From: an uncultured Verrucomicrobiota bacterium
GTDB lineage: Bacteria > Verrucomicrobiota > Verrucomicrobiia > Limisphaerales > CAIQOK01
NCBI GenBank assembly: GCA_903873415.1
Contig: CAIQOK010000097.1
Coordinates: 1-46,355 of the forward strand
Direction of reading: 5' to 3'
Length of the DNA: 46,355 nucleotides
Shown here: piece by piece, positions 1-46,355 of the stretch
Layout of the letters: the number at the start of each line of letters is the position of its first letter
Position numbering within the stretch: the first letter of the stretch is position 1
Made by a program: the position numbers and the translations under genes
The notes under the pieces: model-generated
Seen by the model: only the letters and a program-made list of their open reading frames with translations
Told to the model about the DNA's origin: nothing
Databases searched by the model: none

Positions 1-118
1 GCTGGTATGAGAGGATCGCACTAATTGGACCTCGGCGAGACGGATGGATTTGGAGTTCATCCCGCAAAGTCTGCCAGCCCCTGCTCACTCCGCATAGATG
101 GGTCTGCCGGGCGGATAC

Positions 119-471
119 AGTGGAATTGGGAAGTGGGAGGGAAGCTGCCTGAATAAGGACGAGTTAAGGGTGCATGTCGCCTTTCAACGACTCAACATGT
201 TCGAGTCACAAGGCGGCGATTTCATTTGATTCTGTGCCGGAATGTGATGATCTGTTTTGACAGCCAGACCTATGAAAACCTGATCGGCCGGGTCAGACCA
301 AATCTCGAGCCGGACGGGCATCTGATCATGGGCCACTCGAAGATCCTCGGTGGGATTCGTCATTCCCTGCAGAATCTGCAACCGACAATTTATCTCAAAC
401 CACAGACCCCTAAGTGCCGTCGAATCAAGCTGCAGGCAAGGGAACACCAAGCCTGTCTAACTCAGATTTAA
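119..471 (+). pseudogene. CheR-type chemotaxis methyltransferase, decayed C-terminal remnant
   Basis: This is the C-terminal part of a CheR protein-glutamate O-methyltransferase, which methylates chemoreceptors using S-adenosylmethionine. Codons from about 155 read KDELRVHVAFQRLNMF and then ESQGGDF. After base 223 the frame must shift: the other frame continues LILCRNVMICFD, the family hallmark (F-D-L-I-x-C-R-N-V-x-I-Y-F), then PDGHLIMGHS and PTIYLKP before a stop at 469-471. One missing base between 223 and 224 (probably a G, restoring the Asp of D-L-I) explains the break. The N-terminal part and most of the SAM-binding core are not visible, either left of the window or decayed. No other chemotaxis gene lies nearby. 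The family call is firm for the last 80 residues; that it is non-functional is inferred from the frameshift. Confidence 0.6.
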
Positions 472-1255
472 ACAGCCCGGACAGGATGCAGAGCTACGCC
501 CGCGGCTGAATCTTCCGAATGTGCGGTTAGACGGCGGTCACAGGGCGGAAACGCGGGAGGTAGCAACGATTCCAGGCCGATAGGTCGTGTTCCATGGCGG
601 CGCTCTATGGTTACCGGTTTCTTTTGACGCGGGACGAATCGCCGGTCTTCGACGAGCTTAAGGTGGCCAAGCCCACGGAACGCTACGTCTAACCCACGCG
701 AGACCGCTTCCTATGGCATCCGCTCCGAAAAAGTGCGATGCGTGGCGGCGCATCAGTGATGATTCCGAGTTTGATGGTGCTGCGCTGGGTAGCCGATTTC
801 CTCAGGCTGTGTTGAGAATCCTTGACCGTGCCGACACCCGTTAGAAACTCGAGAGCAAAATCCCGCTCCTAGGCGTGCAGAATTATAACGGCTAAATAGT
901 AGCAGCGATGACCGCGCAACGCATCCCAGAAAAACCTAAAGATCCTCTCGAATCATCCGAACTAACATCAGGAATAAATTCGGAACTGGTGGTGGCCCTA
1001 ATCAGGGGGCGGAAGGAAGTGGTCCGCCACATCAAGGGAAATAAGCATTGAGCCCGGCGCAAAAGGCCGAAGGGCTGAAGATGGCGAAGTCTGCCACGAT
1101 TCGAGACTGGGCTGGTTTGATTTGGCATGGCCGGAAGAACTTCTTTTGTGGCGATGTGGGGAGACTTGACGGGCATAGATAGATCATTAGACGGGTCAGC
1201 TGCGCCATGAATGAGGTGCAAACCTTCAGAATGGCTTGTGACAGACAAATGATTA
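472..1255. other. 784-base stretch without a recognisable gene
   Basis: No frame on either strand gives a protein I recognise. The one longer minus-strand reading frame (892-1317) has no family motifs and overlaps the start of the prepilin gene, so I treat it as chance. Short plus-strand fragments near 590-690 and 890-1050 are interrupted by stops. The stretch follows a decayed cheR and looks like further gene decay. The promoter of the pseudopilin cassette should lie in its last 100 bases, but I see no convincing -35/-10 pair. Confidence 0.5.
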
Positions 1256-1822
1256 ATGGGAAGGATGCATGAACCCATGGGGCAGACTTTCAACATGAGC
1301 AGTTGGAGATATGGCAACCGAAATACGTGGCTGTCACAAGGGTATACGCTGGCTGAAATGGTGGTGGCGGTGGCGATTCTGTCGCTGGCATTCGGCGCTA
1401 TTCTGGTTGCCTACACCCAAGCCACGCGCCGTGCCCAGTGGTCAGGGTATTCCATCGCAGCACAGGCGCTGGCCATCCAGTCGCTAGAGCAGGCCCGTTC
1501 TGGAGTCTACGACCCCGCCACCGTCCCGCCGAAAAACGAGTTGGCGACCATGACGAATCTCACGGCCTGGAGCTATAACACAAACACCGCATCAGGCTCA
1601 GGCTATTGGGTTGCGAATATTGACATTCCCTACTCGGGGACGAACTACGTTGTCGCCACGAATTATATTAGCGTCAAAACAATTTGGATTGTTCCCAATA
1701 CCGTGACGGTTCAAATGGTTCGCGTGGACACGGTCTGGCCTTTCAATGGATGGAGACAAAACAGCTTCTATACCAACACCATAGTAAACTACTTCGCTCC
1801 GGACAACCCTGAGCAATTATGA
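1256..1822 (+). CDS. Prepilin-like protein with N-terminal methylation motif
   Basis: Type IV pilin/type II secretion pseudopilin-like protein. After a positively charged leader comes the prepilin peptidase motif SQG|YTLAE (Gly29, then Glu at +5 of the mature protein). It is followed directly by the hydrophobic helix MVVAVAILSLAFGAILVAY that anchors the subunit in the inner membrane and packs the pilus core. The remaining 140 residues are a polar, Asn/Thr-rich globular domain without a family I can name. The start is uncertain: in-frame ATGs also lie at 1265, 1277 and 1295, and 1295 would give a leader of usual length (16 residues). The stop overlaps the next gene by ATGA (1819-1822), so the two are probably translated together. 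No pilus assembly ATPase or platform gene is present in the window. Confidence 0.8.
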   Translation: MGRMHEPMGQTFNMSSWRYGNRNTWLSQGYTLAEMVVAVAILSLAFGAILVAYTQATRRAQWSGYSIAAQALAIQSLEQARSGVYDPATVPPKNELATMTNLTAWSYNTNTASGSGYWVANIDIPYSGTNYVVATNYISVKTIWIVPNTVTVQMVRVDTVWPFNGWRQNSFYTNTIVNYFAPDNPEQL

Positions 1823-2472
1823 GGCCGTTTCCGACAACACGAAAGGCTCCAGGATGGGCGCTGTGGCACGGGAAAGCCGCATTCACTCTGGTTGAGATAT
1901 TTGTAGCCACGGGAGTATTCAGTCTGGTCGTGATCGGGATGGTCTATGCCCACCTCTTCGGGATGAGGCAGGACGAACTCATTCAGAGTAAACTGGGGGC
2001 CAGCGAATCGTCACGGCGCAGCTTCAACCAGTTCATGCAAGACATGCGCATGGCTAAGATCTGGAGGATTGGGAACGTGGCGGCCGGGGTCTTGGGGACA
2101 AGTTTTACGACAGTAGCCACAAATTCGCTTCAGGTCGGCAATGCAGTCAAAATCAGCCTGTCGATAGATACAAACTGCTATATTATTTACTACTACAACA
2201 CAAGCGACGCCAATAACAACAAGCTCTGCCGAATTCACTCAGGAAACTCAAACCCCTCGGTGATCGCATCTAATCTAATCAATACGTTCCTGTTCGCGGC
2301 GGAAGATTATCTTGGAAATATCAAGAGCACTCTCTCCTATAAATACGTCGTCCATACCACACTCCAGCTGGAGCAGTTTCAATATCCGCTGACAAAAGTG
2401 GGAACGAACTATCTCTATGATTTCTACAAAATTGATTTTCGCGTCACCCCACACTGCCCCGACGGAACATGA
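1819..2472 (+). CDS. Prepilin-like protein (PulJ/GspJ-like)
   Basis: Second pseudopilin of the cassette, 217 residues. The leader ends GKAA|FTLVEIFVATGVF, with the conserved Glu at +5 and a hydrophobic helix to about residue 42 (SLVVIGMVYAHLF). The residue before the predicted cut is Ala rather than the usual Gly, which prepilin peptidases sometimes tolerate. The segment after the helix, with paired Ser/Arg and FNQFMQDMRMAK, resembles minor pseudopilins of the GspJ type that cap the filament; this subtype is a tentative reading. The gene starts inside the previous stop codon and ends in another ATGA overlap (2469-2472). Base composition is more AT-rich than the housekeeping genes further right. 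Confidence 0.75.
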   Translation: MRPFPTTRKAPGWALWHGKAAFTLVEIFVATGVFSLVVIGMVYAHLFGMRQDELIQSKLGASESSRRSFNQFMQDMRMAKIWRIGNVAAGVLGTSFTTVATNSLQVGNAVKISLSIDTNCYIIYYYNTSDANNNKLCRIHSGNSNPSVIASNLINTFLFAAEDYLGNIKSTLSYKYVVHTTLQLEQFQYPLTKVGTNYLYDFYKIDFRVTPHCPDGT

Positions 2473-4289
2473 AAACAGAAAATAAATCAGGCAAACAAGG
2501 TTCAGGTGGCTATGCCCTGCTGATGGTTCTGGCGATGGTAGGCGCTAGCGTTGTCATACTAGCCGCGACCTTGACCCGGACCCTCTCGGAGGCGCGCATC
2601 AATGATCGAAACAACCAATCTATCACCGGCGTGAATGCAGCCGAGGCCGCGGTAGAGAAGGTGGTAGCCCAAATGCGCTACGACTTTCTTAACTACGGAC
2701 TTTCTGGGGTTACCGCACGGCTTAATTCATACACAACCAACTATCCTCTCTCGAGCGAGAATCCCTATTGGGCGAACTATATTTTCAGCGACGCGCAAGG
2801 AAATGATAATAAGACTTATGTTCAGTGTATTTCCAACACTGTATTTGCTCCTATGCAGTCCCAGTTTTCAGGTCTATATGCCTACTATCCGGTCTACCGT
2901 GTGATTTCCAATGCAAGACTCAAAAACAGCCGATTTGCCCTCACCAACGCGGTGCAGGAGGATATCTCCTTCAACTCAATCCCACTCTTCCAGTTTGCTA
3001 TTTTCTACAACAGCCTTCTCGAATTCAGCACCTGTGCAACCATGACGGTTAACGGGCGCGTCCACGCCAATGGCGCTGTCTACACGGGATCCACCGCACC
3101 TCTCAGCATTAATGGACTACTGACCACGACGGGCACACTGACTCAGCCGGCGTGGGCTGGTGGAACCACGAATTGGGCCTATCCGGGCTCTTTCAACGGT
3201 GGAATTACGACAAACGTCGCATTTGTGCTGCTGCCATTGGGAACCAATAGTGTTCATTCGATTATCGATCAACCTCCATCGTACGAATCAGCCACCTCCC
3301 CGCTGGGTCAACAGCGCTTGTTCAATCAGGCCCAAGTTGTCCTTCTGGTCACGAATAACTCCGTCAAAGTTCAGATCCAGAGCAGCGTCAATGGACTCGT
3401 ACCTGGTGCAGACGCTTCTCCAACCGTTCTTACTTATACCAACTTGTCTCCGGACTCGCTTGCAACAAACCTACCTTTTCTTACGTTGCTTTGGGTAACA
3501 AACGGATTCTATGACCAGCGTGAAGGCAAAACAAACCTAACCACCCAGATTGATGTTGGAAAATATTCCAGCTGGATTGCAAGCAACACCATGGTATTAG
3601 CCAAGTATCCGAAAGGCTCTGGTTGCTATCCCACAATCGTTTATGTGGCAGACAACCGGACCACAAACTCGACCACCATGAATTCAGTGCGGCTTACGAA
3701 TGGAATTGCCCCGCCTTCGAATGGAGGACTCGGCTTCACCGTAGCCACTCCAAACCCCCTTTATATAATAGGACACTACAACTCGAGCAGCAATGGAATC
3801 CCTGTGAATCTCGGCACAACAAACACTTCCGCAGCCCTTCCATGCTCCCTAATGAGTGATTCCCTTACAATACTTTCTTCGTTATGGGTGGATATGAACA
3901 GTTCAAAGTCCATCAGCAGCTATCGCGATGCCACCAACACGACCATCAACGCGGCCATCATCACAGGCATTGTTCCTTCGACAGGTCCGGCTCAAACCCA
4001 ATATAGCGGCGGAGTTCATAATCTTCCCCGACTGCTCGAAAACTGGACCGGAGACACACTGACCCTAAACACTTCAATTGTGAATCTCTATAACAGCCAG
4101 GTTGCGACTAAACCTTTTCTCTGGCCTGGAACTTACTACTATGCACCGACTCGCCAATTCAGCTATGACATAAACTTTGCTAATCCAAACCGACAACCCC
4201 CTCCCGGCACACCCAATCTTTCGGTCATGCTTCGTTCCAGCTGGGCTACCCCTGGCCCTAATACCGTAAACTACTATGTCACTCCTTAA
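2469..4289 (+). CDS. Large PilX/GspK-like pilus-associated protein
   Basis: A 606-residue protein with a short polar N-terminus, then GGYALLMVLAMVGASVVILA as a single membrane helix (about residues 13-35). An alpha-helical stretch with NAAEAAVEKVVAQM follows. This resembles the start of PilX/GspK-type minor pilins, in which a hydrophobic helix is followed by an A-E-A-x-x-E segment. The rest is a long Asn/Thr/Ser-rich region with many short beta-strand-like segments and repeated TNT, TTNT and NGI motifs, probably an exposed beta-rich or adhesive domain. It starts in an ATGA overlap with the preceding pseudopilin and runs 14 bases into the next gene. A canonical prepilin cleavage site (G-F-T-L-x-E) is not present, so processing is uncertain. 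Function beyond association with the pilin-like proteins is not known. Confidence 0.65.
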   Translation: MKTENKSGKQGSGGYALLMVLAMVGASVVILAATLTRTLSEARINDRNNQSITGVNAAEAAVEKVVAQMRYDFLNYGLSGVTARLNSYTTNYPLSSENPYWANYIFSDAQGNDNKTYVQCISNTVFAPMQSQFSGLYAYYPVYRVISNARLKNSRFALTNAVQEDISFNSIPLFQFAIFYNSLLEFSTCATMTVNGRVHANGAVYTGSTAPLSINGLLTTTGTLTQPAWAGGTTNWAYPGSFNGGITTNVAFVLLPLGTNSVHSIIDQPPSYESATSPLGQQRLFNQAQVVLLVTNNSVKVQIQSSVNGLVPGADASPTVLTYTNLSPDSLATNLPFLTLLWVTNGFYDQREGKTNLTTQIDVGKYSSWIASNTMVLAKYPKGSGCYPTIVYVADNRTTNSTTMNSVRLTNGIAPPSNGGLGFTVATPNPLYIIGHYNSSSNGIPVNLGTTNTSAALPCSLMSDSLTILSSLWVDMNSSKSISSYRDATNTTINAAIITGIVPSTGPAQTQYSGGVHNLPRLLENWTGDTLTLNTSIVNLYNSQVATKPFLWPGTYYYAPTRQFSYDINFANPNRQPPPGTPNLSVMLRSSWATPGPNTVNYYVTP

Positions 4290-4917
4290 GCTTGCCCTTC
4301 TGCTGTCCAGCCTGACTCTAATACTCGCGGCGAATACTCCCACCCGGGCTGACTACTCCTTGACACCATCCATTACCAACAAGGCTCAAACCCTCGAAAT
4401 GATCATTCGAAAGGGGGAAATTATAGGAGCCAGGCAGGTGGAACGCGGGTATTTCACCTTGGGCGGCAACCAGTGGGTGTTCATACTACCCGAGGGCTTC
4501 CGGCAGGAAAGCTCCTCCCCAGGCAAAATCACCTTGGTCAACCAGGAATACGACTGCTTCCTGACCTTCGGTCCGGCAGACCCCCACGTGGACCAAGGGG
4601 GCCTTCTTTCCACCGACGACTGCCGCAGGCGGCTTCTGGAGCGATTCTCCAACTCCGTGGTCATCCATCAGTCCTCCCTCACCGTTGCTACAAATTCCGG
4701 ACCGGCCTTCGATCTTGAATGGATTGGAGCCGGCGGAACCAGCCAACGCATGCGCGCCGGCTTCGTCTCATCTCCCTCTGGCATGCTTGAGCTCACCATG
4801 CTCACTACTTCCGCGAATTTTGCCCGGCGGGAATGCTGCTTCAACCTATTCACCCTCAGCTTCCGCAGCAACCATGAGGCCCCCCCCCAATCTGCGGCTA
4901 TTCCTGACAACAGCTGA
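4276..4917 (+). CDS. Secreted protein of unknown function, end of pseudopilin cassette
   Basis: A 213-residue protein that begins with a clear Sec signal peptide (hydrophobic core LLKLALLLSSLTLILAA, likely cleavage after TRA near residue 25). I do not recognise a family. The mature part is a mixed alpha/beta globular domain with scattered cysteines (YDCFLTFG, DDCRRRLL, RRECCFNLF) that could form disulfides in the periplasm. The ATG at 4276 lies inside the preceding gene (14-base overlap), so it is the last gene of the four-gene cassette and probably acts with it. A run of nine C (4880-4888) lies about 30 bases before the stop; slippage there would change only the last few residues. Confidence 0.6.
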   Translation: MSLLKLALLLSSLTLILAANTPTRADYSLTPSITNKAQTLEMIIRKGEIIGARQVERGYFTLGGNQWVFILPEGFRQESSSPGKITLVNQEYDCFLTFGPADPHVDQGGLLSTDDCRRRLLERFSNSVVIHQSSLTVATNSGPAFDLEWIGAGGTSQRMRAGFVSSPSGMLELTMLTTSANFARRECCFNLFTLSFRSNHEAPPQSAAIPDNS

Positions 4918-5147
4918 GTCACCCGCTACTCAAAACTATCGCAGTCGTCGGCAGCATCTTCCTCAAATATCCGCCTCCTGTCCTTTGACCCGTATTTTGT
5001 CCTTCCCATCCTGTCGACTTGATGCTCTCTCAGACGGCTTCAACCGACCGAATCCTGTTTTTACGGACTGGGTGCAAACGGCGGTTGAAAGCTACGGGGA
5101 AGTCATGGGTGTGATTCGGAAGTTGAAAGTCCGGATATTCAGACTTT

Positions 5148-5408
5148 TTAAAACACGGCTGCGGGCGTTTCAGATGCAGTTGCCGAAGAGATGGCCTCAG
5201 AAGAAGTTGTGACCGGAGGGGTTTGAAAGGCTGTGGACTCAGGCTCGGGACCGATTTGAAATTTCAGTCTTGAAACCTCAGCCTCAAGGGTCGAAACACG
5301 CTTCGTAAGCTCTTGGAAGCCATTTCTAGAGGAAAAGGTCAGCCACACAAGCCACAGGAACACAATAATGGGCAAAGCAACAATGGGCGGAATGATGAAC
5401 CCGAGCAT
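5148..5408 (-). CDS. Small membrane protein with coiled coil (hypothetical)
   Basis: An 86-residue minus-strand reading frame with a plausible protein architecture. A hydrophobic N-terminal membrane helix (about residues 2-25, IIPPIVALPIIVFLWLVWLTF) is followed by a short basic turn. Next comes a heptad-like helix (ELTKRVSTLEAEVSRLKFQI), then a Ser/Thr/Pro-rich tail. The layout recalls small PspB-like or other helix-anchor proteins, but no family motif is visible. It stands alone between two plus-strand operons, with about 230 empty bases on its downstream side. No strong ribosome-binding site precedes the ATG. The architecture makes chance unlikely but not excluded. Confidence 0.45.
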   Translation of the reverse strand: MLGFIIPPIVALPIIVFLWLVWLTFSSRNGFQELTKRVSTLEAEVSRLKFQIGPEPESTAFQTPPVTTSSEAISSATASETPAAVF

Positions 5409-5668
5409 AGTTTTTCTTTAAAAGGGCCGACTGGGATGACTGCCTCCAATAGACCATGCAACCCGGATCTGGCAAGGGACAATCGGTCAAGGCCGACCGC
5501 AGCAGGGCATAAGGCGTTGGAAAAAAACACTTTCACGCGGCCACCCTAAGGCCAATCCGGCCGGACACCTGAATCGAAAAAATGGCGGCGGCGGCAATCG
5601 GGTCGATGATTCGGGCTTCCCGCACCCGGAAAGCTGAGGGGACATTATGAATTGTGCGAAAAAAGTTT

Positions 5669-5696
5669 TTGCATTTTACGGGGACACTGTTAGATA
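5669..5696 (+). promoter_or_regulatory. Candidate promoter of the tol-pal operon
   Basis: TTGCAT (5669-5674) and TAGATA (5691-5696) are separated by 16 bases, about 110 bases before the ExbB/TolQ start. The -35 is fair, the -10 poor. If real, translation must start at 5807 and not at the upstream in-frame GTG at 5654. Confidence 0.3.
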
Positions 5697-5806
5697 AGAA
5701 CGCAGCCGGAAGTTTGCACCGGCCGCAATTTAGTCAGTCTCAACCGTGTTCCGCCTGGGTGCGTCGCTTCCTCACGACCAAATTTGCGGAGAGAGATCGT
5801 GTTGGA

Positions 5807-6529
5807 ATGAACATACCAAATCTATTCGCAGCCGCGGCTGCCAAATCCAGCCAACTGGAACTCCTTTACATCTGGGGGCAAGCCACCCCGGAGAGCAAGG
5901 GCATTATCTTCTGCCTGCTCATCCTGTCGGTGGTCGCCTGGTTCGTCATGTTCTCAAAAGTGATCCAGATGCGGCGGGGCAGAAAACTCAATGAGTTTTT
6001 CGCCTCGGAATTCCAATCGCAGAAGGGCGTCCTCGACCTCTTTGACCGCCGTATCCAGGCTGAGGGTTGCCCGCACTTCATGGTTTATCATGCCGGCAGC
6101 GTGGAGCTGGACGTGCGGCTGAGGAATCCGGAGGGGGCGCGCAAACGGCTCGTCTCTCTCAAGGGCATTGAACACGTCAAGCGTTCGCTGGAAAACACCG
6201 TGGCACAGGAATCCCTCAAGCTGGAATCAGGCTTGATCCTTCTGGCCATCGCAGTGAGCGGCGCGCCTTTTCTCGGCTTGCTGGGCACGGTCTGGGGCGT
6301 GATGAGCACCTTCGGGCATATCGCACAAGAGGGTAGCGCCAGCCTAGCCACAATGGCCCCCGGCGTCTCTGCGGCCCTGATCACCACCGTGGCCGGCCTG
6401 CTGGTGGCCATCCCCTCCATGTTCGGCTACAACTGGCTGGTGCATAATCTGCGCGTCCAGACAGTGGAGCTGGACAACTTCGCCCAGCAGCTCATCTCCC
6501 GAATAGAAACGGAGTTCCTCGATGAATAG
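5807..6529 (+). CDS. tolQ: TolQ/ExbB-family proton channel subunit
   Basis: Inner-membrane motor subunit that, with the TolR/ExbD protein, turns the proton gradient into movement of a TolA/TonB rod. The 240 residues show the family's three membrane helices: GIIFCLLILSVVAWFVMF near residues 32-50, then two after the cytoplasmic loop. The second of these carries GAPFLGLLGTVWGVMSTF and the third GVSAALITTVAGLLVAIPS, the conserved MotA/TolQ/ExbB core. I chose the ATG at 5807 because GGAGAG lies upstream and the homology begins there; an upstream GTG at 5654 would add 51 residues unlike the family. First gene of a five-gene Tol-Pal operon. TolQ is preferred over ExbB because TolB and Pal follow. 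Confidence 0.9.
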   Translation: MNIPNLFAAAAAKSSQLELLYIWGQATPESKGIIFCLLILSVVAWFVMFSKVIQMRRGRKLNEFFASEFQSQKGVLDLFDRRIQAEGCPHFMVYHAGSVELDVRLRNPEGARKRLVSLKGIEHVKRSLENTVAQESLKLESGLILLAIAVSGAPFLGLLGTVWGVMSTFGHIAQEGSASLATMAPGVSAALITTVAGLLVAIPSMFGYNWLVHNLRVQTVELDNFAQQLISRIETEFLDE

Positions 6530-6567
6530 CCGGATTGAGGGCCGGTGCCCGGCGACCTTGGACTGAC

Positions 6568-6990
6568 ATGCGCCGCTTTTCCCAACGCAACTCGCTGGTC
6601 ACGTTGAGCGACATCAACATCACCCCTCTGCTCGATCTGGCGTTCGTGCTGCTGATCATCTTCATCATCACCACGCCGCTGTTGGAGAAAGGGTTGGAGC
6701 TCAAGCTGCCCAAGGCGGGCGGCCGTGCGGACCCCAAGCTCGACAAGCGGGACATCCGGACCGTGGAAATCGATCCGAAGGGGGCTTACGCCATGAACAA
6801 ACGCCGCATGCGTCTGGACCAGCTCCTGGCCCAGCTTGTCCAGGACGTCCGATACAATCCCAATCTGGTCATTTATGTGCGGGCCGATGAGAACAGCCGG
6901 ATGAAAGATTTCGTGGCCTTGATTGATGCCTGCACACACAATGGCATCTCACGCTACTCCATCCGGACCGAGCCGCCGGAACGCCGATGA
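6568..6990 (+). CDS. tolR: TolR/ExbD-family motor subunit
   Basis: Partner of the TolQ-like channel. The protein has 140 residues from the ATG at 6568. It has a short cytoplasmic N-terminus with the family motif SDINITPLLDLAFVLLI, whose Asp23 is the proton-carrying residue, and one membrane helix (about 21-39). A periplasmic domain follows with the usual ending (VIYVRADENSRMKDFVALIDAC). An in-frame TTG at 6535 would add 11 residues that do not fit the family. The gene follows tolQ by 38 bases, and its stop overlaps the next start as ATGA (6987-6990), consistent with fixed stoichiometry in one transcript. Confidence 0.9.
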   Translation: MRRFSQRNSLVTLSDINITPLLDLAFVLLIIFIITTPLLEKGLELKLPKAGGRADPKLDKRDIRTVEIDPKGAYAMNKRRMRLDQLLAQLVQDVRYNPNLVIYVRADENSRMKDFVALIDACTHNGISRYSIRTEPPERR

Positions 6991-7898
6991 ACCGACTGCA
7001 AAAAAAATGTTTCTTCGCCTCGGCAGGATTCCACCTGCTGTTGGGCGGCATTTTACTCATCGGCCCGGCCTTTCTGTCATCCCAACCCAAACCGGAAGAT
7101 GCGCAGATCATCAATTTCATCCCGCTGGTGACCACGGATGAAAAGGTCAGCGGCGGCGGAAGCCCCAGCGGCGGAAACCCGCCCCCGCGCCAAGCCCCGG
7201 ACGCCCAGCCACCCAAGCCGCCCCTGGCTGCGGCAGAGCCGGCCAAGCCGGCAAAGGCGGAAGTTCCCGAACCCGAACCGCCAAAAAAGCCCGCGCCCAA
7301 GAAACCTGCGGCCAAGGTGATAACCCCACCGGATGAAGACTCCGACTCCTTGGAGGTGGCGAAAAAACCCGTCCACAAAATTGTGGTCAACACCACACCG
7401 GTCGTCCGCAAGCCCACCGCCTCCACCACTGCCGCGGCGGACGCCAAGGCCCGGGCCGCGGCTCGGGAAGCGGAGCAGGCCCGGGAATCCGCCGAGCAAA
7501 GCAGCCGCATCAGCTCCGCACTGGGCCGCGCCGTCAGCAATATCGAGGGCAGTCTCTCCGGCAGCACAGAGATCAAACTGAAGGGGCCGGGCGGCGGTGG
7601 CGTGCCCTATGCCAACTGGCTCTGGGCAGTGAAGAGCCTCTACACCGAGGCTTGGACCGTGCCGGATGGGGTCGCCGACGATTCGGCCAGTGTCACCGCC
7701 ACAGTGACCATTGCGAGGGACGGGACGGTGGTCTCCGCCCGCATCTCCCGGACATCGGGCAACGCGCTGGTGGACGACTCCGTGCGGGCCGCGCTGAACC
7801 GGGTTCGGACGGGGCCGCCCCTGCCGGAAAGCAGCAGTCAGGACCAACGAAGCGTATCCATCAATTTCAACGTCAAATCCAAACGATTATTGGGATGA
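6987..7898 (+). CDS. TonB/TolA-like energy-transducing protein
   Basis: This protein of 303 residues sits where tolA is expected and probably carries force from the TolQR motor across the periplasm. It has an N-terminal signal anchor (FFASAGFHLLLGGILLIGP, about residues 10-28) and a long Pro/Lys/Ala-rich stretch (about 50-135) typical of TonB. An Ala/Glu/Arg-rich helical segment (about 145-170) resembles TolA. The C-terminal domain (about 205-300) has the TonB-type pattern WTVPDGVADDSASVTATVTI, then ARDGTVVSARISRTSGN. It starts in an ATGA overlap with tolR and ends in another with tolB. The Tol-Pal context favours a TolA role; a dual role in TonB-dependent uptake cannot be excluded. Confidence 0.8.
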   Translation: MNRLQKKCFFASAGFHLLLGGILLIGPAFLSSQPKPEDAQIINFIPLVTTDEKVSGGGSPSGGNPPPRQAPDAQPPKPPLAAAEPAKPAKAEVPEPEPPKKPAPKKPAAKVITPPDEDSDSLEVAKKPVHKIVVNTTPVVRKPTASTTAAADAKARAAAREAEQARESAEQSSRISSALGRAVSNIEGSLSGSTEIKLKGPGGGGVPYANWLWAVKSLYTEAWTVPDGVADDSASVTATVTIARDGTVVSARISRTSGNALVDDSVRAALNRVRTGPPLPESSSQDQRSVSINFNVKSKRLLG

Positions 7899-9106
7899 AA
7901 AGCCTCTTTACCATTAGTATGACCAACCGCAGCCTGCCGTCCCGGGGAACGCATGCGGTTCACAAAGTCCTGGGACTTGTGGTGGCCGCTCTGGGCCTGT
8001 GCCGGACGGCCCGGGCGCAAATTGATATCACGTCCTATAGCGGTGTCGGCAATGCCCCTCCTGTCTGGGTCGCGCTGAGCGGGTTTACCGGCGAGGCGGC
8101 GCAGGTCCTGAAGTTTGACCTTTACGTGCAAGGCTTCGGTTTCACCAACACCGACAACGCCCAGTATCTCCTGAGCGGCAGCAGCAATGGCAATCTCGAA
8201 GGCCGGGTCACCGACCGGTTCAGCAAAAACGCCCTGGTGGCCAAAGGCTATTCCGGCGCATCGCTGCGGCGGCAGGCCCACGCTTTTGTGGATGACTTCG
8301 TCACGGCGCTCAATCGCAAACCCATCGGCCGCACCAAAATCGCCTTCAAGGCAAAGGCAGGGCGGAACAGCGAGATCTATGTCGCCGACTTCGACGGGCA
8401 CAGTGGAAGCGCCGTCACGAGCGACGGCACACTGGTCTTCGCACCGTGTTGGATTCCGGGGCGTTTTGCCCTGGTCTATGGCTCCTACAAACTCGGCAAT
8501 CCGGGCATTTTCTCGCAAGACCTCTCCAGCGGCAGCCGCAAAACCGTCGCCTATTATGGCGGCTCGAGCATCAGCCCGGCAGTGTCGCCCGATGGACGCA
8601 AGCTCGTCCTGGTGTTAAGCAAGGACGGCTGGACGGACTTGTATGTGGCGGACGTGAACGGCAACGGTTTGAAGAGGTTGACAAAATCACCGGAAGACGA
8701 GTCGTCCCCATGCTGGTCGCCCAATGGGGAGTGGATTTGTTACGCCACCAAGATCAAGGAGCGCCGGGTGCTGTGCAAGATCCCCGCCGGCGGCGGAACC
8801 CCGCAACGCATCGCCACCGTCGGCGTGCGCAGCCCCACCGAGCCAGACTGGTCCCCGGACGGAAAATGGATCGCCTTCACGGCGCAGATGGCGGATTTTC
8901 AGATTTGCGTAGTGCCCGCAGCGGGTGGGGACGCCACCATCCTGGTTCCGGGGGAGGATCCCTGCTGGTCGCCGAACTCGCGGACACTTATTTTTAATCG
9001 TCGCAGCGGTGGGCACCTGTCTTTGCTTGACGTGCCGACGAAACAGGTCAAGGATGTTTCTCGAGTTTCGTCAGGAATCAACTCACAACCCAGTTGGGCG
9101 AGATAG
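7895..9106 (+). CDS. tolB: TolB-like periplasmic beta-propeller protein
   Basis: Periplasmic Tol-Pal component that binds Pal and the TolA-like protein. It has 403 residues from the ATG at 7895, slightly shorter than usual (about 430). A long N-terminal signal peptide (hydrophobic VLGLVVAALGLC, likely cut after TARA near residue 40) is followed by the TolB N-domain. A WD40-like PD40 beta-propeller follows from about residue 145, with repeated motifs such as SEIYVADFDG, SISPAVSPDGRKL, SSPCWSPNGEWICY and EPDWSPDGKWIAF. The start codon overlaps the stop of the TonB/TolA-like gene (ATGA), which fixes it; an open frame upstream of that point is only a shadow of the previous gene. The gene ends 21 bases before pal. 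Confidence 0.9.
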   Translation: MKSLFTISMTNRSLPSRGTHAVHKVLGLVVAALGLCRTARAQIDITSYSGVGNAPPVWVALSGFTGEAAQVLKFDLYVQGFGFTNTDNAQYLLSGSSNGNLEGRVTDRFSKNALVAKGYSGASLRRQAHAFVDDFVTALNRKPIGRTKIAFKAKAGRNSEIYVADFDGHSGSAVTSDGTLVFAPCWIPGRFALVYGSYKLGNPGIFSQDLSSGSRKTVAYYGGSSISPAVSPDGRKLVLVLSKDGWTDLYVADVNGNGLKRLTKSPEDESSPCWSPNGEWICYATKIKERRVLCKIPAGGGTPQRIATVGVRSPTEPDWSPDGKWIAFTAQMADFQICVVPAAGGDATILVPGEDPCWSPNSRTLIFNRRSGGHLSLLDVPTKQVKDVSRVSSGINSQPSWAR

Positions 9107-9127
9107 CCCTTTCCAGAAAGAACGAAC

Positions 9128-9790
9128 ATGAAAGTGACACAGTTGGCAAATTTACTGATGGTGGCTTTGGTCTGCACCTTGGCGGCGGCCGGTTGCAAAA
9201 AAAAACCGACCCCTCTGATCAACATTCCAAAGGGGCAGATAGGCAATCCCACAGCGCCCACTGAAACGGGCATCGGCAATGGAAATCCAGCGGGGGGCGG
9301 CGGCGGCGTCAAGAGCGATGGGGTGACATCGGCCAACACCGGCGGCGGTGCCGGCACAGGGACCGGTGGAGGCGCGGGAGCCGGAAGCGGTCCCCTCTCC
9401 CAGCCCAATCCGGGGGACTTCAGCAACTACACGGCCGACGCCGAGAAATTCAAATCCGAGACGGTTTACTTTGGCTATGACAGCGCCGTGGTGAAAACCC
9501 TCGACAAGGCCAAAGCAGCCGCGGTTGCAGAGTTCTGCAAAGCCAACCCGGCCGACGCCATCCGTATCGAGGGTCACTGCGACGAGCGGGGAACCGAAGA
9601 ATACAACCGCGCCCTCGGCGACAGACGCGCCTTGGCGCTGCGCGAGGCTCTGATCAGTCTGGGTGTTGACGCCAGCAAGGTGATCACGCTGAGTTTCGGG
9701 AAGGACCGTCCGGCCAGCGAAGGCCATGACGAAGAGGCCTGGAGCAAGAACCGCCGCGGCGAGTTCATCCTCCTGACCCCGCCGAAATAA
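9128..9790 (+). CDS. pal: Pal, peptidoglycan-associated lipoprotein
   Basis: Outer-membrane lipoprotein that tethers the outer membrane to peptidoglycan. Residues 1-22 are a lipoprotein signal with the lipobox LAAAGC (acylated Cys23). A Gly-rich, low-complexity linker (about 55-95) is longer than in enterobacterial Pal. The C-terminal OmpA-like domain (about 110-218) contains VYFGYDSAVV and the diaminopimelate-binding signature IEGHCDERGTEEYNRALGDR, then RRGEFIL near the end. Its 220 residues exceed the usual 170 because of the linker. Last gene of the operon; an intrinsic terminator follows 40 bases after the stop. Confidence 0.95.
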   Translation: MKVTQLANLLMVALVCTLAAAGCKKKPTPLINIPKGQIGNPTAPTETGIGNGNPAGGGGGVKSDGVTSANTGGGAGTGTGGGAGAGSGPLSQPNPGDFSNYTADAEKFKSETVYFGYDSAVVKTLDKAKAAAVAEFCKANPADAIRIEGHCDERGTEEYNRALGDRRALALREALISLGVDASKVITLSFGKDRPASEGHDEEAWSKNRRGEFILLTPPK

Positions 9791-9830
9791 ATCCCCCGCC
9801 TGCTGCCACCCGCGGCAAAAGGTAGTCACC

Positions 9831-9859
9831 CCCGCCGGCAAAACTGGCGGGTTTTTTTT
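9831..9859 (+). terminator. Intrinsic terminator of the tol-pal operon
   Basis: CCCGCCGG (9831-9838) pairs with CTGGCGGG (9844-9851): eight pairs with one G-U and a five-base loop. Eight T follow at 9852-9859. It lies 40 bases after the pal stop. Confidence 0.85.
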
Positions 9860-10203
9860 GCCCGGACAGGATCCGTTTGGCCGGCGGATGCCAGGCTGAT
9901 GAATTCCAACAGGAAAAGGCGTCGGCAAAATGGCGCGATCACGCCAACGCGGCCAGGAGGGTGTGTTGATGCCTGTTCAAAGGTTTGGGGTGTAGCAAAC
10001 CCGGGATTTGAGCTCAAGCCGTTCAGGCGGGGCAGGCAATCCACTGTCGGTCTTTTCAGGAACCTTACAAATCGAAACCGCAAATCGGCAGACTTGACGG
10101 GAGCGCGGGGCTTCCCTAAGGTTTCCAACTCGCTGGACGGCGGAAAATCGACGTCCTCTCGTTGGCACTGTTTCAACGAATTAACTAACGGAAAGGTTTG
10201 CTT
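9860..10203. other. Leader and promoter region of trigger factor gene
   Basis: No protein-coding signal is seen on either strand. The stretch separates the tol-pal terminator from the trigger factor start and holds the promoter candidate at 10094-10122. The remaining upstream 230 bases show no clear operator or structured leader. Confidence 0.4.
10094..10122 (+). promoter_or_regulatory. Candidate sigma-70-type promoter for trigger factor
   Basis: TTGACG (10094-10099) and TAAGGT (10117-10122) are spaced by 17 bases, about 80 bases before the start codon. Five of six bases match the -35 consensus and three of six match the -10. Confidence 0.45.
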
Positions 10204-11523
10204 GTGAATGTAACGGTAGAAAATTTGGCCCCGTGCAAAAAACTCGTTCGGGTTGAAGTCCCGGCCGCGAAAGTGGACGAAACCTTCAAATCCGTCACTA
10301 GGGATTATCAGCGTCAGGCCGCTCTGCCCGGGTTCCGTCCCGGCAAGGCGCCCGAACATCTGGTGCTGCGAAAGTATGAAACCGAGATCCTCGGCGAGGT
10401 CAAAAAAAACCTGATTTCCGAATCCTACCGGCAGGCGATGAAGGACCACAACATCGATGTGCTGGGCTATCCCGACGTGGAGGAGGTTCAGTTTGGCCGG
10501 GGGCAGGATCTGCAATTCACCGCCACGGTGGAGACGGCACCGGAATTTGAGCTGCCGGATTACAAGGGATTGCCGGCGCGGCGCGAGGCCCGCAGCGTGA
10601 CCGAAGCGGACATGAACCGCGCGCTGGAAACCCTGCGCCAACGCCAAACGACCTACGAGACAGTGGCCCGACCGGTGCAATCCGGCGAGATCGCCGTGGT
10701 CAATTTCACCGGCACCTGCGAAGGCAAGCCGGTCACGGAGCTGGCCCCCACAGCCAAAGGCCTGACGGAACAAAAGAATTTCTGGGTCGAACTGACCCCT
10801 CAGTCCTTCATCCCCGGCTTTGCCGACCAGTTGCTGGGCGCCCAAGCCGGAGACCGCCGGACGGTCACGGTGGATTTCGGACCTGATTTTGTGACGCCGC
10901 AATTGCAGGGCAAACAGGGCGTGTACGAGGTTGAAGTTGTCGAGGTGAAGGAGAAAATCCTGCCCGCTCTGGACGACGCCTTTGCCAAATCCTACGGCGC
11001 CGAAAGTTTTGAAAAGCTGTGCGAAGGCGTGCGGCGCGATCTGGAAAATGAACTGACCTCCACCCAGCACCGCAACATCCGCAACCAACTCATCCGCAGC
11101 CTGCTCGACCGCGTCCATTTCGAGCTGCCTGAGGGTGCAGTGGCCCAGGAAACCCGCAACGTGGTGTTGGATATCGTCCGCGAAAACCAGCAGCGCGGCA
11201 TCTCCCGCGACCTCATTGAAGAGCAGAAGGAACAGATCTACTCCGCCGCCACCAGTGGCGCCAAGGAGCGGGTCAAGGTCTCCTTCCTGATCCGCAAAAT
11301 CGCCGAGAAGGAAAATATCAAGGTGTCTCAGGACGAAGTCGCCAACCGCATCACTTCCCTGGCCGCCATGTATCAAATCCCCACGGAAAAATTCGTGAAG
11401 GATCTGCAAAAGCGCAACGGGGTGGTCGAAATCTACGACCAGCTGGCGAATGAAAAAGTCGTGGCATTCCTTCAGGAACACGCCGCCATAGAAGAGGTTC
11501 CCGCCGCGACACCCGCCGCCTGA
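10204..11523 (+). CDS. tig: Trigger factor, ribosome-bound chaperone and prolyl isomerase
   Basis: Chaperone that meets nascent chains at the ribosome exit tunnel. The product has 439 residues. The N-terminal ribosome-binding domain contains the signature PGFRPGKAPEHLVLRKY (about residue 42; family G-F-R-x-G-K-x-P). An FKBP-type isomerase domain lies around residues 155-245 (SGEIAVVNFTG, FIPGFADQLLGAQAGDRRTV). The helical C-terminal cradle follows. The GTG at 10204 is chosen as start: GGAAAGG lies seven bases upstream and the protein then begins NVTVENLAPCKK as in the family; a TTG two codons earlier is the alternative. In many genomes tig precedes clpP and clpX, but here it is followed by a convergent minus-strand gene. 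Confidence 0.95.
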   Translation: MNVTVENLAPCKKLVRVEVPAAKVDETFKSVTRDYQRQAALPGFRPGKAPEHLVLRKYETEILGEVKKNLISESYRQAMKDHNIDVLGYPDVEEVQFGRGQDLQFTATVETAPEFELPDYKGLPARREARSVTEADMNRALETLRQRQTTYETVARPVQSGEIAVVNFTGTCEGKPVTELAPTAKGLTEQKNFWVELTPQSFIPGFADQLLGAQAGDRRTVTVDFGPDFVTPQLQGKQGVYEVEVVEVKEKILPALDDAFAKSYGAESFEKLCEGVRRDLENELTSTQHRNIRNQLIRSLLDRVHFELPEGAVAQETRNVVLDIVRENQQRGISRDLIEEQKEQIYSAATSGAKERVKVSFLIRKIAEKENIKVSQDEVANRITSLAAMYQIPTEKFVKDLQKRNGVVEIYDQLANEKVVAFLQEHAAIEEVPAATPAA

Positions 11524-11564
11524 TCCGGATCAAATCGCCTCCAAGGAGGGGTGCGGCTGAGCGA

Positions 11565-12250
11565 TCAGTCAAACCCCTCCCGGACGATCCTCACGACATC
11601 AGTCAAGGAACTACAGTCTCCCTTCTGAGACTGCTCCGTCTGCCTCTTGACCCTCACCGCCTTCATTCCTGAAGCTTCGGCACCGCACAGATCCATTTCC
11701 AGGCTGTCACCCACGTGTAGAATGTTTTCTGCCGGAAGACCAAAGGCGGCCAGCGCCTGCTGGAATATCCGCGCTGACGGCTTGGCCGCCCCGGCCTCAC
11801 ACGAAATGGTGATCACCTCAAAGCGCCGCGCCAGCCCCAGCCTTTCCAGCAGCCCCCGCAAACGCCCGTCCCAATTGGAAATCACCCCCAGCCGGATCCC
11901 CTCGGCCTCCAGTTGATCCAACGTGGATGCCACGTCCTGGAAAATCCGCCAGGCATCGGGCTGTGCAAACCGGTCATAGAGTTGGGGGAAGAAGGATTGA
12001 CTGGGTGCCACGGCCACCAAACCGAAAAAAACCTCATCCACGATCCGCGCCCAACTGGTGCGCGAATAATCAAACCGGTGCTGGCCACGCCACACCGACT
12101 TGAACCGCGCCTCCAGCAACTCCGGGTCAACCCGCCCGGCACCCTGACTTCTTGCCGTCTCGGCATACACCCTGCCCACGCCCGGCCAAGGCTCAATCAG
12201 GTCCCACCCACGTCGAATGTCACCGCCCGAATGCGCTGGGACGGATTCAT
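11565..12250 (-). pseudogene. HAD-superfamily hydrolase, frameshifted
   Basis: A haloacid-dehalogenase-fold hydrolase (phosphatase-like). Translation from the ATG at 12250, which overlaps the folC stop as ATGA, gives MNPSQRIRAVTFDVGGT and then hits TGA (12197-12199). The next frame carries on LIEPWPGVGRVYAETA and runs to the stop at 11565. One base is missing after GGGACC on the minus strand; restoring it rebuilds the family motif I, D-x-G-G-T-L. Motif II (GVISNWDGR), the motif III lysine (AAKPSARIF) and motif IV (HVGDSLEMDL) are intact in the long part. In the N-terminal motif the second Asp of DxD is already replaced by Gly (DVGGT), as in several HAD relatives. Last gene of the kdsB-pyrG-folC group. 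A sequencing error is a real alternative to gene decay. Confidence 0.75.
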
Positions 12251-13524
12251 CCTCTCCGCCCCCACTCGTTCAATCCCCGCTCCACCCGCTCCGTCGACGG
12301 GACATGTCCGAGCAATTCCAAGGCTTCACCAACGAGATAAAGTGAACCGGTGACAACCACGAGGGGCTCGGAGTCAACCCGGGCCAAGGCATCCGCCAGC
12401 CGGTCACAGGCCGTCACCTCAGCGTGTGGATTGGCGAGCCTGCAGACATCGGCCAATTCCCGCTGGGAAACCCGGCGATCACTACACACCGGAACGGGGA
12501 AAATGCGGCCGCTCAGCGGGGCCAGACGCCGGCACATCCAGATCCAATCCTTGTCCCCCAGGCAACCCAGCACCAGCACCGGCCGGGTGCCGGGAAAGAT
12601 CTGCGCGAGGGAGGTTGCCAGAGTCTCCACCCCGGCCGGATTATGGGCGCCGTCGAGGACCATAGTCCGGCCGCCGGGCCGGGAAACCATTTGAAGGCGT
12701 CCCGGCCAGCGGACGCCGGCCAGTCCGGCACGGATGTCTTCCGCAGAGACAAAAATCTGGGGCTGAAGAATATCGACCGTGGCGAGAGCCAGGGCGGCAT
12801 TGACTTTCTGATGCTCTCCAAGAAGCGGGAGCTCACCCCCAGTCCACCGCTCACCGGAAAGTATGTCGGGGATGATCAAAGGACACTTGAGCTGCCGGGC
12901 TCTGATGGCAATAACCTCAAGGGATTGGGGATCGCCGGTGGTGGTCAGGGCGGGCACACCGGGCTTGAGGATGCCGGCTTTTTCAACGGCTATTTTTTCA
13001 AGCGTATCCCCCAGCCACGCCTGATGGTCGAGGGAGACATTGGTGATAAGGCTGGCCAGCGGCCTGACGATATTCGTGGCATCCAAGCGGCCGCCGAGCC
13101 CGGTTTCCCAGACGACCAGATCGCAGTGCTGCTCGGCAAAAAAACGAAGCGCGATGACAGTGACCACCTCGAAAAACGTCGGCCGCCGCTCCAACGGAAA
13201 GGATTCCAGCAAAGGCCACACCGCCTCCACCTGCCGTGCCAACTCCTCTTCGGTAATCAACCGTCCACCGACCTGGATGCGTTCCCTGAAGGAAACCAGA
13301 TGCGGCGAGGTGTAGAGTCCGGTCCGCAGCCCCGCTGCGCGATAAATGCCTTCCAGCATGGCGCAGGTTGACCCTTTGCCATTGGTGCCGGCGACATGAA
13401 TGAAGCGAAGCAACTCCTGCGGCTGGCCGGAAAGGGCCGCCAATCGAAGGGTGGTATCCAGCCCGAGACTCGCGCCGAAAAGGCGCAGCGAATCCAAGAG
13501 TTGAATGGCCTCGGTGTAAGACAT
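12247..13524 (-). CDS. folC: Folylpolyglutamate synthase / dihydrofolate synthase
   Basis: Mur-ligase-family enzyme that adds glutamate to folates (and, in many bacteria, to dihydropteroate) using ATP. It has about 425 residues. The P-loop HVAGTNGKGSTCAMLE lies near residue 44, followed by the family YTSPHLVSFRERI segment. WETGLGGRLDATNIV and DGAHNPAG mark the central and C-terminal domains. The ATG at 13524 is chosen because AGGGG lies five bases upstream; a TTG directly before it is in frame. It begins 14 bases after the pyrG stop and overlaps the following HAD gene by ATGA. No folP or accD, frequent neighbours elsewhere, is nearby. Confidence 0.92.
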   Translation of the reverse strand: MSYTEAIQLLDSLRLFGASLGLDTTLRLAALSGQPQELLRFIHVAGTNGKGSTCAMLEGIYRAAGLRTGLYTSPHLVSFRERIQVGGRLITEEELARQVEAVWPLLESFPLERRPTFFEVVTVIALRFFAEQHCDLVVWETGLGGRLDATNIVRPLASLITNVSLDHQAWLGDTLEKIAVEKAGILKPGVPALTTTGDPQSLEVIAIRARQLKCPLIIPDILSGERWTGGELPLLGEHQKVNAALALATVDILQPQIFVSAEDIRAGLAGVRWPGRLQMVSRPGGRTMVLDGAHNPAGVETLATSLAQIFPGTRPVLVLGCLGDKDWIWMCRRLAPLSGRIFPVPVCSDRRVSQRELADVCRLANPHAEVTACDRLADALARVDSEPLVVVTGSLYLVGEALELLGHVPSTERVERGLNEWGRRG

Positions 13525-13538
13525 CAACCCCTGCCCGG

Positions 13539-15152
13539 CTAGAGGGGCTTGCGATGGTTCTGCGCGTGCGCCGCCGCAATGAAACCCTTAAAAAGCGGAT
13601 GGGGCTGATGCGGCTTGCTGTGAAATTCCGGATGGAACTGACTGGCGATGAAGAAAGGGTGATCCTTCAGCTCGATTAACTCCACAAGCTTGCCGTCGGG
13701 AGATGTGCCGCTGAAAACAAAGCCAGCTTCCTCGAACCGCTCGCGGTAGGTATTGTTGAATTCATAACGGTGCCGATGGCGCTCACTAATAGCGAATGAT
13801 CCATAGAGCTGACCGGCCTTGGAACCCACCACCAACTGGCAGGTCTGGGCCCCCAGACGCATTGTGCCGCCCTTCTTGGTCACCCGTTTCTGCTCGTCCA
13901 GCATCGCAATGACGGGATGCGGCGTGGCTGGATCAAACTCCGTCGAATGGGCTCTGGCAAGCTTGAGAACATTGCGCGCGAATTCAATCGACGCAATCTG
14001 CATCCCAAGGCAAAGGCCCAGATAAGGCAGTTTTTGTTCCCGGGCATATTGCACCGCCCGGATCTTGCCCTCAATCCCCCGCTCCCCGAACCCTCCCGGA
14101 ACGAGGATCCCGCCCAGACCGGTGAGTTGCTTCTGGGGGCCTTCCTTTTCAATGGCCTCGGAGTCCACCTGCACGATCTCCACCCCGCAATCATTGGCGA
14201 CTCCGCCATGGATGATGGCTTCATAAACCGATTTATAGGCGTCCTGCAGCCCCATGTACTTGCCGACGACACCGATGCGGACGCGGTGCTGCGGGGCGAT
14301 GAGTTTGCGAATGATTTCCTGCCAGTGCACCATGTTGGGCGCGGGGGTGTCGAGATGCAGCAGGCGGCAAACCAGCTCGTCCAGCCGCTCCCGCTGCAAC
14401 ATGAGCGGCACTTCGTAAATGGAATGATCCACGTCCTTTTCCTCGATCACAGCTTCCAGAGGCACGTTGCAGAAGAGGGAAATTTTCTGGCGCAACTCCT
14501 TGTCCAGCGGCTGTTCGCAGCGGCAGATGAGGGCATGGGGAGTGATACCGATTTCGCGCAGCTTGGCCACGGACTGCTGGGTGGGCTTGGTCTTAAGCTC
14601 GCCGGCCGCCTTGATGAACGGCACGTAGGTCACGTGCATGAAAATCGCGTTGTTATACCCCACCTCCAGCGCAAACTCCCGGATGGCCTCCAGAAACGGC
14701 AAACCCTCGATGTCCCCAGTCGTGCCGCCGATTTCCGTGATGACCACGTCGGCCTTGCTCTGCGCGGCCAGATTGTGAATCCGGTTCTTGATCTCATCGG
14801 TCACGTGGGGGATCACCTGCACTGTCTTGCCGAGATACTTGCCCTCGCGCTCGTTGTTGAGCACGGTCTGATAAACCTGCCCGCTGGTAAGGTTGTTCAT
14901 CCGGGTCAGCTTCGTGTTCGTAAAGCGCTCGTAATGACCAAGATCCAAATCGGTTTCCGCGCCGTCGTCGAGCACATAAACCTCGCCATGCTGGTAGGGG
15001 CTCATGGTGCCGGGATCCACGTTGAGATAGGGATCGAATTTCTGCAGGGTGACCTTGAGCCCGCGGTTCTCAAGCAGCGTGCCCAGTGCAGCGGCTGTCA
15101 ACCCCTTGCCAAGGGAACTCACCACACCACCAGTGACGAATATGAATTTCAT
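13539..15152 (-). CDS. pyrG: CTP synthase
   Basis: Converts UTP to CTP with ATP and glutamine. The 537 residues match the family length. The N-terminal synthetase domain starts [17 protein letters not shown] and contains [20 protein letters not shown]. The C-terminal class I glutamine amidotransferase domain has the nucleophile in LGLCLGMQ (about residue 382), an oxyanion-hole loop GGFGERG, and the His/Glu pair in [12 protein letters not shown] near the end. The start at 15152 is fixed by the conserved N-terminus; an upstream in-frame extension is not homologous. It follows kdsB by about 140 bases. The pyrG-kdsB neighbourhood is common in Gram-negative bacteria. Confidence 0.97.
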
Positions 15153-15291
15153 TTCTCGTTCATTATAGCCACAGATTCGCCGCGGATGAAACACTGAAAA
15201 CGTGTCAGCGGCCATTCTCACCGGAAATTCTTTTTGCCTCGGCGAGGTCGATTCCCCCCTGATACCCGTGTTTTTCAAGCAGATGCAAAAT

Positions 15292-16050
15292 CTATTTCCC
15301 TTCGGTGTTTGATCCACGGCTGAGCAAATGCTCCACCCGCCTCACATCTTCCGGCATATCCACGCCAATGCTGTTATAATCCACGTTTACAACGGCGATC
15401 TGGATTCCGTTTTCCAGCGCGCGCAGCTGTTCGAGCTTCTCGGCCTCCTCCAGCGGGGACACCGGAAACCCCACCAGACGCAGCAACGTCCCCCGCCGGT
15501 AACCGTAAATGCCAAGATGTTTCAAAAAGGGAAAGGCCCCCATCTGCTCGGCCGCCGGAAGGGCCGCCGCTTCGCGCAAATACGGGATCGTCCGCCTTGA
15601 AAAATATAACGCCCGGCCCGCCGCGCTCACAACAACCTTCACCACGTTGGGATTATCAAACTCCCCAGGCTCCCGGACCTGCGTCGCGGCGGTCGACATC
15701 TCACACTCCTTCAGGGCGGCGGCCACTGCATCCACCACGGCCGGATCCATCAGCGGCTCGTCACCCTGCACATTCATCACCGCATCGCAGTCGAGGCGGG
15801 CCGCCACCTCTGCAATCCGGTCCGAACCGCTGGGATGATCGGGCCGGGTCATTTCCACACGGCAAAACCGGCCGGCCACTTCCGCTATTCGCAAATCGTC
15901 CGTCGCAACGATCACCTCGGCCAGAGATCGGGCCTGACGGCAGCGCTCGATCACATGCTGGATCAAGGGTCGCCCGGCAATGAGCGCCAGCGGTTTGCCG
16001 GGAAACCGAGTGGATCCGAAACGGGCGGGGATGATGCCGAGCACTTTCAT
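15292..16050 (-). CDS. kdsB: CMP-KDO synthetase (3-deoxy-manno-octulosonate cytidylyltransferase)
   Basis: Activates KDO with CTP for the lipopolysaccharide inner core. The 252 residues equal the family length. Hallmarks are [16 protein letters not shown] at the N-terminus (nucleotide-binding), [17 protein letters not shown] and [11 protein letters not shown] (metal-binding Asp). IPYLREA and [15 protein letters not shown] lie in the C-terminal half. First gene of the minus-strand group and a direct consumer of the CTP made by the adjacent pyrG. Its presence shows that the organism makes KDO-containing LPS. Confidence 0.96.
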
Positions 16051-16136
16051 TGGGAATTATTTAGCCACAAACAGCCCGGAGATGAAACCTCGAATTGCCG
16101 CGAGCTGAAAATCGCCGGCCACTGGTCACCGCTGGA

Positions 16137-16571
16137 CTAATCATGCTCCACTTGGTCGGATAATTCGTTGAGATCATCCGGCCCGGGCGGGAAGTGGAGT
16201 GCGAGAAGTTCACCCGCCTTGCAAACGCCCTGCAGCAGCCCTTCGGTGAATTCCGACTTGCGGAAATGCCCGGCCATGGCGGCGGCCAGATCGCGCCAAA
16301 AGCCCTCACCGCAGCGGACATGAACCCCTTCATCACCGACCACGGCAAACTTACAGGAGCGCGGCGCGATAAAAATCAGCACCGCATTCCGCTCCCGGGT
16401 CTTAGTCATGCCCAACCGAACAAACTGCTCTTGCGCCGCAGCGACCGGATCGATGGTTTTTTTGCGGCTGACAAAAACACGGATTTCGCCGGAGGTCTGC
16501 CGTTCGGCCTGACCAATCGCCGCCACTAGTTCGTCGTGTCGAAGTTCTTGGAGAAACTCTTTAACCTTCAT
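16137..16571 (-). CDS. TPM-domain protein
   Basis: A 144-residue protein consisting of one TPM domain (YgcG/Psb32 family), without signal peptide or membrane helix. Recognisable parts are QAERQTSGEIRVFVSRKK (the family's T-S-G/A-E-I/V strand), RNAVLIFIAPRSCKFAVVGD and HVRCGEGFW. The ATG at 16571 begins the homology; longer in-frame upstream sequence is an Arg-rich shadow of the Gly-rich tail of the neighbouring gene. It follows the larger TPM gene with a two-base gap, so the two are surely co-transcribed with lemA. TPM domains act in membrane quality control in some species; the role here is inferred from family only. Confidence 0.85.
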   Translation of the reverse strand: MKVKEFLQELRHDELVAAIGQAERQTSGEIRVFVSRKKTIDPVAAAQEQFVRLGMTKTRERNAVLIFIAPRSCKFAVVGDEGVHVRCGEGFWRDLAAAMAGHFRKSEFTEGLLQGVCKAGELLALHFPPGPDDLNELSDQVEHD

Positions 16572-16573
16572 GG

Positions 16574-17323
16574 CTACCAGCTCCCTCCCGCGCCGCCGCC
16601 GCCGAAGCTGCCGCCGCCACCGGAAAAACCACCCCCGCCACCCGAAGATCCGCCGCCGCCCCACCCGCCTCCGCCGCCGCTCCAGCCTCCCGACCATCCG
16701 GTTCCCCGATAAGATATGCCGCGGCGGGTTTGCCCGAGCGCACGAATGATCACAAAAAGAACAAAGAAAACGAGACCGACAAATGGCATGAGCGCCGGCG
16801 GCTTGCCCGCTTTTCCATCCGCCACCGTCCGCCCCGTGCCTTTGTATTCGCCCCGTGTTGCCGCAAGAATCGCCTGCACACCCGCCGTCAGCCCACCCGC
16901 AAAATCACCACCCTTGAAATACGGTGCAATCTCATCAGCGACGATCCGTTTGCACAAGACGTCGGGCAGCGCGCCTTCCAGGCCGTAGCCGGTCTGAATG
17001 AACATTTTGTGCTCTTGGACAAACACGAACAGGACCGCCCCGTTGTTCTTGGTCTTCAGCCCGACTTTCCAGGCCCGAGCCACGCGCACCGTGTAATCTT
17101 CCACAGACGAGTCGGATTGCATCCTAGGAAACACGGCGACCAGCACCTGATCGGAGGTCTTCCGCTCGAAGTCATCCAAGGTCCGATCCAAGGCGTCGGC
17201 AGTCGCGGGCGGGATGACCCGGGCATAATCGTTGAAGTGCCGCTGGGGAACGGGGGGAATGACCTCGGCTGCGGACAGGCCCAGCCCTAGGAGCAGAACA
17301 AAAATAGTGAAAATCTTCCTCAC
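16574..17323 (-). CDS. Exported TPM-domain protein with Gly-rich tail (YgcG-like)
   Basis: The 249 residues comprise a signal peptide (IFTIFVLLLGLGLSAAE), then a TPM domain at about residues 30-155 with FNDYARVIPP, TSDQVLVAVFP, NNGAVLFVFVQEHKMFIQTGYGLEG and GGDFAGGLTAG. One membrane helix follows (LMPFVGLVFFVLFVIIRAL, about 180-200), then a C-terminal tail built almost only of Gly and Ser with Trp and Phe. This is the standard YgcG/YdjH architecture, with the TPM domain in the periplasm and the Gly-rich tail in the cytoplasm. The gene lies three bases after lemA and two before the second TPM gene, a conserved three-gene unit in many bacteria. Confidence 0.9.
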   Translation of the reverse strand: MRKIFTIFVLLLGLGLSAAEVIPPVPQRHFNDYARVIPPATADALDRTLDDFERKTSDQVLVAVFPRMQSDSSVEDYTVRVARAWKVGLKTKNNGAVLFVFVQEHKMFIQTGYGLEGALPDVLCKRIVADEIAPYFKGGDFAGGLTAGVQAILAATRGEYKGTGRTVADGKAGKPPALMPFVGLVFFVLFVIIRALGQTRRGISYRGTGWSGGWSGGGGGWGGGGSSGGGGGFSGGGGSFGGGGAGGSW

Positions 17324-17326
17324 CGG

Positions 17327-17962
17327 TCAGGGCTTGGCCGCCGGTGCGCCGCCAAAATTGAAGTCTACCTTCGGCGGCGTGGCGGATCCGGGCGTGGCTG
17401 CGAAATACGGCTTGTCGTGAAAGCCCAGAACACCGGCATAAAGCACCGCCGGGAAAGATTTGACCGAGGTGTTGTAGCCGCGGACCGCCTCGTTGAAATC
17501 CCGGCGGGCAACGGCAATGCGGTTTTCCGTCCCTTCCAGCTGCGCCTGCAAGTCGCGGAAATTGGCACTCGCCTTCAGGTCAGGGTAGCGCTCCACCACC
17601 ACCATGAGACGGGAAAGAGCCGAGGACATGGCCCCTTGGGCACGCTCGAACTCGGCCAACTGCGCCGGATCGCTCGGTGCGGAGCGCGGATCCATTTTCA
17701 CCTGACCCACACTGGCGCGCGCCTGGGTGATGTCGGTGAGGGTGGATTTCTCGAAATTGGCGGCGCCGGAAACTGTGGAAACCAGATTGGGCACCAGATC
17801 GGCCCGGCGCTGGTAATCATTCTGCACCTGGGCCCACTTCTCATCCACCGCTTGCGAGCCCTGCACCAGCCGGTTATAGGCACCCGCAGCCAAAACCCCG
17901 ACGATCAGGATGAAAAGGCCGATCCCCCCGAGTATTCCGCATCCGATGGCAATTTTTTTCAT
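17327..17962 (-). CDS. lemA: LemA family protein
   Basis: The 211 residues include an N-terminal membrane helix (AIGCGILGGIGLFILIVGVLAAGAYNRLV) followed by a mostly helical periplasmic domain. Family features are YNRLVQGSQAVDEKWAQVQNDYQRR, DLVPNLVSTV, then RYPDLKASANFRDLQAQLEG and ENRIAVARRDFNEAVRGYN, which together form the LemA four-helix core. The last 35 residues are Pro/Gly-rich. Head of an operon with two TPM-domain genes. The molecular function of LemA is not settled. About 70 bases upstream of the start lies an intrinsic terminator on the same strand, so lemA expression may depend on read-through or on a promoter closer to the gene. Confidence 0.93.
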   Translation of the reverse strand: MKKIAIGCGILGGIGLFILIVGVLAAGAYNRLVQGSQAVDEKWAQVQNDYQRRADLVPNLVSTVSGAANFEKSTLTDITQARASVGQVKMDPRSAPSDPAQLAEFERAQGAMSSALSRLMVVVERYPDLKASANFRDLQAQLEGTENRIAVARRDFNEAVRGYNTSVKSFPAVLYAGVLGFHDKPYFAATPGSATPPKVDFNFGGAPAAKP

Positions 17963-18028
17963 AGAATTTAAGTAGGAATTGCATCTTAGGCGGGGGCCTC
18001 GCTGTGAGCAATGACAATACGAGGGAAG

Positions 18029-18071
18029 AAAAAACGGGCGCCGAGTAACACACGATAATACCCAGCGCCCG
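18029..18071 (-). terminator. Intrinsic terminator upstream of lemA
   Basis: On the minus strand CGGGCGC (18071-18065) pairs with GCGCCCG (18041-18035) across a 23-base loop. Six T follow (18034-18029). It lies downstream of the structured stretch 18095-18243 and 67 bases before the lemA start. Confidence 0.6.
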
Positions 18072-18094
18072 GTTTTTGTTCTGACAGGTGCAAA

Positions 18095-18243
18095 CTAGCG
18101 GCCCGTCCTTGTTTGGCAAGAGGCAATTGGAATAAAATCTTCGCTCCCCCGGAACCCTTTGATCCACAGCCGGAGTGAGCTTTGAACCCTCCGAACAGGA
18201 AGCGAATCCCCCGGTGTTTTCTGGCGCCGATTGCCCCCACTAA
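18095..18243 (-). ncRNA. Candidate structured RNA, terminator-ended
   Basis: Read on the minus strand, three nested helices can form. TTAGTGG (18243-18237) pairs with CCGCTAG (18101-18095). GGGGCAAT (18237-18230) pairs with ATTGCCTC (18127-18120). TTCGCTTCC (18206-18198) pairs with GGGAGCGAA (18148-18140). Inside is a small hairpin of CGGAG with CTCCG. Several pairs are G-U only on the minus strand, which favours transcription in that direction, and a terminator follows at 18071-18029. The shape, one long interrupted hairpin, recalls 6S RNA, but I recognise no conserved 6S or riboswitch sequence. It could instead be a leader that controls lemA. This is hand-folded and weakly supported. Confidence 0.3.
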
Positions 18244-18654
18244 TCCGGTGATAACTCATTTTAAATAAGATATATAAGGAAAGAAGAACACCCGCATAGC
18301 GCCTGGCAGGGATGCTTTTCCGCCGGCTTTTGGTTTTACCGATACCCGCGGGCAATCTCGTGTGGATTCATCCTAAAACCCCGCTTCAGGCAAGGGGAGA
18401 ATGCCCCGGGATAGTACAGCCGGCGATCGTTGGCCTGAGACCAATTCCCCTTTCCAACCCAAACGGGGTGGACGGTGTGCGAAAGGCTTTTGACGCTTTG
18501 AGCAACAGGGAGCTCAAGGTGGACAAATCATTGATTATCAATCAGAAATTCTTAAGGTTCGGAACGGGCAAAAATGGAATTCCCCCTGCTGAAGGCAATG
18601 CGTAGAGCCGCCCTTCAAAAACCCTTTGGCCTTTGGCGGTTTCACCTGCCGGAT

Positions 18655-19419
18655 TTAGGATCGACCGGCTTGCTGCGCGACCGCAAAATAGGTCAGGCGC
18701 AAACCCTCGAGAGTTAACCCCCGCTCCACCGCGGAAATCTCGGGCAACCGGGCGGCAATGAGCCTGGCATATCCTCCTGTGGCGACAACCGGCAGAGACC
18801 TGGTTTTCAACTCCCGCTTCAGCTCGCCGATCAATTCGCGCACCAACCCGCGATAGCCATGCACAGCGCCTACGAGCATGGCCTGCTCTGTGCTTTTGCC
18901 GATGGCGCTGCGAATCTCCCGGATCCGGATCCGAGGCAGGAGGGCGGTTTTCTCGTGCAGATAGTCTGTCATTGCCGCCAACCCGGGAGCAATGACTCCG
19001 CCGACATAATCGCCCGCTGCATTGACAACATCGAAGGTGACCGCCGTGCCGAAATCCACCACCACCACCGGGGCGCCAAATTGGCGGCGGGCCGCCACGG
19101 CGTTGGCCAACCGGTCCGGTCCGATGCTCTCGGGCTTCGGGTAGTCAATACCGATACCGCGGACGGTTTTCGAGTTGAGCTCCACCGGTGTGATTTTCCA
19201 GAGACGCCGCAGGGCCAGCCGCACTCGGGGTGTGACACGGGGCACGACACTGCACAGAGCCGCTCCCTCAAGGGCTGCGCCAGCGGTGAACTCCTCCACC
19301 GCCACCGGCTTGCCCACGAGCCAGTCGGTTGTGGGAATATCGATCCGCCGCCGCACGCGACGACCGTCGGCCAACCCCAGATGCGTATGCGTATTGCCAA
19401 TGTCGAGCAGCAGAATCAT
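18655..19419 (-). CDS. coaX: Type III pantothenate kinase
   Basis: Catalyses the first step of coenzyme A synthesis, phosphorylating pantothenate with ATP; type III enzymes are not feedback-inhibited by CoA. The 254 residues are typical. Family motifs are LLLDIGNTHTHLGL at the N-terminus (phosphate-binding loop with catalytic Asp), then IGPDRLANAVAA and VVVDFGTAVTFDVV. GGVIAPGL and VVATGGYARLIA also match. The gene starts 17 bases after the stop of an amidohydrolase-like gene and may share its transcript, though no functional link is evident. birA, a frequent neighbour, is absent. Confidence 0.95.
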   Translation of the reverse strand: MILLLDIGNTHTHLGLADGRRVRRRIDIPTTDWLVGKPVAVEEFTAGAALEGAALCSVVPRVTPRVRLALRRLWKITPVELNSKTVRGIGIDYPKPESIGPDRLANAVAARRQFGAPVVVVDFGTAVTFDVVNAAGDYVGGVIAPGLAAMTDYLHEKTALLPRIRIREIRSAIGKSTEQAMLVGAVHGYRGLVRELIGELKRELKTRSLPVVATGGYARLIAARLPEISAVERGLTLEGLRLTYFAVAQQAGRS

Positions 19420-19436
19420 GCGAAAATGGAGCCGGA

Positions 19437-20810
19437 CTAAAACCCCCTCCCAGCCCGGGGCGGACGAGCCTGATATCTTTCATAAAGCCTCGTGTGCCGG
19501 CTGGCCAGACTGACCTCTTCACCGGCAATCCAAAACCTCGTCACCTTCGCCCGGATATCCAGGATGTTGCCGTCGCAAATAAACAGCGTGGCCTCCTTGC
19601 CGGCCTCGATAGATCCCACCCGGCTCTGAACCCCAAGCATCCGGGCAGGATAGAGGGTGACCCCCTTGATCGCCTCCTCCTCGGGCAGACCAAACGCGAC
19701 GGCCTGAGCGGCGAGATACGGGAGATTGCGCGACATGGTGGCACCGAATCCACCACGCCCGGTCGCAAACCCAACACATACTCCGGCCCGATGCAGCACC
19801 TCTGGAGCTCTAAACTGGACGTCATAGGCGTCGGTGTCGCCCGGGGGCAAGGTGAAGATGTGTTCATAAAGGACAGGGATTTTGTGGGAGGCCAGCAAGG
19901 ATGCCGCCCGCCATGCATCTCGCCCTCCGGCTATCACGACCCTGAGATGATTCGTGGCTGCCCAGAGTGCGGCGGCTTGGATCTGCCTCAGCTCGTTGGC
20001 GTGGACGACCACGGGCAACTCCCCCTTTAAATAAGGGCGCATGGCCTCCCATGCCGGGATTTTTTCCGAAGCCCGTCCGGCCCGCAAAGCTCCAAAATCC
20101 TCAGTCCGGATATAAGCACGTGCGTCGTCAAAGAAATCCTCCAACGAGCGGATTTTATTACGCCGGTCCTGGTCCTGCTCATCGAATGCCTTCCACTTGG
20201 CCGGGTTGGCCAGCCGGTCTTTGGGCGTGATGTTCAAGGATTGGTCCGGCCAGAAGATGTGGAGCGCCGCGGGCTTTTTCACGATCATCTGCTCCCAAGT
20301 CCATCCAGCCAAAGCCAGCAGCGCCGACTGACCAGCGACAACATCGCCCTCCGGCGAGGGTTCGAAATAGCCGATGCCGTTGGCACGCGCCACCGGCAAG
20401 AGTTCAGAATCAGGGTTCACGGCGATCCAAGATTCCACCTCGGGAGTAAACTCGCCGACTTCCGTGGAGTCCTGGGTGGCGCGCACGGCGTCAATCTCCG
20501 TCAAGCCCAGAGCGCTGTCGGCCGAGATCAAGCCGGGATACAGGTGGCGGCCTTGGACATCGATCCAAACGGTTCCGGGCGGTATGGCAGGCGGCGGTGT
20601 TCCGGCTGATGCCCCGCGAAAAACCAAGGTAATGACGTTGGACTCTACCAGCACCGCGCCGTTGGTGAGAATCCCGTTGGCAACAGTATGCACCAAGGCA
20701 TTGGTGAACAGGAGTGTGGACGCATCCGCCCGGCCGCCCCCCAAAAGCAAAAGGATGCCCGACCAAAGGGCGGCCATCCAGACGCGGGATTTCAACAGTT
20801 CAATTTTCAT
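19437..20810 (-). CDS. Secreted amidohydrolase-like protein lacking metal ligands
   Basis: The 457 residues begin with a signal peptide (ALWSGILLLLGGGRADA). The rest has the fold pattern of the imidazolonepropionase-like amidohydrolases: a beta-sandwich start (LLFTNALVHTVANGILTNGAVLVESN), then DVQGRHLYPGLISADSALG. The C-terminal ending is GVTLYPARMLGVQSRVGSIEAGKEATLFI. In active members the P-G-L/F-I-D segment is followed by H-x-H, which holds the metals; here the residues are SADSALG. The late catalytic Asp segment also reads FATGRGGF instead of a G-T-D/S-D-type motif. Two histidines further on (VVVHANEL, YEHIF) remain. The enzyme is therefore probably inactive or uses another chemistry. The start overlaps the stop of the larger upstream gene (ATGA), suggesting joint synthesis and perhaps a complex. 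Confidence 0.8.
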   Translation of the reverse strand: MKIELLKSRVWMAALWSGILLLLGGGRADASTLLFTNALVHTVANGILTNGAVLVESNVITLVFRGASAGTPPPAIPPGTVWIDVQGRHLYPGLISADSALGLTEIDAVRATQDSTEVGEFTPEVESWIAVNPDSELLPVARANGIGYFEPSPEGDVVAGQSALLALAGWTWEQMIVKKPAALHIFWPDQSLNITPKDRLANPAKWKAFDEQDQDRRNKIRSLEDFFDDARAYIRTEDFGALRAGRASEKIPAWEAMRPYLKGELPVVVHANELRQIQAAALWAATNHLRVVIAGGRDAWRAASLLASHKIPVLYEHIFTLPPGDTDAYDVQFRAPEVLHRAGVCVGFATGRGGFGATMSRNLPYLAAQAVAFGLPEEEAIKGVTLYPARMLGVQSRVGSIEAGKEATLFICDGNILDIRAKVTRFWIAGEEVSLASRHTRLYERYQARPPRAGRGF

Positions 20811-23752
20811 TGGTCCTCCTGATCCAGACAGTGGCGCTCGCGCCCGTCGAACTCATGCTCCAGCGAGCTGCGGAAGAAGGCCTTGCCGCCATCATTGCCG
20901 GCATCATCCGAGCCGCCGGCCAGACGGGCGATCTTTCTTGCCTTGGCGATGAGATCCTTGCGTTCGGCCTGCAGACGAGCCGTGCGACCCGCTTCCAAAG
21001 CGCGGTCAAAATACTGCCGCCCGTCAATCCAGGTCTGCAGGCAGACCGTGCCGGAGTCCAGCGGCGACTTGGACCAGACCGCAAAGTCAGCGTCCTTGCC
21101 GGGTTCGAGCGAGCCCACGAATGCGTCGATGTGCAGCTGCTTGGCCGGGTTGAGAGTGACGAAATTGAGGGCTTTGGCCTCGGGAGTACCGCCGTATTTT
21201 ACGGCTTTGGCCGCCTCGAGATAAAGCCGGCGGGCGAGATCGGACGAATCAGAATTGAAGGACACGGTCACCCCGCGCTGGGCCGCGAGACTTCCATTGT
21301 AGGGAATCGCGTCATAAACCTCGAACTTGTAGGCCCACCAATCGGAGAAGGTCGACACCCCGGCACCATGCGCCGAAATCTCATCCGCTATTTTGTAGGC
21401 TTCCAGACCGTGCTGCAACGTGCCAACCCTCACCCCAAACCCCTCCATCAGCCGGAGCAGCATCAGGATTTCATCCTGACGATAGGAGTGGGAATGGATC
21501 AAGCGCCTGCCCTGGATGATTTCACCGATGGCTTCAAGTTCAAGGTCGCGGCGCGGAATCAGGCCGCCAGTCGACCGGTAAGCTTCCCAGTCTTGGAGAT
21601 AGTGTCGGGCGGCGGTGAAGCGGTTGGCGATAAAGGTCTGCACCCCCATGCGGGTTTGCGGAAAGCGCGATGTGACATGATCGCCCCAGTTGGACTGTTT
21701 TGGATTTTCGCCCAACGCGAATTTGATCCCCGCCGGAGCGTTGCTGAAAACCAGATCCTCGGGAGAATTCCCGTCACGGAGTTTGATGACGCAGTTCTGC
21801 CCGTCAATCGGATTGGCCGAGCCGTGAAGCAAGTTGGCGGCTGTCACGCCTCCGGCCAGTTGCTGGTGCAAATTGGGCGTCTCCGAATTCACCACATCCC
21901 GGATTCGGACCATCGCGGTCGAGGGAAGACTCATTTCATTGACGTTGCCCAGTATGGCGGAGTGGCTGTGACAATCGATAATGCCGGCGGTGATATGCCA
22001 TCCGGTAGCATCAAGGATCAATGTGTTGGTGGGCGGGGTAGCTGGAGATCCAGCGGCCAGGATTTTACCACCGGCAACGAACAGCTCCGCATTGGTGAGA
22101 ACGCCCGCCGGCCCGCCCGTCCAGATCGTGGCGTGGCGGATCAAGAGCGCAGGGGGGTTGGTGATCGCTCCGCGGCCTTCCTGGGGCGAGTGCGCGACCC
22201 GGATCCGCTGAGCTTCCCGTAAATCGTCCCCCTTTTTATCCTTCTTCATCGGAAGGCCTGCGTTGCTAGCCCCATTCGTGGCCGCCAGACTGACGGTGGC
22301 ATTGGTCGGCGCGGCCGATGCCGTGCTTTTGGTTGCGGATGCCGGCTTGGAAGGTTCCGGCGGGCAGGCATGAATTTTCCCGTCAATCCACACCGCCCGG
22401 ACTTTGGATTCCGGATCGAAGTAGCTGCGCCCTTGAACGATCACCAAATTGGCTATCTTGCCCGCCTCGATGCTGCCCAGCTGTTTTTCGACGCCGCACA
22501 ACCTGGCGGGAACAATGGTCAACCCGGCCAGCGCATCCTCTTCCGATAATCCGCGATCAAGTGCGAGCCTGAGATTTTTCCGGAACTCTTTCTTCTCCCC
22601 GAGCCCATAGGTGGTCAATGCCACCTCGAGCTTGAGCTCTCGCAACAGTGCGGGGTTCTCCGGCGCCCAGTCCCAGGTCCTCAGTTGATCGAGCGAAATC
22701 TGGTCCCAGTCCGCTTCGTCCGGCAGCTTGGGCAGGGACGGAAAATTCACAGGCACAATGAACGCCGCGCCGCTCACGCGGGCCAGATCGGGCCGGCGCC
22801 ATTCCTGACCGCAAGAAATGAGGATCAGGTTGAAATCCAGTTCCCGTGCGAGTCGGACCGCCCGGTCGTTCATCAGGGCGCTCCCGGGTTCCACGACAAA
22901 AGGCATTCGCTTGCCGGTGGCTGCCGCCAAAGCTGTCAGCCCCGGATCATATTCCGGCCGGCGTCGCGCGGCGGAATGCTTTTCAAAATCGGCCCGGTCC
23001 AGTGCGTAATGATCAGCGTCCAAAAACGTCTGCCGCACCGCCGCGATCACCCCCATCAGGGAGGAGGGAAACGAGCCGTCGTCCTGCGGCTCAAAGGCGA
23101 TATGTTGAAAAACCCCGGGCTTGAGGATCGCTTGGTTGGGGTTCTCCTCGGTCAAGGCAATCAATGCGCTGGTGCCGCGCAAAATACCCCGACAGGGAGC
23201 GACCACCGCCGTGGTGAAGCCCTGTTCGCGAAGAGCAGAGAGATTTTTTTCCTTGGGCGAATAATTGTCCGCCACTCTTGCTTCAGGATTGATTTTACCC
23301 AGCGCCGACCCCGGCCCGGCCCGGCCCGGGTCGGATCTGTCGCCGGGCGCGCCGAAAAACCGCCAACCACCGGCCGTCAGGCTGCCCCGGCCAATGGGCA
23401 TCGAGTCTCCCGTGGACACGGGCGGGTTGGTGGAATCCAAAACCAGATAGGATTCGATGAAGCCGGCGTAGACCGTGTTGCTGGTCATGTCCCAGACCCT
23501 TGCCCCGGCGGGGATGTCCACATTCGTGCCAACCGCCTCGATCAACCCGTCGCGGATCAAAACGGTTCCCGCTTCAAGAATTTGTCCGGGACGAACGACC
23601 ACCCGCCCGCCCGCCAGCGCATGAAGGCCTGCGGGGTGCGGACGAAAACCGGGGGGGGCCAGATCTCCAGCTGATGTCCCCATGAGAAATCCGCAGGTCC
23701 CTGCCAGCAGCGCAAACAGCAACTTGGGCAGAGGCTGGTGTAACATCGTCAT
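20807..23752 (-). CDS. Secreted tandem amidohydrolase, first domain degenerate
   Basis: About 981 residues from the ATG at 23752 (a second ATG two codons on is equally possible); longer in-frame upstream sequence is not protein-like. A signal peptide (KLLFALLAGTCGFLMGTSAG) is followed by two amidohydrolase-like halves. The first (about 45-470) starts VVVRPGQILEAGTVLIRDGL but has VYAGFIESYLVL where H-x-H is expected, and ends like the family (TIVPARLCGVEKQLGSIEAG). A Ser/Thr/Ala linker follows. The second half (from about 535) keeps the metal site: GIIDCHSHSAILGN, IHSHSYRQDE, VGTLQHGLEAY and FNSDSSDLARRL, ending NPAKQLHIDAFVGSLEPGKDADFAVWS. Only the second half is expected to hydrolyse a cyclic amide or peptide-like substrate in the periplasm. 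Coupled by ATGA to the smaller homologue. Confidence 0.85.
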   Translation of the reverse strand: MTMLHQPLPKLLFALLAGTCGFLMGTSAGDLAPPGFRPHPAGLHALAGGRVVVRPGQILEAGTVLIRDGLIEAVGTNVDIPAGARVWDMTSNTVYAGFIESYLVLDSTNPPVSTGDSMPIGRGSLTAGGWRFFGAPGDRSDPGRAGPGSALGKINPEARVADNYSPKEKNLSALREQGFTTAVVAPCRGILRGTSALIALTEENPNQAILKPGVFQHIAFEPQDDGSFPSSLMGVIAAVRQTFLDADHYALDRADFEKHSAARRRPEYDPGLTALAAATGKRMPFVVEPGSALMNDRAVRLARELDFNLILISCGQEWRRPDLARVSGAAFIVPVNFPSLPKLPDEADWDQISLDQLRTWDWAPENPALLRELKLEVALTTYGLGEKKEFRKNLRLALDRGLSEEDALAGLTIVPARLCGVEKQLGSIEAGKIANLVIVQGRSYFDPESKVRAVWIDGKIHACPPEPSKPASATKSTASAAPTNATVSLAATNGASNAGLPMKKDKKGDDLREAQRIRVAHSPQEGRGAITNPPALLIRHATIWTGGPAGVLTNAELFVAGGKILAAGSPATPPTNTLILDATGWHITAGIIDCHSHSAILGNVNEMSLPSTAMVRIRDVVNSETPNLHQQLAGGVTAANLLHGSANPIDGQNCVIKLRDGNSPEDLVFSNAPAGIKFALGENPKQSNWGDHVTSRFPQTRMGVQTFIANRFTAARHYLQDWEAYRSTGGLIPRRDLELEAIGEIIQGRRLIHSHSYRQDEILMLLRLMEGFGVRVGTLQHGLEAYKIADEISAHGAGVSTFSDWWAYKFEVYDAIPYNGSLAAQRGVTVSFNSDSSDLARRLYLEAAKAVKYGGTPEAKALNFVTLNPAKQLHIDAFVGSLEPGKDADFAVWSKSPLDSGTVCLQTWIDGRQYFDRALEAGRTARLQAERKDLIAKARKIARLAGGSDDAGNDGGKAFFRSSLEHEFDGRERHCLDQEDQ

Positions 23753-23958
23753 TCTAAGAGGGCAGTGTGGGGATGGGAAGGATGCAAGGCAAGACCTCGG
23801 TGCGGGGTTGTTGATGAGGCCAAAGCGCCTAATCTTGGCGCGAACGAGGTTCAAGTTTTTAATCTTTCAAATCTCAAATTTACCTCTCGCCTCCGTGAAC
23901 AGGGGCAGGCAACGTGGCCCTGCGGCAGATGATGTCTCATCACTGTCCGATTTGAAGC

Positions 23959-24603
23959 ATGTGGCAGCATTCGCAACCCGCTCAGGGTGATCCGGTCGAC
24001 TGGCTGGGATATTGGCATCCGCTCGCCGACCAACTCGGCTCGGCTAACGGTCTGCTTGCCCTTGGAGAGGTTTCGTGCTCCCTGCGACTGCCGGCCGTTC
24101 AGGATCTGGGCGGATTGCGCCGCTTTCTTCTGGAATATCAGAAACACCTGCTGCTGCCCCATGAACTACCGGCAATCCAACGCGCCTTCGACCACACCTG
24201 CCGTCGTGAGCTGCGCGAACTGGTCGCCTTGGATTGCGCTCTGGCCCGCGAACCCGCACTGCAGCATTTCACGGAAGCCAGCCGCCGCGCCGGACAGACT
24301 CAGTTGTTAAAACTCCGGCCACTCCGGGACGAGCGCGTTCCCCGGCGCTACCGGGAGGCGATCGAACGGGGCGAAGCGAACGGCTGGCATACCTTGGTCT
24401 ACGGGCTGACTCTGGCGCTTTATTCACTTCCCTTGCGCCAAGGCCTCTTGGGCTTTGGCTTCCAGACCACCCGCGGCTTCATCCACTCGGCCGCACGTCC
24501 ATTGCGGCTCTCGGAAAACGATTGCCGGGCCCTGGTCGCGGAACTCTGCGCCTCGCTGCCCCAAGCCGTTGAGACTCTTTTGTCTCTCAGGACGGCGGCT
24601 TGA
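23959..24603 (+). CDS. UreF-like protein (orphan)
   Basis: A 214-residue, all-helical protein that resembles the urease accessory protein UreF. Residues about 45-120 follow its pattern: F-L-x-x-Y-x-x-x-L-L-L-P-x-E-L-P-A, then [18 protein letters not shown] and a helix [14 protein letters not shown]. Residues about 140-205 read [20 protein letters not shown], then [20 protein letters not shown], as in the UreF C-terminal half. The N-terminal U-P-x-G-G-F-x-H-S-type motif of true UreF is not clear here ([14 protein letters not shown]). No urease structural or other accessory gene is in the window. A chaperone role for another metal enzyme is possible. The stop overlaps a possible TTG start of the next gene, so the pair may be co-transcribed. 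Confidence 0.6.
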
Positions 24604-24635
24604 AGTGGATCCCATTTCACCCCACCCTCTCCCTC

Positions 24636-25847
24636 ATGGTCAATTCTTCACCGCGCCTGCGGCTTCGCGTCACTTCCACGGCAGAAACCATCCTGCGAGG
24701 CGGGCATCCTTGGTTGTTTGCGGACAGCGTCCGGGACCAAAACCGAGTCGGCCAAGCCGGGGAACTGGCCGTGATCTTCGACCGTAACAACCGCTTCCTC
24801 GCAGTGGGGCTCTACGACCCCGATTCGCCCATCCGCGTCCGGATCCTCCATTGCGGTCGCCCGCTCACTATTGACGCCTCCTGGCGGGCACAGCGGCTCG
24901 AGGACTGCCTCAAGCGCCGGGCCGGTCACTTTAATTCCAGCACCACGGGCTACCGGCTCATCAATGGTGAGAGTGATGGCTGGCCCGGTCTGGTTCTCGA
25001 TCAATACGGCTCGACTCTTGTCCTTAAAATCTATACGGCGGCTTGGTTGCCGGGACTGGAGGAGTTGACTGATCTGATTGTCTCACGGCTCCATCCGGAA
25101 CGGATGGTTTTGCGCCTGAGCCGCAACCTTCAGTCAATCGCTGCCACGTCGTTTAAAAGGCGTGACGGTGAAATTCTCCGGGGCTCATCGGTGGAAAGTC
25201 CTGTCCCCTTTCTGGAAAACGGCATTGTTTTTGAGGCGGAAGTGGTTCAAGGCCAAAAAACCGGTTTTTTCCTCGATCAACGTGAAAACCGGCGTCATGT
25301 GGAATCCCTGGCCGCCGGCCGCCGGGTTCTCAATGCATTCAGCTTCTCCGGAGGATTTTCGCTGTATGCCGCCCGGGGCGGAGCGGTGTCAGCCACCAAC
25401 CTCGACATTAGCGCCCACGCTCTGGCCGGGGCAAAGCGTAATTTTTTCTTAAACTCGTCTTGCGAAGAGGTAAGCCGCTGCCGTCATGAACCCGTGCAAG
25501 GAGACACTTTTGAATGGCTGGAGCGCCATTCGGACCGGAAGTTTGACCTGGTGATTCTCGATCCTCCGTCGTTTGCAAAGCGAGCATCGGAACAATCCGC
25601 TGCGCTTCATGCCTACAAACGCCTCGCCTTATTAGGAATCTCCCGTTTGGATGAAGGAGGAATCCTGGTGTCTGCTTCGTGTTCGGCTCACGTTGGTGCA
25701 GACAGCTTTTTCGAGGCGGTGCGACTCAGTGCCACTGCTTCAGGTCGCCACTGGAATGAGAAATTAACCACACGCCACGCACCTGATCATCCCGCTTCAT
25801 TCCGGGAAGCGGAATATTTGAAGGCGATCTATCTGGAATTTTCTTGA
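24636..25847 (+). CDS. RlmI/RlmK-like 23S rRNA cytosine-C5 methyltransferase
   Basis: Class I SAM-dependent RNA methyltransferase of the RlmI type, 403 residues from the ATG at 24636. An N-terminal PUA-like domain ([19 protein letters not shown]) and a middle EEHEE domain ([37 protein letters not shown]) precede the Rossmann domain. That domain carries [38 protein letters not shown] (SAM motif I), the acidic ATNLDIS and the catalytic [11 protein letters not shown] (family D-P-P-x-F/S). It ends SASCSAHVG, including the second cysteine region. A TTG at 24600 overlapping the previous stop would add 12 residues. It converges with dnaN, four bases separating the stops. Confidence 0.9.
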
Positions 25848-25851
25848 AGGG

Positions 25852-26961
25852 TTAGGTCAGCCTCATCGGCATGACCACGTAGAGAAACGGTCCGTTAATC
25901 TTGAGCACACCCGGACTGAGTTCATCAATCAATTCAATAAACACCTCATCGTTGGTCAGTGCCGTCAGCGGATCAATCAGGTATTTGGGATTAAAGGCGA
26001 TGGCCATTTCCTTGCCCTTGTAATTGATGGCAATGCTTTCGCGGGCCTCTCCCACCTCGGGGGAATTGGCGGTGATGGCGAGGTTGTTGTTGCCAAAAGC
26101 CAGTTTGACAGAGTTGGATTTTTCACTGGTGATGATTTCCGCACGGCGCAAGGCGTGTAGAAATTCCTCACGTCCCAGAGCTATCCTTTCCTTAGCCTCG
26201 CTGGGGATAACCTGCCGATAATTTGGATAGTTGCCCTCAATGAGTTTTGAAATGATGAGGACAGGAAACCCTTTTTCATCCTTCAACATAAAGGAAGCTT
26301 GGTTTTCAGAGTAGCGAATCTCCAAATCCCCCTTGTCTTGGAGGAGCCGGTTGAGTTCGTTCACGGTTTTGGCGGGAACAATGAATTCCCCCTGACTGCT
26401 CTCGGAAACCTCCACCTCTTCGTCCACCAAGGCCAGCCTCCGGCCATCGGTGGCAACCAGCGTCATCTTGTGGTCCTTAAGGCTTAAAAAAATCCCGTTT
26501 AGCACATAGCGTGACTCATCGTTTGAAATCGCAAACGCCGTCTTTTTCATCATCCCTTTCACCGTGGCTTGGGGAAGGATTACTTTTTTGTCGTCTTTAA
26601 ATTTCGGCAGCGGAGGGAACTCGTCGGAACTCAGGCCGTTTATTTTATAAAAAGAGGCCCCGGCGCGGATGGAAGAAACATGCTTTTCGTCCACCTCAAT
26701 TTCAATTTCTGTGGAGGCCAGCTCCCGAATAATGCTGAAGAGCTTTTTCACGGGCACCGTGGTGGCGCCGGACGCATTGACCTTGGCCTCCACCGTGCAC
26801 GTCACCGTAACGTCCAGATCCGTGGCGGTCAGCTCCAGCCTATCGCCTTCGGCTCGAAGCAACACATTGGAGAGGATGGGCAATGTGGTCCTCGAACTGA
26901 CTATGTTCTGAACGGCTTGCAGCCCGTTGATCAACTCCTCCTTGGAAATCGTGAAATTCAT
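25852..26961 (-). CDS. dnaN: DNA polymerase III sliding clamp (beta subunit)
   Basis: Ring-shaped processivity factor that holds DNA polymerase III on DNA. The 369 residues match the family. The N-terminus MNFTISKEELINGLQAVQNI and the segments TLPILSNVLLRAEGDRLELTATDLDV, RYVLNGIFLSLKDHKMTLVATDGRRLA and the ending PFLYVVMPMRLT are all typical of the three clamp domains. The last residues line the hydrophobic pocket that binds clamp-binding peptides. dnaA, recF and gyrB, the classical neighbours, are not here, so the replication-origin arrangement is broken up. A good promoter candidate lies about 50 bases upstream. Confidence 0.97.
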   Translation of the reverse strand: MNFTISKEELINGLQAVQNIVSSRTTLPILSNVLLRAEGDRLELTATDLDVTVTCTVEAKVNASGATTVPVKKLFSIIRELASTEIEIEVDEKHVSSIRAGASFYKINGLSSDEFPPLPKFKDDKKVILPQATVKGMMKKTAFAISNDESRYVLNGIFLSLKDHKMTLVATDGRRLALVDEEVEVSESSQGEFIVPAKTVNELNRLLQDKGDLEIRYSENQASFMLKDEKGFPVLIISKLIEGNYPNYRQVIPSEAKERIALGREEFLHALRRAEIITSEKSNSVKLAFGNNNLAITANSPEVGEARESIAINYKGKEMAIAFNPKYLIDPLTALTNDEVFIELIDELSPGVLKINGPFLYVVMPMRLT

Positions 26962-27014
26962 GGATGCTTAATAATTGGTCTCTTTATGAGAAATCATCTT
27001 CTTATTATGGTCTG

Positions 27015-27043
27015 TGAATAGGGCAAACAACCTTCATTGTCAA
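27015..27043 (-). promoter_or_regulatory. Promoter candidate of dnaN
   Basis: On the minus strand TTGACA (27043-27038), a perfect -35, is followed after 17 bases by TATTCA (27020-27015). Transcription would start near 27008, giving a leader of about 45 bases. Confidence 0.55.
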
Positions 27044-27164
27044 GGTCTAGACAAGCACTTGCATCTTTAAGAAGCGGGGAAAACTTCCGGGGACGCGCGC
27101 CTAAAAACCCAAACACCCGGTTTTGTTCACACTGTACACAATTCATTCACCAGAAACGGGACAC

Positions 27165-28313
27165 TTATTGGCGGTGTTGTACCCGGCGGACAATCGGTGG
27201 CAGAGCGTTCTCAACCAGATCAATATCCGCGTTCGTGGTTTCACGGCCCATCGAAAAACGGATGAGCGAACGCGCAAATCCATCCAGTCCCTTCAAAGCT
27301 GCGACAACGTGGGAAGGTTCCAGCGAACCCGATGAGCAGGCCGAGCCGCTTGAAGCGCAGATTCCCTCCAAATCGAGGGCTGCCAAGAGAGATATGCTGT
27401 CCGAACCTTCCACCACCCAGGAAACTGTGTTGGTTAAACACCGACTTTTTGAACCCACCAAGTGAACCCCGCCCAAGCCTTTCAAACAGTCGCGCAAGCG
27501 GCTGACCAAAGGTGTAAGATGTTCGGATCTGAAAACGGGAGTTTTAACAAATTTCTCAAGCGCTTCGGTAAAGCCGGCAATGGCACAGAGATTTTCTGTT
27601 CCTGCCCGCCTTTCGTTTTCATGCCCTCCTCCGAAGAGAAGAGGATCAGGGTGGAGAGGGGAGCGAACAAACAAGGCCCCGGTGCCTTTTGGGCCGTGGA
27701 ATTTATGGGAGCAGAGTGAAACCAGATCGGCGTTGAACTGCCCGATATGGGTGAAGGGTTCTTTGCCAAACCATTGAACCGCATCGGTATGAAACACCAC
27801 TCCCCGGTTACGGCACAAAGACCCCAGCTCCGCCACGGGTTGAATCGTTCCAATTTCATTGTTGGCAGCCTGAATGGAAACCAGGACCGTATCGGGGCGC
27901 AGCGCATTTTCCAGCGAGTGCACCGTGACCAGTCCATCGGCGTCTACTGGCAGAACAGTCAGATCAAAGGACTCCCTTTTTGCCAGATATTGCAGGCAGT
28001 GAAGCACGGCATGATGTTCGACGGCCGAGGTGATCAGGTGCCGGCCTTTGGGCTTTAGCAGGCGGGCTGTTCCCAGAAGGGCAAGATTGATGCTCTCCGT
28101 TCCTCCGCTGGTGAAAACGAGTTCACTGGGGAGGCAGGAGAGAACTTGAGCGCTGCGCTCGCGAAATTCGTCCAGAGCAGACCGGGCGCGCCGGCCCAAA
28201 TGATGGATGCTGGAGGGATTGCCCCAAACCTCGCCTAGAAACGGGAGCATCGCCTCGCGCACGGAATTATCCAGCGGGGTTGTGGCATTATAGTCGAGGT
28301 AAACAGTCCGCAC
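27165..28313 (-). CDS. Cysteine desulfurase (NifS/IscS-like)
   Basis: PLP enzyme that takes sulfur from cysteine for Fe-S clusters and thio-modified tRNA. The protein has 382 residues from the GTG at 28313, where homology begins (VYLDYNATTPLD). An in-frame TTG at 28349 would add 12 residues and neither has a clear ribosome site. Motifs include VFTSGGTESINLAL, SAVEHHAVLHC (PLP-stacking His) and the Schiff-base lysine in LCSHKFHGPKGTG. GGGHENERRAGTEN and the catalytic-loop cysteine in ASSGSACSSGSLEPSHV follow. The short loop resembles group I (NifS/IscS). No iscU, sufBCD or mnmA is near; the gene is divergent from the beta-helix transferase, 80 bases apart. Confidence 0.93.
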   Translation of the reverse strand: MRTVYLDYNATTPLDNSVREAMLPFLGEVWGNPSSIHHLGRRARSALDEFRERSAQVLSCLPSELVFTSGGTESINLALLGTARLLKPKGRHLITSAVEHHAVLHCLQYLAKRESFDLTVLPVDADGLVTVHSLENALRPDTVLVSIQAANNEIGTIQPVAELGSLCRNRGVVFHTDAVQWFGKEPFTHIGQFNADLVSLCSHKFHGPKGTGALFVRSPLHPDPLLFGGGHENERRAGTENLCAIAGFTEALEKFVKTPVFRSEHLTPLVSRLRDCLKGLGGVHLVGSKSRCLTNTVSWVVEGSDSISLLAALDLEGICASSGSACSSGSLEPSHVVAALKGLDGFARSLIRFSMGRETTNADIDLVENALPPIVRRVQHRQ

Positions 28314-28394
28314 CGGGCCATCGTCGCAAAGTGGACCAGTCAGAACCAAGAAATAAACGCATTCAACCTTGTCTGCGCGGGTCGATTGAGCAGA

Positions 28395-29090
28395 ATGAAC
28401 CGCATGCTACGAGCCGCTGATTTATTTGATCTCTCCCAATGTGAACACGCGGAACTCTTTGAAGACTGCCAATTCGCTTGGGAAGTACTCCGAAAAATCC
28501 AGGATTACATCTTGAAACACCCGCGCCAGTATCCCCCCAAGCGATTCCCCGGCGCCCTGATCGGCGACAGGGTTGTTCTTGGCGAAGGAACGGTGGTGGA
28601 AGCCGGTGCCATGATCAAAGGGCCGGCTCTGATTGGGAAAAACTGCCAGATTCGCCACAACGCTTATATCCGGGAGAATGTTCTGATCGGCAACGATTGC
28701 GTGATAGGGAATTCAAGTGAATTGAAAAACGTTCTTTTGTTTAATGGCGCTCAGGTGCCCCACTTCAATTATCTTGGCGACTCCGTTCTGGGCCACAAGG
28801 CGCACGTGGGCGCCGGGGTGATCGCCTCAAATCTCAAGTCCCTGCCGGGCAACGTAAGGGTCGAATGGGATGGCCGGGTTTATGACACCGGCCTGCGCAA
28901 ATTCGGGGCCCTGATAGGCGACGGCGCCGAGGTTGGCTGCAACACGGTGCTCAATCCCGGAAGCATTCTTGGGCGCGCCGCCGTGATATATCCCGGTGTG
29001 AACTGGCGCGGCGTTCTGCCCCCCAATTCCATCGCCAAGAACCGGACCCAACCGGAAGTGGTCGACCGCCGTGCGTCCGCGCCAGCCTAA
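28395..29090 (+). CDS. Left-handed beta-helix transferase-like protein (GlmU C-domain-like)
   Basis: The protein has 231 residues from the ATG at 28395. An N-terminal helical segment (about 1-45) precedes hexapeptide repeats of the left-handed beta-helix type: IGDRVVLGEGTVVEAGAMIK, IGKNCQIRHNAYIRENVLIG, VIGNSSELKNVLLFNG, LGHKAHVGAGVIASNLKS and VGCNTVLNPGSILGRAAVI. The pattern N-x-x-Y-L-G-D-S-V-L-G is that of nucleotidyltransferase/acyltransferase domains such as the GlmU C-terminal half and related sugar-1-phosphate enzymes. No nucleotidyltransferase N-domain is attached, so it may acylate a sugar or pair with a separate partner. The substrate is unknown. A strong terminator follows 85 bases downstream. 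Confidence 0.8.
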   Translation: MNRMLRAADLFDLSQCEHAELFEDCQFAWEVLRKIQDYILKHPRQYPPKRFPGALIGDRVVLGEGTVVEAGAMIKGPALIGKNCQIRHNAYIRENVLIGNDCVIGNSSELKNVLLFNGAQVPHFNYLGDSVLGHKAHVGAGVIASNLKSLPGNVRVEWDGRVYDTGLRKFGALIGDGAEVGCNTVLNPGSILGRAAVIYPGVNWRGVLPPNSIAKNRTQPEVVDRRASAPA

Positions 29091-29174
29091 AAGCCAATCA
29101 GGCGGGAATCCGGCAGGACGGATTCCCCGTCCAAAGGCCCATTTGACGCCCCCAATCGCAACCGTAAGACCTTG

Positions 29175-29198
29175 ACCGGATCCGGGATCCGGTTTTTT
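29175..29198 (+). terminator. Intrinsic terminator after the beta-helix gene
   Basis: ACCGGATC (29175-29182) pairs with GATCCGGT (29186-29193) over a three-base loop. T run through 29198. It separates the beta-helix gene from the mini-ORF and dinG. Confidence 0.7.
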
Positions 29199-29218
29199 AA
29201 GCCGAGAATTTGAGTGCA

Positions 29219-29293
29219 ATGAAAACAATGGTCAACAGCGGCCGCGGAAAGAAAAAATCAAACGCCGGGATGAAGAAGGTGCGCAAGAAATGA
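29219..29293 (+). CDS. 24-residue basic mini-ORF coupled to dinG
   Basis: ATG at 29219 opens a frame of 24 codons ending TGA at 29291-29293. The dinG start ATG (29290) overlaps that stop in the ATGA form used by several true gene pairs in this window. The peptide has many Lys/Arg residues (GRGKKKSN, MKKVRKK) and no acidic residue, like a small nucleic-acid- or ribosome-binding protein. I do not recognise a family. It may be a functional peptide, or a leader ORF whose translation opens the dinG start. It lies just after a terminator, so its promoter would have to be within 29091-29218 or transcription must read through. Confidence 0.45.
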   Translation: MKTMVNSGRGKKKSNAGMKKVRKK

Positions 29294-31395
29294 TTTCTCT
29301 CGTTGAGCACCAGCCCTCAGGGCCGGATTTGGTCGCCCGGGTTACGGAGATTTTTTCTCCGACCGGCATCCTTTCGCGCGCGAAAAACTTCGAGTTCCGT
29401 CCGCAGCAGCAGGAGATGGCCGTGGCCGTGGCCCGCTCCCTCGTGAGCGGGAATCATCTCGCCGTCGAGGCCGGCACCGGCGTCGGAAAATCGTTGGCCT
29501 ACCTTGTTCCGGCCATTCTTTTCGCCTTGGAGCGGAAGAAAAAGGCCGTCATTTCCACCCACACGATCAACTTGCAGGAGCAGTTGACGGAAAAGGACCT
29601 GCCCATGCTGGCCGGGGTGCTGGCCAACCTCTCCGACCCGGTGAACTTCCACTACACCATGCTCAAGGGTCGCGCCAACTACCTCTGCACCCGCCGCCTG
29701 CAAAAGGCTATGCAGCAGAGCGGCAACCTCTTCACCTCCTCCGAGGCCGAGGAATTGCGGCGCATCTGCGACTGGGCCAAATCCACCCGGGACGGCAGCC
29801 TCTCGGATTTCGAGATTGAGCCGGATGCCAAGGTGTGGTCGCAGGTTTGTTCCGAGCGCGGGCTCTGTTCCCCCAAGGTCTGCGGCCACACCTCGGATTT
29901 CGCCCGGGATCACGGGCTGTGTTTTTTCCAGCGGGCGCGGCAGCGGATTTTGTCCGCAGACGTTCTGGTGCTCAATCACACGCTGTTTTTCACATTACTG
30001 GGCGCCGCCGACGAAGAGCAGGAGGGCGGCATTCTGTTTAAGAACGATTTTGTCATCTTTGACGAGGCGCACACGATGGAGTCGGTGGCTTCGCGGCACA
30101 TCGGCCTGAGCGTGTCGAGCGGCCAGTTGCGCTACTCCCTGAACCGCTTGTGGAACCCTCGCACCGAGAAGGGGCTCCTGGCCGTTCTGCGCCAAGGCAA
30201 TGCCGTCAAACTGGTCGCCGACATTCTCGGCGAGGCGGAGCACTTCTTCGGCAATGTGGAGGCTGCGTGCGAGGAGATCCAAGCCGGCATCACGCCCAGA
30301 TTTTCCGGCGGCGAAAACACCGCCGCCCGGCGCCGCGCCTGGACCGAATTGCGAATCCGCCGTGCCGAATTGGTGGAGGACAACGTCACTCTGCCCATCC
30401 AGCGTCTGCGCGAGGCGGTAAGCGAACTCATCAAGCTGAGCGAAGACAAGGACATCGGACAGGAATTGGTCGAGTGCAACCGGCGCTTGGCGGAGTTGAG
30501 GGACGAGGTGACGGCCTTCTTGGAGCAGAGCCAGCCGGACTACGTCTATTGGGTGGAGCGGGGCGGAAAGGTCCACAAAAACCTCACGCTCAACGCCGCG
30601 CCGGTGGATGTGGCGGAATTCCTTCGCCGCCGCCTGTTTGACACAGATACGAGTGTCATTATGACCAGCGCGACGCTGTCCACCTCCGTCAAGGCCGGCC
30701 CAAAAACGGCCGGGTCGCAGCGCGGGTTGGGTTATTTCGCGCGTCGCGTCGGTTGCGAGTCGGCCACCATGCTTCAGGTCGGCACTCCCTTTGATTACGA
30801 GCGGCAGATGAAGTTGTATGTCACAAAAAAAATCCCCGATCCTCGGGAGGCCGGATACGCCCAGGCACTGGAGCAGTTCATTGAGCACTTCATCCGGCAG
30901 ACCCACGGCAAGGCTTTTGTGCTCTTCACCAGCTATAAGCTCATGCAGGAAGTCGCCGCGCGGATGCAGCCGTTCTTCAACCAGCTCGGCTTGACGCTTT
31001 TTGTGCAGGGAGCAGGCACACCGCGTTCGACCCTGCTGGAGAAATTCAAGGCCGATGTGGATTCAGTGCTCTTTGGCACCGACAGCTTCTGGCAGGGCGT
31101 GGATGTGCCCGGGGAGGCGCTCTCCAACGTGATCATCACTCGCTTGCCGTTTGCCGTGCCGGACCATCCTCTTATCGAGGCGCGCATCGAGGCCATTGAG
31201 GCCAGGGGAGGCAACGCCTTCGGAGAATTCTCGCTGCCGGAGGCCATCCTGAAATTCCGACAGGGCGTTGGACGCTTGATCCGCACCAGAACCGACACGG
31301 GGATGGTGGTGGTGCTGGACAATCGGATTCTGACCAAACAATACGGGCAGGCTTTTCTAGATGCACTGCCGCCGTGCCCCGTTGAAATCGTCTGA
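29290..31395 (+). CDS. dinG: DinG-type ATP-dependent DNA helicase
   Basis: Superfamily 2, XPD-like 5'-3' helicase for damaged or structured DNA. The protein has 701 residues. It shows Walker A in AVEAGTGVGKSLAYLVPA (about residue 58-75), motif Ia STHTINLQEQL, and the Fe-S cysteines around NYLCTRR and VCSERGLCSPKVCG with GLCFFQRAR. The DEAH box in VIFDEAHTMESVA lies near residue 257. C-terminal motifs are SATLSTSV, FVLFTSYKLMQEVA, DSFWQGVDVPGEALSNVII and FRQGVGRLIRTRTDTG (motif VI). No exonuclease domain is fused. The start at 29290 overlaps a short upstream ORF (ATGA). Confidence 0.94.
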   Translation: MISLVEHQPSGPDLVARVTEIFSPTGILSRAKNFEFRPQQQEMAVAVARSLVSGNHLAVEAGTGVGKSLAYLVPAILFALERKKKAVISTHTINLQEQLTEKDLPMLAGVLANLSDPVNFHYTMLKGRANYLCTRRLQKAMQQSGNLFTSSEAEELRRICDWAKSTRDGSLSDFEIEPDAKVWSQVCSERGLCSPKVCGHTSDFARDHGLCFFQRARQRILSADVLVLNHTLFFTLLGAADEEQEGGILFKNDFVIFDEAHTMESVASRHIGLSVSSGQLRYSLNRLWNPRTEKGLLAVLRQGNAVKLVADILGEAEHFFGNVEAACEEIQAGITPRFSGGENTAARRRAWTELRIRRAELVEDNVTLPIQRLREAVSELIKLSEDKDIGQELVECNRRLAELRDEVTAFLEQSQPDYVYWVERGGKVHKNLTLNAAPVDVAEFLRRRLFDTDTSVIMTSATLSTSVKAGPKTAGSQRGLGYFARRVGCESATMLQVGTPFDYERQMKLYVTKKIPDPREAGYAQALEQFIEHFIRQTHGKAFVLFTSYKLMQEVAARMQPFFNQLGLTLFVQGAGTPRSTLLEKFKADVDSVLFGTDSFWQGVDVPGEALSNVIITRLPFAVPDHPLIEARIEAIEARGGNAFGEFSLPEAILKFRQGVGRLIRTRTDTGMVVVLDNRILTKQYGQAFLDALPPCPVEIV

Positions 31396-31399
31396 GCTT

Positions 31400-31434
31400 T
31401 TGAAACTTGAAACCCCGCCCTTGAAACTTGAAAC
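31400..31434 (+). repeat. 14-base direct repeat between dinG and trpA
   Basis: TTGAAACTTGAAAC occurs at 31400-31413 and again at 31421-31434, separated by seven bases. Each copy is itself a double TTGAAAC. It fills the short gap just before trpA. Confidence 0.6.
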
Positions 31435-31444
31435 TGATCCGCAC

Positions 31445-32239
31445 ATGAACCGCATCGTCGAAAGATTCGCTTCGCTCCGCAGCGCGCAGAAAAAGGCCTT
31501 TGTCGTCTATATCGGCGCAGGGGATCCCCACCTCGACGCCACCCGCCAGCTCGCTCTGGCCTTTGACCGGATCGGGGTGGACGTGCTGGAACTCGGGGTG
31601 CCCTTCAGCGACCCGTTGGCAGACGGTTTGGTGAATCAGCTCGCGGCCCAGCGGGGTCTGGAGTCGGGCACCACCCCGCCCCGCCTTCTGGAGACCATCG
31701 CTGCCATCCGCACGGAGTCACAGATCCCCATCGTCCTCTATATTTATTTCAACCTGATTCACAAGGTCGGCTTGGCGTCATTCATCGCCGACTGCGCGCG
31801 GGCTGGAGTGGACGGGTTGCTCGTGTTGGATTTGCCGCCGGAAGAGAGCGACAACTACGAGGCCCTCATGCAGCAGTCCGGGCTGTGCCATATTTATTTG
31901 GTAGCCCCGACGACCCCGGAGGAGAGGATGCTAAAAATCGTCCGGCGCGGGTCCGGTTTTATTTATTACATCTCCCGCGAGGGCGTCACCGGCATGCAGA
32001 GTCAAGTCGCCTCAAATCTCGCATCCCAAGTCGCCAAAATCCGGAGCCACACCCTCCTGCCCATCGCCGTCGGCTTTGGCATCTCCAACCCCGATCAGGC
32101 CCGCGCGGTCGCCAGTCAGGCCGACGGTTGCGTGGTCGGCAGCGCCGTGGTCCATCAGATCGCCCAGCATGGCAAGTCTCCCGATCTGGTTGCCCGGGTT
32201 GCTGCGTTTGTCAAAACCCTGGTCGACGCGGTTAAGTGA
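31445..32239 (+). CDS. trpA: Tryptophan synthase alpha subunit
   Basis: Cleaves indole-3-glycerol phosphate to indole. The product has 264 residues. The signature VDVLELGVPFSDPLADG contains the catalytic Glu (LELG) and Asp (SDP) of TrpA. ARAGVDGLLVLDLPPEES, APTTPEERM and YYISREGVTGMQ (loop 6) are typical, as is the phosphate-binding VGFGISNPDQARAV and GCVVGSAVV. Two usually conserved prolines are replaced: ADGLVNQ for the common A-D-G-P-x-I-Q, and YFNLIH for Y-x-N-P. The protein is thus a rather divergent member. No trpB or other trp gene is in the window, so the gene is detached from its usual operon. ATG at 31445 is the start because homology begins there. Confidence 0.9.
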   Translation: MNRIVERFASLRSAQKKAFVVYIGAGDPHLDATRQLALAFDRIGVDVLELGVPFSDPLADGLVNQLAAQRGLESGTTPPRLLETIAAIRTESQIPIVLYIYFNLIHKVGLASFIADCARAGVDGLLVLDLPPEESDNYEALMQQSGLCHIYLVAPTTPEERMLKIVRRGSGFIYYISREGVTGMQSQVASNLASQVAKIRSHTLLPIAVGFGISNPDQARAVASQADGCVVGSAVVHQIAQHGKSPDLVARVAAFVKTLVDAVK

Positions 32240-32283
32240 CCCCTTTGAGTCCATGGGCGTTTCGGGCAGAGTAAACACTGGAA

Positions 32284-33417
32284 ATGAAACCAACACCCGA
32301 TATCAATGACCGCTTTGTCATCATCATGGCCGGCGGCCGTGGCGAGCGGTTCTGGCCCGTCAGCCGGGAGAAGACCCCCAAGCAGCTTATCAAATTGCTC
32401 GGGGTGAAATCCTTCCTTCAGCAGGCCGTCCAGCGTGTGTTGCCGCTCGTCCCCCTCAAGAACATTCTGGTCATCACCAACGCCGCCCAAGCGGCTGCCG
32501 TGCGCAAACAACTCCCCCTCTTGCCCAAGGCAAACATCATCGCCGAACCCGTCGGCCGGGACACATGCGCCGCTGTCACCCTTGGAGCTGCCATCGTCGG
32601 CGCCCGATCCGCCAAAGGCATCATGGCCGTGCTTCCAGCCGATCATGTGATCGCCTCGGAAAAACCCTTTCAGCAGGTGCTGGCCGATGCTTTTGACATG
32701 GCCGCGCGCAGCCCGGTAATCGTCACGATTGGCATCAAGCCCACAGAGCCGGCTACTGGTTATGGGTATATCCAAACCGGTTCCGTGCTGCCGCCGTCCG
32801 CCGGCGTGCCGAAGGCCCGGACCATTTTTTTCCAGGCGGAGAAATTCGTCGAGAAACCCGATCTCGACACGGCCCGGGAATACTTGAGCAGCGGGTGTCA
32901 CCGTTGGAATGCCGGCATGTTTATCTGGTCCTTTGCGACCCTCACCGAAGGGTTACAGAGGCACCAACCTGAGATGTATGCCGCCTGCCAGCGCTGGTGC
33001 AAAGCGGCCAGCCAGCCCGCAAAGCTCGCCCGGATTTTGACCCGGGAATACCCCGCGATCAAAAAAATATCGATCGACTTTGCCCTCATGGAGCAGGCCC
33101 AAAATGTGGTTGTGGCCGACGGAGCCTTCGAGTGGGATGACCTTGGCGCATGGCCGGCGCTGGCCCGGCATCTCAAACCCGACGCCTCGGGCAACTGTGC
33201 CGTGGGCGATTTCATCCATGTCGATGCCGCCCGCAACATCGTCTTCGACGCCCGTTCCAAGGCCCGGCGCACCCCCATAGCCCTCGTCGGTCTTTGTGAC
33301 ACTATCATTGTCCAAACGGACGATGCCGTTCTGGTCGCCAACAGGCATCAGGCCCAGCAGATCAAGTACCTTGTCAAGCAACTGGCTCAGAGCCCGAAGT
33401 TAAAGCGTCTGGTCTAG
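32284..33417 (+). CDS. manC: Mannose-1-phosphate guanylyltransferase
   Basis: Makes GDP-mannose from mannose-1-phosphate and GTP. The protein has 377 residues, a single nucleotidyltransferase domain without the fused phosphomannose isomerase of longer ManC proteins. Motifs are VIIMAGGRGERFWPVSREKT at the N-terminus, then AVLPADHVI, TGYGYIQTG and FVEKPDLDTA (family F-V-E-K-P). RWNAGMFIWSF, KISIDFALME and FEWDDLGAWPAL lie in the C-terminal half. GDP-mannose would feed the surface sugar synthesis suggested by the right end of the window, where a GDP-fucose-synthase-like epimerase lies. Confidence 0.92.
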   Translation: MKPTPDINDRFVIIMAGGRGERFWPVSREKTPKQLIKLLGVKSFLQQAVQRVLPLVPLKNILVITNAAQAAAVRKQLPLLPKANIIAEPVGRDTCAAVTLGAAIVGARSAKGIMAVLPADHVIASEKPFQQVLADAFDMAARSPVIVTIGIKPTEPATGYGYIQTGSVLPPSAGVPKARTIFFQAEKFVEKPDLDTAREYLSSGCHRWNAGMFIWSFATLTEGLQRHQPEMYAACQRWCKAASQPAKLARILTREYPAIKKISIDFALMEQAQNVVVADGAFEWDDLGAWPALARHLKPDASGNCAVGDFIHVDAARNIVFDARSKARRTPIALVGLCDTIIVQTDDAVLVANRHQAQQIKYLVKQLAQSPKLKRLV

Positions 33418-33513
33418 CCGCGACCGCCGGGTGCCGGTCAGGGGGACTGACGGAACCGGCTTATCTTGCCGGTCTGGCCCTTTAGCCGCTCCTTAATTTT
33501 TTGGAACCCAGTC

Positions 33514-35682
33514 ATGACTGATCCCACGGTGAACATTTTGCCACCCGGCCAGGTGCCGCCGGAACCTGGCCCGGCGTTGCGGGTGCTGCTCGTGGGCCTA
33601 TCGGCGTCCTTTGTGTCGGTCGTGTCCGAGGCCTTGACTGGCCTAGGAGGCTTCGCCACCGAGTCCTGCGCCCGTGTCAGCCACGCTCTGAATCTGGCAC
33701 ATTCCTTTCAGCCCACTGTGATTCTCTTTGGTCTGTCGACCCAAGGCGTGGTTGAGGACTGGGAGGGATTCAGGCTGTTGCGGGCTGATGCCGCCACCCG
33801 CGAGGTGCCGGTCATCGTGGTGGCCGTGAGGTCTTCCGCGAGTCTGCGCCACGGTGCTTTTGCCGGGGGTGCCTGGGATTTCATGGAGGGGCTGCCGGAG
33901 GCTTTAGAATTGCGTGCCCGCCTGATGGCTGCTTCAGAAGGCTTTGTCAGAACCCGGCAACTGTTATCAGCGCAGCGGGCATTGGCGGAATTGCAGCAGC
34001 AAAGCCGTGCTGCTCAGGCCGCGCTGGAAGAGCGTTTGACCGAAGCCACCCGGACTAAGACGGAATTTTTGGCCAACATCAGCCATGAAATCCGGACCCC
34101 GATGAACAGCGTTATCGGCATGACGGCACTGCTCTCCGAAACATCCCTTACCGAGGATCAGCGCGAATATGTGGAAACTACGCGGCGCGGTGCGGATGCC
34201 CTTCTGGCCATCCTCAACGACATCCTCGACTTTTCCGAAATCGAGTCGGGCCGGGCCATCCTTGAAAAACAACCGTTCCAGTTGCATGCCTGCATTGAGG
34301 AGGCTTTGGAACTGGTGGCGCCTCAGGCCGCTGAAAAAGGGCTGGAACTGGCCTATTTCGTTGATGACGCCATTCCGCATCTTTTGGTGGGCGATGTTCA
34401 CCGCCTTCGGCAGGTGCTGGTGCACCTCATCGCCAATGCCGTCAAATTCAGCTCTCGCGGCGACATCGTCGTCGAGGTGGTCCCTACCGGACACCATCCG
34501 CGGCGGGCGGTGCCCGGGGTGCAACTTGACGCCGAATTACCCGAGTGGCTGCTGCATTTTCAGGTGCGCGATAGCGGCATCGGCATTCCGGCGGATCTGC
34601 AACACCGTTTGTTCCGTTCGTTCCAGCAGGTCGACGCTTCCAGCACGCGCCGCTACGGCGGGACCGGTCTCGGGTTGGCGGTTTGTCAGCGGTTGACCGC
34701 GTTGATGGGGGGGAAGATCTGGGTGGACAGCGACACCGGCGAGGGGGCGGTGTTTCATTTTAGGATTGTTCTCGGATCGACAGTCAGCGCCGGATCTCCG
34801 CCGTGGTTGGAGCGGCAGGATTTTCTGGCCGGCAAACGCGTGGTTGTCGTCGAGCACAGTCAGGCCAACCAGCGGCTCATCCGGCATTGTGCCGAAAGTT
34901 GGGGGATGCTGGTGGAATGTGTGACTTCCGGGGAAAGCGCTCTGGGCGCTCGCAACCCCGGGTCTTTCGATCTGGCCATAGTGGATTTGCAAATGCCAGG
35001 TCTGGATGCGGTTGCCGTGGCTGATGGTTTGCGTGCCGGTGGCGGATTGCCTCTGCTACTGCTTTCCTCAGTCCGTCCCCGCGGGGAGGATCCGCGGCCG
35101 GCCGGGGGCGGGCCCACGATTTTTGTTCCCAAGCCGGTGCGACCGGAACAACTGCTCAAGGCCGTGCTGCGTGCCCTTGCGCCGGCCATCCCGCTCGAGC
35201 CGGGTCCGATTCCCGCGGTTTTGACGGGCCCTCCACCTGCCGGGCGATTGCCCCTGCGGATTTTGCTGGGCGAGGATAATCCCATCAACCAGAAGGTGGC
35301 GCTGAGTCTTCTGAAAAAACTGGGCTGCCAAGCCGACGTGGCGCGCGACGGACTGGAGGTGCTGCGAGCATTGGAACAAAACATCTATGACATTTTATTT
35401 TTGGATGTGCAGATGCCGGAGATGGACGGATTGGAAGCCACCCGGCGGATCTGTCAGCGCTGGCCGCTGGACCGCCGTCCCTGCATCATTGCAATGACCG
35501 GAAACGCCCAACACGGGGACCGGGAAAAATGTCTGGCTGCCGGCATGGACGATTATCTTTCCAAACCGGTGCGGCTTTCCGATCTGAGCCGGCTCATTGA
35601 ATGCTGGGGAGCTGCCCGGCGCAAACGGGCCGGCGCAGCTTTGCCACCAAGCCTCTCCGCGGAGTATGGGCCGGGCAGTTGA
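33514..35682 (+). CDS. Hybrid sensor histidine kinase with three receiver-like domains
   Basis: The protein has 722 residues, without membrane helices. Residues about 20-145 have the receiver fold but lack the phospho-acceptor: VILFGLST stands where L-x-D-x-x-M-P is expected. A short coiled coil (about 150-190) is followed by the kinase core: FLANISHEIRTPMN (phosphorylated His near 193), HLIANAVKFS (N box), DSGIGIP (G1), FRSFQQVD and GGTGLGLA (G2). Next is a receiver (about 435-560) with LAIVDLQMP but with EHS replacing the acidic pair. A full C-terminal receiver follows (about 585-710: GEDNPINQK, FLDVQMPEMDG, MTGNA, SKPVR). No sensor domain is evident, so the signal probably enters through the degenerate N-terminal domain. 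ATG at 33514 gives homology from the start. No response regulator gene adjoins. Confidence 0.9.
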   Translation: MTDPTVNILPPGQVPPEPGPALRVLLVGLSASFVSVVSEALTGLGGFATESCARVSHALNLAHSFQPTVILFGLSTQGVVEDWEGFRLLRADAATREVPVIVVAVRSSASLRHGAFAGGAWDFMEGLPEALELRARLMAASEGFVRTRQLLSAQRALAELQQQSRAAQAALEERLTEATRTKTEFLANISHEIRTPMNSVIGMTALLSETSLTEDQREYVETTRRGADALLAILNDILDFSEIESGRAILEKQPFQLHACIEEALELVAPQAAEKGLELAYFVDDAIPHLLVGDVHRLRQVLVHLIANAVKFSSRGDIVVEVVPTGHHPRRAVPGVQLDAELPEWLLHFQVRDSGIGIPADLQHRLFRSFQQVDASSTRRYGGTGLGLAVCQRLTALMGGKIWVDSDTGEGAVFHFRIVLGSTVSAGSPPWLERQDFLAGKRVVVVEHSQANQRLIRHCAESWGMLVECVTSGESALGARNPGSFDLAIVDLQMPGLDAVAVADGLRAGGGLPLLLLSSVRPRGEDPRPAGGGPTIFVPKPVRPEQLLKAVLRALAPAIPLEPGPIPAVLTGPPPAGRLPLRILLGEDNPINQKVALSLLKKLGCQADVARDGLEVLRALEQNIYDILFLDVQMPEMDGLEATRRICQRWPLDRRPCIIAMTGNAQHGDREKCLAAGMDDYLSKPVRLSDLSRLIECWGAARRKRAGAALPPSLSAEYGPGS

Positions 35683-35692
35683 AGATGCCTGT

Positions 35693-36376
35693 TTACGGGG
35701 TCCTATTGAACACGCTGTCGAGAATCACTTCCTTTGTTTTCCAGAGCAAAGCCATGGTCAGCGCCAGCGGGAAGAGCACCAGCAGGGTCACCAGCCACAA
35801 GCCGGCCTTATCAAGCCAGATCAGGATCCAAGACAGCAGGCTTGGGCGGTTGGCCAGCTGCGCCAAACAAAGGCGCAGTCCGGCCAGCAGCAGCAGCAGC
35901 GTCAACAGGCCCCGGTTCAGCACTGTGAATTGCCGGGTTTCATGCCGCAGGGTTTCGTCCGGCAGCATCGCCCCCAGCCGCCGCAGCACCAGATTCACGT
36001 TGGACAGGAAAAGGACTGCGGAGACGCTGAGAATGCCCAGGGCGGTGGTGAAGAGAGGTTCCTCCGGCATGCGGCTCCACCAGAAGACGAACGGGCTGAG
36101 GCCCAGGTTGATCAGCGCGATGAGTTTGGCCCGGTCGAGCGCCGCCCGCCAGGGGCGCTCCTGTTGCTGAAAGGTGTCCATTTGCCACAGGCCGAAGAGC
36201 AGGAGACCGGTGACTGCCAGCGGAGGTAAGATCGAGAAGGCCTGCAGCCAGGCGCTCCGCGCGGCCTGCACACAAACAATCAGAGCCAGGGGCAGCCCCC
36301 AAAACAGGGCGGACAATCCGCGCACCAGCCGCCCCAAGGAACGGAGCAGCTCGGGATTGGGTGCGGGTGCGGACAT
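35693..36376 (-). CDS. Integral membrane protein of unknown function
   Basis: The protein has 227 residues from the ATG at 36376 (a TTG 17 codons earlier is in frame). About five or six hydrophobic helices are visible: LFWGLPLALIVCVQAA, ILPPLAVTGLLLFGLW, LIALINLGLSPFVFWW, ALGILSVSAVLFLSNVNLVL, LLTLLLLLAGLRLCLA and GLWLVTLLVLFPLALTMALLW. Polar loops carry REW-type and Asp/Arg clusters (FQQQERPWRAALDRAK). I do not recognise a family. It converges with the hybrid kinase gene (ten bases between stops) and lies downstream of speA on the same strand, 130 bases away. Confidence 0.65.
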   Translation of the reverse strand: MSAPAPNPELLRSLGRLVRGLSALFWGLPLALIVCVQAARSAWLQAFSILPPLAVTGLLLFGLWQMDTFQQQERPWRAALDRAKLIALINLGLSPFVFWWSRMPEEPLFTTALGILSVSAVLFLSNVNLVLRRLGAMLPDETLRHETRQFTVLNRGLLTLLLLLAGLRLCLAQLANRPSLLSWILIWLDKAGLWLVTLLVLFPLALTMALLWKTKEVILDSVFNRTP

Positions 36377-36507
36377 GAGGGTGGATCCGGCGCGGCCGAT
36401 CAGGACAGCACGGACTTTACAATGCAAGGCGCCTGACCCCCGGAGCAGCGGGGCAGGAAGGAACGGACTGGAATTGGGTTGGGTTTTCGCAAAGAGGAGG
36501 ATGCGGT

Positions 36508-38448
36508 TTAGAAGCTCAAGTAGGTGTAATCCTTCAACCCTTTTTCATACTCGTCAAGCAGGCGCATCGCCTCGTTGGGCTTCATCCGGTCCGATTTGAT
36601 AGCCTCGTCCATCTGGGCCTTCATCTGGCGTTTTAATTCGTTCTCGTCATACTGCACGGCGGAAAGGGACTGGATGATGGTATTGCCCTCGATGATTTCC
36701 TCGATGTAATAGCCGGAGGGTTCGTCCGGTTCGAGAAAGACATGGACCTCGTTGACGCGGCCGAACAGGTTGTGCAGGTCTCCCATGATGTCTTGGTAGG
36801 CGCCCATGAGGAAGAATCCGATGTGGTAGGGATCCGGTTTGCCGTCGCCGTTGGTATTGAGCTGATGCAGCGGCAAAGTGTCACGCACGTCCCGCAGGTC
36901 GATGAATTTGTTGATCTGTCCGTCGGAATCACAGGTGATGTCCACCAAGGTGGCTTCGCGGGTCGGGCGTTCGTTGAGCCGGCTCACCGGCATGATTGGG
37001 AAAAGCTGGCCCAACGCCCAGTGGTCGAGGAGCGACTGGAACACCGAGAAATTGCAGAGATACTGATCGCTGAGGCTGTCGGTGAGGCGGCTGATTTCCT
37101 CCGGCACATAGGCTTGGCCGCGGTAGCTATGGACCACCTCCTGGCTGATCTCCCAGTAGAGGTTTTCAATTTTCGCTTTGTCCGGCAGATCCATCAGGCC
37201 CAAGGTGAACATCTGCTGGGCGTCCTCGCGCCGCTCCTGCGCGTCATGGAACGCCTCCAGCTTGTTTAACTTGGTCAGATTCTTGCGGATGTCCCCCAGC
37301 TCCCGCACCAAGGCGTGTTCGTTGTCGCCCACCGGCAATGTCAGGGCCGGCCGGTTTTTCTCGATCGCCCCGAAGACCTCGACAATCAGGACGCTGTGAT
37401 GGGCCACGATTGCCCGGCCGCTCTCGCTGATCAAGGTCGGATGCGGAACCTTCTCGGCATTGCAGACGTCGGCCACGTAGTAAACGATGTCGTTGGTGTA
37501 TTCTTGGAGGGTGTAATTGGTCGAGCTGTCGAACGCGGACCGGCTGCCGTCGTAATCCACCCCCAGCCCGCCGCCCACGTCCAGATAATCAAGCTTGAAC
37601 CCCATCTTGTAGAGTTTGGCGTAGAAGCGGGAGGCTTCCTGGACCGCTTTTTTCACGGTTAAAATATCCGGCACTTGGGAGCCGATGTGGAAGTGCAGCA
37701 GCTTGAGGCAGTGGCCGAGATTTTCGGACTGCAGCAGTTGGGTGGCGGCCAGAATCTCCGCTGTGCTCAGGCCGAACTTGGCGTTCTCCCCCCCACTCTC
37801 GGCCCATTTGCCCGCGCCCTTGCTTAGCAGCCGCGCCCGGATGCCGATGAGCGGCTCCACGCCAAGCTGCTTGGAAATGGTGACGATCTGGCGCAGTTCC
37901 TCGAGCTTCTCGACCACCATGATCACCTTCTTGCCCAGCTTGATCCCCAGGATGGCCATCTTGATGAAGCTGGCGTCCTTGTAGCCGTTGCAGATGATCA
38001 GGCTCCCCATCTGGTTCTGCAGGGCCAGCCCCGCAAAGAGCTCCGGCTTGCTTCCCACTTCCAACCCGAAATCAAAGGGTTTGCCCGCGTCCAAAATCTC
38101 CTCCACCACTTCGCGCAGCTGGTTGACCTTGATGGGAAACACGCCGCGATACTTGCCCTGATAGTTGTATTCCGCAATCGATGTGCGGAAGGCCGTGTTG
38201 ATGGCTTCGACGCGATGGCGCAGGATGTCCTGGAAACGGATCAGCAGCGGGAACTTCAATCCGCGCGCCCGGGCTTCGTCGATCACGTCGGTTAGGTCCA
38301 CCGCCGCTCCCGCCTCTTCCAGCGGCCGGGCAACCACGTGACCCGCCTCGTTGACGTCGAAATATTTCGCGCCCCAGCGTTGGATGTTATACAGGTTGCG
38401 GGCGGCCTGGATGTCCCAGGGCTCGTTGGCCTCGGATGGATTGCTCAT
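36508..38448 (-). CDS. speA: Biosynthetic arginine decarboxylase
   Basis: PLP enzyme of fold type III that turns arginine into agmatine for polyamines. It has 646 residues, close to the family length. The N-terminal barrel contains GVFPIKVNQLREVVEEIL (the Lys that binds PLP), FGLEVGSKPEL, ICNGYKD and LLHFHIGSQVPD. LDVGGGLGVDYDGSRS follows. The C-terminal part has ISESGRAIVAHHSVLIVEVF, YVPEEISRLTDSLSDQYLCN and DGQINKF. The ATG at 38448 is chosen as homology begins there; an in-frame TTG at 38511 would add 21 residues. No speB (agmatinase) or aguA is nearby. Confidence 0.95.
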   Translation of the reverse strand: MSNPSEANEPWDIQAARNLYNIQRWGAKYFDVNEAGHVVARPLEEAGAAVDLTDVIDEARARGLKFPLLIRFQDILRHRVEAINTAFRTSIAEYNYQGKYRGVFPIKVNQLREVVEEILDAGKPFDFGLEVGSKPELFAGLALQNQMGSLIICNGYKDASFIKMAILGIKLGKKVIMVVEKLEELRQIVTISKQLGVEPLIGIRARLLSKGAGKWAESGGENAKFGLSTAEILAATQLLQSENLGHCLKLLHFHIGSQVPDILTVKKAVQEASRFYAKLYKMGFKLDYLDVGGGLGVDYDGSRSAFDSSTNYTLQEYTNDIVYYVADVCNAEKVPHPTLISESGRAIVAHHSVLIVEVFGAIEKNRPALTLPVGDNEHALVRELGDIRKNLTKLNKLEAFHDAQERREDAQQMFTLGLMDLPDKAKIENLYWEISQEVVHSYRGQAYVPEEISRLTDSLSDQYLCNFSVFQSLLDHWALGQLFPIMPVSRLNERPTREATLVDITCDSDGQINKFIDLRDVRDTLPLHQLNTNGDGKPDPYHIGFFLMGAYQDIMGDLHNLFGRVNEVHVFLEPDEPSGYYIEEIIEGNTIIQSLSAVQYDENELKRQMKAQMDEAIKSDRMKPNEAMRLLDEYEKGLKDYTYLSF

Positions 38449-38567
38449 TTCGTCTGCGTCAAGTGATCGCACTATAAAATGCCGGTCGGGGAATTCAATA
38501 CGCCGTTTCAACTATTTTCAAATCCTTCGCCCTTTCCACTTCCTCCCGCTTTTGCTTTCATCCCTTT

Positions 38568-39329
38568 ATGCCATCCATTTCCCTGACGGCTCTGACAGAA
38601 CACTGCGACCAAGTTATGCGCACCGGACAATGCGGCGACTACCCCGGCGCCGTTAACGGACTCCAGGTGGACAATCGCGGCGCAGTCACCCGCATTGCCG
38701 CCGCGGTGGATGCCAGCCTGGCAACCGTGCGCCTGGCCATTGAGGCCCGGGCCGATCTGCTGGTTGTCCATCACGGTCTTTTCTGGTCTCCCACCCATCC
38801 ATGGACGGGACACAAATACGAGCTGATCCGGCTTCTGGTGGAAAACAATCTGGCCGTCTACAGTTCACACCTGCCACTGGATGCGCATCCGGAATTGGGC
38901 AACAACGCACGGCTCTGTGGAGCCCTCGGGCTCAAGCGGCTCAAGCCCTTCTTCCCAAGCCACGGCAACCCCATCGGATTTCAGGCCCGGTTGAAAATCT
39001 CCCGGGACGAACTGGCCCTCCGCCTTCAGCAGGTCACCGGCGTCAAACCCCTGCTCATCCCCGCCGGCCGCCCCCTCTGCCAGCGCATTGGCGTTGTCAC
39101 CGGCGGAGCCGGGGCCGATCTGAAGCTGGCCGCTGCGGAGGGCGTGGACACATTCATCACCGGGGAAGGCCCGCATTGGACCTATGCCTTGGCGGAGGAG
39201 CTGGGGATGAATGTTTTGTATGGGGGGCATTATGCCACCGAGACTTTTGGCGTGAAGGCGCTGGCCGCCATGCTCTCGGAAAAGTTCCGGCTGCCCTGGA
39301 TGTTCCTTGACCATCCGACCGGCCTTTAA
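38568..39329 (+). CDS. Nif3-like dinuclear metal protein (YbgI/DUF34 family)
   Basis: A 253-residue protein of the Nif3/YbgI family, which builds hexameric rings with a dinuclear metal site. Family features are NGLQVDNRGAVTRIAAAVDAS, then DLLVVHHGLFW (metal-binding His pair) and NLAVYSSHLPLDAHPELGNN (Asp/His). RIGVVTGGAGADLKLA and a C-terminal TGEGPHWTYALAEELG with GGHYATETFGV supply the remaining ligands. The family has been annotated as a GTP cyclohydrolase 1 type 2, a link that is not secure. It is divergent from speA, 119 bases between starts. Confidence 0.92.
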   Translation: MPSISLTALTEHCDQVMRTGQCGDYPGAVNGLQVDNRGAVTRIAAAVDASLATVRLAIEARADLLVVHHGLFWSPTHPWTGHKYELIRLLVENNLAVYSSHLPLDAHPELGNNARLCGALGLKRLKPFFPSHGNPIGFQARLKISRDELALRLQQVTGVKPLLIPAGRPLCQRIGVVTGGAGADLKLAAAEGVDTFITGEGPHWTYALAEELGMNVLYGGHYATETFGVKALAAMLSEKFRLPWMFLDHPTGL

Positions 39330-39991
39330 TCTTGCCGGCCTATTAAAATCCCGGTTGCCGCGCCTTACGGTGTGCGGTCCCGCAACCGCACCGGTTCGGA
39401 ATTGATCCAGCCTCGGCCCTTTTCTCCGACTTGGAGATTGAGGGACCGCGGGAGTTCCCGTTTTCCCTGTCGATGCATGCCTCATTGCAGCGGTTGTCCA
39501 TTACGTAGTGGATCAGTGAGAATGGGGTTTGATTGAGGCGGCAATTTTTCCCCGGAGCGCCTTGTGGCTGTTGCTCCGTGCAAACGATTAGTGTTGAAAC
39601 TTTTTCCGGATCTGTTGGTGCCCATCCTCAAGGTTATGTTTAATTTCCGGCAATGCTGGGTTTTGGGCTGTTGGCCCAGAGGGATGAATCCCGGAGGTGT
39701 TTCCTTTTGCGGGTCGAACAGATGTTTCACAATGCAAATTGAATTTGAAAACAAATTCAGCCAGATAGGCAAGAGGGGGTTGGGAATGATCGGCATGAAT
39801 TTGCCCGGAGCAATGGAAATCGAGCCGTCACCTTTTGGCCGCAGAAATGGATCATAGGAAGTCCTGCGCGAGGAGCCTGCGGGGCCGGGGTTCCGTGGCG
39901 CAGGACCTCAGGAGTGTTCTTTGCGTTTTGTTTGCCGTTCAAGCTTCAACCATTCTGCTTCGCTTCCCCGCGCAGGATTTCGGGCCGCTCC
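39330..39991. other. 662-base spacer with hairpins, no supported gene
   Basis: Neither strand gives a recognisable protein; two overlapping open frames (39564-39857 plus, 39482-39796 minus) read through the same palindrome-rich block and look like by-products. Inverted repeats visible by eye are CGGTTGC at 39352-39358 with GCAACCG at 39382-39388, short hairpins around 39660-39700 (GGGC/GCCC and GGGAT/ATCCC), and the long one at 39861-39906. The hairpin-rich layout suggests a dispersed intergenic repeat element or a small RNA gene; I cannot decide which. Confidence 0.4.
39861..39906. repeat. Nine-base inverted repeat
   Basis: GTCCTGCGC (39861-39869) is the exact reverse complement of GCGCAGGAC (39898-39906), with 28 bases between. 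No T-run follows on either side within a few bases, so it is not a classical terminator. It lies about 85 bases downstream of the nadE stop. Confidence 0.6.
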
Positions 39992-41629
39992 TCACGCCTC
40001 CCGGTAGCGCTGGGCGATGGGCATCCGCCGTCCTAAGCCGAAGGCCTTGGTGGTCACCTTGAGCCCGGGCGCCGCCTGCCGGCGCTTGTATTCGCTGGTG
40101 TCGATCAGTCGCACCACGCGCCGCACCGTCGAGGTGTCGAAACCCGATTTCACAATTTCCTCCACCGGGCGGCCTTGGACGACGTAGGCGTCGAGAATGG
40201 CGTCCAGCACTTCGTAAGGCGGCAGGGAATCCTGATCCGTCTGGTCGGGGCGCAGCTCGGCCGAGGGCGGCTTGGTGAGGGAGGCCGCAGGGATGACCTC
40301 CCGATGGCGGTTGATCCAGTGCGAGATCCGGTAGACCATGAGCTTCGGCACGTCGCTGATGACCGAGAGTCCGCCGCACATGTCGCCGTAGAGCGTGCAG
40401 TAGCCGACGGCCACCTCGCTTTTGTTCCCGGTGGTCAGGAGCAGTGAACCGAACTTATTCGACATGCCCATCAGGATAACCCCGCGGAGCCGAGCCTGAA
40501 TGTTTTCTTCGGCGACGTCCTCGGGTCTGCCGTCAAAGACGGTTCGCAGCTGTTCCTTGGCAGCGAGAAAAAGCGGCTGGATAGGCACCACGTCGTAGCG
40601 AATGCCTAGGTTTTCCGCCAATGCCCGGGCGTCTTCGAGGCTGCCCGCCGATGAAAACTGGGATGGCAGCGAAACTCCGCGGACGTTTTCCCGGCCCAGT
40701 GCCGCCGAGGCAATCACCGCCGTGACGGCCGAGTCGATGCCGCCGCTCAGGCCCAGCAGGGCGGAGTTGAAGCCGCATTTGCGGGCGTAATCCCGCAGGC
40801 CGAGCACCAGCGCATTGAACACCTGCTCCTCCTCGGACAGTGTCCGGGCGGTCAGGGCCGGGGCATCGGCCAGATCCACAACGAGGAAATCATCCTCGAA
40901 CATTTTGCCCTCGGCCACGAGCTGTCCTCTGCAGTTGAACACGAGGCTGGCGCCGTCGAAGATCAGCTCATCGTTGCCGCCGACCAGATTGCAGTAGATG
41001 ACCGGGCAGCGGGATTTGGCGGCCAGCAGGGCGAGCATTTCGTGGCGGAGTCTGTTTTTACCCAGGTGCCACGGCGAGGCGGATGTGTTGACAATGAGTT
41101 TAGCTCCGGAGTCGATGAGATTCCGTGCCGGGTCGTGCGGATAGCGGCGCTCGCTCCAGAATTCCTCGTCGTTCCAGAGGTCCTCGCAAACGGTCAGGCC
41201 GAGCAGGATGCCGTTGAATTCCACCGGCGGATTGGCTGAGGCCGGCTCAAAATAGCGGTCCTCATCAAACACGTCGTAAGTCGGCAGGAGCGTTTTGTGG
41301 CGGATGGCCAGGATTTTCCCATGCTGCAGGAGGGCCACAGAGTTGGTCACGGCCCGGCCCGGACGTGTTTCGTTCCGGCCCACAAAGCCGATCACCAGTC
41401 CAGTCCTGCCGGTGATTCGGGCCAGATTGTCGACTGCGGCCAGATTGCCTGAGACAAAGCCTTCGCGCAGCAGCAGATCCCGCGGGGGATAGCCTGTGAC
41501 GGCCAGTTCGGGTAGAACGACCAGATCGGCACCGGTTCGGACAGCGTTTTCATAGGCGGCGCGGATCTGAGTTTCGTTGCCGGCCAGGTCGCCCACCGTG
41601 GTATTGATTTGCGCCAGCGCAATTTTCAT
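39992..41629 (-). CDS. nadE: Glutamine-dependent NAD+ synthetase
   Basis: Last step of NAD synthesis, amidating nicotinic acid adenine dinucleotide with ammonia taken from glutamine. The 545 residues carry an N-terminal carbon-nitrogen hydrolase domain with Glu in VVLPELAVTGYPPRDLLL, Lys in RHKTLLPTYDVFDEDRYF and the catalytic Cys in GLTVCEDLWN. The C-terminal synthetase domain begins LLGLSGGIDSAVTAVIASAALG (P-loop near residue 295) and contains LLTTGNKSEVAVGYCTLYGDMCGG. The ending PIAQRYREA is common. On the same strand 110 bases downstream of the FAD oxidase gene, with no apparent functional link. Confidence 0.96.
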   Translation of the reverse strand: MKIALAQINTTVGDLAGNETQIRAAYENAVRTGADLVVLPELAVTGYPPRDLLLREGFVSGNLAAVDNLARITGRTGLVIGFVGRNETRPGRAVTNSVALLQHGKILAIRHKTLLPTYDVFDEDRYFEPASANPPVEFNGILLGLTVCEDLWNDEEFWSERRYPHDPARNLIDSGAKLIVNTSASPWHLGKNRLRHEMLALLAAKSRCPVIYCNLVGGNDELIFDGASLVFNCRGQLVAEGKMFEDDFLVVDLADAPALTARTLSEEEQVFNALVLGLRDYARKCGFNSALLGLSGGIDSAVTAVIASAALGRENVRGVSLPSQFSSAGSLEDARALAENLGIRYDVVPIQPLFLAAKEQLRTVFDGRPEDVAEENIQARLRGVILMGMSNKFGSLLLTTGNKSEVAVGYCTLYGDMCGGLSVISDVPKLMVYRISHWINRHREVIPAASLTKPPSAELRPDQTDQDSLPPYEVLDAILDAYVVQGRPVEEIVKSGFDTSTVRRVVRLIDTSEYKRRQAAPGLKVTTKAFGLGRRMPIAQRYREA

Positions 41630-41739
41630 CTCGCGCCAGCCTGACGCATGGCCGGGTTGGATTCAAGATTTTGCGGATACGGCAGGGGCGGCGCGCTGCG
41701 CCGTTTGCGCTTGGCGCTTTCAGGCCCCTGTTTTGGGTG

Positions 41740-42945
41740 TCAGACTGAAATTCCAGGATTGAAGACCCGATGGAGGATGGTGCTGCCGATTGCCAGCGAA
41801 GCCGTGGCGGCCGGCGAGGGTGCATTGATGACATGCAATTGGCCCGGTACCTCCACAAAGTCAAAGTCCTCCACCAGTTTTCCATCCGCTGTCATGGCCT
41901 GTGCCCGCACTCCTGCGCCGCCGGGCTCGAGATCCTCGGTGCGGATTTCCGGGACGAGTTTTTGAAGGGAGCGGCAGAATTCGCGGCGCGAGATGGAGCG
42001 GCGGATTTCATAGCCGCACATGCTGGGATATTTTGCCAGAAAACGCCACAATCCGGGAAAGCTCAGCGACCCCGCCAGATCGCGCAGATTCAGATCCGTC
42101 CACTTGTAGCCTTCCCTTGCAAAGGCCAGCACCGCGTTGGGGCCTGCTTCTATCCCACCATGAATCAGCCGGGTGAAATGGACCCCTAAAAAGGGGAATT
42201 TCGGGTCCGGCACCGGATAGATCAGGTGTCTTACCAGATGCGCACGCTCGGGCCGCAACTTGTAATATTCACCCCTGAAAGGGATGATCTGCGCGCCGGG
42301 TTTCTGGCCTCCCGCCCTCACAAGCCGGTCGGCATGAAGCCCCCCGCAGGTGATCACAAACTTGCCGCGGAACCGGCCCCCGGTGGAGGTTACAATTTGT
42401 TGGCCCCCCTCGGGAGCGATGTTCAGCATCCGCGCCCCGAGCCGGATTTCGCCGCCCCGTTGCCGGATCAGGTCCCCCAGTTTTTCGCAGACCGCGGGGT
42501 AATCCACGATCCCTTCCTGTGGAACATGGATGGCCGCAAGCCCCGCGGCATGGGGCTCGATTTTGCGGATTTCCGCCGGGTTTAGTCGGCGCAGGCCCTG
42601 AAGTCCATTTGCGTTGCCGCGTTCCCAGAGCGTCTCTAGTCGTGGCAGCTCCGCCGGCGTGGTGGCGACGACCACCTTGCCGCACTGCTCGAAGGCGATG
42701 CGGTGTTCGCGGCAGAAGGCGATCATCTGTTGGAGTCCGCCGACGCTGAGTTTGGCTTTGGCGGAACCGGGCTTGTAATAGAGTCCGGAGTGCAGGACTC
42801 CGCTGTTGTTGCCGGTCTGGTGGGCCGCGAGGCGGTCTTCTTTTTCGAGCAGAAGCAGGCGGCTCTTGGGATGCGCTTCCAGCCAGCGGAATGCCGTGGC
42901 CAGTCCCACAATGCCGCCACCCACAATGATCACATCGTAAGTCAT
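41740..42945 (-). CDS. lhgO: L-2-hydroxyglutarate oxidase-like FAD enzyme
   Basis: FAD-dependent oxidoreductase of the DAO fold that oxidises L-2-hydroxyglutarate to 2-oxoglutarate in its best-known members. The protein has 401 residues. The N-terminal dinucleotide motif reads YDVIIVGGGIVGLATAFRW. The family-typical TGNNSGVLHSGLYYKPGSAK is followed by VPQEGIVDYPAVCEKLG, ITCGGLHADRLVRAGG and IIPFRGEYYKLRPE. The ending HVINAPSPAATASLAIG is characteristic. Downstream of the sugar genes by 30 bases, on the same strand, which could be a shared transcript without shared function. Substrate is assigned from family only. Confidence 0.88.
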   Translation of the reverse strand: MTYDVIIVGGGIVGLATAFRWLEAHPKSRLLLLEKEDRLAAHQTGNNSGVLHSGLYYKPGSAKAKLSVGGLQQMIAFCREHRIAFEQCGKVVVATTPAELPRLETLWERGNANGLQGLRRLNPAEIRKIEPHAAGLAAIHVPQEGIVDYPAVCEKLGDLIRQRGGEIRLGARMLNIAPEGGQQIVTSTGGRFRGKFVITCGGLHADRLVRAGGQKPGAQIIPFRGEYYKLRPERAHLVRHLIYPVPDPKFPFLGVHFTRLIHGGIEAGPNAVLAFAREGYKWTDLNLRDLAGSLSFPGLWRFLAKYPSMCGYEIRRSISRREFCRSLQKLVPEIRTEDLEPGGAGVRAQAMTADGKLVEDFDFVEVPGQLHVINAPSPAATASLAIGSTILHRVFNPGISV

Positions 42946-42975
42946 ACCCGCTTGATTCTTCTGTCCGTCCCGGCC

Positions 42976-43893
42976 TCAGGAGACGAGAGCCTTCTGCTGT
43001 GCAAACCATTCCACCGTCTGGCGCAGGCCTTCCTCCAGTGGCGTCCGCTTCAGTTCACCCATCAAGCCCGTCAGTTTTCGGGTCGAAAGCCGTTTTGATT
43101 TCACACCCACATATTTGCTGGTGTCATACTGGATCTTACAGGCGTCGTAGCCGACCAGGCGACAGATTGTTTCAGCATAGGCGCGAATGCTGAATTCCGC
43201 GCCGTTGCCGATGTTCACCAGATCGTTGTCGCGCGTCTCAACCAGACTCAGAAGGTCGGCCACGAAGTCGCTGATGAATACCAGCTCGCGTTTCTGGTGG
43301 CCGTCGCCCCAGAGCACCACCGGTTCGCCGAGGTTTTTCCCGCGCAGAATCTTGCGGATCAGATCGAAGATGAAATGCATCTGGCGCCCGTCGGTGTGGT
43401 AGCCCGGCCCGTAGAGGGTGGAGGGCACGGCGCAGAGGTAGCGCAGCTTGTATTGCTTGTGCAGGGCAAGCAGGCCGGCGTAGAGCATGCGCTTGGTCAT
43501 CGCGTAGGTGTAGAGGCTCTCGATCGGATCGCCGAGCATGTAGTTCTCCTCCACCAGCTCCGCTTCCGGTGCGTAGGCGCAACTGGTGCCCATGCAGACG
43601 AGTTTGGCCTCCGGTTGGCGGGCCTGCCACCAGGCCAGCGTGTTTGTGTTGAGCCGCTGGTTGAGAATCCATTGCTCGCCCGGATGATGCAGGCAAAAAT
43701 CCCCCGCCTGGGTCCACGCCGCCAGATGGAAGATGCGGTCGAATTTCAGGTGGTTGAACTGGTCCAGCGACTCGGCTCTCGTCAGATCGCAGTTGCGGGA
43801 GTTGACCTTCACCAGCTCGTGTCCGCCCCGTTCAAGGGCGTCGCACAGGGCCGTGCCCAAAAAACCGGTGCCGCCGGTGATCAGAATTTTCAT
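42976..43893 (-). CDS. NAD-dependent sugar epimerase/reductase (GDP-fucose synthase-like)
   Basis: Extended short-chain dehydrogenase that acts on nucleotide sugars. The protein has 305 residues from the ATG at 43893. The Rossmann motif is MKILITGGTGFLGTALCDAL. FDRIFHLAAWTQAG, CMGTSCAYAPEAELVEENYM and the active-site Y-x-x-x-K in YTYAMTKRMLYAG follow. The segment LCAVPSTLYGPGYHTDG and the late RELVFISDFVADLLSLVE resemble GDP-L-fucose synthase and related 3,5-epimerase/4-reductases. The start overlaps the stop of the methyltransferase gene (ATGA). It is the third gene of a sugar-modification set. The exact substrate is open; GDP-mannose-derived or heptose-derived sugars both fit. Confidence 0.85.
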   Translation of the reverse strand: MKILITGGTGFLGTALCDALERGGHELVKVNSRNCDLTRAESLDQFNHLKFDRIFHLAAWTQAGDFCLHHPGEQWILNQRLNTNTLAWWQARQPEAKLVCMGTSCAYAPEAELVEENYMLGDPIESLYTYAMTKRMLYAGLLALHKQYKLRYLCAVPSTLYGPGYHTDGRQMHFIFDLIRKILRGKNLGEPVVLWGDGHQKRELVFISDFVADLLSLVETRDNDLVNIGNGAEFSIRAYAETICRLVGYDACKIQYDTSKYVGVKSKRLSTRKLTGLMGELKRTPLEEGLRQTVEWFAQQKALVS

Positions 43894-45101
43894 TGTGTGA
43901 TTTCCGTGGGATCCACTGGAAAATAAAACTCCACTCCATTGCGGATCAGCTCCTGGTTGTTGGCCAAGATCTCCTTTTTGAAGTTCCACGCCAGCACGTA
44001 GTAGATGTCCGGCAGTTGGGTGAGCTCCTTCTCAATCAGCACCTCCAGATGCTGGCCCGGGGAGAAGAGGCCGCGGCGCAGCTCGTTCTTTTCGACCAGA
44101 CAGTCCAGATATTTCCGGCCAATCCCGAAATAGTTCAGGAGGGTGTTGCCCTTGACCGGAGCGCCCATGCCGTAGATCCGTTTGCCCCGCTTCTTGGCAT
44201 CGTCGAGGTAGGTCAGATTCTCCTGTTTCATTTGCAGGATACGCTGCGCAAAGTCGAGATAGGTGGCCAGATCGTTGCTCTTCTCCGCCTCTTCCTGCTC
44301 GCGCAGCTTCTGCAGCCGGGCCGAGGGTGCCACCCCTTTGGACTGGTGAGTGATGAACCCGATCATCGACCCGCCGTGGATCGGGGACAGATAGGCGTCG
44401 AAGAGCGCCAAGCCGTGGCGGTTGAGCAGAGTCTCGATCGTCTTCAGGTTGTAGTAGAGGAGGTGCTCGTGGTAGATCTGGTCGAAGGCCAGATTGTCCA
44501 CAATGCGTTTCATGTAGAGAAACTGGACCACAAACACCCCGTCCTCCCGCAGCGCCTCCCGGATCCCGTCCGTCACCGAATGCAGCTCCTCCAGATGGAA
44601 GAACACCCCGGCGGCGTTGATGACATGGAATTTGCGGTCCAGCCGGCGAGCCACGTCCAGATTGAAAAAATCATTGAGCGTCGGCACTCCGGCGTCCAGC
44701 GCGATCCGCGCCGTGGTCTTGGATGACTCCACACCAAGCGCCTCGTAGCCCAGCGCCTGGAAATGCTTCAGCTGCGTCCCATCGTTTGATCCGATGTCGA
44801 GAACCGACTTGCCGGGGGTGTTCTTGAAAAAGCGGTCGTCCACCTCCCTGGCAATGGTCTTGAAATGCTCGCCCAAGGATTTTGTGACGCCCGACAGATA
44901 GGTATGGTCGCCGAACATGATTTCCTTGGCGACGGTGTGGTCGAGCTGGGCGGTGGCGCACTGGTGGCAGAAGAGCACGCGCAGAGGGTAAAAAGGTTCT
45001 TTGCCGACCTCCTCTTTTTTCAGGAAGTGATTGCACCAAGGCTGGTGCCCCAGATCAATGGCGGGTTCGAGTCGGGTGGAGTTGCAGACGCGGCAGTTCA
45101 T
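43890..45101 (-). CDS. SAM-dependent sugar C-methyltransferase-like protein
   Basis: The protein has 403 residues with the three-part build of deoxysugar C-methyltransferases. An N-terminal zinc-binding part carries two Cys pairs (CRVCNST and FCHQCATAQLDH). A class I SAM domain follows (about 75-190: GKSVLDIGSNDGTQLKHFQALG, then INAAGVFFHLEELHSV and FVVQFLYM). The C-terminal domain contains FDQIYHEHLLYYNLKTIETLL and GKRIYGMGAPVKGNTLLNYF. HEH is the conserved base region of the family. It stands between a GHMP sugar kinase (three bases) and an epimerase (ATGA overlap), which supports action on a nucleotide- or phospho-sugar. Methylation of a 4-keto sugar is the usual reaction; the sugar is not determined. 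Confidence 0.88.
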   Translation of the reverse strand: MNCRVCNSTRLEPAIDLGHQPWCNHFLKKEEVGKEPFYPLRVLFCHQCATAQLDHTVAKEIMFGDHTYLSGVTKSLGEHFKTIAREVDDRFFKNTPGKSVLDIGSNDGTQLKHFQALGYEALGVESSKTTARIALDAGVPTLNDFFNLDVARRLDRKFHVINAAGVFFHLEELHSVTDGIREALREDGVFVVQFLYMKRIVDNLAFDQIYHEHLLYYNLKTIETLLNRHGLALFDAYLSPIHGGSMIGFITHQSKGVAPSARLQKLREQEEAEKSNDLATYLDFAQRILQMKQENLTYLDDAKKRGKRIYGMGAPVKGNTLLNYFGIGRKYLDCLVEKNELRRGLFSPGQHLEVLIEKELTQLPDIYYVLAWNFKKEILANNQELIRNGVEFYFPVDPTEITQ

Positions 45102-45104
45102 GGG

Positions 45105-46085
45105 TCAGGAATAAATGATTTGGGAGCCGGGGGCGTTGAGTTTGACCTGTAGAAGTTGTTGTCCGGCGAAGACCTTTTTCAAGGTGGCATGGGCCCGGGG
45201 AGGTGCGAAGAGCAGGAGGAACCCGCCGCCGCCCGCCCCCAGCAGTTTTCCGCCCCAGGCCCCAGCCTTGAGTCCACGTTGGTAAAACTCATCGATCTCG
45301 TCCGTGGACACGCCCCCATCAAGGCTGCGCTTGGCTTCCCAAGCGCGGTGCAGCAGTTCTCCGAAGTGGCGCAGCGGACGTCCGGTGGTCAGTAGTTCGT
45401 AGCCTTCATAGGCCATGGAGCGCATCCTTTGCAGGGTGGCGTGGTTTTGGCCCACGCGTTTCAATTGTTTGGCCACGACGTCAGCCGCCTTGCGTTTGAC
45501 CCCTGAAAAGACAATGAACAGGTGCGACTCAAGTTCGCGCTGGCGCGCCGGCGAGAGGGGCACACGGCGGATGACGATGTCCGTCTCGGTCCGGAATTCG
45601 ATCAGGTTGAACCCGCCCACGGCGGCGAGGGTCTGGTCCTGGCAGCCGACATTGTCCTTGAGCAGGTCGCGTTCGACGTGGATGGCCTCGTAAGCCAGCT
45701 CCAGAGGGGTGAGGAATTCTCCCTTGAATGAATGGAGCGCGTGAAGCAGCGAGACGGTGAACGCCGAAGAAGAGCCGAGCCCGGTGAATGCGGGCAGGTC
45801 GGCGACATTATGCAGCTCGATGTCGCGCGTCAGGCCGCACAGCTTCAGGCATTCGCGGTAGACGCTGTGTTCGATCTCGTTCACGGTCTTGACGCATTCG
45901 GCCTGGCGATAGGAGATACGGATGGAGTAATCGAAGAGGTGGCTCAAAAACGGGCTGGCAGTGACGTAGGAATACTTGTCCACGGCTGTGGCAAGCACCG
46001 CACCGCCTTCCTGGCGGAAAAACTCGGGGTAATCCGTGCCGCCGCCGAAAAAGCTGATGCGGACCGGTGCGCGCGAAATAATCAT
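45105..46085 (-). CDS. GHMP-family sugar kinase (heptose-7-phosphate kinase-like)
   Basis: The protein has 326 residues. The N-terminal SRAPVRISFFGGGTDYPEFF is the hallmark of D-glycero-D-manno-heptose 7-phosphate kinase (HddA) and fucokinase-like GHMP kinases. The ATP loop PAFTGLGSSSAFTVSLLHAL lies near residue 95. GCQDQTLAAVGGFNLIEF and the C-terminal GAWGGKLLGAGGGGFLLLF are also typical. HddA phosphorylates the C1 position on the way to GDP-heptose, used in S-layer and capsule sugars. It is the first gene of the three-gene sugar set. The remaining heptose genes would have to lie outside the window. An IS element starts about 135 bases upstream of it. Confidence 0.88.
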   Translation of the reverse strand: MIISRAPVRISFFGGGTDYPEFFRQEGGAVLATAVDKYSYVTASPFLSHLFDYSIRISYRQAECVKTVNEIEHSVYRECLKLCGLTRDIELHNVADLPAFTGLGSSSAFTVSLLHALHSFKGEFLTPLELAYEAIHVERDLLKDNVGCQDQTLAAVGGFNLIEFRTETDIVIRRVPLSPARQRELESHLFIVFSGVKRKAADVVAKQLKRVGQNHATLQRMRSMAYEGYELLTTGRPLRHFGELLHRAWEAKRSLDGGVSTDEIDEFYQRGLKAGAWGGKLLGAGGGGFLLLFAPPRAHATLKKVFAGQQLLQVKLNAPGSQIIYS

Positions 46086-46220
46086 ATCTTAGACCCTGAA
46101 ATCCTAGCAGCTTCCTTTCCGGGATAAAGCACTTTTCAAATGGATACGGTTTTGAGCGGAGCTTTCCGAAGATGCATGTGTGGGAACACTTGCGGATGGA
46201 GCAAAATGAAAGGGGCTGAG

Positions 46221-46355
46221 AGCCTGTCTGAAAAGTCATGATCGTCCAGCAATCAAGCGAGTCTGCGGAGTTGGATTCGTATCATTGCAATATATACCAA
46301 AGCCTCTGCGCTGGAGTCCGTGGTCTCGTAATCGCGCACCAGTCGCCGCTGGCAC
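46221..46355 (-). mobile_element. IS5-family-type insertion sequence, right end (cut by window)
   Basis: The segment contains the 3' end of a transposase gene followed on its outer side by GAGCCTGTCTGAAAAGTCAT (46220-46239), which has the look of an IS5-group terminal inverted repeat (G-A-G-x-C-C-T-G-T-C-T-G-A-A-A-A is common at such ends). The precise outer edge (46216-46222) and any target duplication cannot be fixed because the other end is outside the window. Confidence 0.65.
46253..46355 (-). CDS. Transposase, C-terminal fragment (IS5 family)
   Basis: On the minus strand the last 34 codons before a TGA at 46253-46255 read in part RRLVRDYETTDSSAEALV and then AMIRIQLRRLA. This is the typical C-terminus of IS5-family DDE transposases (R-x-V-R-D-Y-E, then I-A-M-I-R-L-x-L-R-R-L). 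The start and catalytic domain lie beyond the right edge, so completeness is unknown. Confidence 0.75.
   Translation of the reverse strand, partial: CQRRLVRDYETTDSSAEALVYIAMIRIQLRRLA

Follow-up and report, generated by a model that had tools for sequence, protein, structure and literature searches.

A verrucomicrobial amidohydrolase gene pair with one intact metal site and two domains that lack the ligand set

Two overlapping genes, A and B, encode three amidohydrolase-like domains in the stretch of DNA analyzed here (46,355 nucleotides, hereafter the window). Gene A encodes D1 and D2, gene B encodes D3, and only D2 has an intact metal site. This raises the question of whether D1 and D3 are decayed copies of an ordinary enzyme or working parts of one, and what they would contribute.

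Layout of the gene pair and its metal sites

Open reading frames and the sequence itself confirmed the coordinates and the ATGA coupling given in a preliminary description of the locus (Table 1). The first ATG of gene A is at 23752 or 23746. Both proteins have a signal-peptide-like hydrophobic N-terminus and are probably secreted. Pfam searches matched Amidohydro_1/3 twice in A and once in B, with Amidohydro_1 in both halves of A. Domain borders come from profile-profile comparison and from aligning the proteins with 3ooq, the solved structure nearest to them. The pair is adjoined at 23959-24603 (+) by a divergently oriented, second, divergent UreF-type urease accessory gene (Pfam PF01730, E 4e-13); a different contig, C147, carries the urease alpha subunit of the host genome and its better UreF match, and no UreF gene was present at the matching place in any of the relative loci examined. 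A LemA gene and then two TPM-domain genes, the first with a glycine-rich end, lie at 16137-17962 (-).

Table 1. Coordinates in the window of the two genes, their domains, and conserved segments.
Feature	Position	Strand	Description
Gene A	20807..23752	-	981 aa; D1 (dead), linker, D2 (active), and helical C-terminal extension; from ORF and translation
Gene B	19437..20810	-	457 aa; D3, a single-domain dead partner; from ORF and translation
D1	22388..23506	-	Gene A residues about 83-455; amidohydrolase fold without the metal-ligand set
D2	20978..22180	-	Gene A residues 525-925; sole intact metal site of the three domains
ATGA overlap, gene A stop and gene B start	20807..20810	-	Translational coupling; from sequence
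B residues 438-450, RHTRLYERYQARP	19461..19499	-	Conserved C-terminal tail, candidate docking segment; H439, T440, Y446, R449, and P450 invariant in 68 species
B residues 101-130, LGLTEIDAVRATQDSTEVGEFTPEVESWIA	20421..20510	-	Follows the dead HxH strand; E105, R110, D114, E117, and P123 invariant; block pLDDT 51-72
D2 residues 681-700 (GENPKQSNWG...)	21653..21712	-	Active-site loop; 681-690 nearly invariant; low confidence in the monomer
D2 residues 801-820, TFSDWWAYKFEVYDAIPYNG	21293..21352	-	Nearly invariant loop; mean column entropy 0.49 and 0.41, pLDDT 59 and 70

Active members of the amidohydrolase superfamily have a (beta/alpha)8 barrel with HxH after strand 1, Lys or Glu after strand 4, His after strands 5 and 6, and Asp after strand 8. 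D2 has all of these, and H595 and H597 (HSH), K677, H755, H781, and D835 are invariant in 53 of 53 species. The earlier claim that only the C-terminal half of A has H-x-H with the later His and Asp therefore stands, as does the count of one intact site. That account overlooked a sixth ligand position, Lys677, which is the usual carboxy-lysine position and is His in D1 and D3, and D3 retains one of the later His residues (H270). E682 (in GENPK) was considered as the strand-4 ligand and rejected in favor of K677, since K677 is never lost in live copies and E682 is often Thr (in seven of nine live single-domain partners).

The amidohydrolase ligands are missing as a set from D1 (53 species) and D3 (68 species). 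Alignment placed SADSALG in D3 and ESYLVL in D1 at the HxH position, as had been read from the translations. In the window, D1 has Y102 where HxH would be, H217 in place of the Lys, and E288 in place of the beta5 His, and the beta6 His and beta8 Asp are absent; D3 has D98/A100 at HxH, H184 at the Lys position, Gly at the beta6 His, and no Asp. Across species, the first HxH position is Tyr or another residue in D1 and Thr, Asn, Asp, or Ser in D3. The beta6 His column of the dead domains is Gly or Ala/Ser, and the Asp is not conserved. D1 fails the ligand set and has profile matches to D2 and D3, and D3 fails it while keeping the fold (Z 42.9 to 3ooq). The pipeline label "amidohydrolase" is misleading for the dead partner gene.

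Some residues at or near the old pocket are retained. At the Lys677 position of D3, His184 is invariant (68/68); H270 at the beta5 His position is retained in 66 of 68 species, W187/P188 in 68 of 68, and D298 in 66 of 68. The D1 counterparts at the Lys and beta5 His positions are His217 (46/53) and Glu288 (51/53), and W318-R319-R320, near the old pocket, is found in all 53. Given H270 and the invariant His184, the absence of any metal is only likely for D3. These replacement residues might give D3, and perhaps D1, a new, unrelated or single-metal activity: a single metal ion could be bound by H184 and H270 in D3, and the equivalent residues of D1 are His and Glu. We consider this very doubtful, as neither His of HxH remains, nor do the beta6 His and beta8 Asp, their columns are variable or Gly, and the barrel mouth is not specially conserved.

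Conservation and co-occurrence among relatives

Two sources of relatives were used: 58 genomes from the order to which the window belongs, and a scan covering a single genome for each species. The scan returned 490 stretches that encode a gene B relative, corresponding to about 490 sequenced species with B, and the best 80 of these are nearly all from Verrucomicrobiota. Among the 58 relatives, 27 have both A and B, 30 have neither, and one has A alone; this last genome is 57% complete and its A gene runs into a contig end. The association has a Fisher P value of 1e-15, which ignores shared ancestry among these related genomes. In a phylum sample of 144 genomes, the identical seven genomes were matched by both families, two of them having only a lone intact single-domain gene that was matched by both queries. 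The dead paralogue is kept alongside the live one, as in an enzyme-pseudoenzyme pairing, and the proposal that two pseudo-enzyme domains travel with one active domain held in these related genomes.

The two genes are on the same strand and no more than 350 bp apart in 57 of 81 loci. Among 80 B loci fetched, A is close by in 58, and in 56 of these it lies within 350 bp. For the other 22, A was found elsewhere in the genome in two (G006 and G027); the remaining 20 comprise 17 with A elsewhere in the genome, one with an A fragment, and two with none. Since A and B lie apart at roughly one locus in four, the pair need not be a strict operon. Such separation would also fit genes that are co-inherited and act separately without a stable complex, D3 being, for example, an independent envelope protein of the same pathway. 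We think this improbable in view of the tight co-occurrence, the ATGA coupling in many loci, and the single-domain live/dead pairs that sit side by side in other lineages. No conserved neighbor besides A and B was found across the 80 loci. One locus (L066:1915-7683, G031:C2) has an open frame of 1922 aa with gene A's two domains, about 900 aa above the usual length, which is possibly a fusion or an over-long frame.

Intact ligands in the dead domains of relatives would have pointed to strain-specific decay, and they were sought and not found within the A/B family (53 D1 and 68 D3 sequences). Fixation of the live/dead ligand pattern in 53 species for A and 68 for B goes far beyond what chance would give. 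D1, D3, and D2 have mean identities to the window of 55%, 56%, and 73%, so D1 and D3 vary more between species; many of their residues are invariant despite the higher divergence. That ordinary amidohydrolase genes have simply decayed in this strain might be argued from single-domain relatives elsewhere that are lone genes with intact ligands, and from a plasmid copy in Hymenobacter that is in pieces. The conservation of the ligand loss led us to reject it: the 53 and 68 species share the loss, their frames are open, their motifs are conserved, and the genes co-occur. Decay has next to no probability.

Single-domain relatives and the origin of the dead domains

Outside the A/B family, single-domain live/dead pairs were identified in other Verrucomicrobiota (L041-L044, L152-L154) and in two sphingomonads (L032, L033), and lone intact single-domain genes in Bacillota, Actinomycetota, and other Verrucomicrobiota. 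The verrucomicrobial pairs (L152:5138-7716, L153:5815-8536, L154:5622-8212, and L041-L044) are of a second type, in which the live protein ends in LCCF or LCCY, with two adjacent and conserved Cys, and the dead one retains the first His of HxH. A plasmid of Hymenobacter volaticus (Bacteroidota) carries a broken copy of A and B (L031:5017-9076), with A split into at least three frames and B truncated; it is either a decaying gene pair or the product of sequencing errors.

Profile and tree analyses agree on the grouping of the dead domains. With hhalign, D1 matched D2 with a probability of 99.8 (score 154) and D3 with a probability of 100 (score 285), and the profiles of D1 and D3 are closer to each other than either is to D2. 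In a maximum-likelihood tree of 57 domains, one branch parts all dead copies, which come from three lineages, from the live and lone copies with support of 100/98. Support for this split is 100/96 when the long D1 branches are left out. A sister relationship of D1 and D3 has moderate support (91/83), and the Lys-to-His change at 677 is common to both. Approximately unbiased tests rejected trees that held D1, D2, and D3 together (p-AU 0.00015), that derived D3 from its own partner D2 (p-AU 5e-5), or that held the sphingomonad pair together (p-AU 1e-6). Holding the verrucomicrobial single-domain pair together gave a p-AU of 0.08 and was not rejected, so that pair may have a separate origin. Long branches could be drawing the dead copies together in the tree. 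Across these sequence comparisons, descent of all dead copies from one old dead lineage is well supported.

D1 is nearest to D3 and not to D2, which gives the large protein the appearance of an enzyme with a dead domain attached at its front. The simplest history consistent with these sequences would begin with a single-gene enzyme of the 3ooq type that duplicated, one copy losing its metal site. The live and dead copies would then have been retained as a coupled pair, and a further duplication of the dead lineage, with fusion of one copy ahead of the live domain, would have produced D1-D2 plus D3. Lone live genes, live/dead pairs, and one live with two dead domains, spread over hundreds of sequenced species, form a natural series for asking why enzymes retain dead copies. 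Because the dead copies match the live one in how widely they occur and appear to form a single old lineage, they probably serve as functioning components of an enzyme complex and are not products of gene decay.

A proposed heteromeric enzyme and its known counterparts

AlphaFold2 models were built from alignments of the family's own members and reached a pLDDT of 88.6 and a pTM of 0.86 for B, and 82.4 and 0.83 for A. The closest fold is 3ooq, a Thermotoga maritima amidohydrolase, for both D2 (Z 45.5, rmsd 2.2, 371 aligned, 32% identity) and D3 (Z 42.9, rmsd 2.6, 362 aligned, 26% identity), and phmmer matched it with E values of 1.3e-50 (A) and 1.1e-26 (B). The next folds have Z scores of 22-24 and include prolidases, Arg/Lys carboxypeptidases, and isoaspartyl dipeptidases, among others. 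D2 filled the search list for A, so the fold of D1 was judged from secondary structure in the model and its profile match. Both A and B are homologous to the 3ooq-like family of single amidohydrolases in sequence and fold; they do not fit it as a stand-alone single-domain gene, since D2 forms one protein with D1 and is found together with D3.

Several of the most conserved segments are poorly settled in the monomer models. The consensus of the B tail (residues 438-450) is RHTRLYEKYxxRP, among the most conserved stretches of the protein, and its blocks have pLDDT values of only 60 and 52; residues 441-450 have an entropy of 0.75 at a pLDDT of 60. The D2 loop has a mean column entropy of 0.15 at 681-690 (pLDDT 54) and 1.04 at 691-700 (pLDDT 47). 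Low pLDDT at conserved loops can also come from shallow alignments or from a missing metal or substrate. Neither A proteins nor single enzymes nor live partners have the tail motif, and dead sphingomonad partners end in a similar tail. The motif is also absent from the single-domain dead partners of other Verrucomicrobiota, so docking by the tail cannot be universal.

Conservation at the barrel mouths, with positions set by strand ends and not by real distances, separates D2 from the dead domains. The mouth of D2 is conserved above the rest of the domain (entropy 0.35 versus 0.82), with 1.8% of shifted controls as low (P = 0.018), and the mouths of the dead domains showed no extra conservation, with 29% of shifted controls as low for D1 and 74% for D3 (P = 0.29 and 0.74). 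This bears on the possibility that the dead domains are substrate- or product-binding modules whose old pockets hold a ligand and feed or regulate D2. The pocket residues kept in D3 (H184, W187/P188, H270, D298) and D1 (H217, E288, W318-R319-R320) would suit such a role, and the mouths of D1 and D3, unlike that of D2, are no more conserved than elsewhere; we regard it as unlikely. The dead copies had been suggested to bind substrate or to act as a scaffold. The barrel mouths and the B tail lean toward scaffold or assembly, and substrate binding is less supported.

Conserved segments that are unsettled in a monomer are expected at an interface, which is why we propose that D3 docks on A through its tail and orders the D2 site. 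In this proposal A and B would be partners in a secreted heteromer: D2 would do the catalysis, and D1 and D3, which have the same fold, would not be catalytic. D3 would take the place of the second subunit of an ancestral oligomer, its conserved C-terminal tail docking on A, and the docked D3 would help to order the conserved loops around the D2 metal site. D1 would most likely serve as an internal subunit with a structural role. For a heteromeric amidohydrolase in which D3 docks on A and helps to order the active site, belief and doubt are about equal on the sequences and models at hand. A wider version is tentative and the less probable: an obligately heteromeric family, present at the least in Verrucomicrobiota, Bacteroidota, and sphingomonads, whose dead paralogue uses its tail and loop to complete or gate the live site. 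In this version a second duplication of the dead lineage, with fusion to the enzyme, would have given two dead domains per live one. The proteins are small and apparently secreted and can be made and mixed, so whether the dead paralogue switches on the live one is directly testable.

Little points to the substrate. The score of D2 lies far under the cut-off of every NCBIfam equivalog, including hutI (imidazolonepropionase; 60 versus a cut-off of 298 bits) and XaaProDiPepCaul (Xaa-Pro dipeptidase; 65 versus 500). On a Qipengyuania citrea plasmid (L033:2684-7173), a live/dead pair with genes overlapping by 4 bp is directly downstream of a peptide MFS transporter. Neighbors of single-domain pairs vary (MFS, GntR/aminotransferase, GFO/IDH/MocA, glucosamine isomerase-like), so the peptide transporter beside this sphingomonad pair is the only substrate hint, and a peptide or N-acyl-amino-acid substrate is a guess.

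We searched the literature, with subscription journals mostly outside the search, and found no description of the A/B pair and no paper on 3ooq, a structural-genomics entry for an uncharacterized amidohydrolase. A 2026 preprint on metal-dependent bile salt hydrolases describes YtcJ-like enzymes (Pfam PF07969) with an extra C-terminal domain; the terms "heterodimer," "inactive," and "pseudoenzyme" are absent from it (PMC13081902). COG1228-type prolidases and carboxypeptidases and isoaspartyl dipeptidase (3feq/3n2c, 3mtw, 3mkv, 1onw) are the next closest folds (Z about 22-24). They are single-domain enzymes, and their identity to D2 and D3 is only about 14-21%, so their substrates cannot be transferred to A/B. 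3ooq, which we take to be TM0814, is the best sequence and fold match of D2 and D3 and has the whole ligand set in common with D2, but it is a single domain with an intact site. Its single-gene relatives in Bacillota, Actinomycetota, and other Verrucomicrobiota likewise differ from A/B in having neither a dead partner nor the tail.

Partnerships of an enzyme with a pseudoenzyme are already known, and A/B would be a further form of one. In ADAT2/ADAT3 and in the mitochondrial processing peptidase, live and dead paralogues of one fold are retained as a working enzyme. Both have folds unrelated to that of A/B and are not known to have a fused second dead domain like that of A. A precedent within the same superfamily is found in Pseudomonas aeruginosa, where an inactive dihydroorotase-like chain is necessary for the activity and stability of aspartate transcarbamoylase (PMC7053772). 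There, as proposed for A/B, an inactive chain of amidohydrolase fold stands beside a partner enzyme; the live partner is an unrelated transcarbamoylase, whereas the live and dead parts of A/B belong to one family, with two dead domains for each live one.
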